Shown here one piece after another: positions 1 through 64,000 of a stretch of 64,000 nt of DNA (positions are counted from its first letter, which is position 1; every line of letters begins with the position of its first letter). A program made the position numbers and the translations under genes. This stretch comes from Chelatococcus composti (GTDB lineage Bacteria > Pseudomonadota > Alphaproteobacteria > Rhizobiales > Beijerinckiaceae), in the NCBI RefSeq assembly GCF_014201415.1, contig NZ_JACHEH010000007.1, forward strand, positions 149,346-213,345. Direction: 5' to 3'. Below the pieces are notes generated by a model. The model searched no databases, was not told the DNA's origin, and saw nothing but the letters and a program-made list of their open reading frames with translations.

Positions 1-1460
1 ACGTTGCCCGCCGCGCCGAAGAAGAGCGGGCCGGCAATGCTGTAGACGACGACGTCCGGGTTGGCGACGCGCTCCGTGTCATAAGCTTCCCGCGCGCCGG
101 CGGGTGCGTCGGCCTCGTCGTCCATGCCGAGCGAGGCATGCCGCTCCACGGCGACCAGCTCGCCCATGCGGTGCATGAAGAGGAAGCTGCCGATGACGAC
201 GCCGACCACGATGCCCTCCGTCAGGTCGCGGAAGATGGTCAGCAGGAACGTGGCGAGCAGCACCACCGCCTCGCCGCGCGAGCGGGTGAGGATGGAGGCA
301 AAGGCATGCCGCTCGGCCATGTTCCAGGCGACGACGGCGAGCACGGCGCCGAGCGCGGCCAGCGGCACATAGGCGGCCAGAGGTGCCGCGACGATCATGA
401 ACACGAGCAGGAACACCGCGTGCAGCATGCCGGAGACGGGGCCGACGGCCCCGGCGCGCACGTTGGTGGCGGTGCGGGCGATGGTGCCCGTCGCGGTGAG
501 GCCGCCGAAGAGCGGGGAGGCGATGTTGGCGACGCCTTGCGCCACGAGCTCGCAGTTGGAGCGGTGGCGGCGCCCCGTCATGCCGTCGGCAACGACGGCC
601 GACAGCAGCGACTCGATGCCGCCGAGGAGGGCGATGGCCAGCGCGTCCGGCAGGACCGCGATGACCTTGTCGAGTGTCATGTCCGGCAGGCTCGGTGCCG
701 GCAGCCCACGCGGCACCTCGCCGAAGCGCGAGCCGATGGTCTCCACCGGCAGGCCGAAGGCCCAGGCGGCGAGCGTGGTGGCCGCCACGACAATGAGGAA
801 GGCCGGCAACCGCGCGTCGATGCGGCGGATGAGAACGATGAGGCCGATCGAGACGAGGGCGAGCGCGATGGTCGCCCCGTTGGCGGTGTCGCGCGCCTCC
901 CACAGCGCTGCGATCTTGGGCAGCAGGGCGGCCGGCTCGGGCCCGGACAGCGTCAGGCCGAGGAGCTCCTTGAACTGGCTCGCCATGATGATGACGGCGA
1001 TGCCGGCGCTGAAGCCCACCGTGACCGGATGCGGAATGTACTTGATATAGGTCCCGAGTCTGAGGAACCCGATGAGGACGAGCACAAGGCCGGCGATCAT
1101 CGTCGCGAGCAGGAAGCCGTCATAGCCGTGACGCTCGATGGTCGCCGCCACGAGGACGATGAAGGCACCGGCCGGCCCGCCGATCTGGAAGCGGCTGCCG
1201 CCGAGGGCGGAGATGAGGAAGCCGCCGACGATGGCGGTGGCAAGGCCCTTGTCCGGGCTCACCCCGCAGGCGATGGCGATGGCCATCGACAGGGGCAGGG
1301 CGACGATGGCGACCGTCAGACCCGCCAGCGCGTCGGCCCTGAGCTGCGGCAGGCCGTAGCCCTCGCGCAGCACCGTGACCAGTTTGGGCGTGAACAGTTC
1401 TCGCAGGCTGGGAGACGGTCGCGAAGACGGTCCAGGCTCGGTTTTTGCCTGCTGAAGCAT
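1..1460 (-). CDS. SulP-family anion/sulfate transporter, 3' end outside window
   Basis: The minus strand is open from an ATG at 1460 to the window edge, about 486 codons, so the C-terminus is missing. The N-terminus (MLQQAKTEPG) is followed by a hydrophobic multi-span core with SulP-like stretches such as SRFQIGGPAGAF near residue 90. The last visible residues (VVVYSIAGPLFFGAAGN) look like the start of the cytoplasmic STAS domain usual in this family. SulP proteins are inner-membrane carriers for sulfate, bicarbonate or other anions; the substrate cannot be read here. The gene is divergent from the quinone reductase, and two inverted repeats lie between them. Long frames on the opposite strand are shadows. 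Confidence 0.88.
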   Translation of the reverse strand, partial: MLQQAKTEPGPSSRPSPSLRELFTPKLVTVLREGYGLPQLRADALAGLTVAIVALPLSMAIAIACGVSPDKGLATAIVGGFLISALGGSRFQIGGPAGAFIVLVAATIERHGYDGFLLATMIAGLVLVLIGFLRLGTYIKYIPHPVTVGFSAGIAVIIMASQFKELLGLTLSGPEPAALLPKIAALWEARDTANGATIALALVSIGLIVLIRRIDARLPAFLIVVAATTLAAWAFGLPVETIGSRFGEVPRGLPAPSLPDMTLDKVIAVLPDALAIALLGGIESLLSAVVADGMTGRRHRSNCELVAQGVANIASPLFGGLTATGTIARTATNVRAGAVGPVSGMLHAVFLLVFMIVAAPLAAYVPLAALGAVLAVVAWNMAERHAFASILTRSRGEAVVLLATFLLTIFRDLTEGIVVGVVIGSFLFMHRMGELVAVERHASLGMDDEADAPAGAREAYDTERVANPDVVVYSIAGPLFFGAAGN

Positions 1461-1476
1461 GGGGTTTTGCCCTGAC

Positions 1477-1498
1477 ACAAATTACAAGCTGTATTTGT
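1477..1498. promoter_or_regulatory. Inverted repeat ACAAAT-N10-ATTTGT
   Basis: ACAAAT at 1477-1482 and ATTTGT at 1493-1498 form a 6-bp inverted repeat. A second 5-bp repeat (TACAA at 1483-1487, TTGTA at 1495-1499) is interleaved with it. The site is AT-rich in otherwise GC-rich DNA and lies 17 bases upstream of the SulP start, where a promoter or operator is expected. No regulator is identified. Confidence 0.35.
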
Positions 1499-1532
1499 AG
1501 TATATAAGCCGGGAGCCGCATTGCCTACGACG

Positions 1533-1557
1533 GCATTGCATATCTAACATGCAATGC
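1533..1557. promoter_or_regulatory. Perfect 9-bp inverted repeat, candidate operator
   Basis: GCATTGCAT (1533-1541) and ATGCAATGC (1549-1557) are exact reverse complements separated by 7 bases, giving a 25-bp dyad. It ends 19 bases before the GTG start of the quinone reductase. This is the geometry of a dimeric helix-turn-helix repressor site. No cognate regulator gene is in the window. Confidence 0.5.
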
Positions 1558-1576
1558 AACGAGAGGGACGAAGCCC

Positions 1577-2548
1577 GTGAAAGCAATTCGCATTCACCGC
1601 CACGGCGGGCCCGAGGTGCTCGCCTATGAGGACGTCGACATCGGTCAGCCCGGGCCGGGAGAGGTCCGGGTGCGCAACATGGCGATCGGCCTCAACTTCA
1701 TTGACGTCTACTTCCGCACCGGGGTCTACAAGCCGCCGGCGCTGCCGTTCATCCCCGGCAACGAGGGGGCGGGCGAGGTGGTCGCGGTCGGCGAGGGCGT
1801 CGGCGATTTCGCCCCCGGTGACCGGGTGGCCTATGCGGCAACGCTCGGCTCCTATGCCGAGGAGCGAATCGTGCCGGCGCAGTTCCTGGTGCACCTGCCG
1901 GGTTCCATCGATTTCGAGACCGGCGCGGCCATGATGCTGAAGGGGCTGACGGCGCAATACCTGCTGCGCCGCACCTTCCGCGTCGAGGCTGGCCATACCA
2001 TCCTCGTCCATGCGGCGGCGGGCGGCGTCGGCCTCATCCTCTGCCAGTGGGCGAAGCATCTCGGCGCCACCGTCATCGGCACGGTCGGCTCGCCGGAGAA
2101 GGCTGAGCTTGCGCGGCAGAATGGCTGCGACCATGTCATCGACTACCGCAAGGAGGATTTCGTCGCGCGGGTGAAGGAGATCACCGGCGGCGAGGGCTGC
2201 CACGTCGTCTACGACGGTGTCGGCAAGGCGACCTTCCCCGGCTCGCTCGACTGCCTGCGGCGCTTCGGCTATTTCGTCAGCTTCGGCAACGCCTCGGGCC
2301 CCATCGACGATTTCAACATCCTGCTGCTGTCCCAGAAGGGTTCGCTCTTCGCGACGCGGCCGACGCTGTTCTCGCATCTGGCGACGCACGAGGATGTGGT
2401 CGAGATGAGCAACGACCTCTTCCACGTGGTCGAGAGCGGCGCCGTCAAGATCCCGATCCATGCCCGTCTGCCGCTTTCCGAGGCGGCGGAGGCGCATCGC
2501 CGCCTCGAGGGGCGGCAGACGACCGGGGCAACGGTGCTGCTTCCCTGA
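1577..2548 (+). CDS. Quinone oxidoreductase (zeta-crystallin/QOR family)
   Basis: The 323-residue protein starts at GTG 1577 after a GAGAGGG ribosome site. It is a medium-chain dehydrogenase/reductase: an N-terminal GroES-like domain with the QOR signature region (PFIPGNEGAGEVVAVG), then a Rossmann fold with HAAAGGVGLILCQWAK near residues 146-161 for NADPH. The zinc ligands of alcohol dehydrogenases are absent, as expected for quinone reductases. Its cytosolic role would be NADPH-dependent reduction of quinones or enones. It lies 61 bases upstream of the ABC transporter genes in the same direction, so cotranscription is possible, though no functional link is evident. Confidence 0.9.
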   Translation: MKAIRIHRHGGPEVLAYEDVDIGQPGPGEVRVRNMAIGLNFIDVYFRTGVYKPPALPFIPGNEGAGEVVAVGEGVGDFAPGDRVAYAATLGSYAEERIVPAQFLVHLPGSIDFETGAAMMLKGLTAQYLLRRTFRVEAGHTILVHAAAGGVGLILCQWAKHLGATVIGTVGSPEKAELARQNGCDHVIDYRKEDFVARVKEITGGEGCHVVYDGVGKATFPGSLDCLRRFGYFVSFGNASGPIDDFNILLLSQKGSLFATRPTLFSHLATHEDVVEMSNDLFHVVESGAVKIPIHARLPLSEAAEAHRRLEGRQTTGATVLLP

Positions 2549-2609
2549 CGGCGGATCATTGGCACGGTTCCTGCCTCGGCAGGCGGGGCAAGACACGGGG
2601 CAGGGCGGC

Positions 2610-4175
2610 GTGACGGAGTTGAACGCAGCAGCGGAGGCGAGAGCGGAAGAGCCGCCGCTCATCGCCATGCACGGCATCACGAAGGTCTTCGGCTCGCTGG
2701 TGGCCAACGACCATATCGACCTCGCCATCCGCGCCGGCGAGATTCATGCCCTGCTCGGCGAGAACGGCGCCGGCAAGTCGACCCTCGTCAAGATCCTCTA
2801 CGGCCTGCTGGAGCCGACGGAGGGGGAGATCCGCTGGCGCGGCGAGCCCGTGCGCCTTTCCGGGCCGCAGGCTGCCCGCGCGCTCGGCATCGGCATGGTC
2901 TTCCAGCACTTCTCCCTGTTCGAGAACCTCACGGTGGCGGAAAACATTGCCGCCGCCATGCCGCCGGAGATGTCGCTGGCCGAGGTCGCCGCGAAGGCGC
3001 GGGAGGTTTCCGGCCAGTACGGCCTGCCGGTCGACCTCGACCGACCCGTGTGGACGCTTTCGGCCGGCGAGCGCCAGCGCATCGAGATCATCCGCTGCCT
3101 CCTGCAGGACCCGCAGCTCATCGTCCTCGACGAGCCGACCTCGGTGCTGACGCCGCAGGAGGCCGAGCGGCTGTTTGTGACGCTGGAGCGGCTGGCGGCG
3201 AGCGGCTGCGCCATCCTCTACATCTCCCATCGTCTCGAGGAGGTGCGGCGGCTGTGCTCCTCGGCCACCATCCTGCGTGCCGGGCGTGTGGTCGCCACCA
3301 TCGATCCGCGCGCCGTCAGCGCCCGCGAGATCGCGGGCCTCATGGTTGGCACCGCGCTGCACGACGTGGTCGCCCTGCGCGGCGCCGCGGAAGGGGCGCC
3401 GCGGCTCGTCGTGCGCGGCCTCTCACTGCCGCCGGAGGAGGCGCACGGCCAGACGCTGCGGGAAATTCACCTGACTGTGCGGGGCGGCGAGGTGCTCGGC
3501 ATCGCCGGGGTTGCCGGCAACGGCCAGGGTGAGCTTTTCGCCGCCCTCTCCGGCGAGCGTCTTGCCGGGGCGCCGGAGGCCGTGGAGATTGATGGCCGGC
3601 CTGTCGGACATCTCGGCGTCACGGAGCGGCGCCGGCTCGGGGCCGCCTTCGTGCCGGAGGAGCGGCTCGGCCACGGCGCCGTGCCGGACCACCGCCTGGC
3701 GGAGAACACGCTGCTCTCCCGCCATGGCACCGGCGGCCTCGTCTCGCGCGGCTTCGTGCTCGCCGACGCGACCCGTGCGCTGGCCCAGCGCATCATCGAG
3801 ACCTTCGACGTGCGCAAGGAAGGCACGGATCCGCGCGCGCGCACGCTCTCCGGCGGCAACCTGCAGAAGTTCGTCGTCGGCCGCGAGATCCTGCGCGAAC
3901 CGGGCGTGCTCGTCGTCAACCAGCCCACGTGGGGCGTCGATGCGGGCGCGGCGGCGCTCATCCGCCAGGCGCTGGTGAACCTCGCCCGCCAGGGCAGCGC
4001 GGTGCTCGTCATCAGCCAGGATCTCGACGAGCTGTTCGAGATGGCCGATCGCATCGCCGTCATCCATGCGGGCGAGCTGAGCACGCCGAAACCGACCGGC
4101 GACCTCACCCGGGAGGCGGTCGGCCTGCTCATGACCGGCGCTGCTGCATCGAAGGGGACCGTTCATGCGCATTGA
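2610..4175 (+). CDS. BMP-type ABC transporter, double ATPase subunit
   Basis: The 521-residue protein has two ABC domains. The chosen start is GTG 2610; upstream in-frame codons overlap the previous gene. The first domain has a full Walker A (GENGAGKST, residues 50-58) and signature LSAGERQRIEI. The second has a degenerate Walker A (GVAGNGQGE) and signature LSGGNLQKFVVGREI. The second Walker B region reads NQPTWGVD, where Asp-Glu is replaced by Asn-Gln. Such asymmetry is typical of RbsA/BMP-type ATPases, in which one site is weakly hydrolytic. It would energise import through the two permeases that follow. It overlaps the next gene by 11 bases. Confidence 0.9.
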   Translation: MTELNAAAEARAEEPPLIAMHGITKVFGSLVANDHIDLAIRAGEIHALLGENGAGKSTLVKILYGLLEPTEGEIRWRGEPVRLSGPQAARALGIGMVFQHFSLFENLTVAENIAAAMPPEMSLAEVAAKAREVSGQYGLPVDLDRPVWTLSAGERQRIEIIRCLLQDPQLIVLDEPTSVLTPQEAERLFVTLERLAASGCAILYISHRLEEVRRLCSSATILRAGRVVATIDPRAVSAREIAGLMVGTALHDVVALRGAAEGAPRLVVRGLSLPPEEAHGQTLREIHLTVRGGEVLGIAGVAGNGQGELFAALSGERLAGAPEAVEIDGRPVGHLGVTERRRLGAAFVPEERLGHGAVPDHRLAENTLLSRHGTGGLVSRGFVLADATRALAQRIIETFDVRKEGTDPRARTLSGGNLQKFVVGREILREPGVLVVNQPTWGVDAGAAALIRQALVNLARQGSAVLVISQDLDELFEMADRIAVIHAGELSTPKPTGDLTREAVGLLMTGAAASKGTVHAH

Positions 4176-5259
4176 GCTGCAGCAACGCCAGGCGCCTTCC
4201 GCCGTCGCGCGGCTTCTGGCGCCCGTGCTGGCGCTTGCCGCCGCCTTCCTGCTTGGCGGAATCGTCGTCGCGGCCATGGGCCGCTCGCCGCTCGCCGCCC
4301 TCGACGTCTACGTTCTCCAGCCCCTGTCCGACCCGTGGGCGCTGCAGGAGATGGTGGTGAAGGCGACGCCGCTCGTGCTCATCGCCATCGGCCTGTCCTT
4401 CTGCTTCCGCGCCAACCTGTGGAACATCGGCGCCGAGGGCCAGTTCATCGTCGGCGCCATCTGCGGCAGCACCGTCGCACTCGCCACGCACGGCACGGAC
4501 GCAGGGGCGTGGGTGCTGCCGGTCATGCTGGCGCTCGGCACGCTCGGCGGCATCGCCTGGGCGAGCGTGCCCGCCTTCCTGCGCGCACGCTTCGGCGTGA
4601 GCGAGATCCTGACGAGCCTCATGCTGGTCTACGTCGCAGAGCTCATCCTCGACTATCTGGTGCGTGGGCCGTGGCGCGACCCCAAGGGCTTCAACTTCCC
4701 CCAGTCCGTCACCTTCGATGACGCAGCGACGCTGCCCTTTCTGGCCGATGGCGGGCGCCTGCACATCGGTGTCCTCATGGCGGTGGTCGCCGTCGTCGTC
4801 GCCTTCGTGGTGATGGGTCACACCATCTTCGGATACCGGCTCAGGGTCACGGGCGAAGCGCCTCGTGCCGCTCGCTTTTCCGGGTTCAGCGAGCGGCGCA
4901 CGACCTTCATCGTCTTTGCCATCTCTGGCGGCCTCGCCGGACTTGCCGGCATTGTCGAGGTTGCCGGGCAGATCGGCCAGCTCAAGCCGTCGATCTCACC
5001 GGGCTACGGCTTCACGGCGATCATCGTGGCCTTCCTCGGGCGTCTCAATCCCTTCGGAATCCTGCTCGCGGGCCTCGTCATGGCGCTGACCTTCATCGGC
5101 GGCGAGGCGGCGCAGATCACGCTGCGCCTGCCGTTTGATCTCACCCGCACCTTTCAGGGCATCCTGCTCTTCTGCGTGCTCGCGGCCGATGCGCTCGTCA
5201 CCTATCGTGTGCGGCTCGTCCGCGGGGCGCCGGCACAGGCGGCCGGGAGGGCGGCATGA
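4165..5259 (+). CDS. BMP-type ABC transporter permease 1
   Basis: The 364-residue integral membrane protein has about eight to ten hydrophobic segments. The conserved NIGAEGQFIVGA stretch near residues 88-99 is characteristic of the RbsC-like permeases (BPD_transp_2) in nucleoside-type importers. It should form the membrane channel as a heterodimer with the next product. It overlaps the ATPase gene by 11 bases and the second permease gene by 4, pointing to translational coupling. Confidence 0.9.
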   Translation: MRIELQQRQAPSAVARLLAPVLALAAAFLLGGIVVAAMGRSPLAALDVYVLQPLSDPWALQEMVVKATPLVLIAIGLSFCFRANLWNIGAEGQFIVGAICGSTVALATHGTDAGAWVLPVMLALGTLGGIAWASVPAFLRARFGVSEILTSLMLVYVAELILDYLVRGPWRDPKGFNFPQSVTFDDAATLPFLADGGRLHIGVLMAVVAVVVAFVVMGHTIFGYRLRVTGEAPRAARFSGFSERRTTFIVFAISGGLAGLAGIVEVAGQIGQLKPSISPGYGFTAIIVAFLGRLNPFGILLAGLVMALTFIGGEAAQITLRLPFDLTRTFQGILLFCVLAADALVTYRVRLVRGAPAQAAGRAA

Positions 5260-6173
5260 CGATCGTCGAGGCCATCCTCCTTACCGTCGTCACGGCATCG
5301 ACGCCGCTGCTCATTGCGGCGCTCGGGGAACTCGTCACGGAGCGGTCCGGCGTTCTCAACCTCGGCGTCGAGGGCATGATGGCGATGGGCGCCGCCTGCG
5401 GCTTCGCGGGGGCGATCCTGTTCGATTCGACCCTTGCCGGCGTCCTCTGCGGCATCCTGGCCGGCGTGGCGACCTCGGCGCTCTTCGCCTTCATCGTGCT
5501 CGGACTCGCCGCCAACCAGGTGGCCTCCGGCCTGGCGCTGACCATCCTCGGTCTCGGGCTCTCCGGCCTCATCGGTGCGCCCTTCATTGGCGCCCGGCGT
5601 GATCCCGTCGCCCATCTCAACATTCCGGGTCTCACCGACCTGCCGCTCGTCGGGCGCCTGTTCTTCGGCCAGGACGCCTTCGTCTACGCGTCGTTGCTGC
5701 TGTGCCTCGGCGTGGGCTGGTTCCTTTTCCGCACGCGCAAGGGGCTGCTCCTGCGCGCCGTGGGCGAGAACCAGGCCTCGGCCCATTCCCTTGGCCTGCC
5801 GGTGCTGCGCGTGCGCCTGCTCGCGATCCTCTTCGGCGGGGCCTGTGCCGGGCTGGCAGGAGCCTATCTCTCGCTCGTCTACACCCGCTTCTGGTCGCCG
5901 GGCATGACCTCCGGCCGCGGCTGGATCGCCGTAGCGCTCGTGGTCTTCGCCGCCTGGCGGCCGGGCTGGGCCTTCTTCGGCGCCTATCTCTTCGGCGCGG
6001 CGACGGTGCTGCAGCTCCACGCCCAGGCGGCGGCGATCGGCATCCCCGCCCAGGCGCTGTCGGCCCTGCCGTATGTCGCGACGATCGTCGCGCTCGTTGT
6101 GCTCTCGCTGGGCCGGCGACGCGACACGGGAGCGCCGGGCTCGCTCGGCATGCCTTTTGTGCCGGACCGGTAG
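5256..6173 (+). CDS. BMP-type ABC transporter permease 2
   Basis: The 305-residue second permease has the equivalent motif ERSGVLNLGVEGMMAMGA near residues 29-46 and multiple hydrophobic segments. It is paired with the upstream permease and translationally coupled by an ATGA overlap. The architecture ATPase-permease-permease-binding protein matches the BMP/NupABC importers for nucleosides. The substrate is inferred from the family only. Confidence 0.9.
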   Translation: MTIVEAILLTVVTASTPLLIAALGELVTERSGVLNLGVEGMMAMGAACGFAGAILFDSTLAGVLCGILAGVATSALFAFIVLGLAANQVASGLALTILGLGLSGLIGAPFIGARRDPVAHLNIPGLTDLPLVGRLFFGQDAFVYASLLLCLGVGWFLFRTRKGLLLRAVGENQASAHSLGLPVLRVRLLAILFGGACAGLAGAYLSLVYTRFWSPGMTSGRGWIAVALVVFAAWRPGWAFFGAYLFGAATVLQLHAQAAAIGIPAQALSALPYVATIVALVVLSLGRRRDTGAPGSLGMPFVPDR

Positions 6174-6280
6174 CCTGCTAAGTTCGTCCGTCCCGCCGTG
6201 CCGGCGAGGGGACGTCGCAGGGGGCGGCGTCCCGCGGGGCGGAAAGAATAACAGCCCCCATCGAATGACAGGGACCCGCG

Positions 6281-7351
6281 ATGAAGCGTTTACTCACCCA
6301 TCTTCTGGCCACGGCGGCACTGGCGGCGGTCGCCAGCTCCGCGAGCGCACAGGACAAGCTCAAGGTCGGCTTCATCTATGTCGGGCCGGTCGGCGACCAT
6401 GGCTGGAGCTACCAGCACGATGTCGGCCGCAAGGCCATCGAGGAGCAGCTCGGTGACAAGGTCGAGACGACCTACGTAGAGAGCGTGCCGGAGGCCGATT
6501 CCGAGCGCGCCATCGAGCAGCTCGCCCGCACCGGCCACAAGCTCATCTTCACCACCTCGTTCGGCTACATGGAGCCGACGCTGAAAGTGGCGAAGAAGTA
6601 TCCGGATGTGAAGTTCGAGCACGCCACGGGCATCAAGCGCGCCGACAACGTCTCCACCTACGCGGCCAAGTTCCACGAAGGCCGCTATATTATCGGCCAG
6701 ATCGCGGCCAAGATGTCGAAGACCGGCGTCATCGGCTATGTAGGCGCCTATCCGATCCCCGAGGTCGTCGCCGGCATCAACGCCTATTTCCTCGGTGCGC
6801 AGTCGGTGCGGCCGGACATCAAGATCAAGATTGTCTGGGCCAACTCCTGGTACGATCCGGGCAAGGAGGCTGATGCGGCCAAGGCGCTGCTCGACCAGGG
6901 CGTCGACGTGCTGGCGCAGCACACCGACAGCCCGGCGCCCCTGCAGGCGGCCGAGGCGCGCGGCCTCTACGGCTTCGGCCAGGCGTCTGACATGATCCGG
7001 TTCGCGCCCAAGACGCAGCTCACCGCCATCGTCGACAACTGGGGCGACTATTACGTTCAGCGCACCAAGGCCGTGCTCGACGGCACCTGGAAGTCCCAGG
7101 ACGTCTGGGGCGGCCTTGACTCCGGCATGGTGAAGATGGCGCCCTACACCAACATGCCGGACGACGTGAAGAAGATGGCAGAGGAGACGGAGGAGGCCAT
7201 CCGCTCCGGCAAGCTCAACCCCTTCAAGTGCCCCGTCTTCAAGCAGGACGGCACCGAGGTGGAGTGCGGCGGCGGCACGGCGCTGTCCGACGAGCAGATC
7301 CTCGGCATGAACTTCTACGTCAAGGGCATCGAGGACAAGCTGCCGCAGTAA
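6281..7351 (+). CDS. BMP-family periplasmic substrate-binding protein
   Basis: The 356-residue protein has a clear signal peptide (MKRLLTHLLATAALAAVASS) with likely cleavage after ASA before QDKLKVGF. The mature part begins with the BMP-family strand KVGFIYVGPVGDHGWSYQHD and carries DVLAQHTDSP in the sugar-binding fold hinge region. It would capture the substrate in the periplasm and deliver it to the permeases upstream. The 107-base gap before it contains a GC-rich hairpin, which may allow its level to differ from the membrane subunits. A strong terminator follows the stop. Purine nucleosides are the best-studied ligands of the family. Confidence 0.92.
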   Translation: MKRLLTHLLATAALAAVASSASAQDKLKVGFIYVGPVGDHGWSYQHDVGRKAIEEQLGDKVETTYVESVPEADSERAIEQLARTGHKLIFTTSFGYMEPTLKVAKKYPDVKFEHATGIKRADNVSTYAAKFHEGRYIIGQIAAKMSKTGVIGYVGAYPIPEVVAGINAYFLGAQSVRPDIKIKIVWANSWYDPGKEADAAKALLDQGVDVLAQHTDSPAPLQAAEARGLYGFGQASDMIRFAPKTQLTAIVDNWGDYYVQRTKAVLDGTWKSQDVWGGLDSGMVKMAPYTNMPDDVKKMAEETEEAIRSGKLNPFKCPVFKQDGTEVECGGGTALSDEQILGMNFYVKGIEDKLPQ

Positions 7352-7376
7352 GCGGAACCAGCTGTTTGCACGACGA

Positions 7377-7411
7377 ACGGCCGGCGCGGTGGCGCCGGCC
7401 GTCTTGTTTTT
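7377..7411 (+). terminator. Rho-independent terminator of the ABC operon
   Basis: ACGGCCGGCGC (7377-7387) pairs perfectly with GCGCCGGCCGT (7392-7402) around a GGTG loop, followed by CTTGTTTTT. It is 26 bases after the binding-protein stop. Confidence 0.92.
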
Positions 7412-7607
7412 GGAGCAGCGTCATCGCCTTTACCGCCGCCCGGAGCGGCGGCCGGCAAGCGGTCGAACGCGGCGGCCGGCGCGCCGAGGCGCCTTGCCGG
7501 GCGTCCGGTACCCAGGCTGCCGCATGGACCTTTCCCGCCGTCAGGTCGGCGGATGCGGCCTCGCGGAGCCGTGGCAAAGGGGACGGGGCCGCGCGCCTTG
7601 CCGGGGC
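7412..7607. other. Intergenic, no gene seen
   Basis: This GC-rich stretch between the two convergent terminators holds several short GGCGGCC-type inverted repeats. I see no convincing coding frame or RNA gene. Confidence 0.6.
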
Positions 7608-7648
7608 AAAAAGAAAAAAGAACAGCCGGGGCCCGAAAGCCCCGGCTG
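7608..7648 (-). terminator. Rho-independent terminator of glnA
   Basis: CAGCCGGGGC (7623-7632) and GCCCCGGCTG (7639-7648) form a 10-bp stem. On the minus strand it is followed by a T-rich run (A-rich at 7608-7619 on the plus strand). It lies 42 bases downstream of the glnA stop. Confidence 0.9.
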
Positions 7649-7690
7649 CTGCTTCCCGAAAGACGCGGCGGCGAGCGCCGCCTGCGGACA

Positions 7691-9100
7691 TCAGACCGAG
7701 TAGTACATCTCGAACTCGACCGGATGCGGGGTGTGCTCGAAGCGGATCACCTCCTGCATCTTGAGCTCGATGTAGGCGTCGATGAAGTCGTCGTTGAAGA
7801 CGCCGCCGGCCTTCAGGAAGGCGCGGTCCTTGTCGAGGGCCTGCAGGGCCTCGCGCAGGCTGGCCGATACGGTCGGAATCTTCTTCAGCTCACGCGGCGG
7901 CAGGTCGTAGAGATCCTTGTCCATGGCCGCGCCGGGATCGATCTTGTTCAGGATGCCGTCGAGGCCGGCCATGAGCAGGGCCGCGAAGCCGAGGTAGGGG
8001 TTCGCGGTCGGGTCGGGGAAGCGCACCTCGACGCGCTTGGCCTTGGGCGAGTTCGTCCACGGAATGCGGCAGGAGGCCGAGCGGTTGCGCGACGAATAGG
8101 CGAGCAGCACCGGCGCCTCGAAGCCCGGGACCAGACGCTTGTAGGAGTTGGTCGAGGGGTTCGTGAAGGCGTTGATGGCCTTGGCGTGCTTGATGATGCC
8201 GCCGATGTACCACAGGCACTCCTGGCTGAGGTCAGCATACTTGTTGCCGGCGAAAAGCGGCTTGCCGCCCTTCCAGATCGACTGGTGCACGTGCATGCCC
8301 GAGCCGTTGTCGCCATAGACGGGCTTCGGCATGAAGGTGGCCGTCTTGCCGTAGCTCTGGGCGACGTTGTGGATGCAGTACTTGTAGATCTGCATCTGGT
8401 CGGCCATGCGCGTCAGCGTGTCGAACTTCATGCCGAGCTCGTGCTGCGCCGAGGCGACCTCGTGGTGGTGCTTCTCGCCCTTGACGCCCATGGACGCCAT
8501 GGCCGCGAGCATCTCACCGCGCATGTCCTGTCCGGAGTCCAGCGGCGGGACCGGGAAGTAGCCGCCCTTGGTCGGGATGCGGTGGCCGAGATTGCCGCCC
8601 TCGTACTCGGTGTCGCCGTTGATCGGCAGCTCGGCGGCATCGAGCTTGAAGCCCGTGTTGTAGGGGGTGGCGGAGAACTTGACGTCATCGAAGACGAAGA
8701 ACTCGGCCTCGGGGCCGACGTAGATGGTGTCGCCGATGCCGGTCGACTGCAGGAACGCTTCGGCCTTCTTGGCGATGCCGCGCGGGTCGCGGTTGTAGGC
8801 TTCGCCCGTCGTGGGCTCGAGAACGTCGCAGACGATGGAGAGCGTCGCGGCCGAGAAGAAGGGATCGACGGTGGCCGTGGACGGATCCGGCATCAGCAGC
8901 ATGTCGGACTCGTTGATGGCCTTCCAGCCCGCGATCGAAGAGCCGTCGAACATCGTGCCTTCGGCGAAGAAATCTTCGTCGATCATCGACACATCGAAGG
9001 TGACGTGCTGCCACTTGCCACGCGGATCGGTAAAGCGGAGGTCGACATACTTGATGTCTTCATCCTTGATCAGCTTGAGCACGTCCTTAGCGCTCTTCAT
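7691..9100 (-). CDS. glnA: Glutamine synthetase type I
   Basis: The 469-residue enzyme, full length for GlnA-I, condenses glutamate and ammonia to glutamine with ATP in the cytosol. Visible landmarks are the N-terminal DGSSIAGWK loop, [11 protein letters not shown] (metal ligands), [10 protein letters not shown] (active-site His, ATP binding) and [10 protein letters not shown]. In the last, Tyr398 is the expected adenylylation site. Two further ATGs lie just upstream (9109, 9103); the start matching family length is chosen. GAGG at about 9115 serves as ribosome site. It lies 58 bases downstream of glnB, the usual alphaproteobacterial pair, and so is probably under NtrBC and PII control. Confidence 0.96.
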
Positions 9101-9158
9101 CATTATCATCCTCTAGTGGAACTGGCCGTCAGCGGCCCGTGGGGTGGCGTTGGTCGGA

Positions 9159-9521
<363 letters not shown>

Positions 9522-9702
9522 TCAGTGCAAACAGCTCGTCTGGCTCTTACCATCAAAGACGATCGGCCGGCCATGGGGAAGTGGCCGATACCTGCCGCGC
9601 AATGTTGCAGTCGCGCGAGATATGGAGGCGAAAAATTGTGCAGATGCCTAATTTTTCATCTTCTTTTCTGGGCGGATGGGCGATGTGGCGGCGGAGTGCA
9701 CG

Positions 9703-11211
<1,509 letters not shown>

Positions 11212-11230
11212 GATTTCCTGAATCGGATTC

Positions 11231-12667
11231 TCATGTCACCTCGTACCAGGCAGCGAGGCCGGCCGCCAGCTTGTCGAGGACGGCGGAGCCGATCAGCCAG
11301 CGCCCCGGCCTTTCGGCGACGAAGGCAATCCGCACTGTGCGCCCTTGCGGGACGGCGAAGGTGTCGACCCAGTAGGGCTCCCACCCGTCGTCGAGCGGGT
11401 GCAGCAGTCGCACGGAATGGCCGTGCATATGCAGTATCTGCACATGATTGGTCTCGTTGGTGAAGGCCAGCACGGCCGGCTTGCCGCGCGGGATGCGCAG
11501 CAGCGGCTCTCGCTGGTCGGGAAAGGCGGCGCCGTTGATCTGCCAGATGCGTGTGGCATCGATCCCGGCCGTCGGGTTGGTCGGGTCAAGCCCGCCGCTG
11601 ATCTTCGCGTCGGCGCGCCGTGCTGCCGCAAGGTCGATCGCCACGGGCATGTCGGGCGCGGGCAGGGCCGGTGGCGGAGCATCCGCATGCGGCGATGTGG
11701 AGGCGCCCGCCGAGAAGGCGAGGAGCGGCTCCGCTTGCTGTCCGAGAAGGTGGCGGATCACTGCCCCTTCGCGCGGGGTCACGACGACATCAAGGCGCCC
11801 CCCCGGCAACAGCGGCAACGCTCCACGCGCCGGGGCGAAGGGTTCCGTGGCAATGCTGTCGACGGCGATGACCATTGTGTCCATGGCATCGAAGCGCAGA
11901 ATGAATCGGCGCGCCGTGGCAGTGTTGACGAGGCGCAGCCGGGCACGGCCGCGCCGGGGCAGCGTGATGGTCTGCAGTGTCGCGGCGGAGGCCTCGGTGC
12001 CGTTCACCGTCACCCAGTTCCCGAGCTGGCCGGCGGCGCCGGCTTCCTCCACCGTGCCCGCCCGCAGGGCACCACTCGGATCGAGTGCCCAGTCGGACAG
12101 GATGATCGTCACGTCCTCGTCCACGGCGAGCGGCTGCGGCTCCGGGACGACGAGCGTGCCGTAGAGGCCACGCGCCGTCTGCTCGGCGGCATAGGCGAGG
12201 GAACCCGGACGCAGGAGGAAGATGCCCGGCCGGCCGGGCGCCAGGGTGATCGTGCGCTCCTCGCCCGACGGCACGGCCTCGCCGGCGAGCGGCACAGCCC
12301 CGTCGAGCACATTGTCGACGGGAAGGCCGAGGATGTGCATGGAGACCGGCTGCGGCAGCCGGTTGGCGAGCTGGAGGGCGAGCGGCTGACCGAGGCGGGC
12401 TTGCAGCCGCGCCCCGGCTGCATCGCCCGTGAAGCTCCACAGCTCGGCGGTTCCCGGCGCCTTGGGATGGAGCCGCACCTTCGCCGGGGCGGCGTCGAGG
12501 CGGACAGTCCCGGGGGCAACCTCTCCGGCGGCCGTCTGGGCGCCGGCCGGGCCCGCGGTGCCAACAAGGAGTGCGAACCCGCCCAGTCCCTTGACGAACG
12601 AGCGGCGGGTTGCCGACGCGATCAGGGGGGACCGGCGAGGGAGCGTCTTTCCGTCTGAGTAAGCCAT
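11231..12667 (-). CDS. Multicopper-oxidase-fold protein, copper ligands largely lost, Tat exported
   Basis: The 478-residue protein has a twin-arginine signal (ATRRSFVKGLGG, Arg21-22, cleavage after AGA) and the cupredoxin repeats of multicopper oxidases. The start at 12667 places the RR motif normally; an in-frame ATG at 12799 would add 44 residues. In canonical enzymes four His-rich motifs bind copper. Here the first reads MHILGLP instead of HWHG. The second reads RPGSLAY instead of a YHxH motif. The last reads RWLIGSAVLDK where HCHIxxH is expected. Only ILHMHGHSVRLL in the C-terminal domain keeps its histidines. The protein is probably not a laccase and may be structural like FtsP/SufI, or have a remodelled site. 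Confidence 0.8.
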   Translation of the reverse strand: MAYSDGKTLPRRSPLIASATRRSFVKGLGGFALLVGTAGPAGAQTAAGEVAPGTVRLDAAPAKVRLHPKAPGTAELWSFTGDAAGARLQARLGQPLALQLANRLPQPVSMHILGLPVDNVLDGAVPLAGEAVPSGEERTITLAPGRPGIFLLRPGSLAYAAEQTARGLYGTLVVPEPQPLAVDEDVTIILSDWALDPSGALRAGTVEEAGAAGQLGNWVTVNGTEASAATLQTITLPRRGRARLRLVNTATARRFILRFDAMDTMVIAVDSIATEPFAPARGALPLLPGGRLDVVVTPREGAVIRHLLGQQAEPLLAFSAGASTSPHADAPPPALPAPDMPVAIDLAAARRADAKISGGLDPTNPTAGIDATRIWQINGAAFPDQREPLLRIPRGKPAVLAFTNETNHVQILHMHGHSVRLLHPLDDGWEPYWVDTFAVPQGRTVRIAFVAERPGRWLIGSAVLDKLAAGLAAWYEVT

Positions 12668-12803
12668 GGCGATCGCCACACTGTAGGAGACCCCCCGATC
12701 TGCCGCGGGGCCCGGGCTCGAACGCAGCAGAACCGGCCGCGGTCCGGATACTGCGTGTAGGCGCCCCGCAACGCGTGGCACAAGAGGCAGGGGCGTCATT
12801 TTT

Positions 12804-12834
12804 TTGCTGCATCACGCTTCTGTCATGATATAGA
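12804..12834 (+). promoter_or_regulatory. Candidate promoter of tRNA-Leu
   Basis: TTGCTG (12804-12809) and TATAGA (12829-12834) are separated by 19 bases, longer than ideal. They lie 44 bases upstream of the tRNA. No better pair is visible in this interval. Confidence 0.35.
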
Positions 12835-12878
12835 GCCCCGTCCCGGAAGGGGTCTCGCCGCAGGGCGAGGCTCCGGTT

Positions 12879-12965
<87 letters not shown>

Positions 12966-13038
12966 AGCGCCTTGGTGGGGTTCGGCGTGCCGGCCCTTGT
13001 GATGAATCATTCAGAGCGAACGGAATAGAGCTGTTAAG

Positions 13039-14442
13039 ATGCAGGCGACGCAAACCCTGTCCGAGGGGCTCAAACGCGAGTTCAAGGTGGTCGTGCCGGC
13101 CGCTGATCTGGAATCGAAGCTCACGGGCGAGCTGGCCGGACTGAAAGATCGTGTCCGCATCAACGGCTTCCGCCCGGGCAAGGTGCCGCTGTCGTACCTG
13201 CGCCGGCTCTACGGCCGCGCCGTGATGGCGGACGTGGTGCAGAATGCCGTCAACGACGCCAATCGCCGGATCATCGAGGAGCACTCGCTGAAGCTCGCCC
13301 AGGAGCCTCAGGTCACGTTCCCCGAGGACAAGGCCGAGATCGAGGCCGTGATGGAAGCGAAGGCAGATCTCGCTTTCACCGTCGCGCTCGAGGTCCTGCC
13401 TCAGATCGAGATCAAGGATCACTCCGGCATCGAGCTGACCAAGGAGGTCGCCGAGGTCGGTGAAGCCGACATCAATGAGGCCCTGGAGCGGATGGCCAAG
13501 CAGAACCGCAGCTTCTCGCCGAAGGACGGCGCTGCGGAGGCCGGCGACCGCGTGACTGTTGACTTCGTCGGCACCATCGACGGCAAGCCCTTCGAGGGCG
13601 GCAAGGCCGAGGACATCAAGGTCGAGATCGGCTCGAACTCCTTCATCCCGGGCTTCGAGGACCAGCTCGTCGGCGCCAAGGCCGGCGAGGAGCGCACGGT
13701 CAATGTCACCTTCCCCGAGAACTACCTGGCGCCGAACCTCGCCGGCAAGGCTGCGTCCTTCGCCGTCAAGGTCAAGGCCGTCGAGTCTCCCGATCCGCTC
13801 AAGATCGACGACGAGCTCGCCAAGGGCTTCGGCATGGAGTCGCTCGAGAAGCTGAAGGACGCGCTGCGTGAGGCGATCGGCCGCGACTTCGCCGCTCAGT
13901 CCCGCCGCAAACTGAAGCGCCTCCTTCTCGACGCGCTCGACGAACAGTACGACTTCGAGCTGCCCCCGAGCCTCGTCGAGCAGGAGTTCGCCGGCGTGTG
14001 GGCCCAGGTCGAGGCCGAGATGAAGCAGTCCGGCAAGACCTTCGCCGATGAGGACACGACCGAGGAGGAAGCGCGGGCCGAGTACCGCCGCATCGCCGAG
14101 CGTCGGGTGCGCCTCGGTCTGGTCCTTGCGGAAATCGGCGAGAAGGCCGATGTAAGGATCACGGACGACGAGGTGACGCAGGCCGTCATCGAGCGCGCCC
14201 GCCAGTTCCCCGGCCAGGAAAAGGCCGTGTGGGACTACTACCGCAAGAACCCGCAGGCGCTTGCCGAGATCCGGGCCCCGATCTTCGAGGAGAAGGTGGT
14301 CGACCACCTCCTCGGCCAGGTCAAGGTGACGGAAAAGACGGTGTCGCGCGGGGTTCTGTTCTCGGATGACGAGGACGGCGAGGCTGGCGCGGACGAGGGC
14401 AAGAAGGCCAAGAAGGCCTCGAAGTCCAAGAAGAAGGCGTAA
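13039..14442 (+). CDS. tig: Trigger factor
   Basis: The 467-residue ribosome-associated chaperone and peptidyl-prolyl isomerase has three regions in order. The N-terminal ribosome-docking domain contains the signature NGFRPGKVP near residues 40-48. A central FKBP-like domain ([14 protein letters not shown], residues about 167-180) is followed by a helical C-terminal substrate-binding domain. The C-terminus ends in a Lys-rich tail ([13 protein letters not shown]) after an acidic linker. It begins the block tig-clpP-clpX-lon, the usual alphaproteobacterial order, and is probably cotranscribed with clpP 85 bases downstream. Confidence 0.95.
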
Positions 14443-14527
14443 CAGGCTATCCTGCGGGCGATTCGCAGCAGGATCGCCCGCAGGGTCGGTTCACGACCGC
14501 GGGCAATCGGAACCGACGAGGACGACG

Positions 14528-15151
14528 ATGCGAGATCCGTTAGAGGTCTACAACAACACGCTCGTGCCCATGGTGGTGGAGCAGTCCAACCGCGGCGAGC
14601 GTGCATTCGATATCTACTCCCGCCTCCTGCGCGAGCGAATCATTTTCCTCACCGGGCCGGTGGAGGACTACTCGGCCTCGCTCATCGTGGCGCAGCTCCT
14701 GTTCCTCGAAGCGGAGAACCCGAAGAAGGAGATCTCCTTCTACATCAACTCGCCGGGCGGAGTGGTGACGTCGGGGCTGTCCATCTACGACACAATGCAG
14801 TTCATCCGCTGTCCCGTTTCGACGCTGTGCATCGGCCAGGCGGCCTCGATGGGCTCGCTGCTGCTGGCCGCCGGCGAGCCCGGGCAGCGTTTCGCGCTGC
14901 CGAACGCCCGCATCATGGTGCACCAGCCGTCAGGCGGCTTCCAGGGCCAGGCGACGGACATCCTCATCCACGCGCGCGAGATCGAGGCGCTGAAGCGTCG
15001 CCTCAACGAGATCTACGTGAAGCACACGGGCAAGGATCTCGCCTCCATCGAGCAGGCTCTCGAGCGTGACTTCTTCATGACTGCCGACGCGGCCCGCGAC
15101 TTCGGCATCATCGACCAGGTGCTGACGTCGCGACCGGAGGTCGCAGCCTGA
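14528..15151 (+). CDS. clpP: ATP-dependent Clp protease proteolytic subunit
   Basis: The 207-residue serine protease subunit shows the full catalytic triad: Ser107 in GQAASMGS, His132 in MVHQPSGG and Asp181 in ERDFF. The start at 14528 is set by GAGGA seven bases upstream. Tetradecameric ClpP forms the degradation chamber that works with ClpX, encoded next, and ClpA. It has the short N-terminal propeptide typical of the family. Confidence 0.96.
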
Positions 15152-15176
15152 GACCGTATCCCCGGAACAGGGCGGG

Positions 15177-15207
15177 GGGACGGACGTCGGTGACGGCGTG
15201 CCGTCCC
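15177..15207 (+). terminator. Possible weak terminator between clpP and clpX
   Basis: GGGACGG (15177-15183) pairs with CCGTCCC (15201-15207), with an inner CGTC/GACG helix, followed only by ATTTCT. It lies 26 bases after the clpP stop and could be an attenuator separating clpP from clpX. Confidence 0.45.
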
Positions 15208-15384
15208 ATTTCTGTTGATCGGCTTGCGGCACCATGATTGCATGGTAGCCGTCGTCGAATGAATCGGCGCGGTGGCGCCGGGCGGAGATCGCGGATTACC
15301 CTTTCTTAGATCAACGCCTATATGAAGATGTGATGACGCTCGTATCGCGTGGTGCGACACGGGCGGATCGAGCGGAGACGGACC

Positions 15385-16650
<1,266 letters not shown>

Positions 16651-16898
16651 CAGACGTTTTCTCGCCGGGCGTTTGGAGCGGGGACGATGCCCCTTTCGGG
16701 ATATCACCCCGCTTCGTTTCTTGAAACCTGCGATGCGGCACGCCACCTTATTGCCAACACCAGCTGCCGGCATGCTCTTGGAAGAGGTGCCGGCAAGGTG
16801 TGTCGGGGCAGCCGCAGCGGCGGTGAGCGCTCCCGACAATCCGTCCACTGTCGGCCCATAGGGGCGGGGGTGGGCGCAATGGAAAGGAACTGAGGGCT

Positions 16899-19328
<2,430 letters not shown>

Positions 19329-19356
19329 TCACGCTTCTCGCGCATGAGATGGAAGA

Positions 19357-19382
19357 GGCGGGACCATCGGTCCCGCCTTTTT
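19357..19382 (+). terminator. Rho-independent terminator of lon
   Basis: GGCGGGACC (19357-19365) and GGTCCCGCC (19369-19377) enclose a 3-base loop and are followed by five T residues. Confidence 0.93.
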
Positions 19383-19450
19383 CGCAAAGGGCCCTGATTC
19401 GCTTGCTGGGCTTGAAAAAGCCGGCCGCGGGCCTTCCGGATCGGTCCGAG

Positions 19451-19482
19451 GCACCTTCACGGCGTCCGAAGGGTGCTTTTTT
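19451..19482 (+). terminator. Second terminator-like hairpin downstream of lon
   Basis: GCACCTTC (19451-19458) pairs with GAAGGGTGC (19468-19476, one bulged G) and is followed by six T residues. No ORF lies between this and the lon terminator 68 bases upstream, so it may end a short RNA rather than lon. Confidence 0.6.
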
Positions 19483-19630
19483 GTGGTTTTGCGGGCTGTA
19501 AGCGTTGCATTTATTGGGATTCTGCGGCATCGGGGTTTGGCGTGCCGCTGCTGCTGCGGGCGGACGTGTCCGCGTCGGATGGCGCGCTTTCGGTTCGCAG
19601 CTGTGATGGCGCGAATGCAAGGAGGACAGC

Positions 19631-19909
19631 ATGAACAAAGGTGAACTCGTCTCGGCCGTCGCCGAGAAGGCGGGCCTCACGAAGACCCAGGCCAGCGAGG
19701 CGATCGACGCGGCGATTGACGCCATCACGGAAGCCCTCAAGAAGGGCGATGAAGTGAAGCTGGTCGGGTTCGGCACCTTTGCGGTCGCCGATCGTGCGGC
19801 CGGTACGGCGCGCAATCCGCGTACGGGCGAGACGATCCCCGTGCCGGCGTCCAAGGCGCCCAAGTTCAAGGCCGGCGCCGCTCTCAAGGACGCGGTCAAC
19901 GGCAAGTGA
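19631..19909 (+). CDS. hupB: DNA-binding protein HU
   Basis: The 92-residue histone-like protein has an excellent ribosome site (AAGGAGG). The sequence has the HU dimer core (MNKGELVSAVAEKAGLTKTQ) and the flexible DNA-clasping arm with RNPRTGETIPVPASK, whose Pro intercalates in DNA. HU bends and compacts DNA without strong sequence preference. It is in the usual alphaproteobacterial place directly after lon. Confidence 0.95.
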   Translation: MNKGELVSAVAEKAGLTKTQASEAIDAAIDAITEALKKGDEVKLVGFGTFAVADRAAGTARNPRTGETIPVPASKAPKFKAGAALKDAVNGK

Positions 19910-19916
19910 TGTTGCG

Positions 19917-19998
19917 GGGGCGAGCCGACCGCACGAGGCCGTTTCGTCGTCCGTTCGTGGACGGAGCCAGGGCCCTTGCGAGAGGCCCGGCTCGCCCC
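19917..19998 (+). other. Branched secondary-structure element after hupB
   Basis: GGGGCGAGCC (19917-19926) and GGCTCGCCCC (19989-19998) form a perfect 10-bp helix enclosing 62 bases. Three short hairpins can form inside: ACGA/TCGT (19933-19947), CGTCC/GGACG (19948-19963) and GGGCC/GGCCC (19970-19988). There is no T run after it. It may protect the hupB mRNA 3' end or be a distinct RNA. Confidence 0.4.
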
Positions 19999-20017
19999 TA
20001 AACACTTCCAGAATGAT

Positions 20018-20093
20018 GGGCGGTTAGCTCAGTCGGTAGAGCATCTCGTTTACACCGAGAGGGTCGGCGGTTCGAGCCCGTCACCGCCCACCA
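20018..20093 (+). tRNA. tRNA-Val (UAC anticodon)
   Basis: This is a 76-base tRNA with acceptor GGGCGGT/ACCGCCC, D stem GCTC/GAGC and anticodon stem TCTCG/CGAGA with loop TTTACAC (anticodon TAC). The T arm is GGCGG TTCGAGC CCGTC, and CCA is encoded. Confidence 0.97.
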
Positions 20094-20213
20094 AGAATTC
20101 CTCCCGATCAATCATTGGGCTGGTGGCCTGAACGGCAGCCGCATCGGTGGGAAATGTAGTGGGCAGGGAACATGCACCCGCCGCGTGGCGCCCTCAGGTG
20201 TCTAGCACCTCCA

Positions 20214-20256
20214 GGGACCGAGAGCGTGGGCGGTTTGAGCCCCTCACCAGCCCCAA
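20214..20256 (+). repeat. Degenerate duplicate of the tRNA-Val 3' half
   Basis: GGACCGAGAGCGTGGGCGGT at 20215 and the following TTGAGCCCCTCACCAGCCC align without gaps to the tRNA-Val 3' half (20051-20091), matching at roughly four of five positions. The matching part runs from the 3' side of the anticodon stem through the T arm and acceptor strand. Mismatches break the acceptor helix, so it is not a working tRNA. Such 3'-half copies are usual scars of elements that integrate into tRNA genes. Confidence 0.6.
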
Positions 20257-20805
20257 GGACCCTCGCCGGTTCCCGTATCGACCTTTCCGTCCCGCCGCCG
20301 GCTGCCCGGATTCCGTGCGGGAATCGATTTCCCAGCCGATCCTTCCGCCCGGTGTTGTCGCCGGCCATCCGGGCCGGAATGATATATCTGCCGGCGTTCG
20401 CTCCGGCCCATTGAACGGGACGCCAGGGCTCCCCACATTCTCGATGCGGTGCTTTGTGACCTCCGCTGCGAGCCCTGATCGTATCCATGCCCCCCAGGAA
20501 TGCGGTCGGGGCTTCGCTATGTCCGTACCGATGGGCTGATCTGCGCCGCATCGGGATTCGCTTCCCTCCTTCGCACCTTCGTAGCGGCCGGATTCGCGTC
20601 CGGAAAACGACGCAGTTCTTGGTTTCCGGCCGTGAGAGCCGGGGAGGGGGCGCATTTGCCGCGAGTCGGGCCGATTCCAGGGCGGTGAATCGCCCGGTCG
20701 GCGTCGGCGACGGAAGATGCATTCCACGTTTGCCGTCACCTTTTCGCTGTCCACAGGCGCGAGCGGCTGTTTCTCTGCTTTTTTCACAGACGAGGCCAAG
20801 TGCGC
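20257..20805. other. Intergenic, no convincing gene
   Basis: Frames on both strands remain open but none has good codon character, a ribosome site or a recognisable product. The longest minus-strand frame is an antisense read through tRNA-Asp. The region may be decayed DNA of a former tRNA-Val insertion. Confidence 0.5.
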
Positions 20806-20834
20806 TTGACAGCAGAAGGGGCGGGTCGTAAGTC
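20806..20834 (+). promoter_or_regulatory. Promoter of tRNA-Asp
   Basis: TTGACA (20806-20811) is separated by 17 bases from TAAGTC (20829-20834), 32 bases upstream of the mature tRNA. The -35 box matches the sigma-70 consensus exactly. Confidence 0.7.
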
Positions 20835-20866
20835 AGCGCCACCACAGCGAACGACACGTTCGCCGC

Positions 20867-20943
<77 letters not shown>

Positions 20944-20992
20944 CTTTCCTCCTTGCATTCCAAAGACTTGGTAGACAGCCCCATCTGGGGCG

Positions 20993-21025
20993 AGTCTGAA
21001 CTCGGCCGGCGAGTTCAGACTTTTT
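20993..21025 (+). terminator. Terminator after tRNA-Asp
   Basis: AGTCTGAACTCG (20993-21004) and CGAGTTCAGACT (21010-21021) form a perfect 12-bp stem followed by TTTT. It separates host tRNA transcription from the prophage. Confidence 0.9.
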
Positions 21026-21030
21026 GTGCT

Positions 21031-22227
21031 TCAGGCGTTCCCATCCCGCAGTTTTCGGCGCCCTTCGCGTCGCGCGTCGTGGACCTGTCGGATTACCGTG
21101 AGGTTGGGCGGGACGTAGGTTTCATAGAGCTGGTTGGAGGCGGCCAGGGTGTTGCCCATGGCGAGAGCCAGCTGCTCCGCCTCGGCGCCGCCAGTGATGG
21201 CCTCGACGGCGCCCGAGCGGCGGATATCGAGCAGTTGCCTTCTCTCGCCGTCCCCGAACACCGCTGCGCGGATCGCGCGGAAATCGGCAGCCATGGTGTC
21301 CTTGGTGTAGGGGACACTCGGACGCGGCCGCCCGCCCTTTGCGGTGGGCTCGGACAGCCCGCGGGTGCGCAGGATCGGCGCGTCGTCGTGCAGCACAACG
21401 CCGAGGCTCGAGAGGTACGCCTGCAGCAACGCGGCGGTGCGGCGCGACAGGATGCCGCCGACATGCGCGTTCGTCTTGCCGCGTTGGGTGAAGAACGTTG
21501 CACCGGTAGCGGTCTTTGACAGCTGCCGAAGGGTGAGGGCGCGGACATCGCCGGGGGAGAGCTGGCTGTCCCACATGATGGCGAGCCCCACTGCCAGGCC
21601 TCGGTAGCCCTGCCGCCATGCCTCCTTGGCCAGGCGGGCGACTTCGCCCTCGCTCCACGTGCTCGAGCGCCCCTTTGCGGCCTTGTTGCGGACTGCGAGG
21701 GACGGGTCCGCGTCGCGATCGCAGTAGTGGAGGGCGGCGGCCACCTTCCACAGGGCGCGCCAGATCTTCAGGGCGCGGTGCGCCTCGCGTAACGAGACCG
21801 ATTCCTCGATTGCCTTGCGCCAGGCACTCATGTCCTCGAGCGTGACCGTGCGCGGATCCACGTCGCCAAAGACCGGTTTGATGCGCTTCCATCCGCGCCA
21901 CCAGTCTTCCCGCGTGCGCGCTTTCTTGGCCGAGCGCCATTCGTCGGTCTGCCGATAGCGGCGAAACGCCTCTCCGAGAGAGCCAGGGGGATAGAACGTC
22001 ATCTCTTCGGACATCTCGAGCGAGAGGGGGCCGTCGGCGCCGGCGACCGGCGGCGGCGCAAGACCTCGGCGCGCCGCCTGCCATCGTGCGTTCCATTCAG
22101 AGGCGATTTTCCACGCTGCGGGGCCGTCCGGGCCGCACCGCACCGTCTGGAAGCCCAGGGAGCGCATCTTGCGGGTCGGCTGCCAATAGCCGCGCCCCTT
22201 GACGACGACGTAGTAGGGTATCTTCAC
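21031..22227 (-). CDS. int: Phage tyrosine recombinase (integrase)
   Basis: The 398-residue protein starts at GTG 22227 (VKIPYYVVVKGRGYW), a start typical of rhizobial phage integrases; GGTGG lies upstream. The C-terminal catalytic domain has an Arg in LSPGDVRALTLRQL, a box II region with LLDIRRSGAVEA, and the nucleophile Tyr in SNQLYETYVPPN near the end. It would recombine phage attP with attB at the adjacent tRNA-Asp. It is last in the leftward early operon and two bases from the stop of the small DNA-binding protein gene. Confidence 0.9.
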   Translation of the reverse strand: MKIPYYVVVKGRGYWQPTRKMRSLGFQTVRCGPDGPAAWKIASEWNARWQAARRGLAPPPVAGADGPLSLEMSEEMTFYPPGSLGEAFRRYRQTDEWRSAKKARTREDWWRGWKRIKPVFGDVDPRTVTLEDMSAWRKAIEESVSLREAHRALKIWRALWKVAAALHYCDRDADPSLAVRNKAAKGRSSTWSEGEVARLAKEAWRQGYRGLAVGLAIMWDSQLSPGDVRALTLRQLSKTATGATFFTQRGKTNAHVGGILSRRTAALLQAYLSSLGVVLHDDAPILRTRGLSEPTAKGGRPRPSVPYTKDTMAADFRAIRAAVFGDGERRQLLDIRRSGAVEAITGGAEAEQLALAMGNTLAASNQLYETYVPPNLTVIRQVHDARREGRRKLRDGNA

Positions 22228-22228
22228 G

Positions 22229-22519
22229 TTACCCACCGTTGCGCAGCCCCGCGATGCGTTGCCGGACGACCTGAGAAGCATCGCGGGCCACGGGCGGCGC
22301 AGTCAAGGTGGCCGCCTGGTCGGGGAAAAGGTGCGGGTGCCGGCGGTGGCGCCACCGGTCGATTGCCTCAAGATCGTAATTCCCCGTGTCTGGGTCCGCT
22401 GGCGGGAAGCCGCGGGAAAGCAGGCGGGGCAGGCGGTATTCGAACTCTGCCGGGGTGAGGCCGAGGCGCCGGGCGGCAACGCTGGGCGGTACGTCCAAGG
22501 GCTCAACACGGAAGCGCAC
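22229..22519 (-). CDS. Small DNA-binding protein, excisionase candidate
   Basis: The 96-residue protein starts at GTG 22519 after GGGAG. It has a helix-turn-helix-like stretch (VPPSVAARRLGLTPAEFEYR) followed by LEAIDRWRHRR, a layout seen in MerR/Xis-like DNA-binding proteins. Its place directly before the integrase and the overlap with the DHFR gene make a role in excision likely. The function is inferred from position and fold impression. Confidence 0.6.
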   Translation of the reverse strand: MRFRVEPLDVPPSVAARRLGLTPAEFEYRLPRLLSRGFPPADPDTGNYDLEAIDRWRHRRHPHLFPDQAATLTAPPVARDASQVVRQRIAGLRNGG

Positions 22520-22895
22520 TGCAGGTCTCCCATAGCTGTGGCATCCACACGTCGGCCGGACCGTCATAGTCGATGAGCGTCACGATGGCCCGACGGACGT
22601 GGGGCAGAAAGCGGGCGTAGGTCTTGGCGCCGCCGGCAATCCAGATGGTGCGGCCGGGGTGATTGCGGGCAACGTCCTCGAGGAAGGCCGCAGGCTCCTG
22701 GCCGAGCCACGGCACGACTGTCCTGTCCGGCAGCGCGCCGACGATGCGCGCGGTGCGAAAGCCCATGACGACCACGCCGCCGAGCGTCTGCTGGCGGAAC
22801 CACGCCAAATCCTCGGGCTCGTGCCACGGCAGGTGCCCCGCGAGGCTGAGCTGTCCGCGCCGCCCGATGGCGGCGATGAGGCGGACATCGATCAT
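22503..22895 (-). CDS. Phage dihydrofolate reductase
   Basis: The 130-residue protein starts at ATG 22895 after GGAGG. DHFR features are the N-terminal strand MIDVRLIAAIGRRGQL, the LPWHEPEDLAWFRQ helix with the substrate-binding acid, VVMGFRTA for NADPH, and IWIAGGAKTY. It is shorter than chromosomal DHFRs (about 160 residues), mainly at the C-terminus. It would regenerate tetrahydrofolate for thymidylate synthesis during phage replication. No thymidylate synthase gene is seen nearby. Confidence 0.82.
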   Translation of the reverse strand: MIDVRLIAAIGRRGQLSLAGHLPWHEPEDLAWFRQQTLGGVVVMGFRTARIVGALPDRTVVPWLGQEPAAFLEDVARNHPGRTIWIAGGAKTYARFLPHVRRAIVTLIDYDGPADVWMPQLWETCSALPC

Positions 22896-23368
22896 CCAGC
22901 GCCTCCACACCAGTCGATGCGCCTCGGGCACCGTCCGCCGTGGCAGTGGTAGGGCACGGCGTGCCCCGCTGCGATCATCAGCCGCGCCACGTCGTGCCCG
23001 TCCACGTAGACACGGGCCAGCGTGCGACCGTAGCGGTCACGGCCCTGGCGCCGGATGGCGATGTGGCCGGCGTCGAGCAGGTAGCGCAGGTGTTCGGTGG
23101 CGCGGTGTCCGCGCTGTCGCTCGCTCTCGCAGCGGGCCTGATAGGTCTCCGGCGCGTCGAGGCCCACGATGCGGATCGCCTCATCGCCGACGTAGATCGT
23201 GTCGCCATCGACCGCGACGATCCGGCTCTCGGAGGCTCTGGCGGCCGTCAGGGCGGCGTAGATGACGAGGCAGCACACGACAATGCCGCCGAGGGCCCAC
23301 GCGGCGCGTCTGCGGAATTGCCGGGGGCCTGTGGGCGGTAGGTGATAGCCTGGAGTGCGCATCAGCAT
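22892..23368 (-). CDS. Membrane-anchored thermonuclease-like (SNase) protein
   Basis: The 158-residue protein has one transmembrane segment (WALGGIVVCCLVIYAALTAA, about residues 24-43), then an SNase fold. Visible elements are VDGDTIYV, AIRIVGLDAPET (catalytic Arg and Glu) and RYGRTLARVYV (second Arg). The catalytic part is predicted outside the inner membrane or facing the cytosol, depending on topology. It overlaps the DHFR start by ATGA. Roles could include nucleotide salvage or exclusion of incoming DNA, which is inference. Confidence 0.82.
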   Translation of the reverse strand: MLMRTPGYHLPPTGPRQFRRRAAWALGGIVVCCLVIYAALTAARASESRIVAVDGDTIYVGDEAIRIVGLDAPETYQARCESERQRGHRATEHLRYLLDAGHIAIRRQGRDRYGRTLARVYVDGHDVARLMIAAGHAVPYHCHGGRCPRRIDWCGGAG

Positions 23369-23381
23369 TGGCGGGATCCTC

Positions 23382-23714
23382 TCATGAGCGATTCGCGAGC
23401 ATCAGCAGCACGTCCGCATGGCATGGCTGGTCCAGCCCACACCAGCAGGCGAGGTTCTTGCCGCGCAAATTGCCGATCTCCTCGCAGATGAGCCGCAGGC
23501 TTTCGCGGGCGGCTTCGTAGGTCTCCCGGCCGAAGGTGATGGGCACGTAGCCGCGGGCGAGTTGCGCAAACAGCGCGACGCACTCGGCCTGAGTGCCGTG
23601 CTTGCCGGCGACGAACGGGTTGCCCCAGCGGGTGGAGCGATCAACCTTCACCGTGTCGGGCGGCAGACGCCAGGCCTTGCGACGGGAGAGCTGGACCCTG
23701 ACGGGCGAAGGCAT
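23382..23714 (-). CDS. DUF4326 domain protein
   Basis: The 110-residue phage protein has the features of the DUF4326 family: PVRVQLSRRKAWRLP at the start, RWGNPF, and the C-terminal LACWCGLDQPCHADVLL with conserved Cys and His. The biochemical role is unknown. Its stop and neighbour starts overlap (TGATG) with the 72-residue gene upstream. Confidence 0.8.
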   Translation of the reverse strand: MPSPVRVQLSRRKAWRLPPDTVKVDRSTRWGNPFVAGKHGTQAECVALFAQLARGYVPITFGRETYEAARESLRLICEEIGNLRGKNLACWCGLDQPCHADVLLMLANRS

Positions 23715-23932
23715 CAGCTTTTCTCCTGCAGAATATGTCGGATGTCGCTGGCGAGCCCTTCGAGTGCCTCGGCCACCTTGAGCTTGAGTGCCCCCTCGGC
23801 AGTGGTGACTGTCACCTCGCCACCCGACTTGCTCGGAACGGTTGTCGACATGCTCGCGGCGATCGCCCGACGGGTCTGCGCTGCCACCTCCAGCCTGTCG
23901 GCCACGAGATTCCAGGCGGCAAGGTCACACAT
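23714..23932 (-). CDS. Hypothetical phage protein (72 aa)
   Basis: A small protein without a recognised domain. It has a Thr/Val-rich middle (GGEVTVTTAEGALKLKVAEA) and a helical C-terminus. It is held in the operon by overlaps at both ends. Confidence 0.6.
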   Translation of the reverse strand: MCDLAAWNLVADRLEVAAQTRRAIAASMSTTVPSKSGGEVTVTTAEGALKLKVAEALEGLASDIRHILQEKS

Positions 23933-24170
23933 GCGCGTCCTCCAAAAACAGGTCGGGCATAGGCTCGGACTCTCGGCGACGGGCCTGCTCGACGGCGCGC
24001 TTCAGCCGACGAAGCTCGCACACCTCGGCGCGGAGGGCAGCGTGCGTAGCCGTGCGCAGCGCCTGAGCGGCCCGGCCGACGCCGCGATGGCAGCGCCGGG
24101 CCTTTTCGTAGGCGAGCCGGCAGCGCCGGCGCTCGGCCTCGAAGCGTTCGATCATGCTGAGATGGCGCAT
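23925..24170 (-). CDS. Hypothetical phage protein (81 aa), Arg-rich helical
   Basis: A very basic, Ala/Arg-rich and probably all-helical protein (RFEAERRRCRLAYEKARRC). It ends with PMPDLFLEDA. It overlaps the next gene by 8 bases and starts 3 bases after the clamp gene stop. Confidence 0.6.
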   Translation of the reverse strand: MRHLSMIERFEAERRRCRLAYEKARRCHRGVGRAAQALRTATHAALRAEVCELRRLKRAVEQARRRESEPMPDLFLEDAHV

Positions 24171-24173
24171 TGG

Positions 24174-25280
24174 TCAAACCCTCATGGGCATGAGCACGAT
24201 GAGCGCCTCGGCGCCATCGTGGCTCTTGATGAGGCAGGGAGAGCCGGCATCGGCGAGGGCGAGGCGCACCGTGTCGGAGGCGAGGACGCCGAGGATCTCG
24301 GAGAGGTAGCGGCCCTGGAAGCCGATGGTGAGGGGCTCGCCCTCGAAGTCGGCGACGACCTCTTCGCTCGCTTCGCCCGCGTCGGCATTGGTCACGGACA
24401 GGGTGAGGGTTACTGGCGCGAAGTCGAGCCTCACGCCCCGGCCGCGCTCACCGCAGAGCGTCGTCACGCGGTCGACGGCCGCCTTGAGAACTCCGCTGTC
24501 GAGGGTCGCAATCTTGTCGTTTCCCGTGGGGATGACCCGCCGGTAGTCCGGGAAGGGGCCGTCGATGAGCTTGGAGGTGAGCGTGATGCCGGCGGCTGCG
24601 AAGCGCACCTTCGAGCCTGACACGGCAAAGTCCATGTCGCCCTCTGCGTCGGCCGCAAGGCGGGCGAGCTCGCCAACCGTCTTGCGGGGCACAGTGACGG
24701 GTGGCATTCCGGCGGCGCCATCGGGCAGCGGCACCGTAATGTGGGCGAGGCGGTGCCCGTCCGTCGCTGCCGCGTGAAGACAGCCTTCAGTGGCGTGCAG
24801 GTGCACGCCATTGAGGTAGTACCGCGTCTCCTCCGACGAGATCGCGAAGGTCGTGTGTGTGAGGATGCGCTGCACCGCCCTGGCCGGCAGGGCGAAACGG
24901 TGCGGCAGGTCTTCGTCGGGCAGGCCCGGCCAATCCTCCTCGGGCAGGGACAGCAGGACGAAGCGCGAGCGGCCTGCCTTGACGAGAAGGCGGGCGCCAC
25001 CACCCTCGGCCGTCAGCTCGATCTGGCAGCCGTCAGGCAGCTTGCGGACGATGTCGTGGAAGGTGGCGGCGGGTACCGTGAGGGCGCCGGGCGCGTCAAC
25101 GACGGCGGGGGCGCTGGCCTCGGCCCAGATGTCGAGGTCGGTGGCCTGGAGCCGCAGATGCCCGCCCCTGGCCTGCAGCAGCACGTTGCCGAGAATGGGG
25201 ATGGTGGGGCGGCGCTCGACGATGCGGTTGAGGGCCGCGAGCGGCTTGAGCAGGGCGCCCCGATCGATGGTGATGTGCAT
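24174..25280 (-). CDS. dnaN: Phage-borne DNA polymerase III beta subunit (sliding clamp)
   Basis: The 368-residue protein starts at ATG 25280 after GGAGG and has the usual clamp length. The N-terminus (MHITIDRGALLKPLAALNRI) and RRPTIPILGNVLL are typical of DnaN. So are the repeated clamp folds with EETRYYLNGVHL and ATDGHRLA, and the C-terminal LIVLMPMRV. DnaN rings tether DNA polymerase. It lies among phage nucleotide-metabolism genes in a tightly packed operon, so this is a second, phage copy, expected to recruit host polymerase to phage forks. The host dnaN is not in this window. Confidence 0.9.
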   Translation of the reverse strand: MHITIDRGALLKPLAALNRIVERRPTIPILGNVLLQARGGHLRLQATDLDIWAEASAPAVVDAPGALTVPAATFHDIVRKLPDGCQIELTAEGGGARLLVKAGRSRFVLLSLPEEDWPGLPDEDLPHRFALPARAVQRILTHTTFAISSEETRYYLNGVHLHATEGCLHAAATDGHRLAHITVPLPDGAAGMPPVTVPRKTVGELARLAADAEGDMDFAVSGSKVRFAAAGITLTSKLIDGPFPDYRRVIPTGNDKIATLDSGVLKAAVDRVTTLCGERGRGVRLDFAPVTLTLSVTNADAGEASEEVVADFEGEPLTIGFQGRYLSEILGVLASDTVRLALADAGSPCLIKSHDGAEALIVLMPMRV

Positions 25281-25294
25281 GACGGTGCCTCCGT

Positions 25295-25501
25295 TCATGC
25301 CCGGCCCAGGACCCGATCGACGAGGTCCGGCAGGTCGCGCAGCGCCGGAACGCCCCGAGCAATGTGGATGGCGGCCTCGCGCAGGTTGTTGTGCCTGATC
25401 TCGAACGCCGCACGGTCGATGTTGTCGTCGCACGAGAGGTGGGCGACATCTTGCGGCGTGATGTCGACGTCGACCTCGACGGTTTTCGTGATGGTCGGCA
25501 T
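25295..25501 (-). CDS. Hypothetical phage protein (68 aa)
   Basis: It starts at ATG 25501 after AGGAGA. The N-terminus reads MPTITKTVEVDVDITPQDVA, followed by LSCDDN and a helical tail. Short proteins with such a start occur in phage replication operons. The function is unknown. It ends 14 bases before the clamp gene. Confidence 0.6.
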   Translation of the reverse strand: MPTITKTVEVDVDITPQDVAHLSCDDNIDRAAFEIRHNNLREAAIHIARGVPALRDLPDLVDRVLGRA

Positions 25502-25538
25502 GGCGACCGTTCTCCTGGAGCTGCAGCCCAGGCGCGGC

Positions 25539-26180
25539 TCACGCCGCGCGGTTAAGGGCTTGGGGACAGTAGCGGTCGAGGCGCATGAGCCACTCGTCGG
25601 CAGCCTTGGGCCACGGCCACACGGTGAGGCGGCCGCGCATGGGGACGGGCTTGGCCGCCTCCACCTCGGAGGCCCACCTGCGGCCGCACGGCACCGTGAG
25701 CTGGTCCCGCTCGGTGCGCAGCACGCGAAGGTCCATCGCCTTGACAACTGCCGCCGTGTGGCGTGGCAGCGGCCACGGCAGGCCGGCGGCATGGTGGATG
25801 GCCTGGTCGAGGCGGGACTTGAGGCGGGAGAGCTGCATCCGCACCTCGGGCACGCGCACGGCGACCTCGCGGCCGTTGTCGACCGTGAGATGCACGCTGA
25901 GCGCCTCGACCACCGGCGTGGTGATGTCGCCGATGAGGTACTCATGTGCGTCATGCAAAAGGAAGGCCGCGGCGAGGGTCGGGTCGCGCGTCTCGTGATA
26001 GAGTGCGTCGGCGCCGACGACGCAGTGCTGCGCGACGGAATAGGCGCCGCTGCCGACGGCGCCGCCGAAGCGCGCCACGCGGGCAAGCTGCGGCGCCACG
26101 TCGCCGCGAAAGTCGATCGCCGCCGGGTCGGGCCTGAGCAGGTCGACGATCCTGCCGGTGGTGGTCGAGAGCCAGGTCAT
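25539..26180 (-). CDS. HD-domain phosphohydrolase
   Basis: The 213-residue protein has the YfbR-like HD motif: His52 in SVAQHC, His76-Asp77 in LLHDAHEYLIGD, and a downstream Asp. Relatives hydrolyse deoxynucleoside monophosphates. In the phage context this points to remodelling of the nucleotide pool, along with the DHFR. ATGA overlap with the preceding small gene. Confidence 0.85.
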   Translation of the reverse strand: MTWLSTTTGRIVDLLRPDPAAIDFRGDVAPQLARVARFGGAVGSGAYSVAQHCVVGADALYHETRDPTLAAAFLLHDAHEYLIGDITTPVVEALSVHLTVDNGREVAVRVPEVRMQLSRLKSRLDQAIHHAAGLPWPLPRHTAAVVKAMDLRVLRTERDQLTVPCGRRWASEVEAAKPVPMRGRLTVWPWPKAADEWLMRLDRYCPQALNRAA

Positions 26181-26431
26181 GCGGTGTCCTTCATGCAGTC
26201 GTGGGCGGCAGCGTCCATCTGCTCGATCTCGGCGAGGATGATGGCACCGGCGAGCACAAGGTCGCGCTGGCGATCCTCATGGCTGCGCACTGCCTCCGGC
26301 AGCGTCGAAAGGCTGGCGTAGAGGGCGGCTGCGCGGGCCATGTCGCCCCGGCAATGCGGGGCCTCGCACCGCAGCCGGGCTCGCTCCGCCATGACGTCCA
26401 CCTCGGCCTGCGTCAGCGGGCGCGGGCTCAT
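26177..26431 (-). CDS. Hypothetical phage protein (84 aa)
   Basis: It starts at ATG 26431, overlapping the stop of the membrane peptide upstream by ATGA. It is helical, with two Cys and one His in LRCEAPHCRGDMARA and an acidic centre (SHEDRQRDLVLAGAIILAE). No family is recognised. Confidence 0.55.
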   Translation of the reverse strand: MSPRPLTQAEVDVMAERARLRCEAPHCRGDMARAAALYASLSTLPEAVRSHEDRQRDLVLAGAIILAEIEQMDAAAHDCMKDTA

Positions 26432-26568
26432 GGCCGATCCTCGTCGATCTGGTCGCCGTAGAAGCCGCGGGCGGGGGCGCTGGTGCAGCGCACCCACGCG
26501 ATGCCCGCAAAGAAAAGGCCGAGCCCGATAAGGACAGTGGCGGCGATGATGGAGAGGACGTCTGCCAT
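26428..26568 (-). CDS. Small membrane protein (46 aa)
   Basis: Read directly from the sequence: MADVLSIIAATVLIGLGLFF begins a single transmembrane span, followed by a polar tail ending DQIDEDRP. It overlaps the next gene by ATGA and starts one base after the previous stop. The tight packing supports that it is a real gene. Confidence 0.6.
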   Translation of the reverse strand: MADVLSIIAATVLIGLGLFFAGIAWVRCTSAPARGFYGDQIDEDRP

Positions 26569-26569
26569 C

Positions 26570-26704
26570 TCAGCCTCCCTTGCCGAGCGCACCGGCCCAA
26601 AGACCAACGGCCGAGACGAAGGCCGCGAGGCACAGCACCTCGAAGGCGTCGCAGAGCGCGCGGCAGAGGAGGTGCCAGACCGCAGAGGCGCAGGCGGGCC
26701 ACAT
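26570..26704 (-). CDS. Small membrane protein (44 aa)
   Basis: A hydrophobic, Cys-rich peptide (MWPACASAVWHLLCRALC...) with one or two membrane-inserting segments, ending GALGKGG. The start overlaps the upstream stop (TGATG). It is coupled to the 46-residue membrane peptide; the two may act together. Function unknown. Confidence 0.55.
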   Translation of the reverse strand: MWPACASAVWHLLCRALCDAFEVLCLAAFVSAVGLWAGALGKGG

Positions 26705-26949
26705 CACGCCGCCTCGCGTCCGATCAGCCCGGCGAGGGCGCGGGCGTCGTCAGCCAGTTCAATGATCTCGGCGGAGGTAAAGCCGGCGCAGGCGAGATCG
26801 TCCGCCGTGCAGCTGCCGTGCTGCAGAGCGGTCTCGTACATGACGCGCGCCATGGCGGCGACCCGCGCATTGGTGGCTGCGGCATGGAGCGCGCGGTCCT
26901 GCGCCTTGGCGTCGTGGATGGGTGTGAGGAGTGCTGTAGTTGCGAGCAT
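26704..26949 (-). CDS. Hypothetical protein, first gene of leftward early operon (81 aa)
   Basis: A small Ala-rich helical protein (MLATTALLTPIHDAKAQDRA at the start). It is the first gene after the early leftward promoter, 29 bases beyond its -10 box. No family is recognised. Confidence 0.6.
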   Translation of the reverse strand: MLATTALLTPIHDAKAQDRALHAAATNARVAAMARVMYETALQHGSCTADDLACAGFTSAEIIELADDARALAGLIGREAA

Positions 26950-26977
26950 GAGGCCCTCCGTCAGTCGGACGGCCTAG

Positions 26978-27029
26978 ATGCTAGTAGGAAAAATCCGCAC
27001 GTCAATAGGGAAAGTAGGAAAAATCCCAC
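26978..27029 (-). promoter_or_regulatory. Leftward early promoter with two repressor operators
   Basis: On the minus strand TTGACG (plus 27000-27005) and TAGCAT (plus 26978-26983) are 16 bases apart. The operator GTAGGAAAAATCCGCA (26984-26999) fills the spacer exactly. A second copy, GTAGGAAAAATCCCAC, lies at 27014-27029, just upstream of the -35 box. Repressor bound here would block polymerase. Confidence 0.75.
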
Positions 27030-27142
27030 TCATGGGCATTGATCCTTGCGAATCGCGCATGAGGGTATGCGGCAACGCGTTCTTGTTGTGTTCTCGTGCC
27101 GGCGTCAGATTTCGGGCTCCGTCAGGCTGTTGTGGGGATGAC

Positions 27143-27373
27143 ATGGAGAGCCTTACGCTTGGGACTAGGCGCGCCGCTACGGACGACCGGCAGTGGTGTG
27201 CTCAACTTCGGTGTAGGAGTTGTCTCGCAGAGCAATTGGTGCCGGTGCCGGCGTCCGTAGTCCGGGACGGGATCTGGCGTGGCTCGGCCTTCGTCTGCGC
27301 GGCATGCGACGGGCGGGCGGCAGTTGTCGTGGGCTTCATGATCGACCGCCGGACAGGGACGCTGGGCGCCTAG
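27143..27373 (+). CDS. Small putative zinc-ribbon protein (76 aa)
   Basis: It starts at ATG 27143 after GGGGATGAC. Two CxxC pairs, RCRSC and VCAAC, are separated by about 28 residues, the usual zinc-ribbon spacing. It is transcribed against the repressor gene and overlaps its end by 4 bases. No family is recognised; it may be a DNA-binding accessory. Confidence 0.5.
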   Translation: MESLTLGTRRAATDDRQWCAQLRCRSCLAEQLVPVPASVVRDGIWRGSAFVCAACDGRAAVVVGFMIDRRTGTLGA

Positions 27374-28107
27374 AAAAGAGGCACCTCATTCTCGATGCGG
27401 CGGACGATCGCGAGGATTCTGACCTGCCGATGGTCTTCTTCGCTCGGATCGCGTGCCAGCACGCGGGGGACGACGATCGGCTTATGTTGTTGGTTATGCG
27501 AGCGAGGATGGAATTCCGTGCGGTCCTCGTAAAGCTCGATCTGCTTGACCGACCACTCGCGGTGGTGGCCGCCATCGAGCGTCTGCTCCACGACGACGAC
27601 CATGCCATCGCGCAGCGGCAAGCGCCCCCGCAGATCCTCAAAGTCAAGGCAGACGATGCGGTCACCGGGCAGGATCGGGCGGGGCTTGAGGGCATTCATG
27701 CTGTCGCCGCCTACGTCGAACGCGACGAGCCGAACATCTGGAAAGTCCCGGTCGCGGGTGGTGACGATGGAGGCTGGCCTGTCTTCGTCGCTGAACCAGG
27801 GGGCCTCGCGGAAGGCGCCGGCCTCCACGGTGCCCGCGACGTTGACCTCGACGAGGGGTGCGTTTGACAGGGTGAGGGGACGCTCGCTGCTCTCTCCTGT
27901 GTGCTCGGCGAGCAGGAACTCGACTGTCGTATCCAGGGCCTTCGCCAGCTTGGAGAGGTTCTGGCCTCGAACGGATTTCTTTTTCCCGGTGAGGATGTCC
28001 ACGATGAAAGAGCGCTCGAGCCCGCCAAGGCGGGCGGCCTCGAACGGATTGCGCCCAAGCTCGGCCAGCCGGTCGGCAACGCGGTTGCGGAAAGTCGTTT
28101 CACCCAT
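27370..28107 (-). CDS. S24-type self-cleaving phage repressor (CI-like)
   Basis: The 245-residue protein starts at ATG 28107. An N-terminal HTH (RVADRLAELGRNPFEAARLG, then ERSFIVDILTGKKKSV) precedes a LexA/S24 peptidase domain. That domain has Ser136 in VGGDSMNAL, Lys188 in SVKQIEL, and an Ala91-Gly92 pair in NVAGTVEAG as the likely autocleavage bond. This fits an SOS-inducible lambda CI-like repressor. Operators with the GTAGGA-N4-TCCTAC dyad lie just upstream of its start and in the leftward promoter. It diverges from the Cro-like gene. Confidence 0.88.
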   Translation of the reverse strand: MGETTFRNRVADRLAELGRNPFEAARLGGLERSFIVDILTGKKKSVRGQNLSKLAKALDTTVEFLLAEHTGESSERPLTLSNAPLVEVNVAGTVEAGAFREAPWFSDEDRPASIVTTRDRDFPDVRLVAFDVGGDSMNALKPRPILPGDRIVCLDFEDLRGRLPLRDGMVVVVEQTLDGGHHREWSVKQIELYEDRTEFHPRSHNQQHKPIVVPRVLARDPSEEDHRQVRILAIVRRIENEVPLF

Positions 28108-28142
28108 GACGGATTTATCCGACTTTCCAGCGGTTGACGCGA

Positions 28143-28187
28143 GTAGGAAGTGTCCGCTTGACGAAGTAGGAAATATCCTACTATGCT
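28143..28187. promoter_or_regulatory. Immunity operators and rightward promoter
   Basis: GTAGGAAGTGTCCGCT (28143-28158) and the perfect palindrome GTAGGAAATATCCTAC (28166-28181) lie between the repressor and cro. Each follows a TTGACG box (28134-28139, 28158-28163). The second has TATGCT (28182-28187, 18-base spacing) or TACTAT (15-base spacing) as -10, so the operator covers the promoter core. Confidence 0.75.
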
Positions 28188-28197
28188 CGGCGTCGCC

Positions 28198-28521
28198 ATG
28201 GAACATGAGCTTCGCCATCACCTGATCTCCTGCGCTCGGGCGCTTGCTGCGCACCGCGGTATCGAGCCGACGACCGTTGCGCGCCTGGCGGCCGGGGATT
28301 GGCGCTTTCTCGATCGCATCGCGTCAGGAAGTTCGTTCACGGCGCGAAAGTACGATCAAGTCATGCGGTGGTTTTCTGATCAGTGGCCCGACGACCTGCC
28401 CTGGCCCTCAGATGTGCCGCGTCCTTCGGTTCCTCCCGGCCGCCCCCGGCCAACTTCGCCGGAGCGGAGCGCGTCTCCGCTCCGGCCTCTTCCGGGGAGG
28501 GGGCGTGATGCTCGCGCATGA
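28198..28521 (+). CDS. Cro-like regulator
   Basis: The 107-residue protein starts at ATG 28198, 11 bases after the candidate -10 box. The N-terminal part (HLISCARALAAHRGIEPTTV, then ARLAAGDWRFLDRIASG) and TARKYDQVMRWFSDQWPDDL match a small HTH family found beside repressors in rhizobial prophages. The last 30 residues are Pro/Arg-rich and may be poorly conserved. The divergent arrangement with the repressor and shared operators suggests a Cro role. Confidence 0.7.
   Translation: MEHELRHHLISCARALAAHRGIEPTTVARLAAGDWRFLDRIASGSSFTARKYDQVMRWFSDQWPDDLPWPSDVPRPSVPPGRPRPTSPERSASPLRPLPGRGRDARA
28458..28486 (+). terminator. Strong hairpin near the end of cro
   Basis: GCCGGAGCGGAG (28458-28469) and CTCCGCTCCGGC (28475-28486) form a perfect 12-bp stem with a 5-base loop inside the cro 3' end. 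The T run is absent (CTCTTCC), so it may be a Rho-dependent or antiterminator-controlled site. Confidence 0.4.
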
Positions 28522-28682
28522 CCGCAACGGCGGCCTTGGCAAGGGCGTAGCGCCGGAGAGCGCTGCGCAGGCGTTCTCGCGCTGCCTCGATGCGCTGCTC
28601 GCGGTCGTCGCCAGTTTGCTGCATCTGCGTGGCCCTCCGTGATCTGACCGCCTGACTGTCCCACTGCTGAGCCTTTTTCCCA

Positions 28683-28709
28683 ACGAAAAAGCTGAGGAGC
28701 TTTTTTCGT
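28683..28709 (+). promoter_or_regulatory. Hairpin holding the ribosome site and start of the CII-like gene
   Basis: ACGAAAAAGCT (28683-28693) pairs with AGCTTTTTTCGT (28698-28709, one bulged T). GAGG in the loop and AGGAG at 28695-28699 form the ribosome site. The GTG start (28708-28710) lies in the 3' arm. The shape also resembles an intrinsic terminator with a T-rich 3' arm. Confidence 0.55.
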
Positions 28710-29193
28710 GAGCGCTGCTGCTTTGCCCGACGGGCTCTTCACCCTCATCAAGAGCGCGATCCGCGAGCTCGTCGCGGCCTGTGCCGTGCCCGGCTCGACG
28801 GGGCCGGAGCGCGTGGAGCAGCTCACCGGCTATTCGCGCGGCTCCATCAGCCGCTGGCAGGGGGACGCCTACAGGGACCTGCCGCCGCTCGACGTGGTCG
28901 TCCTGCTCGAGTTCACGACGCAGCGGCCTGTCGTCTCGCGTTGGCTTGCTTCGCTTTCCAGCCATCAGCTCGTGCCGATGGCCGACAATGGTGACACGGG
29001 CTGCCTTGTGCATGACCTCGTGAGGACCAGCGGCACGGCCGCCCGCGTGACGGGCGAACTGAGCGCAGCGCTTGCCGACGGTGTTGTGACGCCGCGGGAG
29101 GCCAAGGCTGTGAAAGCCGCCATTGGCGAGCACATGGAGACGCTTACCAGTGTGCGCCGCAAGCTCGCCGGCGTTGCCGCCAGGGGCGAATGA
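28708..29193 (+). CDS. Phage CII-like transcription regulator
   Basis: The 161-residue protein starts at GTG 28708. An HTH (VEQLTGYSRGSISRWQGDAY) is followed by LPPLDVVVLLEFTTQRPVVS and LASLSSHQLVPM, which resemble the CP76-type phage regulatory CII proteins. The C-terminal half is helical (GELSAALADGVVTPREAKAV). It is the second rightward early gene; expression could be controlled by the hairpin over its start. The exact role is inferred. Confidence 0.65.
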   Translation: MSAAALPDGLFTLIKSAIRELVAACAVPGSTGPERVEQLTGYSRGSISRWQGDAYRDLPPLDVVVLLEFTTQRPVVSRWLASLSSHQLVPMADNGDTGCLVHDLVRTSGTAARVTGELSAALADGVVTPREAKAVKAAIGEHMETLTSVRRKLAGVAARGE

Positions 29194-29194
29194 C

Positions 29195-29392
29195 ATGTGC
29201 CGGCGCTTCACTGCCCACTTCCTGCGCCACCCGCGCCGGTGGCGCATCGCACGGCGCATGGCCGCCGCCGGATGGCCGAGGTACGCCATCTGCCGCGCGC
29301 TCGGCATCCGGGCCGAGCGCCTCGCCGCCGCGATGGCCCGGGCGGACCTGCGGGGCCCGGCTGAGGTGGCGCTTTTCCGGAGGGCTGCGTGA
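29195..29392 (+). CDS. Small basic HTH-like protein (65 aa)
   Basis: Basic and helical, with YAICRALGIRAERLAAAMAR suggesting a helix-turn-helix. It starts one base after the preceding stop and overlaps the primase start (TGATG). Function unknown. Confidence 0.6.
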   Translation: MCRRFTAHFLRHPRRWRIARRMAAAGWPRYAICRALGIRAERLAAAMARADLRGPAEVALFRRAA

Positions 29393-30597
29393 TGGCGCGC
29401 CTGTCCGAAGCCCAGCTCGACGAGATCCGCGCCCGCCACCCGGTGGCGGAGGTAGCCGGCCGGTGGGTGACCCTGCGCCGCTCGGGCAGCAAGCTCATCG
29501 GCCCGTGCCCGATCTGCTCCGACAATCGCCAGAGCCGGACGGCCGGCCGCTTTGAGGTGGATGGCGACCGCTGGGTGTGCGCCGTGTGTGCCGATGGCGG
29601 TGACGTGATCCGCCTCGTGCAGCGGGTGCAGGGGCTCGACTTCCGCGCTGCCGTGGCCTGTCTGGGCGGGGCCGAGGTGCTTGACCCCGAGGAGGAGCGG
29701 CGCCGGCAGGTGGAGCGGGAGCGCCGGCGCGCCCGGCGCGAGCGCACGGCCGCCATCATGCGCGAGCGGGAGCGGGAGCGCCTCTTTCGTCTGTGGCAGG
29801 GGGCCGAGCCGATCCGCGGCACGGCGGCCGAGGAATACCTGCGCCTCCGCGGGCTGAGGCCTCCGCCCGACGGGCGCCTGCGCGCGGCGCGCGAGATGCC
29901 CTACTACCACGGCGAGGAGCCGGATCCGCGACGGCCGGGCAAGACGCGGCAGCGCGTGATCTATACGGGTCCGGCCATGCTCGCCGGCATCGTGGGCCCC
30001 GACTGGCGCTTCGCCGGGCTGCACATCACCTGGGTGGACCCGTCGCGGCCGAAGGGCAAGGCGCTCATCGTCGACCCCGAGACGGGCGAGGTACTCAAGG
30101 TCAAGAAGGTGCGCGGTTCCAAGCGGGGCGGGCACATCCACCTCGCCGGCCCCTTCGGCCCGCAGGCGCGACCGAGGCGCGTGATCCGCGGCGAGGGCAT
30201 CGAGACGGTGCTGTCCGTCCGCCAGGCGCTCCTGGCGCAGGGGGAGGACCTGAGCGCCACCGTTTTCCAGAGCTCCATCGACCTCGGCAATCTCGGCGGC
30301 CAGCACGCCGGCACGGTGCCGCACCCCGCGCTGACGCGCGCGGACAGGGCAGGGCGCGAGCGCTCCGTGCTCGTGCCCGGCCCGGTTCCGGACATGAGCC
30401 AGCCGGGCATCCCGCTGCAGGATAGCGTGACGGAGCTGGTGCAGCTCGGCGACGGCGATTCCGAGCGCTTCCTCACCGAGTGTGCGCTGCTGCGGGGCGC
30501 GGCCCGCTACGCGCGGCCGGGCCTCACCATCCGCAACGCCTGGGCGCCGGAGGGGGCGGACTTCAATGACCTGCTGCTCGAGGAGGTGGCGGGATGA
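29392..30597 (+). CDS. Phage primase with CHC2 zinc finger and Toprim-like domain
   Basis: The 401-residue protein has an N-terminal zinc finger (Cys39, Cys42, Cys63, Cys66; GPCPICSD, WVCAVCADGG). A long basic, coiled-coil-like helix follows. The C-terminal Toprim-type region contains RGEGIETVLSVRQAL. It is related to the DnaG-like or DUF7146 phage proteins that make primers. It would act with the P4-type helicase encoded downstream. The stop overlaps the methyltransferase start by ATGA. Confidence 0.82.
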   Translation: MARLSEAQLDEIRARHPVAEVAGRWVTLRRSGSKLIGPCPICSDNRQSRTAGRFEVDGDRWVCAVCADGGDVIRLVQRVQGLDFRAAVACLGGAEVLDPEEERRRQVERERRRARRERTAAIMRERERERLFRLWQGAEPIRGTAAEEYLRLRGLRPPPDGRLRAAREMPYYHGEEPDPRRPGKTRQRVIYTGPAMLAGIVGPDWRFAGLHITWVDPSRPKGKALIVDPETGEVLKVKKVRGSKRGGHIHLAGPFGPQARPRRVIRGEGIETVLSVRQALLAQGEDLSATVFQSSIDLGNLGGQHAGTVPHPALTRADRAGRERSVLVPGPVPDMSQPGIPLQDSVTELVQLGDGDSERFLTECALLRGAARYARPGLTIRNAWAPEGADFNDLLLEEVAG

Positions 30598-31178
30598 GAC
30601 AGGGCGCGGACAGGCACGCGCTGGCCGAGCGCAAGGATGACCTTTACGAGACGCCGCCGGAGGCGACCCGGGCGCTGCTGCGTGTTCAGCCCCTGCCGCC
30701 GCGGATCTGGGAGCCGTGCGCAGGCCGCGGCGCCATTGCGCGCGAGCTGGCAGCGGCCGGACACGAGGTGGTGGCATTCGACCTCGTGCCGCACCCCGGC
30801 GCCGACCCGGGAATCGTGACGCCCGTCGACTTCCTGCTGGAGCGCCAGGCGCCGGAGGGCTGCGACTGCATCGTGACGAACCCTCCCTACAAGCTGGCGG
30901 ACGCCTTCATCCGGCACGGGCTGACGCTGGTTCCGACCGTGATCGTGCTGCTGCGCCTCATGGCGATCGAGGGAGCGGGGCGCTCCGACCTCATCGACCG
31001 GCATCTCGTGCGCGTATGGGCGGGCATCGAGCGCCTGCCGGCCATGCACCGTGAAGGCTGGACGGGCAACCGCCTGAGGGGCGCGGGCGCGCCCTTCGCC
31101 TGGTTCGTGTTTTCCGCCAAGCCCCGGCCGGCTGGAAGCCCCGTCGAGCTCATGCGCATGTCGTGGAGGGAGCCATGA
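30594..31178 (+). CDS. Putative N6-adenine DNA methyltransferase
   Basis: The 194-residue protein has a class I SAM-binding motif (PCAGRGAIARELAAAGHEVV, residues 41-60) and catalytic motif NPPY (96-99). Its small size implies it relies on a general or accessory target domain. It could protect phage DNA from host restriction or methylate sites read by the GcrA-like regulator encoded next. The target is not readable from sequence. Confidence 0.8.
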   Translation: MRQGADRHALAERKDDLYETPPEATRALLRVQPLPPRIWEPCAGRGAIARELAAAGHEVVAFDLVPHPGADPGIVTPVDFLLERQAPEGCDCIVTNPPYKLADAFIRHGLTLVPTVIVLLRLMAIEGAGRSDLIDRHLVRVWAGIERLPAMHREGWTGNRLRGAGAPFAWFVFSAKPRPAGSPVELMRMSWREP

Positions 31179-31714
31179 CGGACCCGGCAATCCGGGATGC
31201 CATTGTCGCCGCCTATGGACGGGAGAGCGCCGCTGCGCTGGCCGCGCGCTACGGCAAGACGAAGAATGCCGTCATCGGCATCTGGTTTCGCCATGTGCCG
31301 CCCGAGCAGCGGGCGGAGATGCTGCGCAGCCCGGCGCGAAAGGCGGTGATGGCGGCGGCAAGGGCCCGCAAGGCGCGGGCGCGGCGGGAGCGGAAGAAGG
31401 CGCTCCCCGTGGAGCTGCCGGCGCTGCAGATGGAGCCGGCCCGCGAGCCGTTCTCGGAGATCGGTGTCGGCCTCATCGACCTCTTGCCGGAGCACTGCCG
31501 GTTTCCCATCGGGGACGGGCGTGCCATCCGCTACTGCGGCGCGCCGCGGCTGTACAAGCCGGGCATGTTCTCGGACGGCTGCTCGCCCTACTGCGAGGAG
31601 CATACGCGGCTTTGCTATGTGCCGCTGGAAGCGCGGCAGGAGCGGAAGCTCAAGCGCAAACAGAAGGACGTGGCACGGCGCCGGCCCCAGCAGATCGCGT
31701 GGGGGGGGCTGTGA
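31175..31714 (+). CDS. GcrA-like regulator
   Basis: The 179-residue protein starts at ATG 31175, overlapping the methyltransferase stop. The N-terminal HTH (ALAARYGKTKNAVIGIWFRH) and the C-terminal CRFPIGDG and IRYCGAP motifs with Cys/His (CSPYCEEH) match GcrA. In Caulobacter, GcrA binds sigma-70 and acts at CcrM-methylated promoters. A basic Arg/Ala-rich linker connects the two parts. A phage copy could redirect host transcription. Confidence 0.75.
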   Translation: MTDPAIRDAIVAAYGRESAAALAARYGKTKNAVIGIWFRHVPPEQRAEMLRSPARKAVMAAARARKARARRERKKALPVELPALQMEPAREPFSEIGVGLIDLLPEHCRFPIGDGRAIRYCGAPRLYKPGMFSDGCSPYCEEHTRLCYVPLEARQERKLKRKQKDVARRRPQQIAWGGL

Positions 31715-32007
31715 TGAGCGAGACAGCCATCTTGACTGCCAACGCAAATCAGCGCACCGTCCTGGCGTTGTCGTGGGGTGGAAGCCGCGACAGCCGCACA
31801 ACGGAGCGCGTCCGACGCGCCAATGACGACCGTCTGTTTTGGGCGCGTTTTTCTTTGGCGCATCCCTATGGTCGGGCGCGGCGGGGGGCCTGTGGGCCCG
31901 CCGTGAACGCCGTGCGCTCCGTGCGGCTGGATCGGTCTTCCAACCCACCGTTGCCCGGCCACCAGGGTGGAAGCTGGCAGCCGGGCTCAGTGAACGGAGC
32001 ACCGGCC
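31715..32007 (+). other. Unassigned segment, structured
   Basis: The next CDS could be extended in frame to ATG 31714, but this part has poor coding character. It contains a GC hairpin (CGGCGGG at about 31890 with CCCGCCG 11 bases later) and an atypical T-rich patch near 31838. It may be a leader RNA or an overlapping ash-like reading frame. Confidence 0.35.
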
Positions 32008-32328
32008 ATGACGTATCCCGTCTCGGCGCGCGCTGACGCGTGCCCGCCTGATCTTCTCGTCTACGACTGCTTTGTCGCAATTTGCGAGGCTGTGGCCGAC
32101 ATCAACGGCCTCGTCACGGCGGGCTCCGCTATCGTCCGCCAGGTCGATAACCAAGATCTGCGTGCCGCGCTGGGCGGCATCAACAAGGTCATCGATTCAG
32201 TATCGCGGTTGATCGCCGAGCATGCAGAGCGCGGTCTTGAGGCCGACGCCGAGCGGCGGATGCGAGAGAAGGCGATGGGCGGTCCGCGAGCGCCGCGCCC
32301 CGTGCCGCGCGCGGAGGTAGGGGCGTGA
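32008..32328 (+). CDS. Hypothetical phage protein (106 aa)
   Basis: It starts at ATG 32008 after GGAG. It is mainly helical (CFVAICEAVADINGLVTAGS, then IVRQVDNQDLRAALGG). An in-frame ATG at 31714 is an alternative start. No family recognised. The stop overlaps the antirepressor region. Confidence 0.55.
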   Translation: MTYPVSARADACPPDLLVYDCFVAICEAVADINGLVTAGSAIVRQVDNQDLRAALGGINKVIDSVSRLIAEHAERGLEADAERRMREKAMGGPRAPRPVPRAEVGA

Positions 32329-32330
32329 CC

Positions 32331-33128
32331 ATGCAGAAGGTCATCCCTGTCGACTTCCGTGGCGACGTCATCTGGGCCGTTGATGACGATGGCGCCGTCT
32401 TCATTGCCGTTAAGCCAATCGCGGAGCGGCTCGGCCTCAGCTGGGGAGCCCAGTACAGGCGTCTCCAGCGCGACGCGGTCCTGTCTAAAGGTATTTCCAT
32501 CATGGCAATACCTTCGCCTGGGGGGGCGCAGGACACCGTCTGCCTACCGCTCGATTTTATCCCTGGCTTTCTGTTCGGCCTCGACGAAAGGCGCGTGAAA
32601 CCGGAACTGCGCGAGAAGGTCGTCGCCTACAAGCGTGAATGCCATCGCGTGTTATACGACCGCTTTTTCGGCCAAGGAGCCGAGGGGCAGGGGCCGGACG
32701 AGGCGCCCCCTTTCCGCCGCGTCCTTTTGCCTGGCCATCCCGATTTCAGCCAAGCGGTGCGGCTGGTACGAGAGGCGCGCCTCACGCGCGGGACTGAAGC
32801 CGCGCTCGCCATCTGGCGGGTGATCGGCTTGCCGTGGGTGCCCGAGCTTGAGGCAGCTGCCGCAACTGGGAGAATCGGCGAGCCGACGGATTCCGTCGCG
32901 CAGTTTGCGGTCGATGGCATTGAGCGTGCGCCGGGTGTTTCAACGCCGGCTGCGGCGCTGTGGCAGGCATACTCGGCCTTCTGTACGGCCCGGGGGCTCG
33001 AAAACCTTGGCGAGCGGAGCTTCCTGACGCGCTTTGCGAGCATCGGATTCGCGAAGCGGAAGTCCATGGGCCGCTCGGTCTATCTCAATATCCGGCCGGT
33101 TGTCGCGGCGGGCGAACGAGCGGAGTGA
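32331..33128 (+). CDS. Phage antirepressor-like protein with primase C-terminal-type domain
   Basis: The 265-residue protein has an N-terminal P22_AR_N/Ant-like domain: VIWAVDDDGAVFIAVKPIAE, RLGLSWGAQYRRLQRD and LREKVVAYKRECHRVLYDRF. A middle linker follows. The C-terminal segment (AAALWQAYSAFCTARG, FAKRKSMGRSVYLNI) resembles the winged-helix tail of the primase-helicase encoded downstream. The domain sharing suggests a fusion, perhaps to bring antirepressor activity to DNA. It was likely recruited from the neighbouring gene. Confidence 0.75.
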   Translation: MQKVIPVDFRGDVIWAVDDDGAVFIAVKPIAERLGLSWGAQYRRLQRDAVLSKGISIMAIPSPGGAQDTVCLPLDFIPGFLFGLDERRVKPELREKVVAYKRECHRVLYDRFFGQGAEGQGPDEAPPFRRVLLPGHPDFSQAVRLVREARLTRGTEAALAIWRVIGLPWVPELEAAAATGRIGEPTDSVAQFAVDGIERAPGVSTPAAALWQAYSAFCTARGLENLGERSFLTRFASIGFAKRKSMGRSVYLNIRPVVAAGERAE

Positions 33129-33200
33129 GCGGATGCTGGCTGCTTGCCACGTCACCCGCGTCTGTCGCGCCCAGCGATCGCCGAACTGGCGGAGTCCGGC

Positions 33201-34964
33201 ATGACCGATGACCCGTTGCGCACCATTGCCGAGATCGTGGAGAACGCGGAGCCGGTGGACATTGCGCCCACCGGCGATGGCGGCGGCCCTCGCACACCCG
33301 GCGGCGGGGATCGAGGCGTGGGCGGCGGCGAGCCGCCGGAGCTTGTGCCTGATCCGGTGGACTGGGAGCTGGTGCGCCGCTGCGCTGCCGAGCCGGAGAC
33401 GGACATTGGCAATGCCCGGCGCTTTCTGCACCGCTACCGAAACGACGTCATCTCCGTGATGCGCATCGGCTTCCACGTTTACGACGGGCGGCGGTGGGCC
33501 GAGGACGTGGAGGGAGCGAGCATTCGCCCCCTGGCGCACAGGACGGTGGAGGAGATCCGCCTTGAGGCGACGCTGGTCGAGCCGACCGAGGAGGAGCAGG
33601 CGGCCATCGCAGCGGCCGAGGAGGTGATGCCGCGGTATACTAGGCTGAAGAAACTCGGCCGCCAGCGCGCGCCCGAGGAGGAACTGGAGCTGCTGCGCCT
33701 CGGAGAGATCGTGGGGCTCGGCGCCGAGGTGGCCAAGGCAATCTCGGAGCGGCGCGCCAGGCGCGTGCGCTATGCCAAGACCTCGGCCTCGTCTGGAAAG
33801 ATCGACAACATGCTCAAGGAGGCGGCTGTCTATGTCGCGAAATCCGTCTCCGAACTCGACGCCGACCCTCTCGCCATCAATTGCCACAACGGCACGTTGC
33901 GCCTCGTCCGGCAGGGCGAGGGCAAGCAGGCCATCTGGACCGTGCGGCTCGACCCGCACCGGCGGGAAGATCTCATCTCCAAGCTGATCCCGGTGGCCTA
34001 TGACGACGCGGCGGAGTGCCCGAACTTCCTGCGCTTCATCGAGACGGTGCTGCCGGACGACGAGGTGCGCGCCTTCATGCAGCGCTACCTGGGCTATGCG
34101 CTGACGGCCCTGACGGGCGAGCAGGTCTTCGTCTTCCTCTACGGGCAGGGGCGCAACGGCAAGTCGACCCTCGTGGACCTCATCTGCCGGCTGCTCGGCG
34201 ACTATGCTGCATCCGTGCCCTTCGAGACGCTGGCGGGCGAGGACCGCCGCAAGGGGTCCGAGGCGACGCCCGAGCTTGCCCGTTTGCCGGGCACGCGGCT
34301 TGTGCGCGCGAGCGAGCCGGAGCAATCGATGCAATTTCGCGAGGCGATGGTGAAATCGCTCACCTCGGGCGAGCCCATCCTGGTGCGCCATCTGCACCGA
34401 GACTTCGTGGAGGTGTACCCCACCTTCAAGCTGGTCGTGTCAGGCAATCACAAGCCGACCATCAAGGGCACGGACGACGGCATCTGGCGGCGCGTGCTGC
34501 TGGTGCCGTTCCTCGTGCAGATTCCCAAGGAGGACATCGACCGCTCGCTGCCGGACAAGCTGTGGGCTGAGCGGGCCGGTATCCTCAACTGGCTCATTGC
34601 GGGCGCGCTCTCTTACCTGCAGGAGGGGCTGGGCATCCCGGAGGCCGTGCGGGCGGCCACGGACGAATACCGCGAGGAATCGGACCCGGTGAGCGCCTGG
34701 GTGCGCGAGGCCTGCATCGTCACCGGTGAGGACACCGACGTGATGACGCCGGGCGAGGCGCACGCCTCGTTCAAGGTGTTCTGCGAGCGGGCCGGCTTCA
34801 ATGCCTGGGGACCGACGACATTCAACCGCAACCTGCCGCTCAAGGCCGCGGCATTCGGATTCCGCAAGGCGAAGTCGATGGGCATGAGCCTCTACCGCGG
34901 CCTGCGCATCAAGGACGAATACCGGCCGCCCTCGCACACCCATGGCGGGGACAGCGAGGGCTGA
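33201..34964 (+). CDS. P4-family primase-helicase (D5_N type)
   Basis: The 587-residue protein starts at ATG 33201 after GGAG. It has an N-terminal unrelated part, a D5_N region, and an SF3-type helicase with Walker A GQGRNGKST near residue 314. The end (FRKAKSMGMSLYRGLRI) is the winged-helix tail. It would open the origin and unwind DNA. It lies just before a cluster of short repeats that may be that origin. Confidence 0.88.
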   Translation: MTDDPLRTIAEIVENAEPVDIAPTGDGGGPRTPGGGDRGVGGGEPPELVPDPVDWELVRRCAAEPETDIGNARRFLHRYRNDVISVMRIGFHVYDGRRWAEDVEGASIRPLAHRTVEEIRLEATLVEPTEEEQAAIAAAEEVMPRYTRLKKLGRQRAPEEELELLRLGEIVGLGAEVAKAISERRARRVRYAKTSASSGKIDNMLKEAAVYVAKSVSELDADPLAINCHNGTLRLVRQGEGKQAIWTVRLDPHRREDLISKLIPVAYDDAAECPNFLRFIETVLPDDEVRAFMQRYLGYALTALTGEQVFVFLYGQGRNGKSTLVDLICRLLGDYAASVPFETLAGEDRRKGSEATPELARLPGTRLVRASEPEQSMQFREAMVKSLTSGEPILVRHLHRDFVEVYPTFKLVVSGNHKPTIKGTDDGIWRRVLLVPFLVQIPKEDIDRSLPDKLWAERAGILNWLIAGALSYLQEGLGIPEAVRAATDEYREESDPVSAWVREACIVTGEDTDVMTPGEAHASFKVFCERAGFNAWGPTTFNRNLPLKAAAFGFRKAKSMGMSLYRGLRIKDEYRPPSHTHGGDSEG

Positions 34965-34979
34965 GGCGCGCCTTGCCGA

Positions 34980-35280
34980 GGGAGGCTAGGGAGGCTGGCG
35001 GGCGCGCGGCTCGGCTGCCTCCCTCGGGGAGGGCGAGGGAGATCAACGGGTTAGGACGGTAGGGAGGCTAGGGAGGCAATCCGGGCGGACGCGCGTGAGA
35101 GGCTGGCGCTCATCAGGGTTATGAGCGGGTTTCGTTCTTACGCATCACGACACTCTTGCCTCCCTACCTTCCCTGAAAGCGAACCGAAAGGAAAAAAGAG
35201 GAAAGAGTGCAAGGGTTTAGGGAAGTAAGAACCTGCGCATGGTGCCTCCCTGCGATCCTCCCTAGCGTCCCTTGCCTCCC
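34980..35280. repeat. GGGAGGC repeat cluster, candidate replication origin
   Basis: Eight exact copies of GGGAGGC or its complement GCCTCCC occur in 301 bases: direct at 34980, 34989, 35062, 35071; inverted at 35017, 35158, 35244, 35274. The direct copies form two identical pairs GGGAGGCTAGGGAGGC. A purine- and A-rich tract (about 35175-35210) lies among the inverted copies. Such iterons with a soft tract next to a helicase gene are a typical phage origin layout. Confidence 0.55.
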
Positions 35281-35302
35281 TGATGACAAAGGAGCGGCGG
35301 CA

Positions 35303-36181
35303 ATGACGGCAAAGCGGGTGATGGATATCGAGGCTGTGCTGCGGTGGGCCTACCGGGACGAGTTGCCGAAGGCCGCGCCGGCGCGGGCCGGGCTTGCGCG
35401 AGGGATGAGTGCCGCATGGAGCAGCGTCGAGTCCTTCGTCGAACTGCTCACGGTGATTGACGACAACAGCTTCGGCGTCGTGCCTGATCTCCTCTCCTCC
35501 AACGGCCCGCATGCGGACGCCATCGCCATCTTCGAGCGGGTGCGAGCGCTCGATGACCTCGAAATCGAGCTGCCCGACGACTGGAACCCCATGGTGGACC
35601 TCGGCGACCTCGGCGACCTCGGCCGGGAGGCGATTGCCCGCGCGATCGACGCCGCGACCATCGTCGACGAGCAAAATCGCCGCCGTCTCCGGCGCACGCC
35701 GCGCCGGCTCGTGGAGAAGCACGCCATCCTCGGCGGGTGCCCGGACTGGGAAATGGAGGTGCCGGTCGTTGAGGTGGTGCGCCGCGGGAAGACCGGACAG
35801 CCCGCCTGGTTCGTGAAGGAGACGATCTGGGAGGAAGCCTTCGGCGGGCAGCGCGTTGCGCGCGTCGTCGAGGTGGACGGCTTCAGCTACACGCGCCGCC
35901 GCCCTCGCCCGGGCGCGTACCAGAAAACCCACCTTGTTCCCGATCCGGTGCCAGGGCTCGTCGAGCGCGCAGAGTATGAGGTGTGGCGGGCGGCGCTCGA
36001 CCTGCTGACCGAGGAGCTTTCTGGCCAGCTCGAATCGATCGATGTGCGTCCTTCGCCTCGCCCGCACCGCCCGTGGGAGGTGGGGCGCCCCGGCCAGCGT
36101 GTCCTTGATAGTCTTCTGAAACCATTGCCGGACAAGGAAGTGAGGGCCAAACGCCCGCGGCGAGCGAAGCAGGGGGCTTGA
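35303..36181 (+). CDS. Hypothetical phage protein (292 aa)
   Basis: It starts at ATG 35303 after AAAGGAGC. It has acidic stretches with an LGDLGDLG repeat and a basic C-terminal tail (KEVRAKRPRRAKQGA). Similar-size proteins precede terminase genes in rhizobial prophages. No domain recognised; a role around packaging or replication switching is possible. Confidence 0.65.
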   Translation: MTAKRVMDIEAVLRWAYRDELPKAAPARAGLARGMSAAWSSVESFVELLTVIDDNSFGVVPDLLSSNGPHADAIAIFERVRALDDLEIELPDDWNPMVDLGDLGDLGREAIARAIDAATIVDEQNRRRLRRTPRRLVEKHAILGGCPDWEMEVPVVEVVRRGKTGQPAWFVKETIWEEAFGGQRVARVVEVDGFSYTRRRPRPGAYQKTHLVPDPVPGLVERAEYEVWRAALDLLTEELSGQLESIDVRPSPRPHRPWEVGRPGQRVLDSLLKPLPDKEVRAKRPRRAKQGA

Positions 36182-36239
36182 CGCGCGACCTTTGTTTGGC
36201 GATAGGTCGGGACAGACGAAAAGGTCTCAAATTGACGAA

Positions 36240-36268
36240 CCCCGCCGGGACACCCGCGCGGGGTTTTT
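36240..36268 (+). terminator. Rho-independent terminator before the packaging genes
   Basis: CCCCGC (36240-36245) pairs with GCGGGG (36258-36263), with an inner CGGG/CCCG helix, followed by five T residues. It marks the end of the early rightward transcript. Confidence 0.75.
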
Positions 36269-36299
36269 GCGTTGGGGGCCGCCAGCTGAGGAGGCGAGC

Positions 36300-36476
36300 A
36301 TGTGCCGCTGCGCCGAACGCCGCGCGGCCCTCGGCCGATCCGCCCATGCCCTTGTGCGCGGTGATGGCGGGCGCGCACTCGACGAGCTGCGTTTCGTCGC
36401 CCGCAGCGCAGCGCAGGACGCCTCGCAGGCGCTCGCGCAGAAGGTCGCGGCGGCGAGGGCGAGGCTGAGGCGATGA
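36300..36476 (+). CDS. Small hypothetical protein (58 aa)
   Basis: It starts at ATG 36300 after GGAGG. Basic and helical (RSAAQDASQALAQKVAAARA). Its stop overlaps the tail protein Z-like start by ATGA. Confidence 0.6.
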   Translation: MCRCAERRAALGRSAHALVRGDGGRALDELRFVARSAAQDASQALAQKVAAARARLRR

Positions 36477-37066
36477 GCGTCACGATCCGTGTGGCCGACA
36501 CGTTCGACAACCTCGAGCGCGCGTTTCGCGATCTCGTTCCGGCGGAGCGCCGCAATGCGGCCTACGCCCGGGCCATCAACAAGGCCATCGCTCAAGCCCG
36601 AACGCAGTGGGTGCGCCACATCTCAAAGAGCGCGCAGCTGCCCTATGCCTACGTGCGCCGGGCGACGGTGGTCTTCCACGCGTCCGCCGCACGACCGGTG
36701 GCAACGCTGACCGTGTCGGGGCGCTACCTCACGCTGTTCCGCTATGCCGAGGCAGCTGGCGGCAAGCCGTTCCTGCTGCCGAGCGGCGTCGTGGCAGGGC
36801 GCTGGGGGCTGCACCGTGGGGCTTTCATCGCTCGGATGCCCAACGGGCACATCAGCATCTTCGCTCGCAGGTCCAAGAAGCGCCTGCCCATCAAGCAGCT
36901 CTATGGCCCTTCGGTGCCGCGGCCCCTGCTCAACGCCCGGAAGACCGACTTCACGCCCGAGGCCACCAAGGCCATTTCCGACAAGATCAACGAAGTCATC
37001 CTGCCGTTGGCTCTGCATGAGATCGGCCGTGAGATCGACCGCGTGAAGGCGCGGCACGGGGTCTGA
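36473..37066 (+). CDS. Minor tail protein Z-like protein
   Basis: The 197-residue protein resembles lambda gpZ-family proteins: INKAIAQARTQWVRHISKSA (central helix), RATVVFHASAARPVATLTVS, and RLPIKQLYGPSVPRPLLNA near the end. In lambda, gpZ acts at tail completion near the head-tail joint. Its position upstream of the terminase genes rather than with the tail genes is unusual. Confidence 0.7.
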   Translation: MSVTIRVADTFDNLERAFRDLVPAERRNAAYARAINKAIAQARTQWVRHISKSAQLPYAYVRRATVVFHASAARPVATLTVSGRYLTLFRYAEAAGGKPFLLPSGVVAGRWGLHRGAFIARMPNGHISIFARRSKKRLPIKQLYGPSVPRPLLNARKTDFTPEATKAISDKINEVILPLALHEIGREIDRVKARHGV

Positions 37067-37177
37067 CGGGGAGCTTCGCGGCGTATGTTTCACGGGTCCT
37101 TCCCGCCGGGGAGGGCCCCACGGGTGCGCTGCCCGCGAATTTTTGCCAGTGAGGCAGGTCGAAAATCAGGGTTGACG

Positions 37178-37786
37178 ATGTTGACGACGCCGACAACCCC
37201 GGTTGACGCCCCGCGTGCCGTCATGTGGACGGTCCGCCAGGTGGCGGATCGGGATGGGGTGTCCAAGCAGGCGGTTTCCAAGAAGGTCAAGGAACTCGTC
37301 GAGAAGCATGGCCTCTCGGTGGAGCGTGATGCGCAGGGCCGCGTCGTCGCACTCAACGTCGCGGAGTACGACCACCTTCGGGGACGCTACGGCGACCCGT
37401 CCAAGGCACAGGCGCCGCGACAAGCGGACGTGCCGCAGACGGCGCCCAGCGAGAGCTACGACGAGGCCCTCCGCCAGAAGACCTGGCACGAGGCTGAGCG
37501 CCGCCGCCTTGAAGTCGAGGAGCTGAAAGGCAAGCTCGTCCGCGTGGACGAGGTGGAGCATGCGGTCGCCGAGAGCGGCGCTGCCATTGCCCGCATCATT
37601 GACCGTCTGCCGGCGGCCGCCGACGACCTCGCCGCAGCTGTCGCGCGCGAGGGGACGCACGGGCTCCGCGTGGCTCTGAAGGGCCTCGCGAACGGCATGC
37701 GCGAGAGCATCGCGAACGAGCTCGACAAGCTGGTGGTGTCCCGGCGGCGCGAAGACGAGACTGAAGCCGAACCGGTCGAGCCATGA
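37178..37786 (+). CDS. Terminase small subunit
   Basis: The 202-residue protein starts at ATG 37178. It has an N-terminal HTH (MWTVRQVADRDGVSKQAVSK) like lambda Nu1 and a helical C-terminal part (SESYDEALRQKTWHEAERRR) for assembly. It recognises the packaging site. ATGA overlap with the large subunit gene. Confidence 0.82.
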   Translation: MLTTPTTPVDAPRAVMWTVRQVADRDGVSKQAVSKKVKELVEKHGLSVERDAQGRVVALNVAEYDHLRGRYGDPSKAQAPRQADVPQTAPSESYDEALRQKTWHEAERRRLEVEELKGKLVRVDEVEHAVAESGAAIARIIDRLPAAADDLAAAVAREGTHGLRVALKGLANGMRESIANELDKLVVSRRREDETEAEPVEP

Positions 37787-39831
37787 CAGGACATCCCGAT
37801 GCTGCGGTGATCGTCGCCGGTGGGTTTTCTCGCGCGATCCGGCCTCCGAAGCCGGTGCCTCTGTCGAAGTGGATGGCCGAGAACATCGTGCTGGTCGACG
37901 GTCCGCACGCCGGTGAGCTGTGGAGCCTGGCGAACGCGCCGTACCTGGAGGAGATCGCCGACTGCCTGTGTGACGATCATCCCTGCAACCTGGTCACTGT
38001 CCGCAAGTCGCAGCAGACGGGTGCGTCGATCCTCGCCCTCGGCTGGTGTCTGTACATCGCCGACCGCGAGCCGGCCAACACACTCTATGTGGCTCCGGGC
38101 ATCGACATGCTGCGCGACCTCAACTCCGCAAAGCTGCAGCCGCTCATTCGAGCCTGGCACAAGCACATCAAGCGGACCGTGATCGCGGAGCAGACCTCGC
38201 GCTCCGGTGCGGGGTCGACGACCTACGAGAAGGTATTCCCTGGCGGCCGCTTGTGGCTCGGCAATGCCAACTCCGTCATGGATCTGTCGTCCAAGACCGC
38301 GAAGAAGGGCATCAAGGACGAGCTGTCCAAATGGCAGGACATCCCCGGCTTCGGTGACCCGGAGACGCTGTTCGAGGGGCGTTTCACGGCATTTCGGCGC
38401 CTCAAGAGCTACAAGATCCTCGAAATCTCGACTCCGGAAATCGACACCGGAGACGAGCTGGGCGAGGCTGCGGGGCACTGCCGCATCGACCGCTCGTTCA
38501 AGCGGTCTGACCAGCGTTTCTACTTCCTGCCGTGCCCGGAGTGCGGAGCGTTCTTCACGCACAATCCGGACCGCTTCCAGGTGGATGAGGCGCGCCCGCA
38601 TCGCTCGGTCTACCTGTGCGACCACTGCGGTCATGGGATCACCGAAACCGAGCGAGTGGCGGCGCTCAAGTCCGGCCTGTGCCATTGGCGGCCGACGGCC
38701 CCCGGGCCGGACCGGCACCCCGGCTTTCACATCGATGCCTTCATCTCGCTGATGATGAGCTACGAGGCGATTGCCGAGGACAAGATCAAGGCCGAGAAGC
38801 GCGGCGAGAAGGGGCGCAAAGACTTCACGAACCTGACCCTCGGCAGGCCGTTCCGCTTCCGGGGGGACGCGCCCGACTACGAGAAGCTCATGGCCCGCCG
38901 CGACCCAGAGGTGCGGCGCGGTCGCGTGCCTGCCGGTGGGCTGCTGCTCGTCGCGGCAGCCGACGTGCAGATGCGCGGCATCTGGCTAGAGATCATCGCC
39001 GTCGGCGCGGACCGGCAGACGTGGACCGTCGATGTCGACTATCTCGACGGCGACACGTCACATCCGATGGGCGAGGCGTTCCAGAGACTGCGCGCGGCGA
39101 CGATTGACCGGACCTTCCGGGATGCGTGGGATCGACCGAGGCGCCTCGATGCGCTTGCTGTCGACGCCGGCTATCGCTCGCACGTGGTCTATGCCTGGGT
39201 GCGCAACAACCAGCGCCTGCACCCGGACACCGGCCGCGATCTCATCCTCGCGGTCGATGGCCGCGATGGCTGGGGGCACCCGGCCATCGGCACACCGAAG
39301 CTCGTGGACATCGACCTCGATGGGCACAGGGTCAAGCAGGGCGCCAAGCTATGGCCGGTGGGGACGTGGCCCCTAAAGGGCTCGTTCTACGCTGACCTGC
39401 AGCTACAAGGCGTCATGTCGGGCCAGCCGGCCAACCCGCCGGGCTACTGCCACTTCGGAGCGTGGCTGGACGAGGCGTATTTCAAACAGCTGACGGACGA
39501 GCGACTGGAGGACGTGATCGTGCGCGGCCGGGTTGCCGGCCGGCGGTGGGTCGACACGGGCAACAACCACCTGCTCGACTGCCGCGTCTACAACATGGCG
39601 CTGGCCGAATATCTCGGCCTATCCACCATGACGCCGCAGGACTGGGCGGCCCTGGCACGGGCTCGCGGTCTTCCCGACGAACTGTCCAAATTCGACCTCT
39701 TCACAGCGCGGTCGGCATCGCCTGAGCCCGCGGAGGTGGTGCGGCCTCCTGAAACCGCCACGCCGGGCACGCCCTCCGAGCCCGAGGGGGACGGCTGGAT
39801 CAAGCCTAACAAGGACTGGATGAAACGCTGA
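37783..39831 (+). CDS. Terminase large subunit (GpA family)
   Basis: The 682-residue packaging motor and nuclease has an N-terminal ATPase with the atypical P-loop-like stretch TVRKSQQTGAS. A zinc-finger-like region (CPECGAFF, LCDHCGHGI) typical of the GpA family follows. The C-terminal nuclease domain has AVDAGYRSHVVYAWVR. Length and order fit lambda gpA. Its stop overlaps the gpW start. Confidence 0.9.
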   Translation: MTGHPDAAVIVAGGFSRAIRPPKPVPLSKWMAENIVLVDGPHAGELWSLANAPYLEEIADCLCDDHPCNLVTVRKSQQTGASILALGWCLYIADREPANTLYVAPGIDMLRDLNSAKLQPLIRAWHKHIKRTVIAEQTSRSGAGSTTYEKVFPGGRLWLGNANSVMDLSSKTAKKGIKDELSKWQDIPGFGDPETLFEGRFTAFRRLKSYKILEISTPEIDTGDELGEAAGHCRIDRSFKRSDQRFYFLPCPECGAFFTHNPDRFQVDEARPHRSVYLCDHCGHGITETERVAALKSGLCHWRPTAPGPDRHPGFHIDAFISLMMSYEAIAEDKIKAEKRGEKGRKDFTNLTLGRPFRFRGDAPDYEKLMARRDPEVRRGRVPAGGLLLVAAADVQMRGIWLEIIAVGADRQTWTVDVDYLDGDTSHPMGEAFQRLRAATIDRTFRDAWDRPRRLDALAVDAGYRSHVVYAWVRNNQRLHPDTGRDLILAVDGRDGWGHPAIGTPKLVDIDLDGHRVKQGAKLWPVGTWPLKGSFYADLQLQGVMSGQPANPPGYCHFGAWLDEAYFKQLTDERLEDVIVRGRVAGRRWVDTGNNHLLDCRVYNMALAEYLGLSTMTPQDWAALARARGLPDELSKFDLFTARSASPEPAEVVRPPETATPGTPSEPEGDGWIKPNKDWMKR

Positions 39832-40028
39832 TGGCCTGGACTGAAGCGGATCGCGATGCCCTGCGCGAGGCCATTGTCCTCGGCGCGTCGAAAGTCCGGT
39901 ACGCCGACGGCCGAGAGGTCACCTACCGGTCGCTCGAAGAGATGCGCTCGATCCTCCGGCAGATCGAGGACGAGCTTGCCGGACGCCGCGACGAGCGGAC
40001 CTCCGTCGTCGCTCATCTGAGGTGGTAG
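39831..40028 (+). CDS. Head-tail joining protein (gpW family)
   Basis: The 65-residue protein has the gpW pattern: MAWTEADRDALREAIVLGAS then RYADGREVTYRSLEEM. It seals the portal after packaging in lambda. It lies between terminase and portal as in lambda. Confidence 0.85.
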   Translation: MAWTEADRDALREAIVLGASKVRYADGREVTYRSLEEMRSILRQIEDELAGRRDERTSVVAHLRW

Positions 40029-40031
40029 GCT

Positions 40032-41555
40032 GTGAACATCATCGACCGGACCATCTCATTCTTCGCGCCTGAGGCAGGATTGCGCCGGGAGTTTGCGCGC
40101 AAGGTGCTCAGCGAGGTGCGCGTCTATGACGGCGCGCACATGGGCAGGCGCACCGAGAACTGGCGCGCTACGAACGCGTCGGCGAATGCGGCCATCAAGG
40201 GCAGCCTGCCGCGTCTGCGCGCGCGTTCGCGCGACGTGATGCGCAACACGTGGTGGGGGCCGCGGATCCGCGAGGTGGTCGACAGCTATGCCGTCGGCTA
40301 CGGGATCGTGCCGCGATTCAAGACGGGGAACGCTTCGCTTGACCAGCGGGCGGCCAGGCTCTGGCGGGAATGGGGCAAGAGCTGCGATTTCGAGCAGCAG
40401 CTCGACATCAACGGCCTCATCTCCCTCGCGGTCGGGACCATCGTCGAGGCTGGCGAGGTTCTCATCCGCAAGGTGCCGGTGAGCCCTGCCGCAGGGCGCA
40501 AGGTGCCTCTCGAAATCCAGCTGCTCGAGCCCGATCACCTCGACGGCGCCCGCGATCAGCTGCGCGTGACGACTGATGGCATCATCGATCAGGGCATCGA
40601 ATACCAGCGGGACGGTAAGCGCGTGGCCTACTGGCTGCTGCCCGAGCATCCAGGTGCCGCCGGCGGTCTGCATCGGCCGTCCGTGCGGGTGCCAGCCAGG
40701 GATATCCTGCACGTCTACCGCAAACTGAGGATCGGGCAGGGGCGCGGCGTGCCGTGGGTGGCACCCGTGCTGCTCAAAGGGCGCGATGTCGCCGATCTCG
40801 AGGAGGCAATCACCGTCAAGGCGCGCGTCGAGGCTTGCCTGTCGGTCTTCGTCAAGACGACCGATCCCGTGCGATCCATTGGTTCCTCGGTCCGTCACGA
40901 ACCGGGCGGTCGCGGCGGGTCGCGACGGATTGAAACGCTCTCGCCGGGAACGGTGAACTATCTCGACCAGGGCGAGGAGATCGGCGTCGTGTCTCCCTCG
41001 TCGTCGCTGGCCTTCGATTCCGTGCTCATCAACACCTGGATGACGCTCGCCGCCGGGGCGGGCCTCACCTACGACCAGATGACCGGCGACCTCCGGCAGG
41101 CAAACTATTCGTCGCTCAAGGCGGGGGACCGGGGCTTCAAGCGGTTCATCGAGAAGTTCCAGCACCTGACACTGGTGCCCATGCTTCTCGATCCTCTCGC
41201 CGAGGCCTTTGCCGAGGCGGCCATGGACGCGGGGGCGCTGCCCCGTCGGGTCGGAGGTTATCCCGTCGAGTGGATCATGCCCGGCTGGGAGCCGATCGAC
41301 CCGCTCAAGGACATGCAGGCGGACATTCTCGCTGTCCGCTCGGGGAGGATGACGTGGCCTCAGTTCGTGGCCGCGTGGGGGTTCGATCCGGACCAGCAGC
41401 TCGACGAGGTCGCTTCCTGGCAGCGGTCTCTGGACGAGAAAAAGGTCGTGCTCGACACCGACCCACGACGAGGCGCGCACGGCGTCAAGGGGGCCCCGTC
41501 CAGTGATGACCCATCTGCGAAGGATGAAGCCGATGCGGCAGAGCAATCTGGTTGA
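40032..41555 (+). CDS. Portal protein (lambda gpB family)
   Basis: The 507-residue protein starts at GTG 40032. Landmarks are DVMRNTWWGPRIREVVDSYA, AGAGLTYDQMTGDLRQANYS and the proline-poor C-terminal part. The portal ring is the DNA gate of the capsid. It overlaps the protease-capsid gene by 23 bases. Confidence 0.9.
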   Translation: MNIIDRTISFFAPEAGLRREFARKVLSEVRVYDGAHMGRRTENWRATNASANAAIKGSLPRLRARSRDVMRNTWWGPRIREVVDSYAVGYGIVPRFKTGNASLDQRAARLWREWGKSCDFEQQLDINGLISLAVGTIVEAGEVLIRKVPVSPAAGRKVPLEIQLLEPDHLDGARDQLRVTTDGIIDQGIEYQRDGKRVAYWLLPEHPGAAGGLHRPSVRVPARDILHVYRKLRIGQGRGVPWVAPVLLKGRDVADLEEAITVKARVEACLSVFVKTTDPVRSIGSSVRHEPGGRGGSRRIETLSPGTVNYLDQGEEIGVVSPSSSLAFDSVLINTWMTLAAGAGLTYDQMTGDLRQANYSSLKAGDRGFKRFIEKFQHLTLVPMLLDPLAEAFAEAAMDAGALPRRVGGYPVEWIMPGWEPIDPLKDMQADILAVRSGRMTWPQFVAAWGFDPDQQLDEVASWQRSLDEKKVVLDTDPRRGAHGVKGAPSSDDPSAKDEADAAEQSG

Positions 41556-43566
41556 GATGCCGGCCACCCTGCCGATGCAGGTCCGGGTCGCGCCGGTGTC
41601 CTCGGCAGACGCCGAGGCGCGCACCGTAGAAGTCGTGTTCACCACGGGCGCGGCCGTCCGGCGCAGGCGGTGGACAGGCTGGGATACCCCGGTGCCGTTC
41701 GATGAAATTCTTGTCGTCAGCCGCGATGCGGTGGACCTGTCCCGGCTGAACGCGGGCGGTCCTGCGCTCGACAGCCATTCGATGTGGAGCACCTTCGCGC
41801 AGGTCGGCGTGGTCGATCGCGCCTGGATTGAGGGTGGGCAAGGGCGCGCCACCATCCGCTTCCCGTCGAAGGGCGTCGATGAGCGCGCAGACCGGATGTT
41901 CGCGATGGTCTCCGAAGGGATCATCCGCAACGTGTCGGTCGGTTACTCGGTGGACAAGGTCCGCGTCATCCCGCCCGAGAAGGTCGGCGATGTCGAGAAG
42001 CGCATCGTGGAGCGCTGGACGCCCCACGAAATCTCCTTCGTCACAGTACCGGCGGACGCCGGGGCGCAGGTTCGGTCCCAGAGTACCGCCGTTTTCCCTG
42101 TCGAATTCATCACCCGGGCCGAGCCCGTCATTCAGGAGGAGCCTGCGATGCCTGAGCGCGTCGATTCCACGGCGGGCAGCGAGCCCGCTCCCATCGCTGA
42201 GCGTACCGCGCCGTCGCCGGTGGCGACGGAGGATGCGGAGAAGCGTGCCGCTGCTGCGATCGAGGCTGAGCGCAAGCGCAGCGCGGAGATCACGGCTCTT
42301 GCGCAGCGCCACGACATGCCGGCGGATTTTGCGAGCCGGCACATCGCCGAGGGCACGCCGCTCGACCGGGTTCGCGAGCTGGTGCTCGAGGAGGTCGCCC
42401 AGCGCGCCGAGAAGACGCGGATTTCGCCGCGCACGCAGGTCGTCACCGACGAGGGCGATACCCTGCGCCGCGCCATCGAGGCGGCCGTGGCGCTGCGTGC
42501 GAACCCCCAAGCGATCGTGACGAACGACGAAGCGTCGCGAACGCTGGTCGCGGCCGCGCGCGAATGGCGCGGTATGTCGCTGCTCGAGATGGGGCGCGCT
42601 TTCGTTGAGGACACGCATGGTGTCCGCCTGCGCGGTCTCTCGAAGCGTGAGCTCGCTGGAGTCCTGCTTGGGCTGACGCGAGCCGCAGGCATGATGTCGA
42701 CCTCCGACTTCCCGAACCTGCTCGCGAACGTCGCGTCAAAGCGGCTGCGCGACGCCTACCGTGCGGCGCCGCAAACGTGGCGGCCTCTCTGCAGGCAGTC
42801 CAATGCGCCCGACTTCAAGGAACGGGCCATCGTCCAGCTCGCCGGCATGCCGGAGTTCCAGAGGGTCCGCGAGGGCGGCGAGTACACCTACGCCTCCCTG
42901 TCGGAGTCGGTGGAGCGGTACTCGATCGCGACCTATGGCCGGATCATCGCGATCACGCGCCAGACGCTCATCAATGACGATCTCGGTGCGTTCGACCGTC
43001 TGCCGAGCCTGTTCGGTCGCGCTGCCGCGGAGCTCGAGAATGACCTCGTGTGGGACATTCTCATGAGCAATCCGCAGATGAGCGACGGAAAGGCCCTCTT
43101 CCACACGGACCACAACAACCTCGCCTCCTCGGGCGGCGCGCCATCTGAGGCCACGGTGGAGGCTGCCGAGATCGCGATCGGTGAGCAGAAGGATGCTGCC
43201 GGCAAACCGATGAACCTGCGGCCCCGGTTCCTGATCGTGCCGCCGAAGTACAAGGTGGCGGCGCAGAAGCTGCTCGCGTCAGTGACGGCGACCAAGACTG
43301 GCGACGTCAACGTCTACCAGAATGCGATGGACCTCATCATCGAGCAGCGCCTGAAGCCCGCCAGCGGCACCGTGCCGTGGTTCATGGCGGTCGACCCTGC
43401 ACAGTGGGATACGATCGAATACGCCTATCTCGAGGGCGAGGAGGGGCTCTACACCGAGGAGCGCATGGGCTTCGAGGTGGATGGCATCGAAATCAAGGGC
43501 CGCCTCGACTTCGGTGCGAAAGCCATCGACTACCGCGGCTTCTACAAGAACCCGGGCGTTTCCTGA
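41533..43566 (+). CDS. Prohead protease / Mu GpT-like major capsid fusion
   Basis: The 677-residue protein starts at ATG 41533 after AAGGA. Residues about 1-200 form an HK97-type prohead protease with the His in LDSHS (about residue 81) and the Ser in RNVSVGYSV (about 135). An acidic, Ala/Glu-rich linker is followed by a GpT-like major capsid domain (DLVWDILMSNPQMSDGKALF, then HTDHNN). Protease-capsid fusions are known in phages; the protease would cleave itself off during maturation. The scaffold role may be carried by the linker. Confidence 0.88.
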   Translation: MRQSNLVEMPATLPMQVRVAPVSSADAEARTVEVVFTTGAAVRRRRWTGWDTPVPFDEILVVSRDAVDLSRLNAGGPALDSHSMWSTFAQVGVVDRAWIEGGQGRATIRFPSKGVDERADRMFAMVSEGIIRNVSVGYSVDKVRVIPPEKVGDVEKRIVERWTPHEISFVTVPADAGAQVRSQSTAVFPVEFITRAEPVIQEEPAMPERVDSTAGSEPAPIAERTAPSPVATEDAEKRAAAAIEAERKRSAEITALAQRHDMPADFASRHIAEGTPLDRVRELVLEEVAQRAEKTRISPRTQVVTDEGDTLRRAIEAAVALRANPQAIVTNDEASRTLVAAAREWRGMSLLEMGRAFVEDTHGVRLRGLSKRELAGVLLGLTRAAGMMSTSDFPNLLANVASKRLRDAYRAAPQTWRPLCRQSNAPDFKERAIVQLAGMPEFQRVREGGEYTYASLSESVERYSIATYGRIIAITRQTLINDDLGAFDRLPSLFGRAAAELENDLVWDILMSNPQMSDGKALFHTDHNNLASSGGAPSEATVEAAEIAIGEQKDAAGKPMNLRPRFLIVPPKYKVAAQKLLASVTATKTGDVNVYQNAMDLIIEQRLKPASGTVPWFMAVDPAQWDTIEYAYLEGEEGLYTEERMGFEVDGIEIKGRLDFGAKAIDYRGFYKNPGVS

Positions 43567-43596
43567 TCGCGGAACACGCCCCGCTGCTGAGACATC

Positions 43597-43629
43597 CGAC
43601 GAAAGGCCACCTCCGGGTGGCCTTCGTCG
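43597..43629 (+). terminator. Hairpin after the capsid gene
   Basis: CGACGAAAGGCCACC (43597-43611) and GGTGGCCTTCGTCG (43616-43629) form a 14-bp stem with one bulged A and a 4-base loop. The T run is missing. It may be an RNA stability or partial termination element that raises capsid mRNA over downstream genes. Confidence 0.5.
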
Positions 43630-43644
43630 TTATGGAGAACGGCC

Positions 43645-43980
43645 ATGAAGAACTTCGTCCAAGTCGGCGATACGCTGACGTTCACCGCGCCCGCCGGCGG
43701 CGTCGTGTCTGGCGGCGCCTATCTCATCGGTGCCCTGCTCGTCGTCGCCGTTGCGTCCGCCGACGCCGGCGAGCCCTTCGAGGGCAAGGTCTCCGGTGTG
43801 TTCACGCTGCCCAAGGCTACGGGATCCGCCTGGACCGAAGGTGCTAAGCTCTACTGGAACGACACCAGCAGGTACGTGACCGTCACGGCGACGGACAACG
43901 TGTTCATCGGGTACGCAGCCGCGGCGGCAGCTAGCGCCGCGACCGTCGGCAACGTGCTGCTGCGCCAGGCGGGCGTCTAG
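43645..43980 (+). CDS. DUF2190 capsid-associated protein
   Basis: The 111-residue protein is of the DUF2190 family (VQVGDTLTFTAPAGGVVSGG, PKATGSAWTEGAKLYWNDTS). Members decorate the capsid or stabilise it. It lies directly after the capsid gene. Confidence 0.85.
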   Translation: MKNFVQVGDTLTFTAPAGGVVSGGAYLIGALLVVAVASADAGEPFEGKVSGVFTLPKATGSAWTEGAKLYWNDTSRYVTVTATDNVFIGYAAAAAASAATVGNVLLRQAGV

Positions 43981-43984
43981 CGCC

Positions 43985-44386
43985 ATGGCCTCGCTCTATG
44001 CGCGGCTCGACGCTGCAGCAGAGCGGGTGCAGCAGCGCGTTTTCGGCGAGCGGTGGCGCCTCATGCCGATGCGGCGCGCCGGCGTCAACAGCGCGCCCGG
44101 GCCTGACCCGGAGCGGCCGGAGCGAGAGGTGGTGGGCATCTTTCGCGATGCCCTGACCACGCTCTCTGTGCCCGATGCCTACGACCAGCGCACCGACAAG
44201 CGGCCTGGCATTGTGACAGGCGACCCCATTGTCGAGATCGACCCGCGCAACCAGGCGGGGCCGGCACTCGACGTGCGCGAGGGCGATGTGCTCGTGCGCC
44301 TCTCCGATGGTGTCACGTGGCGCGTCGCCAATGCGCCTCCTGATGCCATGGGGCGGATACACTGCCGCGTCCTGCGGACCACGTGA
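43985..44386 (+). CDS. Putative head completion / connector protein
   Basis: The 133-residue protein occupies the position of head-tail connectors. It starts MASLYARLDAAAERVQQRVF and has a beta-rich C-terminal half (VREGDVLVRLSDGVTWRVA). No specific family recognised. Confidence 0.6.
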   Translation: MASLYARLDAAAERVQQRVFGERWRLMPMRRAGVNSAPGPDPERPEREVVGIFRDALTTLSVPDAYDQRTDKRPGIVTGDPIVEIDPRNQAGPALDVREGDVLVRLSDGVTWRVANAPPDAMGRIHCRVLRTT

Positions 44387-44404
44387 ACGCGGCGAGGGGG
44401 ACCA

Positions 44405-45181
44405 ATGAGCCTTCATCGTCTCGCCCTGCGGCTCGCCGCCGTGGAGGCGCTCTGCCCCGCCGCCTACGAGGCGACCGGTCCCTACCCGACGCTGGCGGGC
44501 TCCCTCGTCTACGACAGTCGGCAGGTGCCCATCGACCAGCTCGTACCGGACAAGCCGCGCCCGGTGCTCCTCGTCTACACAGAGGAGGACAAGGGCACGC
44601 CGTGGGGGAGCGGTCGGCACAGGCCGGACGAGGTCCTAGTCACGCTTGTCGTCGAGGCACTGATCGCCGCTCGCGGTACGGTCCTCATCGACCTGCCGGA
44701 CGGCAGTACAGACACGGTCGGGGTTGCTGACGTCGGCCCGACCGATCCGGAGCACGAGGCGCTGCTCGACGTGCTCGAGGCGCAGGTGCGATATATCCTG
44801 GACGCCCGACAGCCGGCCCCGTCGGCGGCACTTTATCGGCGCATCGCGATGGAAGTGCGGTCCGTCGAATCGGTGCCGCTGCGCGATGCGGAGAAGACGA
44901 CGCGGCTCGCCTTCCGAACCATCTCGTTCTCGGTGCAGGTCAAAACCACGGAATGGCCGGCACCGGGGCAGTCTGCCGGATTGCCCGAGCCGCTGCGCAC
45001 CGTTGCCGAGGCGCTGCCCGAGGGCAGCTATGGCCGCAGGATCTGCGACCGCGTCGCCGGACTGGTGCCGACGCCGCCCGGCCTCGTGCCGCTCGAGGCC
45101 GTCGACATCTTCGCGGGCATCGGCCGCATGCCGACCGCGGAGGATTATGACCTTCGCGCCCGTGTGCCTGGCGCAACGTGA
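44405..45181 (+). CDS. Tail-connector region protein (258 aa)
   Basis: It starts MSLHRLALRLAAVEALCP and has an alternating strand core (RPVLLVYTEEDKGTPWG). It sits where tail terminator or Mu-like gp37 proteins are found. No firm family. Confidence 0.6.
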   Translation: MSLHRLALRLAAVEALCPAAYEATGPYPTLAGSLVYDSRQVPIDQLVPDKPRPVLLVYTEEDKGTPWGSGRHRPDEVLVTLVVEALIAARGTVLIDLPDGSTDTVGVADVGPTDPEHEALLDVLEAQVRYILDARQPAPSAALYRRIAMEVRSVESVPLRDAEKTTRLAFRTISFSVQVKTTEWPAPGQSAGLPEPLRTVAEALPEGSYGRRICDRVAGLVPTPPGLVPLEAVDIFAGIGRMPTAEDYDLRARVPGAT

Positions 45182-45190
45182 GGACGACCA

Positions 45191-45400
45191 ATGGCCCGCC
45201 GCATCTTTGCGCGTCTCGCCGACCCGGCGAGCAAGCTCCCCATGCCCGACCGCGACTTTCGCCTGTTCCCGGCGGAGGGGACGATGGTCGATGCCGACGA
45301 CCCCTTCTGGATGGCGTGCCTCGCCGACGGATCGATCGTCGAGGCGGGTCTGCCGGACGAGGGCGCCGAGAAGGCGCCAGCCTCCAAGACGAAACGCTGA
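45191..45400 (+). CDS. DUF2635 protein
   Basis: The 69-residue protein with LPMPDRDFRLFPAEG and a charged C-terminus matches the DUF2635 family that precedes the sheath gene in Mu-like tails. Confidence 0.78.
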   Translation: MARRIFARLADPASKLPMPDRDFRLFPAEGTMVDADDPFWMACLADGSIVEAGLPDEGAEKAPASKTKR

Positions 45401-45409
45401 GGAACTGCC

Positions 45410-46918
45410 ATGAGCATCGGTTTCAACTTCATCCCCGGCTCGGGGCTGGTCGCGCCGCTCTTTGCCTTCGAGGTCAATAGCGCAGGCTGGTACGACAGCG
45501 TTTCGCGCCTCGTCCTCTTCGGCCACAAGACGAGCGGGGGCTCGCTCGCTGACAACACGCCGTCCGTCGTCACGTCGCTGTCGGAGGCGGACGCCCTGGC
45601 CGGGCCCGGCTCGATGCTTCGGGAGATGTACCGCATCGCCGCGGCCAACGCGCCGGCGCAGGAGATCTGGATCGTGCCCGTGCCCGAGACCGGTACAGCA
45701 CCGACATGGACCCTGACCGTGGGCTCGCCGCCGGCCACCGGCGGCGTCGGCATCATCGACATCTGCGGTGAGAGGCTGTCGGTGACGATCGCGCCGGGCG
45801 ATGCCGCGGCCGACGTGGCGGCCGCGCTCGCGGCAGCGATCAACGGCTACTACAATGACCTGACGGGCGCCATGCTGCCCGTGACGGCCTCGGCGGCCTC
45901 GGAGGTCGTGACCGTCACCTCGCGCCACAAGGGCGCGATCATGGCCGAGGTTGACATCTTCGTGCCGACGACGGTCTCGGGCAACTTTTTCGCCACGTCT
46001 GGCGCGCTCACAGTCGCGACGGGTACGGCCGCCGCTGGCACCCCGTCTCTTGCCGCGGCGCTGGCAGCCCTCGGAGACGAGCCCGCCGACATGATCGTCA
46101 GCCCGTGGTCGGATGCGACCTCTCTGGACGCCTACGGCACGGCACTGTCGGATGTGTCGGGCCGGTGGTCGTGGATGCGACAGAGCTACGGCCACGTGAT
46201 GTGCAGCAATACCGGCAACACCGCGTCGCAGTCGACGCTCGGCCTCGGGCGCAACGACCGGCACGTGACGATCATCCCGCGGCTTGCCGGCTCCCCGCAG
46301 CCGTCCTGGCTGTGGGCAGCCGGCTTTGCGGCGCGGGTGCTGCCCTGGCTGGCGGATATCGTCACCGGAAATGTCTCGCGCAACCAGACGGGCCTCGTCG
46401 TCGAGGGGCTTGCCCCTCCGCGCGACCGCAGCACCTGGTGGGGCTATTCGGCACGCAACACGCTCACCAAGTCCGGGATCTCGACCTGGAAGGTGACGGC
46501 GGATGGCAAGGTAGCAATCGACAAGCTGGTGACGACCTACCGCCTCGGCCCAAGTGGGCAGCCGGATTCCACCTTCCGCGACATCCAGGCGCTGTTCCAG
46601 GTGTCGGGCGGCCTGTCCTACATCCGGACGGTGCTCGCCAACGAGCAGGGACAGAAGGCGCTCGCCGACGATAACCCCGGCAACCTCGCGGCGATCACGA
46701 CGCCGAAGGACATCAAGGGGTCCTTCGTGCACGCCTACGAGGCGCTGGTGCAGCGCGGTGTGTTCGAGAACGCGCCCGAGTTCGTCAGGCGGCTCGACGT
46801 GCGGCGCAATGCGGAGAATCCCAACAGGGTCGACGTGTTCGCGCCGCTCGATCGCGTGAACCCGCTCGATATCCTTGCTGCCAACGCGACCATCTATCAG
46901 CAGTACGTCCGCACCTGA
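45410..46918 (+). CDS. Contractile tail sheath protein (Mu gpL-like)
   Basis: The 502-residue sheath protein starts MSIGFNFIPGSGLVAPLFAF and has the conserved C-terminal assembly domain. It shows the contractile (myovirus) nature of the tail. A terminator-like hairpin separates it from the tube gene. Confidence 0.9.
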   Translation: MSIGFNFIPGSGLVAPLFAFEVNSAGWYDSVSRLVLFGHKTSGGSLADNTPSVVTSLSEADALAGPGSMLREMYRIAAANAPAQEIWIVPVPETGTAPTWTLTVGSPPATGGVGIIDICGERLSVTIAPGDAAADVAAALAAAINGYYNDLTGAMLPVTASAASEVVTVTSRHKGAIMAEVDIFVPTTVSGNFFATSGALTVATGTAAAGTPSLAAALAALGDEPADMIVSPWSDATSLDAYGTALSDVSGRWSWMRQSYGHVMCSNTGNTASQSTLGLGRNDRHVTIIPRLAGSPQPSWLWAAGFAARVLPWLADIVTGNVSRNQTGLVVEGLAPPRDRSTWWGYSARNTLTKSGISTWKVTADGKVAIDKLVTTYRLGPSGQPDSTFRDIQALFQVSGGLSYIRTVLANEQGQKALADDNPGNLAAITTPKDIKGSFVHAYEALVQRGVFENAPEFVRRLDVRRNAENPNRVDVFAPLDRVNPLDILAANATIYQQYVRT

Positions 46919-46934
46919 CGGACGATGCTGACCG

Positions 46935-46964
46935 GGCCGGGCCTTTGAGGCCGGCCAACTTTTT
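46935..46964 (+). terminator. Terminator-like hairpin between sheath and tube
   Basis: GGCCGGGCCT (46935-46944) pairs with AGGCCGGCC (46948-46956, one bulged G), followed by CAACTTTTT. It probably reduces read-through or stabilises the sheath mRNA. Confidence 0.6.
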
Positions 46965-46992
46965 CCACCATCCGCAACGGGAGACCGGCGCC

Positions 46993-47361
46993 ATGGCCAG
47001 CTTCGGCGGCGAAATGCGTTTCACCTACAACGGCGCGCCCCTGGTGCTGCGCGCCGCCATCAAGACGACCCCATCCAACACGGAAGTTGAGGGCATAGTG
47101 AACCAGGACAACTCCGTGTCCGCCTCGCACAAGCCCTCCGGCTACGGCTTCGAGCCGACCTTCGAGGACGCGGCCGATGTCGACTGGGACGCCGTCATGC
47201 GCAACGGCCCCTACAACATCTCGTGCATCGAGGATCACACGGGTGTCGTGCACACCTGGACCGGAGCGATCTTCACGGGCCGGCCGTCTGTCGACCGGGG
47301 CACCGGCGAGGTAACCGGCATTCAGGGCCTCGCTCGCGCCTATCGCAAGTCGCGAGGCTAA
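46993..47361 (+). CDS. Tail tube protein (Mu gpM-like)
   Basis: The 122-residue protein starts at ATG 46993 after GGGAG. It has the tube-protein pattern (GGEMRFTYNGAPLVLRAAIK, then NQDNSVSASHKPSGYGFEPT). It forms the inner tube under the sheath. Confidence 0.88.
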   Translation: MASFGGEMRFTYNGAPLVLRAAIKTTPSNTEVEGIVNQDNSVSASHKPSGYGFEPTFEDAADVDWDAVMRNGPYNISCIEDHTGVVHTWTGAIFTGRPSVDRGTGEVTGIQGLARAYRKSRG

Positions 47362-47364
47362 TCG

Positions 47365-47730
47365 ATGAGCAGGACGACCACCATCACGCTCGCCGAGCCA
47401 GTGCTCTGGCACGACCAGCATCTGCGGGAAATCGCCCTGCGACCGCCCACCTTCGCGGAATACATGGAACTCGGCGAACCCTACGCCGAGGGATATGCCA
47501 GGAGCGGCATCTACTTCCGCAACGTGGACTATCCGACCGTGCGCGAGTATGCGCGGCGGCTCATGGTCGACCAGGACAAGGTGCACGCACTCAGCCTCCT
47601 CGGCCTCGCCGATTCCCGGAAGGTGAGGGACGCGATCCTCGATTTTTTTCGCGAACCCGAGGCGTCGGAGCCGTCGCCGACGGCCTCGTCTTCGGGCTCG
47701 GCTGGGATGCCGGGACAGTCCAGCGTCTGA
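47365..47730 (+). CDS. Tail assembly chaperone, short form
   Basis: The 121-residue protein resembles Mu gp41/PF10109 tail assembly proteins (RPPTFAEYMELGEPYAEGYA). The run TTTTTTT at 47643-47649 near its end allows a -1 shift into the overlapping frame. The short form ends at 47730 with a Ser-rich tail. Confidence 0.85.
   Translation: MSRTTTITLAEPVLWHDQHLREIALRPPTFAEYMELGEPYAEGYARSGIYFRNVDYPTVREYARRLMVDQDKVHALSLLGLADSRKVRDAILDFFREPEASEPSPTASSSGSAGMPGQSSV
47643..47649 (+). promoter_or_regulatory. Slippery heptamer for -1 frameshift
   Basis: The zero frame reads GAT TTT TTT CGC, so the seven T residues are a perfect X-XXY-YYZ slippery site. The GC-rich inverted repeats after it could act as stimulator. 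Confidence 0.8.
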
Positions 47731-47798
47731 CGCTCGACGAAATCTGCGCGTGGGGCGCGCGGGCAGCCGAGTGGCACAAGCGCCGCAAGGGGAAATGA
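47649..47798 (+). CDS. Tail assembly chaperone, frameshift extension
   Basis: After the -1 shift the frame continues to 47798, encoding SRTRGVGAVADGLVFGLGWD and a tail ending WHKRRKGK. This gives a 144-residue product sharing the first 95 codons with the short form. The two-product pattern (gpG/gpGT) before the tape measure gene is widely conserved. Confidence 0.8.
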   Translation, partial: SRTRGVGAVADGLVFGLGWDAGTVQRLTLDEICAWGARAAEWHKRRKGK

Positions 47799-47801
47799 TC
47801 C

Positions 47802-49784
47802 ATGACGAGGGCCCGCACGCTAGAGGCTGCCGCCATCATCTCGGCGTCGGACCGCACGGGTGCCGCCTTTGCGTCCGTCTCCCGCAAGCTCGCCGGGCTC
47901 GATCGCGCGGCGCGTGGTGTCGGCCGCACGATGTTGCTGCACGATAGGGCGGCGCGGGCGATGACGGCCGGCATGGTGGCTCTCGGTCGCGTCCTAGGGC
48001 CGGCCGCACTCGCCTATGGCACGACCCGGGCGGTGCGGAGCTTCGCCGAGCTCGAGCTGAAGATGACGCGCGTCGGCATCACGGCCGAAGCATCGCGGGA
48101 GGACATGCAGCAGTTCACGGGCGAGGCCCGCCGGATGGCAGGCGAGCTCGCTATGCCCATGGATCAGATCGTGGCCGGTGCAGACGCGCTTGCCGCGCAG
48201 GGCCGGTCGATGGAGGAGATCCGCACCCTGTTGCCGTCCGTCGCCAAGACAGCGCAGGCGGCCGGCGCCGAGGTGGACGACATCGCCCGCTCGGCCGACG
48301 CCGTCGGCACGCACCTGAAGGTCGGCGCGGCCGAGATGCAGAAGGCCTTCGACATCATGGCCGAGGGCGGCAAGGCCGGGCAGTTCGAGCTGAAGGACAT
48401 GGCCCGCTACCTGCCATCGCTGGCGCCGGCGGCGAAGGCCATCGGCATGGAAGGGACGAAGGGGCTCTCCGAACTGGTCGCCATGCTGCAGATCGTCCGC
48501 AAGGGCGCCGGCTCAGCGGAGGAAGCGGCGGCCTCCATGAACAACATCCTGCAGAAGATGTGGTCGGAGGAGACGCGCAAGCGCTTCGCCAAGATGGGGG
48601 TGAACCTCGAGGCAGCCCTGAAGAAGGGGAGCAAGGAGGGGCGCAACCTCATCGAGGTCTTCGAGGACGCCACCTGGAAGGCGATCAAGGGCGACCTGTC
48701 GCAACTTCCGAAGGTGATCAACGATCAGGAGTTCGCACGCGGCGTGCGGGCGCTCCTGTCGATGCGCGGCGAGTGGCAGAAGCTCGCCGGTGCCATCGGC
48801 CAGGCGAGCGGCACGGTCGATCGCGATCTCAACATGGTGCTTGGCACCACAGCGGCTAAACTGCAGACGCTGTCGAACTCGTGGGACCGGTTCGTCAATG
48901 CCGTCGGAGCCGGCGCCGTCAGCATGGGCGCGGGCAGCCTGCTGAAGGGGTTGGCGGAGAGCATCGAAGAACTCGTTGACGGGTTCGATCGGCTCGATCG
49001 TATTCTCGAGAAGCGCCGGCAAATCGCAGCGGCTGACACCGAAGCCTCGGGCGATGCAGGCGGCACGAAGAAGTGGGTGGAGGAAGAGAGAAAGAAGGCC
49101 GCTGCCTTCGATGCCTGGGTATTTGAAAAGACGGGAATCGATTTCAGCCGCGGTCTCGCCGGCCTCGTCGACGCCTACGAGAAATCGCTCAGTGTGGATG
49201 CCGCCCTGCGCGAAGGCCGGCGCAATGCGGAGGGCCGATCCGACAAGGCGCGCGAGGACATGCTGGATGAGCTGCTCTATGGCCGCTCATCGCTGGGCGA
49301 CAAGCGGCTCGCCGCCTTCTCTTCCGCCATGGGTGAGGAGGAGAGCCGCCGCATCTACGACCTGCAGCGCGAGTTCGAGCGCCTGCAAGGGGAGTGGATG
49401 GCGCGGCGCGGCATGAGCCTAAGCGTCTGGCAGCCTTTCGGCGCTTCGGCGCAGGGCAAGGGCTGGAAGGGAGCGAAAGCCATCGGCGCCGGGCCCGGGA
49501 TGGAGGGGCTTTCCGGCGCCAGCACAATGGAGGGGCCGGGATTCGGGGCCTTCGGCGCGAAGATGGGCGTGCCTCTCATCGGCGATGGCGGGCCGATCAA
49601 GGCCGAGCTCGAGGGCCATGCCCGTGTTGTCAACGAGATCGAGCTTACGCTCAACACCGATCTCTTCCGGGCGCAGGTGCGGCAGGTCATCCGTGAGGAG
49701 GTCGGGCACATCCGGGTTTCGCCGCAGATGAGCCCGGTCGGGCCGGGGTCGACCGGGCTGTCGTCGCCGGACGCAGGAGGCTAG
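47802..49784 (+). CDS. Tape measure protein
   Basis: The 660-residue protein determines tail length. It starts MTRARTLEAAAIISASDRTG and has a TP901-type core (GITAEASREDMQQFTGEARR, AKTAQAAGAEVDDIARSADA), long helices and hydrophobic stretches. The order chaperone-tape measure is standard. It ends beside the convergent minus-strand membrane gene. Confidence 0.88.
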   Translation: MTRARTLEAAAIISASDRTGAAFASVSRKLAGLDRAARGVGRTMLLHDRAARAMTAGMVALGRVLGPAALAYGTTRAVRSFAELELKMTRVGITAEASREDMQQFTGEARRMAGELAMPMDQIVAGADALAAQGRSMEEIRTLLPSVAKTAQAAGAEVDDIARSADAVGTHLKVGAAEMQKAFDIMAEGGKAGQFELKDMARYLPSLAPAAKAIGMEGTKGLSELVAMLQIVRKGAGSAEEAAASMNNILQKMWSEETRKRFAKMGVNLEAALKKGSKEGRNLIEVFEDATWKAIKGDLSQLPKVINDQEFARGVRALLSMRGEWQKLAGAIGQASGTVDRDLNMVLGTTAAKLQTLSNSWDRFVNAVGAGAVSMGAGSLLKGLAESIEELVDGFDRLDRILEKRRQIAAADTEASGDAGGTKKWVEEERKKAAAFDAWVFEKTGIDFSRGLAGLVDAYEKSLSVDAALREGRRNAEGRSDKAREDMLDELLYGRSSLGDKRLAAFSSAMGEEESRRIYDLQREFERLQGEWMARRGMSLSVWQPFGASAQGKGWKGAKAIGAGPGMEGLSGASTMEGPGFGAFGAKMGVPLIGDGGPIKAELEGHARVVNEIELTLNTDLFRAQVRQVIREEVGHIRVSPQMSPVGPGSTGLSSPDAGG

Positions 49785-49791
49785 CGAAGCT

Positions 49792-50094
49792 TCACTGAGG
49801 ATTGCCGGCCCGATTGGCCTCGATCGAGGCAGCGATCTTCTGCAGGGCCTCGCGCGTGCGATCCCCGCGGGACGCGATGGCGGCCAGGCCGGCGCAAAGC
49901 GCGCTGCCAATGATCAGGATCGCGCCAATAATGGCGCCGGCCAGTCCACCCATATGCGCCGCTGCGGCGCCTGTCATGGCGAAGAGGCAGGCGATGAGGC
50001 CGAGGCCCAAGGTCGGCGCTGTGATGATGAACGAGAAACCGAGGAGCGACAGCACAAGGCCAATGGCCGCGGCGCCAATAATCGCTTCTGGCAT
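49792..50094 (-). CDS. Small membrane protein on opposite strand, moron candidate
   Basis: The 100-residue protein has three hydrophobic segments (IIGAAAIGLVLSLLGFSFII; LGLGLIACLFAMTGAAAAHM; AGAIIGAILIIGSALCAG) and a charged tail. It is the only minus-strand gene in the late operon, placed between tape measure and DNA circularisation genes. GGGGGA precedes its start. Such insertions are typical of morons expressed in the lysogen. A superinfection exclusion role is possible, not shown. Confidence 0.65.
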   Translation of the reverse strand: MPEAIIGAAAIGLVLSLLGFSFIITAPTLGLGLIACLFAMTGAAAAHMGGLAGAIIGAILIIGSALCAGLAAIASRGDRTREALQKIAASIEANRAGNPQ

Positions 50095-50204
50095 GTCTAT
50101 CCCCCGTCAACGGCGCAACCCTGTCGCCGCGCCCCAAAGCAGAACATGCCTCAGAGCCGCGGGGCAGGTCTAGCGGCGAGAAGGTCGTGAGGAGCAACTG
50201 AGCG

Positions 50205-51407
50205 ATGAGGGACTGGTCACGGGCGCTTTTCCCGGCCTCGTTTCGCGGCGTGCCTTTCTGGGTGGAGGCCGACGAGGAGCGAGGTGGCCGGCGCATCGTC
50301 ACGCACGAGTTTCCGATGCGCGACGAGCCGTTCAACGAGGATCTCGGCCAAAAGGCCGCGTTCTTCAGCGTGACGGCATACCTCGTCTCCGACATGGCCG
50401 ATGCGGAGGCTGCGGCGCTCGCCGCGGCCTGCCGCACCCGGGGGCCGGCCGTCCTCGTGTTGCCGATGCACGGGCCGCTGACGGCCCGTTGTGTCGACTT
50501 CCGCCGCGCGCGCGAGCGGGACCGTGCCGGCTATGTCGCCTATGACCTTGAATTCGTGCGGGAGGGGGCGACGGTCGCGATCGCGAGCGTTGCCTATCTG
50601 GCGCAGCAGGTCTTCAACGCTGTCGACGCGCTGGCCGGCATCATCGGTGGGACCTATGGCGGGTTGGTGGACGTGCGCGGCCGCCCCGATTACGCCGTCG
50701 ACGCCGCCGTCGATGCCGCGCAAGAGGCGGCGGCGACGCTGGAGGTAGTGCGCACCACGCAGCCGGTCGACCCGAGTGTGAGTGCGCCGGCGCGCGATGC
50801 CATCGCGGCCCTGTACGACGAGGCGCCGGCCCTTATCACGCGGGAGGCGGGCGCTGCGCCTGCGGTGGCCGAGCGTATCTTCTCGATTGCGCGAGACCTC
50901 GGCGACGGTCTCGGCGCCGATGCCGCTGTCGGGGCCTTCCGCGAGATCGTCGATGCGCGTCCCGCGGCGGAGACGCCTCGCACGGACGGGGAGAGGGCGG
51001 CGGCCACGAACCGCCGCGTCACCGGGCTCGTGCTGCGGCTAGCTGCACTGGCAGCTATGGTCGAGGCGACCACGCGGCGGCAGTTCGACGGGCGTCGGAA
51101 CGCGATCACGGCGCGCGCCGAGCTCGCCGAGTTGATCGAGCGCGAACAGGCGGACATGACGGGCGCGCCTTATGCCGCCCTGTATCTCGCCAGCGAGGAT
51201 ATGCGTGGCCGCGCCATCGACCTGCTGTCGCGGCAGATCGCCGATCTCGCGCCCATCGTCACGGTCTCGGTGCCGCGTTCGCTGCCGTCGCTGTGGCACG
51301 CCTGGCGCCTTTACGGCGATCCGAAGCGGGCCGGTGATCTCGTGCGGCGCAACCGTGTCGCGCATCCATCCTTCATGCCTGAGCGCTTTGAGGCACTCGG
51401 CAAATGA
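50205..51407 (+). CDS. DNA circularisation protein (Mu gpN-like)
   Basis: The 400-residue protein starts MRDWSRALFPASFRGVPFWV, the DNA_circ_N pattern (trp-rich, EADEERGGRRIVTHEFP). In Mu the protein is part of the tail tip and may circularise DNA. It starts the tail-tip module after the moron. Confidence 0.85.
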   Translation: MRDWSRALFPASFRGVPFWVEADEERGGRRIVTHEFPMRDEPFNEDLGQKAAFFSVTAYLVSDMADAEAAALAAACRTRGPAVLVLPMHGPLTARCVDFRRARERDRAGYVAYDLEFVREGATVAIASVAYLAQQVFNAVDALAGIIGGTYGGLVDVRGRPDYAVDAAVDAAQEAAATLEVVRTTQPVDPSVSAPARDAIAALYDEAPALITREAGAAPAVAERIFSIARDLGDGLGADAAVGAFREIVDARPAAETPRTDGERAAATNRRVTGLVLRLAALAAMVEATTRRQFDGRRNAITARAELAELIEREQADMTGAPYAALYLASEDMRGRAIDLLSRQIADLAPIVTVSVPRSLPSLWHAWRLYGDPKRAGDLVRRNRVAHPSFMPERFEALGK

Positions 51408-51419
51408 GGTCGGGCGTCC

Positions 51420-52484
51420 ATGGGCGAGGAGATCGTCAGCGTCGTCGTCGGCGGGCAGCGCTTCACGGCTTTTCTTCGGGCGCAGGTGCGCGCCTCCATG
51501 AAGGAAGCGGCGCGGTCGTTTCGCCTCGAGCTGGCGGCAGAGCTGGGAGCGACTGCAACAGCATGGACGTTTCGCGCCGGCGCGCAGGTGTCGATCTATG
51601 CCAACGACGACCTGCTGCTCGTCGGCTATGTCGACCGCTATCGGCCCCGCATCGACGCGACGGATGCGCGGGTGGCCGTGGAGGGCCGCTCGAAGGCGGC
51701 TGACATCGTCGATTCCTCGGCCGAGCACGAGACGGGCAGCTTCGAGGCGAAGACACCGCTGGAGATCGCCAACGAGCTTGCCGCGCCGTTCGGGATCACC
51801 TTTGCTGCCGACGGTGACCTCGAGCCGGTCGACTACCAGATCACGCCGGGAGAATCTGTATTCCGCGCCGTCGAGAAGCTGGCGCGGCAGCAGGGCTATA
51901 CGCTCATGGGCGAGGCCGACGGCAACGTGCGCCTGCCCAAGGCGGGCAGCAAGCGCCATGCCGGCGGCATCATCGAGGGGCACAACCTCAAGAGCGGTGA
52001 GGCCGACCACAATTGGTCCAACCGGCACAGCAAGTATGTGGTCAGGGGCCAGCGCGCCACCGGCAGTGGGCCAGACAGCCTTGAAGTCGAGGCGATAGCC
52101 CGTGACGCGGGGGTCGGTCGATACCGCCCGGTCATCATCGTCGAGCAGGACGACACGACGCCGGCGCGGGCCCGCAAGACCGCACGCAACCGGCGCGACA
52201 AGGCCGCCGGCCGAGCCCTGACCGCGACTGTCACCGTGCAGGGTTTTCGCGACGAACGGGGGAGCATCTGGCAGCCGGGCTGGCTGGTGTGGGTGGAGAG
52301 CGATTTCCTGCAGATCCGCCAGGAAATGCTCATCGAGACCGTCGACTTCGTGCAGGACGGCGTCGGCGGCAGCGAGACGAAGCTCGGACTCGTCGACCCG
52401 CGCTCCTATGGCGGGAAGAAGAACAAGGGCAACAAATCCGGCGAGGCGTGGGAGCAGAGCGACGACGAGGCAACCGATGAGTGA
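51420..52484 (+). CDS. Baseplate hub protein (Mu gpP-like)
   Basis: The 354-residue protein has the gpP/late control D fold: VSVVVGGQRFTAFLRAQVRA, AKTPLEIANELAAPFGITF, then LEVEAIARDAGVGRYRP. It is the hub below the tube. It overlaps the next gene by 8 bases. Confidence 0.83.
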   Translation: MGEEIVSVVVGGQRFTAFLRAQVRASMKEAARSFRLELAAELGATATAWTFRAGAQVSIYANDDLLLVGYVDRYRPRIDATDARVAVEGRSKAADIVDSSAEHETGSFEAKTPLEIANELAAPFGITFAADGDLEPVDYQITPGESVFRAVEKLARQQGYTLMGEADGNVRLPKAGSKRHAGGIIEGHNLKSGEADHNWSNRHSKYVVRGQRATGSGPDSLEVEAIARDAGVGRYRPVIIVEQDDTTPARARKTARNRRDKAAGRALTATVTVQGFRDERGSIWQPGWLVWVESDFLQIRQEMLIETVDFVQDGVGGSETKLGLVDPRSYGGKKNKGNKSGEAWEQSDDEATDE

Positions 52485-53013
52485 CGTGCATCACCTCGAC
52501 GACTCGGTGCGCGCCATGATTCGCCGGGCGAGGCTCGTCTCGCTCGACGATGGTGGCGGACAGCAGATGATGAGTCTTGCCGGGCTCAAGGGGGACAGGC
52601 CGGGGCGGGTGCCGCGGGTGCAGCCCTACGGATTCACATCCAATCCTCCGGCCGGCTCGGTCGGCGTGATCCTCTCGCTCGGCGGCCGCTCCGATCGGGC
52701 GATGGTGATCGGCGTAGAGCACGAGGACTACAGGCCCCGCAACCTGCCGGCTGGCGCGACCGCCATCTATGACCAGCACGGCAACATGGTCTCGCTGGTC
52801 GAGCAGCGGCTCCGCGTTGTGCACGCGCAGGAAGTCGTCATCGAGGCGCCACAGATCGTGCTGCAGGCGGGCGGGTCGCAGATGACGATTTCTGCCTCGG
52901 GTGCCGACATCAATGCGCCGTCCCTGCGGCACAACGGCCGCAACGTCGGCGCGACGCACGTGCACACCAACGTGCAGCCGGGAACGGGGACCACAGGCGA
53001 GCCCGCCACCTGA
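52477..53013 (+). CDS. Baseplate assembly protein V (Mu gp45-like)
   Basis: The 178-residue protein starts at ATG 52477. It has an OB-fold region (VQPYGFTSNPPAGSVGVILS) and a C-terminal spike-like beta repeat with HVHTN at the tip, a likely metal-binding apex for membrane piercing. Confidence 0.83.
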   Translation: MSDVHHLDDSVRAMIRRARLVSLDDGGGQQMMSLAGLKGDRPGRVPRVQPYGFTSNPPAGSVGVILSLGGRSDRAMVIGVEHEDYRPRNLPAGATAIYDQHGNMVSLVEQRLRVVHAQEVVIEAPQIVLQAGGSQMTISASGADINAPSLRHNGRNVGATHVHTNVQPGTGTTGEPAT

Positions 53014-53026
53014 CAGAGGACAGGCC

Positions 53027-53566
53027 ATGGACATCCTCATCCGCACTGCCGAGGGGCAGGAGGCGCAGCCCTTCCTGCTGTGGGACAGCGTGTGGGACCC
53101 CGCGGCGCACCGGGCCGATTGGGCGCTCGCGGGCGGGGAAGCCCTCAATGTCGGCGGCCTCAGGGCGCGGTCGGCGCTGGAGACGGCGGTGGTGCTGGCG
53201 CTGTTTACCGACCGCCGCGTACCCGACGACCACCCCCTGCGCAAGTACGCCGATGCCGACCCGCGCGGCTGGTGGGGCGATGGCGTCGATGTGCGCGCCG
53301 ACCTCGGCGAGGAGCCGCTCGGCTCACTGCTGTGGCTGCTGGAGCGGGCAGCGCTCACCGAGGACGTGTCCCGCTGGGCCAAGGCCATGGCCGAGGAGGC
53401 ATTGGTGCCGCTGCTGCGCCAGGGGGCGGCGGCGCGCGTAGAGGTCGAGACGAGCGGGGATGCGCCGCGCGGCCGGCTCGACCTGATGGTGCGGCTCTAC
53501 GGGGCGGACGGCCAGAAGATTTACGACCGTCGCTTTGAAATCGTGTGGCTGCAGGAGTTGAGATGA
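53027..53566 (+). CDS. Baseplate protein (Mu gp46-like)
   Basis: The 179-residue protein starts at ATG 53027 after AGAGGA. It has the GP46 pattern (LRARSALETAVVLALFTDRR, then WWGDGVDV). In Mu it corresponds to the baseplate wedge. ATGA overlap with the next gene. Confidence 0.83.
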   Translation: MDILIRTAEGQEAQPFLLWDSVWDPAAHRADWALAGGEALNVGGLRARSALETAVVLALFTDRRVPDDHPLRKYADADPRGWWGDGVDVRADLGEEPLGSLLWLLERAALTEDVSRWAKAMAEEALVPLLRQGAAARVEVETSGDAPRGRLDLMVRLYGADGQKIYDRRFEIVWLQELR

Positions 53567-54690
53567 GCTTCGCCATTCCCTCGCTCCCCGAGCTCGTCGA
53601 GCGGGCCCGCCGCGCCTTCCGGACGCATCTGCCAGGCTCGGATGCCTGGCTGTGGCCCAACAACATCGGGCCTTCTGCCAAGGTGCTCGGCGGGCTCACA
53701 CACGAGGTCTTCGGCTTTGCCGACTACATCGCCCGCCAGAAGTTCGCCCTCACGGCAGACGGCGAGCACCTCGACATGCACGGCGCCGAGCTCGGCCTTG
53801 CCCGGCGTCCGGCGACCCCATCGCAGGGGCAGGCGGTGTTCACCGCTCCGGGGCCGCTGACGGTTGACCCCGGCGCCATCCTGCGCCGGGCGGACGGTGT
53901 GCAGTTCCGCGTGGCGGTCGGGGGCACGCTCGCGGCAGCTGGCACGCTCACGCTCGACGTGGCATCCAGCGCGACCGGCAAGGCCACGGTGACGCTGCCC
54001 GGCACGGAACTGTCGCCCGTATCGGGCGTGCACGGTGCGGCGGCCATCGAGGTCGGCGCGACCGGTATCGTCGGCGGCGCCGACGTGGAGCCAGACGGGG
54101 ACCCGTACACGACGGACCTCTCGACGTTCCGCGGGCGCATCCTTTTCCGCAAGCGCAACGTGCCGCAGGGCGGCGCTCCGGCCGATTATGTGCTGTGGGC
54201 GACAGAGGTCGCGGGCGTCACGGGCGTCTTCGTCGAGCGACGCTGGGCGGGGCCGGGGACCGTCCGTGTGTTCCCGCTGATGCACGACCTCTTCGAGAGT
54301 GGCATCCCGGACCCGGCGAACGTCGCCCGGGTGGCCGAATACATCGACACGCGCGCGCCGGCGGGGGCCGTCGTCACCGTGGTGGCCCCGCAGCCGCGCG
54401 TCATCGACGTGACCATCGATGGGCTCGTGCCGGCGACGGCGGCGGTGCAGGAGGCGGTGGTGGCCGAGCTCAAGTCTGCATTCCGCCGGTTAGGCAGGGT
54501 AGCCGGCATCGACACGCTCACGCCGTCCATGCCGTACCTCGCGGCTTCGGCCACGTTCTCACGATCGTGGATCTGGCAGGCCGCTGCGAACGCCAGCGGC
54601 GAGGAGCGGCACAGCATTGCCTCGCCGGCCGGCGACATCGGCCTCGCCGCCGGCGAGTATCCGGTCCTCGGCGCTGTGACATTTACCTGA
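53563..54690 (+). CDS. Baseplate J-like protein (Mu gp47-like)
   Basis: The 375-residue protein starts at ATG 53563. It is a baseplate J family member (FADYIARQKFALTADGEHLD, GRILFRKRNVPQGGAPADYV). It joins baseplate wedges to tail fibres. Confidence 0.87.
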   Translation: MSFAIPSLPELVERARRAFRTHLPGSDAWLWPNNIGPSAKVLGGLTHEVFGFADYIARQKFALTADGEHLDMHGAELGLARRPATPSQGQAVFTAPGPLTVDPGAILRRADGVQFRVAVGGTLAAAGTLTLDVASSATGKATVTLPGTELSPVSGVHGAAAIEVGATGIVGGADVEPDGDPYTTDLSTFRGRILFRKRNVPQGGAPADYVLWATEVAGVTGVFVERRWAGPGTVRVFPLMHDLFESGIPDPANVARVAEYIDTRAPAGAVVTVVAPQPRVIDVTIDGLVPATAAVQEAVVAELKSAFRRLGRVAGIDTLTPSMPYLAASATFSRSWIWQAAANASGEERHSIASPAGDIGLAAGEYPVLGAVTFT

Positions 54691-54700
54691 CGAGGCGCCG

Positions 54701-55399
54701 ATGTTCTGCCCGACGAAAGACGACCTGGTGCCCCAGGCACTGGCGCTGCTGCCACGCGGGCGCGCGTGGGGAACGCACGAAGGCGGGCCGGGCCCGGAGA
54801 CAGTGCTCTATCGCTACTGGGCGGCCGTCTGCGACGTGTTCGCCAGTCTCTGCGAGCGGTTGTGCGCCCTGCGGCAGGAGTTCTGGTGCGCGACGCACAG
54901 CGAGACGCGCGAGTTGTGGCTGGAGGAGTACGGCCTCCCGGACTTGTGCGACCCCTATCCCGACCTGTGCGCGAAAGTGCGGGCGCAGGGCGGGGCGCGG
55001 TGCGAAGATCTGGCGGCGCTCGTGGCGCCGCTCGGATGGGCCATCAGCTGCGCCGACGCGGAGGACGCCTGTGGAGCCATCGCCAGCTGCGCCCAGACCG
55101 GGTGCAGCCAGGCAGCCGGAGGGCCACCGCGAAACACCATCATCATCTATGTCGACATCGACAACTCGCCGGCCTTCGTGGGCGACCTCGCGACGCCTCC
55201 GCTGGCGGGCCGGACGATGGGGGGCAGCTCGCTCGCCTGCGAGCCCGACATCAGCGCCCTGCGCTGCGTGATCGACCGCGTGGCGCACGCGCACCTCGAG
55301 GTCCAGTACGTGATCATTCCGCCGCCGGTCTACATCCTCGTCAACGACGACGGGGACTATCTGGAAACCGGCGCTGGCCTGCCCATTCTCGCGGAGTAG
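54701..55399 (+). CDS. DUF2313 / YmfQ tail protein (Mu gp48-like)
   Basis: The 232-residue protein starts MFCPTKDDLVPQALALLPRG, the YmfQ pattern. It is unusually rich in Cys in the centre (CEDLAALVAPLG..SCADAEDACG). It completes the baseplate before the fibre genes. Confidence 0.82.
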   Translation: MFCPTKDDLVPQALALLPRGRAWGTHEGGPGPETVLYRYWAAVCDVFASLCERLCALRQEFWCATHSETRELWLEEYGLPDLCDPYPDLCAKVRAQGGARCEDLAALVAPLGWAISCADAEDACGAIASCAQTGCSQAAGGPPRNTIIIYVDIDNSPAFVGDLATPPLAGRTMGGSSLACEPDISALRCVIDRVAHAHLEVQYVIIPPPVYILVNDDGDYLETGAGLPILAE

Positions 55400-55405
55400 A
55401 CTGCC

Positions 55406-56395
55406 ATGACCGATCTGCTGGGGCCGGCCTCGGCCCTCAATGCCGTGACGACGCGGCCCACCGACACGCGCATCTTCGGAGAGGACGACACCTGGTTCAA
55501 GGACTGCTCGTCCTCCACCGCGAACGATGGCACCCGTATCGAGGCCGATTTTCTCAATGGCATCCTTGCGCAGTTGCGCGCGGCCATCGTCGGCATGGGC
55601 ATCCCCATCGACAACGCCGACGACCAGATGCTGCTCAAGGCCATCCAGGCCGCGACGGTGACCATCGACGCGATCACCAAGAGCCAAGCCCGGGCGAACA
55701 TGCCCCTCTTCCCCGAGGTGCTGTCCGCGGACGGGAGGATCAGCGTCACCGGCTCCACCGGGCAGATCGTGGTCGGGACGACCGAGGCCTTCATCTGGCG
55801 CGGGCTTTTCCGCATCGACCTGGCGAGCTTCGCTGTCGGCGACCGGACGTTCGCGCTGGCGCCCAACAAGACCTACCACCTGCGCTGGCATGCCCCAGGG
55901 ACAGGAATGGCGACGCCGGCGGCTTCGTTTCCGAATGGTCGTTTCGTGCTGCGGGATCTGGCAGATGGCGGCTACAACCCCGGCTCGGCTTTGGAGACCA
56001 GCGCGATCTTCGACGCGACCTATGATGATGCTCTGATCGCGCGGATCGTCACCGACCCGTCGAACGCACCGACCATCACGCGCCTCGCCAACAGGAACCA
56101 GTTGTTCCATACCGAGCGCAAGAGCGGGACCGGGACGCCGGGTGGCGCGGGTCACCTCTACTTCACCGGCTCGGTCACACTTGGCTGGGCTCGCACGCCC
56201 CGGATGTCCCATGTCACGGGCGCGATAGCAGCCGACACGTCTCCACGCGGCGCGATGGATTGGGGCGCCAATGTCATTCAATCGCCGGCGACCGTGACGC
56301 GCTACGGCGCGCAGGCTCAGATCACGTCCGACTGGACCGACGGCGTCTCCTATCTGAGCACGGCCGCCTATCTCGACTTCAGCCACGCCGCGTGA
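55406..56395 (+). CDS. Tail fibre protein
   Basis: The 329-residue protein begins with a baseplate-binding part (TRIFGEDDTWFKDCSSSTAN) and has beta-rich segments (RISVTGSTGQIVVGTTEAF). The C-terminal part is probably receptor-facing. No enzymatic motif seen. Confidence 0.7.
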   Translation: MTDLLGPASALNAVTTRPTDTRIFGEDDTWFKDCSSSTANDGTRIEADFLNGILAQLRAAIVGMGIPIDNADDQMLLKAIQAATVTIDAITKSQARANMPLFPEVLSADGRISVTGSTGQIVVGTTEAFIWRGLFRIDLASFAVGDRTFALAPNKTYHLRWHAPGTGMATPAASFPNGRFVLRDLADGGYNPGSALETSAIFDATYDDALIARIVTDPSNAPTITRLANRNQLFHTERKSGTGTPGGAGHLYFTGSVTLGWARTPRMSHVTGAIAADTSPRGAMDWGANVIQSPATVTRYGAQAQITSDWTDGVSYLSTAAYLDFSHAA

Positions 56396-56402
56396 GGGTC
56401 AG

Positions 56403-57344
56403 ATGCCTCGTGGTATTCCCATCGTAGATCTCGATCAGATCGAGACCTTGACAAGCGAGTTTTCTGTGCCGATGCAGCGGCCTGGCGATCCCGCCGGCCG
56501 CGCGACCATTGGTCAGTTCCTCGCGCTTGCGGCGGCAGCGGTCGAGCTCGACGCCGGTACAGATTTTGACAGCGTCGTCGTGCCGGGCGTTTACATCCTG
56601 ACGAGCGACGCAAACGCGCCGTTCGCGGGTGGGCGGTGGTTCGTGCGGGTGAGGTCGGACCCAGTGGACCCCACGGCCATTGTGCAGGAAGCTGTACCTC
56701 TCACGGGCGGCACGGGCCCGACGCCGTTTTCTCGCCGGGCCGCCGCGGGCGTCTTCGGAGCATGGATCAGCTCTGGGGCGCCGGACGCAAGCGGGGTGCC
56801 CTACGACGACAGCAACGCCTTCCCTGGGGCCACGAACGTGCAGGAGGCGCTTGAAGCTGCCGCCGATCCTTGGGCCTCGCTTCCGCTCCGGGTGCCGATC
56901 CCTGTGTTCGACCATCTCGGCGGAGGAGCCCCGCCCACCGACAAGTGGTACCGCTATGTGAAGCTGAGCGCCGGAGAGACCGGCGCAGGCGGCTACAACG
57001 AGGGCATCCTCGCGAGCGAAAGCGTCTCCGGCTCTGCGCCGTACATCACCGCTACGGCTGAGATCGATCTGCCCTCGTCGCCGCTGCACGGTCAGACGAT
57101 CCATCTTATCGGCACGGAGCGACGGTTCATCCGCGCCGGATCGTCAGGTTTAACGCAGGACGACCAGATCAAGAAACACAACCACACCATTAATGGCTAT
57201 TTAGCCCAAAATACTCTTCAAGGACCCGTGGTCGCCTCTGCTCCGGGTAACGGCGGCATTACATCGCCCACGACAAATGAAACTGGCGGTGATGAAACGC
57301 GCCCGAGGAACATCGGCGCTACCTACTTCATGAGGATTTTGTGA
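56403..57344 (+). CDS. Tail fibre protein with collar-type C-terminus
   Basis: The 313-residue protein has a beta-rich body (VVVPGVYILTSDANAPFAGG) and the C-terminal collar-like end ETRPRNIGATYFMRIL. The segment around 57170-57290 is visibly AT-richer than the rest, with Asn/Thr-rich codons, suggesting exchange of the host-range tip. It overlaps the next gene by one base. Confidence 0.75.
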   Translation: MPRGIPIVDLDQIETLTSEFSVPMQRPGDPAGRATIGQFLALAAAAVELDAGTDFDSVVVPGVYILTSDANAPFAGGRWFVRVRSDPVDPTAIVQEAVPLTGGTGPTPFSRRAAAGVFGAWISSGAPDASGVPYDDSNAFPGATNVQEALEAAADPWASLPLRVPIPVFDHLGGGAPPTDKWYRYVKLSAGETGAGGYNEGILASESVSGSAPYITATAEIDLPSSPLHGQTIHLIGTERRFIRAGSSGLTQDDQIKKHNHTINGYLAQNTLQGPVVASAPGNGGITSPTTNETGGDETRPRNIGATYFMRIL

Positions 57345-57781
57345 TGCCCTGGGCAGCAGACAATCGCGTCAGCACGTCGCCCATCGAGGGCGGCATCGAG
57401 ATTACCGAGGCCGAATATCAGGCCGCGCTCGAAGGGATCATGGAAGGGAAGATCGTCAGCATCGAAGGGGGCGTTTTCGCCCTTGTTGATCCTCCGGCGC
57501 CGCCTCAGCCGGAACCGGAACCACCGCCACCTGATCCGCTACGACCTCTCACGTCGCGTCAGTTGCGGCTCGGGCTGGTCCTCAATGGCATCAGCCTGTC
57601 GTCGGTCGAGGCAGCCATCGACGCCATCGAGGACCCGACCGACCGTGAGGTCGCGCGGATCGAGTGGGAATATGCGACCACATTCGAGCGGTCGCATCCT
57701 CTCGTCAATCAGATCGGGGTCGCGCTTGGTCTGACGCCGGAGCAGATCGACGACATGTGGGCGGAGGCCGCCGCGCTATGA
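57344..57781 (+). CDS. Tail fibre-associated protein, assembly candidate
   Basis: The 145-residue protein follows the fibre gene. It starts MPWAADNRVSTSPIEGGI, has a Pro-rich hinge (PPAPPQPEPEPPPPDPLRP) and a helical C-terminal part. It may be a fibre assembly factor or a fibre subunit. Family unclear. Confidence 0.6.
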   Translation: MPWAADNRVSTSPIEGGIEITEAEYQAALEGIMEGKIVSIEGGVFALVDPPAPPQPEPEPPPPDPLRPLTSRQLRLGLVLNGISLSSVEAAIDAIEDPTDREVARIEWEYATTFERSHPLVNQIGVALGLTPEQIDDMWAEAAAL

Positions 57782-58296
57782 CGAGCGCCATCCTCACCAT
57801 AGCCGCCTGCGCCGTGCTTAACCGGGCGCGTGGGGATGATCGCTGGATGCCGGATTGGATGCCTGGGAGGGCGCTTTTCCCGGTATCCATTGCAATCGGA
57901 CTGATAGGGGCCTGCTTTGACGGGCTCTGGTACGGGGCGGCCTTCGGGGCCGCCTTTTTCGTCTGGGCGGTCGGGCCGTGGGGGCATCTCATCGGGCTCG
58001 GTCGATTTGCGCCGGATCGTCCGGCCTCCGGCCTGGAGACGGCCCTCATCGAGCTCGCTGCCGGGAATGCGCATCTGGCGCTCGGCCTGCGGCACCTGTT
58101 CGCGCTGCCCGGGCTGATGATCGCCGCGGCCATATCCGGGGAGCTGCTGCTCGGCGTGCCGGGGGCGCTCGCCTTCGCCGCCTTCGCCACGGGCGCCTAC
58201 GAGCTTTCATGGCGGCTGCGGCCATCCAATCCGATCATCGTCGCCGAGCTGCTGACGGGCGCCCTGTGGGGCGGCCTCGCCGTCGCGCTGGCGTGA
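57778..58296 (+). CDS. Phage membrane protein (172 aa)
   Basis: It starts at ATG 57778, overlapping the previous stop. It has about four hydrophobic segments (LFPVSIAIGLIGACFDGLWY, AAFGAAFFVWAVG, LPGLMIAAAISGELLLG, AELLTGALWGGLAVALA). It could be holin-like or involved in lysis, but the size is larger than most holins. Confidence 0.6.
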   Translation: MTSAILTIAACAVLNRARGDDRWMPDWMPGRALFPVSIAIGLIGACFDGLWYGAAFGAAFFVWAVGPWGHLIGLGRFAPDRPASGLETALIELAAGNAHLALGLRHLFALPGLMIAAAISGELLLGVPGALAFAAFATGAYELSWRLRPSNPIIVAELLTGALWGGLAVALA

Positions 58297-58299
58297 TCG

Positions 58300-58422
58300 A
58301 TGGCCCGGCTCATTCTCGCCGCCGTGCTCGCGGCGGCACTCGTCGCCTGCGCCCACCGTCCTATCCCCGGGGATGATCCGCTCGGCCCGGCGCACTTCGG
58401 GCGCGAGATGATGACCTTCTGA
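58300..58422 (+). CDS. Small lipoprotein (40 aa)
   Basis: Read directly from the sequence: MARLILAAVLAAALVACAHR starts with a type II signal and lipobox LVAC (Cys17). The rest is short (ending REMMTF). It lies three bases after the membrane protein gene and ten before the endolysin gene. A role in lysis or surface exclusion is possible. Confidence 0.6.
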   Translation: MARLILAAVLAAALVACAHRPIPGDDPLGPAHFGREMMTF

Positions 58423-58432
58423 AGGAGACCCC

Positions 58433-59623
58433 ATGCGCACCGTCACCGTCGCCGACCTGCGGGCCATCGCAGGCGGGCCGGCTCCGCTCGCCTCGAAGCT
58501 GGTCGGGCCCATCAACACGCATGCCGCATCGCAGGGCATCACGACGCCGCTGCGCATGGCGCACTTCCTGGCGCACATGGCCGAAGAGACCGACGGGTTC
58601 CGCGCGCTCGTCGAGAACCTCAACTACACGTCTGCAGCGCGGATCCGGCAGGTTTGGCCCTTGCGCTTCAGGACGGATGCGGCCGCCAAGCCCTATGTGC
58701 GCAAGCCGGAGGCGCTCGCCGAGAAGGTCTATGGCCGGAGGCTCGGCAATACGGCGCCCGGCGACGGCTGGCGCTATCGCGGCGGCGGAGCGTACATGCT
58801 CACCGGCCGCGACAACTACCGGCGCTTCGGGGCCGCCGCCGGCATCGACCTCGAGGCCAGGCCGGAGCTGGTGCGCGAGCCGGACACCGCCGTGGAGGTG
58901 GCCGCACGGTACTTCGCCGCGCGCATGGCTGCCGCGGCCGACCGTGACGACCTCGAGGGCACGACGCGGGCGCTCAATGGGGGCCTCACAAACCTCGCCG
59001 CCAGGCGTGCCTACCTCGCCCGCGCAAAGGACGTGCTCGGCGTTTCCAGCCCCGCCGGCCCGTCGCCAGCGAAGGAAGCGGTCCGGGCATCCGATGCGGA
59101 CATCAGGCGGCTGCAGACGATGCTGCGGGACCTTGGCTACACCGAGGTCGGCATGTTGGACGGCAAGTGGGGCAGCCGCACGCGGGGCGCACTGCTGGCC
59201 TTCAAGGCTGACAACGGTCTGCCGGCCTCAACCGATCTCGACGAAGCGACCTGGGCTGCGCTGGCTCGCGCGGCGCCACGTGAGGTGTCCCCGGAGCGCG
59301 CCGAGGCGAGGACGGCGCCGAGCGCAGCGGCCAAGGCGGCTCAGGCTGCGCAGCTGATCGGAGGGGCCGCGGCCGCTACCGGAGCTGCCGATGCCGCGCT
59401 GGAACCCGCCGGGGGACTGGTAGGCGCGCTCGGGTGGCTTGCCGGCGCCGGCGAGGCGGCGCGCACGGTCTCCGATGCGCTTATGCCGGTCCGCGACCTC
59501 ATCCGGGCCGTCGCCGGCAACTGGCCGCTGGCGCTGGCGCTCGCGGGCGTCGGGCTCTTCCTCCTCGGCCGGCACATCTTCCGCGACGAATTGGTGAGTT
59601 TCCGCCGGGGTGAGTGGACATGA
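58433..59623 (+). CDS. Endolysin: GH19-type muramidase with PG-binding and membrane anchor
   Basis: The 396-residue protein has an N-terminal GH19-like domain with the catalytic Glu in HFLAHMAEETDGF (Glu51/52) and WRYRGGGAYMLTGRDNYRR. A peptidoglycan-binding domain (IRRLQTMLRDLGYTEVGMLD) follows, then an Ala-rich linker and a C-terminal hydrophobic segment (LALALAGVGLFLLGRHIF). A C-terminal membrane anchor is unusual for a soluble endolysin and suggests membrane tethering. RBS GAAGGAGA precedes the ATG. Confidence 0.85.
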   Translation: MRTVTVADLRAIAGGPAPLASKLVGPINTHAASQGITTPLRMAHFLAHMAEETDGFRALVENLNYTSAARIRQVWPLRFRTDAAAKPYVRKPEALAEKVYGRRLGNTAPGDGWRYRGGGAYMLTGRDNYRRFGAAAGIDLEARPELVREPDTAVEVAARYFAARMAAAADRDDLEGTTRALNGGLTNLAARRAYLARAKDVLGVSSPAGPSPAKEAVRASDADIRRLQTMLRDLGYTEVGMLDGKWGSRTRGALLAFKADNGLPASTDLDEATWAALARAAPREVSPERAEARTAPSAAAKAAQAAQLIGGAAAATGAADAALEPAGGLVGALGWLAGAGEAARTVSDALMPVRDLIRAVAGNWPLALALAGVGLFLLGRHIFRDELVSFRRGEWT

Positions 59624-59946
59624 TCGCCGCCGCCTTCTCCGCGCTGACCTCGAGGGCGGGCCTCGCCGCCACCGGGCTCGTGGTCGGCTACCTCTACGGC
59701 CACTACGCCTCCCGCACCGGAGAGCAGGTGCGGGGCCTCCAGGCCGAGGTCGCCACGCTGCGAATTGACCTCGCCATCGCGCAGGGCGCAGCTGACATCG
59801 CCGCTGCAGAGACGGCCGCGCTGGGGCGGCTGCGGGCTGCGCTCAAGGAGAGGATCGATGCCTATGGTGCCGACCTGGCGAAGCGGTCGGATGATCGCTG
59901 CCGCCTCACTGGCGCTGACGTGCGCCGGCTGCACAGTGTCCGCTAA
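59620..59946 (+). CDS. Inner-membrane spanin (Rz-like)
   Basis: The 108-residue protein starts at ATG 59620, overlapping the endolysin stop by ATGA. It has one N-terminal membrane span (GLAATGLVVGYLYGHYASRT) and a long periplasmic coiled-coil-like helix. Together with the nested lipoprotein it would fuse inner and outer membranes in lysis. Confidence 0.78.
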   Translation: MIAAAFSALTSRAGLAATGLVVGYLYGHYASRTGEQVRGLQAEVATLRIDLAIAQGAADIAAAETAALGRLRAALKERIDAYGADLAKRSDDRCRLTGADVRRLHSVR

Positions 59947-60160
59947 TGGGCCGGCATCGCGGGCGATACCGTCGCCGGCAGCCGCCGGGCCATTGTTCCA
60001 TCCGGTGCCGCATCCCGTCATCCGGGAAGGCGACGACGCCCGGCAGAAGCTGGCGGAAACGTCAGCGGCGCTGACGATCGCCAACCGGCGGATCCTCGGT
60101 GCCCGCGCATGGGTCGAGGACATCCGATCGCGCCTGCTGCGAGGAGAGGGGGGAAGGTGA
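59858..60160 (+). CDS. Outer-membrane spanin lipoprotein (Rz1-like), nested
   Basis: The 100-residue protein starts at ATG 59858 inside the Rz-like gene in another frame, after AAGGAGAGG. It has an Arg-containing n-region, a hydrophobic segment and lipobox LTCAGC (Cys25), then a Pro/Ala-rich part (PSPAAAGPLFHPVPHPV). The overlapping Rz/Rz1 arrangement is well known. Confidence 0.8.
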   Translation: MPMVPTWRSGRMIAAASLALTCAGCTVSANGPASRAIPSPAAAGPLFHPVPHPVIREGDDARQKLAETSAALTIANRRILGARAWVEDIRSRLLRGEGGR

Positions 60161-60528
60161 TGCAGGATATTCCGCCGCCGTCGGGCAACGTGGTGTTCCT
60201 CGGCGTCAACATCGTCCACCTAGCATCGGGCGTTGCCGGCGGCATCGTGCGGGGGCTCATCAATCCATCCTACACGTGGGCGGCGCGGATATCCTCAGCC
60301 GTCGTCGGTGGCCTCACCGCCGGCTATGGCACCCCGGCTGCGGCTCACATTGTGCGCCGCTGGCTCGAGCTGTGGGGCTATCCCTTCGGCAATGTGGAGG
60401 GGTCGGTGGGCTTCCTGTTGGGCCTCTGCGGCATGACGATCTGCGACGCCATCATCCGCTGGGCGCGCCGATGGCGGGACGGGCCGCCGTCGGCACCCCT
60501 GCCGCCCCCTCCGCAAAGGACATGTTGA
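60160..60528 (+). CDS. Holin-like membrane protein (122 aa)
   Basis: It starts at ATG 60160 overlapping the previous stop (TGATG). It has about three hydrophobic segments (VVFLGVNIVHLASGVAGGIV, ISSAVVGGLTAGYG, VGFLLGLCGMTICDAII) and a Pro-rich C-terminus ending PPPPQRTC. It is the last phage gene; the C-terminus lies about 30 bases from an IS fragment and could be altered by it. Confidence 0.65.
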   Translation: MQDIPPPSGNVVFLGVNIVHLASGVAGGIVRGLINPSYTWAARISSAVVGGLTAGYGTPAAAHIVRRWLELWGYPFGNVEGSVGFLLGLCGMTICDAIIRWARRWRDGPPSAPLPPPPQRTC

Positions 60529-60557
60529 GCTTCCCGCGGGCGACCGCGCGAAGGCGG

Positions 60558-60719
60558 CGCCAGCCGGAGCGCATTCTTCTCGCCATAGGCAGCACCCGTC
60601 TTCGCGCCGACCTCCAATTCCATCAGCTTCTCGGCGGCAAAGCCGATCATCTCGCGCAGCAAATCGGCGTCAGCACTCTTCTCAACGAGCGAGCGCAGGT
60701 TCATCATATCGTCGGTCAT
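60558..60719 (-). pseudogene. IS256-family transposase, N-terminal fragment
   Basis: From ATG 60719 the minus strand encodes MTDDMMNLRSLVEKSADADL through EKNALRLA, the N-terminal 54 residues of an IS256-type transposase. After that the frame runs into unrelated phage DNA. The catalytic DDE domain is missing. It lies between the prophage and the R-M cassette. Confidence 0.8.
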
Positions 60720-60786
60720 CGGTGGACTTTCCATCAGGTTGAGCTTGAACAACCCGACCCTACCGGAAAAACACTGGTGACCGACG

Positions 60787-62094
60787 CTATCCTGCTACAC
60801 CACGCCCAGGGACATCATCTGCCCATCGGCCAGGTGCTGGAGGTGGCGGATAGGATAAGGCGTTCTGCCTTTGCTTCACCAACCGGGTGAATGACTCCAC
60901 ATCCATGAGCCAGGCCTGCTGTGCCGCCGTGTAGGTCGGGTGCAGGCTCCTGGGCAGCACAAGCTGAACCCGTTCAGCCTTCATCTCGTCCGTCTGGTTC
61001 TCGCTGATGCTGGGTTCGAGTGTCAGGAGGTGCTTGTCAGGAATGCGGGCGGCTTCGTTGAGGATTTGCCGCCACCTGTCCTTGCAGGTCGATTTCGATG
61101 CCAGCATCGTCAGCCTTGACTGTGGGAAGGCCGCACTGTGGTAATGGCTGATGTCCGGAAAGATGAAGTCAGGTTTCAGGTTGTTTTCGGTGACGCCGGT
61201 TCGCGTGTAGGTCACGCCGTGATCGGTGAATACCTGTTCAAGATGGTTTTCCAGCGCCGAGCCGGCCCGTGATTTCCTGCGTTGCAGGGCGCTTTGAACC
61301 AGCTTGATAAAGGGTTCCGTGTCCTCGATGCCGGACTGCGTGAGGCTGCGCAGCTTCTCGCCGAGCAGGTGCTTTTCGAGCGTGCGGAACAGGATTTCTT
61401 CCCGTTCCATCCATGCGACCAGCGCAGCGTCCGGGTCGTCATGGCTGGAAAGATCGCGGATCGTGCTTCTGGCATAGGCCGAGAACTCGACGGTTTTCGG
61501 GAATCTGCCATCAAACCTTGCCAGCATGTCGTCCAGATAGTTGGGCGCTTCCTCTTCCGGTTCGATGCCGATCTGTTCGAGGATCACTCTTGCTGCAAAG
61601 CCGATCCTGTCCTGTTCCGTTTCCAGCTCCGACTTGACGGAGAATCCTGGATGTGTGAGATCGGAAAACCCGAACAGCCACATGAGCTGCCGCTCGATGG
61701 TCGTGTCCTTCTCGGCCACGATGGCGAGTAGGTCGCCATCGGCCCGCCTTGCAATCACCAGCAGGTCGCCTTCCGCCGCGCACTGCGAGACAAGATTGGT
61801 CGGGAAGTACAGCCGGTATTCCCAGCGCATGACACCGCGTTCTTCCCTTGCCTTCTGGCGGGCGTCATACCACGTCAGGAATCCGTCCTCGATGACCGGT
61901 TCATCGTCCTGGTCGGAGAGATAGAGAAACCTTGCTGCGAAGCGAACCTTCCCGGAAGGCTCACCAAGGATCGAGCGAAGCGATTCCACGCCGTTGAACT
62001 CGTGCTGGTTCGACCGGATGACATCGGCCTCGACGGCGCTCAGGCGCTTGAGCGCGACACCCTCGAAATACTGCGACAGATAACCCTGTTTCAT
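60787..62094 (-). CDS. EcoRII-type type II restriction endonuclease
   Basis: The 435-residue protein has an EcoRII-like layout: an N-terminal effector-binding domain and a C-terminal nuclease from about residue 270. The C-terminal part shows SRAGSALENHLEQVF, KPDFIFPDISHYH and LASKSTCKDRWRQILNEA, the EcoRII catalytic region with Lys and Asp/Glu. The expected target is CCWGG, matched by the linked dcm-type methylase. EcoRII is about 404 residues; the extra 25 at the end (NALSYPPPPAPGRWADDV) may come from the IS junction. It overlaps vsr by 4 bases. Confidence 0.9.
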   Translation of the reverse strand: MKQGYLSQYFEGVALKRLSAVEADVIRSNQHEFNGVESLRSILGEPSGKVRFAARFLYLSDQDDEPVIEDGFLTWYDARQKAREERGVMRWEYRLYFPTNLVSQCAAEGDLLVIARRADGDLLAIVAEKDTTIERQLMWLFGFSDLTHPGFSVKSELETEQDRIGFAARVILEQIGIEPEEEAPNYLDDMLARFDGRFPKTVEFSAYARSTIRDLSSHDDPDAALVAWMEREEILFRTLEKHLLGEKLRSLTQSGIEDTEPFIKLVQSALQRRKSRAGSALENHLEQVFTDHGVTYTRTGVTENNLKPDFIFPDISHYHSAAFPQSRLTMLASKSTCKDRWRQILNEAARIPDKHLLTLEPSISENQTDEMKAERVQLVLPRSLHPTYTAAQQAWLMDVESFTRLVKQRQNALSYPPPPAPGRWADDVPGRGVAG

Positions 62095-62537
62095 TTCCTG
62101 ATCCCTGTTTCCAGTTCATTGCCACGCAGCCACACCGCAAGGCGCTGCGCTACCTGGCCGGGATCGGTTCCTGCCCCACGAAGGGCACATTCCCAGACCA
62201 CGGCAACACGCCAGCCGGCCGCAAGGAGCGCATCCCGTGCCCTGCGGTCGCTGGCTCGGTTGCGGTCGATCTTGTTCCGCCAGAAATCAGGCCGGGTGCC
62301 TGGAAGCCGGTAGAGCGGGCAGTCGTGACCGTGCCAGAAACAGCCATGCACGAAGATGGCAGCGCGGTATTTTGGCAGCACGATATCAGGCTTTCCTGGC
62401 AGTTCCCGGACGTGAAGGCGGAACCGGAAGCCTTCGCGGTGCAGCAGGCTCCGCACGAGGATTTCCGGCTTCGTGTTCCGCCCCCGGATGCCGGACATCA
62501 TCCGGCTTCTGGTTGCGGCATCCACCACGTCCGCCAC
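62091..62537 (-). CDS. vsr: Very short patch repair endonuclease
   Basis: The 148-residue protein has the Vsr residues at E. coli positions: Asp51 (GKPDIVLP), His64, Cys66, His69 and Cys73 (FVHGCFWHGHDC), Asp97 and Cys117. It nicks at T:G mismatches that arise by deamination of 5-methylcytosine in the methylase target. It is placed between the methylase and nuclease genes, 5 bases and -4 bases away. Confidence 0.96.
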   Translation of the reverse strand: MADVVDAATRSRMMSGIRGRNTKPEILVRSLLHREGFRFRLHVRELPGKPDIVLPKYRAAIFVHGCFWHGHDCPLYRLPGTRPDFWRNKIDRNRASDRRARDALLAAGWRVAVVWECALRGAGTDPGQVAQRLAVWLRGNELETGIRK

Positions 62538-62542
62538 GGGAT

Positions 62543-63805
62543 TCAGGCAAATGCCAGTGGCGGCTGGACGACGCCGGCCTGCTCCTGTTCGATCATGGTT
62601 TCGACATGCGGAACCATGACGCGGGCCACCTCGCGCATGACCGGCATCACCACGCTGTTCCCAAACTGGCGGTAGGCCTGCGTGTCACTGACGGGAATGC
62701 GGAACGTGTCGGGGAATCCCATAAGGCGTGCGCATTCGCGCGGGGTCAAGCGGCGCGGCCGCTTGCGGCTTCCCTGCGAGACGAGGATTTCCGAACCATC
62801 CTTGTAATACCGGGCTGAAAGCGTGCGGGCCACGCTGTCCGGTGTGACCAGTCCGAAGCCGAAGCCGTTGCCGGCGGCACGGTGCTTTTCCGCATAGGCC
62901 TGGAGATAGGCCCACAGCTTGGGCGTGAGGGTGTATTTGGGCTGGACAGTCTGCCGGTCGTGATCGAAGTACCGGTCGCCATCCCACGGCAGCACGGGTT
63001 CGGTGCCGTCCGTCCGGTGCAGGATCGAGGAAAGACGCGGTCCCTCGGACGGCAGTTGCAGATCGTCCCATGAAAAGGCGGTTTTCTCGCGGAAACCAAC
63101 GATGATGATCCGTTCGCGGTGCTGTGGGGTGAAGTGCTGGCCGTCGATGATCCGGTGGTGCACGTCATAGCCCAGCTCGTCACGCAGGGTTTGCAGGATG
63201 ACGCGGAACGTGTTGCCCCGGTCGTGTGAAAGCAGGTTCTTGACGTTCTCCAGCAGGAATGCCTTGGGGCGCTTGGTGGCGATGATCCGCGCCACGTCAA
63301 AGAACAGCGTTCCCTGTGTCGTGCATTCAAAGCCGTGTGGCCGGCCAAGAGAGTTTTTCTTGGAGACGCCAGCAATGGAGAACGGCTGACAGGGGAAGCC
63401 GGCCAGCAGCACGTCGTGATCGGGAACAGCCTCGGCCGGAAAGGGAACGATGTCGCCAACGAAGGTGTGCCGTTCGCCGAAGTTCTCGACATAGGTTTTT
63501 TTCGAGAACCCGTTCCATTCGCTGGTGAAGACGCATTCGCCGCCGTGAGCCTCGAAGCCCATGCGGATGCCGCCAATCCCTGCGAACAGGTCAATGAATC
63601 TGAACCGGCCGCCGCCTGCCGGAGTGTGGGCGGCTTTTTGCAGCAGATCGCGCAATGCCGGTTCCAGCATGGCCGGACATGGGACTTCCCCCTTTTCCCA
63701 GCGCCTGACGGTCTTGGGTGTTTTGCCGATGTGTTCGGCTATTTCGCGCTGCGTGAACCTATCTCGGGCCTGCCGAAGCAGTTCCAGCGGTTGTGCATGG
63801 GTCAT
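62543..63805 (-). CDS. dcm: DNA cytosine-5 methyltransferase (Dcm/M.EcoRII type)
   Basis: The 420-residue protein has an N-terminal HTH ([20 protein letters not shown], residues 18-37) ahead of the methylase. The catalytic motifs are [14 protein letters not shown] (I), [11 protein letters not shown] with Cys139 (IV), LLENVKN (VI), [12 protein letters not shown] (VIII), [16 protein letters not shown] (IX) and [10 protein letters not shown] (X). It protects CCWGG-like sites. The HTH likely binds its own promoter palindrome. AAGGA precedes the ATG. Confidence 0.95.
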
Positions 63806-63835
63806 GTCCTGTCCTTAATGTGAATGGGAATTTCA

Positions 63836-63852
63836 GGGGACATTATGACCCC
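63836..63852 (-). promoter_or_regulatory. Imperfect palindrome over the methylase promoter
   Basis: GGGGACATTATGACCCC is a 17-bp dyad with one mismatched pair, 31 bases upstream of the methylase ATG. On the minus strand it contains CATAAT, a good -10, with TGGCCA about 17 bases upstream as a weak -35. The methylase HTH would bind here and limit its own expression. Confidence 0.55.
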
Positions 63853-63856
63853 ATGT

Positions 63857-64000
63857 TTAACCCTTTGGCCAGGTTTTTTCGTGGCGCGGCTCGCTGTTGT
63901 CGCGTATCTCCTCGCAGAGCCGGGAGACCTGGCTCTTGGAGATGCCGCTCATGCCCATCGCCTTGACCAGGTCATCGACCGAGCGGGTCGACACACCTTG
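63857..64000 (-). pseudogene. IS256-family transposase, internal fragment (5' part outside window)
   Basis: The minus strand from the window edge reads QGVSTRSVDDLVKAMGMSGI, then SKSQVSRLCEEI, typical IS256 transposase sequence. At about 63904 it changes to RDNSEPRHEKTWPKG and a stop at 63857. The DDE catalytic domain after this point is lost. The upstream part continues beyond the window. Confidence 0.8.

Follow-up and report, generated by a model that had tools for sequence, protein, structure and literature searches.

The DNA analyzed here (the window, 64,000 nucleotides from Chelatococcus composti) contains an integrase-like gene beside tRNA-Asp as well as terminase, portal, tail sheath and tail-tape genes, which indicate a contractile-tailed prophage. 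In the early operon of this prophage, a gene for a small DNA methyltransferase (MTase) is followed by a gene for a GcrA-like regulator, and the ORF list and the sequence place the start of the second ORF 4 nt inside the end of the first (Table 1). The MTase stop codon and the regulator's ATG therefore share the overlap ATGA. This ATG was preferred to the alternative start, GTG 31163, because GGAGGG is located 4 nt ahead of it. The primase stop and the MTase start likewise overlap as ATGA. The first-pass annotation had described an NPPY methylase whose stop overlaps the start of a GcrA-like gene, both carried by a phage, and each part of that description was borne out by the ORF coordinates, the catalytic motif, the profile matches given below and the prophage setting.

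Table 1. Features of the early region, in window coordinates
Feature	Position	Strand	Details
S24-type repressor	27370-28254	minus	family match
CII-like protein	start 28708		family match
DNA primase	29389..30597	+	phrog_510, E 1e-60
Small single-domain NPPY adenine-type DNA MTase, predicted GANTC	30594..31178	+	194 aa; stop TGA 31176-31178
Catalytic motif TNPPY of MTase	30876..30890	+	residues 95-99; sequence and alignment A5
Shine-Dalgarno-like GGAGGG for GcrA-like gene	31165..31170	+	sequence; within MTase gene
GcrA-like regulator	31175..31714	+	179 aa; ATG 31175
Predicted helix-turn-helix (HTH) DNA-binding domain of GcrA-like protein	31175..31300	+	residues 1-42
Predicted sigma-interacting domain of GcrA-like protein	31457..31621	+	residues 95-149
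ORF without family match	31612-32328		contains GANTC 32194
C4 antisense RNA candidate	31864..31966	+	RF01695, 45.1 bits, cut-off 45 (borderline); between pair and antirepressor gene
GANTC site	32194..32198		126 nt before antirepressor start, inside ORF 31612-32328
P22_AR-type antirepressor	32325..33128	+	family match
D5/P4-type helicase	33144 (likely ATG 33201)		family match

In the immI region (c4-icd-ant) of P1 and P7, a C4 RNA precedes the antirepressor gene. The C4 candidate of the window (fold z -2.5) is likewise located ahead of an antirepressor gene, but it follows the MTase-GcrA pair. Near the right edge of the window, on that side of the prophage, an EcoRII-type restriction enzyme gene lies next to a gene encoding a cytosine-5 DNA methyltransferase whose N terminus carries an HTH (60790-62094 and 62546-63805, both on the minus strand).

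The two proteins of the pair

A profile search identified the MTase as phrog_799 DNA methyltransferase (E 7e-44), and residues T95, N96, P97 and P98 were invariant in alignment A5. The enzyme belongs to a family different from that of CcrM and is homologous over its catalytic domain to assayed phage CcrM-like GANTC methyltransferases. In the sections of PMC5537653 covered, GANTC methylation is demonstrated for members of this family, which includes the enzymes of Sinorhizobium phages LM21, 2LM21 and 3LM21 and of Paracoccus prophages, in a similar location before the replication genes. Judging by these relatives, which were tested by others, the window MTase is predicted to methylate the adenine in GANTC. 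The host carries its own CcrM and GcrA, with the chromosomal gcrA and ccrM on separate contigs.

Phage MTases often protect DNA, and the enzyme could accordingly be an anti-restriction or orphan restriction-modification enzyme to which its neighbor is irrelevant. The EcoRII-type pair described above would fit such a role, but that restriction gene has its own cytosine MTase alongside. In addition, no endonuclease family was found in the 8 other early ORFs tested (27370-36181), and the published kin of the MTase methylate the host's regulatory site. This explanation is considered improbable.

The GcrA-like protein scored 42.1 bits against Pfam PF07750 (cut-off 26.9), compared with 196 bits for the host core copy. 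Its score against the NCBIfam equivalog NF050816 was 34.5 bits, far under the cut-off of 280, so it is not a core orthologue. A viral scan with this protein alone confirmed no relative, and a scan with GcrA alignment A1 gave two. The predicted model matches both solved GcrA domains, with the match to the DNA-binding domain tied with that to an unrelated HTH, and the sigma-interacting half is kept. In comparison with 29 core GcrAs, the protein retains 34 of 73 conserved columns. Its recognition helix is altered at positions that are invariant or nearly so in that set (R30K, K36I, V37W and H38F), the N-terminal W is lost, and the NAVIG core of the helix is preserved. Binding to sigma-70 region 2 is likely in view of the kept sigma-interacting domain, and methyl reading is likely in view of membership in the GcrA family; because the recognition helix is altered, the exact DNA site may differ.

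These changes bear on another explanation, namely that the protein is a sigma-70 cofactor or appropriator that does not read methylation, or reads another mark, with the altered helix directing it to a phage-specific site. The changed residues, the low equivalog score and the fact that the relatives with context examined (L044 and L046) follow an unrelated TSPPY MTase are consistent with this. The preserved NAVIG core speaks against it, as does the fold match to the GcrA DNA-binding domain, although that match is the tied one. Overall, this explanation seems unlikely.

Recurrence of the pair

The primase-helicase interval was compared in nine loci, including the window, where it holds the MTase, the GcrA-like gene and the C4 candidate with the antirepressor. 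Across the early genes that were compared, locus L003 is 97-100% identical to the window, and it retains the MTase; it has no GcrA, C4 or antirepressor, and their place is taken by an HNH gene (L003 6699-7889, minus strand) that matches type IV restriction models. The MTase is also present in L004, where GcrA was not found, and in L005, so that three of the nine loci carry the MTase without GcrA. In L044, a Chelatococcus sambhunathii prophage, a GcrA-like gene 45% identical to that of the window occupies the same slot, and L046 has one that is 63% identical over a quarter of its length and frameshifted in its second half (L046 5980-7164). In both loci the gene immediately before GcrA encodes an unrelated MTase, a TSPPY enzyme of the N6_N4 family (beta-type). 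Neither MTase nor GcrA was found in the slot of L478 and L479. No match to the C4 model over the cut-off was obtained in L003, L044, L046, L005, L202 or L008. Thus, among the nine loci GcrA was found only behind an MTase (3/3, with two kinds of MTase), and the pair is not fixed in the window's own lineage.

The first-pass annotation had suggested a search for the pair in other prophages, which was done from both genes. On the GcrA side, a genome set of 136 stretches was assembled around extra PF07750 matches picked as over the cut-off in multi-copy genomes, a sample that takes in five further family genomes; each genome's top PF07750 match was left out, together with one second copy (G482) resembling contamination. 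A viral set of 80 loci came from the GcrA scan. The first GcrA model recovered 134 of the 136 genome loci and the second model all 216. Genes were called by a simple script, and MTases from the surveyed loci, picked by homology rather than position, went into a rebuilt MTase model. Clustering at 70% GcrA identity left 148 non-redundant loci, with a member carrying an MTase preferred as representative; L332, whose motif is damaged, thereby stands for L332/L333, of which L333 is intact.

An MTase of any kind was found in 35 of the 148 loci and none in 113, and the small family of the window MTase was located within 4-5 kb of GcrA in 19. It was GcrA's immediate same-strand neighbor in 13 loci, compared with 4.1 expected when MTases were placed at random among the same-strand genes of each locus (within-locus simulation, p about 2e-5). 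The genome set alone gave 8/11 adjacent (2.7 expected, p 6e-4) and the viral set 5/8 (1.3 expected, p 0.004); the genome figure is the cleaner of the two because the alignment used for the viral GcrA scan included GcrAs of paired loci. When loci of one MTase clade were merged manually on the basis of the tree, 7/12 were adjacent (p about 0.006). The beta, MT-A70 and Dam families showed no excess, with 4/17 adjacent and 3.5 expected.

Two broader explanations were set aside. Chance adjacency is disfavored for the small MTase family by the within-locus simulation, with the other MTase families lacking an excess, and the general claim that GcrA stands beside any adenine MTase was dropped on the p value of 0.48 for the beta, MT-A70 and Dam families.

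In 11 of the 13 adjacent pairs GcrA is the first gene and in 2 the MTase, which is also the order in the window. The overlap is exactly 4 or 1 nt in eight of these 13 pairs. When adjacency was mapped onto the MTase tree, with 15 rows marked as adjacent (L273, at 109 nt, and the window being added to the 13), it required 7 changes, of which starred branches force at least 5; adjacency has therefore arisen or disappeared on several occasions. Three of the 13 paired MTases have a damaged catalytic motif (TNTPW or SNVPW), so writing is not the shared function at those loci; these enzymes may be inactive or may serve as binding partners. The strict sigma-domain signature was found in 8 of the 13 paired GcrAs. 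Damage to the NPPW motif of a GcrA-adjacent small MTase was seen in L303, L332, L339 and L285 (TNTPW, SNVPW, SNIPW), and the gene pair persists there.

From the MTase side, GcrA was adjacent in 0 of 80 viral loci in the window's MTase clade and in 2 of 80 in the phiLM21 clade, in both cases among the matches listed, and in 7 of 48 in the L160 clade, where two of the seven, L434 and L465, duplicate loci L182 and L132. By a loose criterion, GcrA was found anywhere in the fetched flank (5, 3 and 3 kb, respectively) in 9, 13 and 13 loci among the matches listed, where some of the non-adjacent matches are short or HTH-only and the query alignments partly held paired MTases. The primase control scan gave 4 loci, too few for a baseline GcrA frequency. 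The possibility that a GcrA is hidden next to published GANTC enzymes was also pursued, and two profiles at E up to 1 gave no GcrA match in the stretches around the enzyme of phi2LM21, phi3LM21, phiLM21 or PPF1; the first three thus differ from the window in this respect. Seen from GcrA, the pairing exceeds chance as a class, with 13 adjacent pairs against 4.1 expected; it is rare within the window's own MTase clade, and the support for pairing from the MTase side is weaker than that from the GcrA side. Together with the damaged motifs and the incomplete occurrence of the sigma signature, these weaker counts argue against a single obligatory mechanism.

The main rival explanation is that the two genes are independent accessories, with the primase-helicase interval acting as a cargo slot, the MTase protecting phage DNA or serving replication, and the GcrA-like protein acting alone on CcrM-marked promoters. 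The slot does vary across L003, L004, L005, L044, L046, L478, L479 and the window, the window's own MTase clade has no adjacent GcrA among the viral matches listed, and in the sections of PMC3556154 covered a phage GcrA without a partner is described for phiCbK. On the other hand, adjacency to one MTase family is far above what random filling of a slot would give, and this is not the case for other MTase families. Independent cargo is possible but appears rather doubtful.

GANTC sites and a possible writer-reader cassette

GANTC is the most depleted palindromic pentamer between 22282 and 60000 (36 seen, 111 expected), an interval whose right boundary was chosen by hand and may not be the end of the prophage. 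The host flank is depleted too, though less so (37 sites where 67 are expected), and the effect need not come from the phage enzyme. By comparison with the ORF lists, few GANTC sites are located outside clear genes: 23390, which begins 28 nt before an ORF without an assigned function, 27050, 32194, and 33192, which is just ahead of the helicase's likely ATG. No site was found near the repressor/Cro, CII or C4 starts, or between GcrA and C4, and 31650-33250 contained no match to a sigma-70-like promoter consensus. By its position, the antirepressor gene, with GANTC 32194 before it, is a conjectural candidate target.

The best single account of the locus, to which we give about even odds, is that the MTase and GcrA-like genes form one writer-reader cassette. 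It builds on the observed gene order, the overlap, the prophage setting, the homology, the fold matches and the repeated pairing in distantly related viral and prophage loci. The MTase product would methylate adenine in GANTC, and the GcrA-like product would likely bind host sigma-70 and favor promoters with methyl marks; the likely benefit is that phage transcription becomes independent of the host cell cycle. The antirepressor gene just downstream may be one target. In Caulobacter, CcrM is active only late in the cell cycle; a phage replicating at other times would therefore bring its own methylation and its own reader. More broadly, alphaproteobacterial phages may repeatedly have built a portable two-gene switch that combines their own GANTC writing with reading by their own sigma-70 cofactor, so that phage (or host) promoters are turned on by methylation independently of the host cell cycle; we hold this wider proposal tentatively, at somewhat less than even odds.

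In terms of known systems, the sections covered of the Caulobacter crescentus GcrA/CcrM papers (PMC3667746, PMC7403470) likewise describe an adenine MTase together with a sigma-70 cofactor of the GcrA family that has a DNA-binding and a sigma-interacting domain. The window differs in that its genes overlap and are phage-borne, its MTase is of a non-CcrM family and its GcrA DNA-binding domain is divergent. The phiCbK-like phages and Agrobacterium phage Atu_ph08 encode a PF07750 protein for which an effect on host replication has been proposed, and unlike in the window, no coupled MTase is described in the sections covered (PMC3556154, PMC6630229). For phiLM21-like prophages of Sinorhizobium meliloti, a table lists GcrA cell cycle regulator (5) and DNA methyltransferases are likewise reported, with no coupling of the two described in the part of PMC12429752 covered. 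The covered part of PMC9437464 mentions GcrA and CcrM analogues of phages together, each as a case of its own. No description of a coupled, recurring pair was found in the covered parts of the literature searched. Parts of each kind are known.

Earlier work had reported both GANTC methyltransferases and GcrA homologues of phages and left their purpose open; the coupled, recurring pair gives them a joint, testable one, making the reason for phage CcrM-like enzymes directly testable. If the cassette reading is true, a phage owns both the writer and the reader of a mark that times host transcription, a compact natural epigenetic switch.

Other arrangements were observed during the survey. In viral contig L296 (5001-6145), a canonical-looking GcrA gene overlaps a DPPW-motif gene that is an MT-A70-type methyltransferase in appearance. 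In L008 (2830-3981), a 383-aa frame about 2 kb ahead of a window-family methyltransferase apparently joins an HNH-like part, recognized by eye, to a GcrA-like part. Genome G017 contains four short GcrA-like frames of 89-102 aa (L073-L076) in which the Pfam match covers the sigma-interacting half only, and these are possibly stand-alone sigma-binding proteins. A further match is located inside a long frame in L072.
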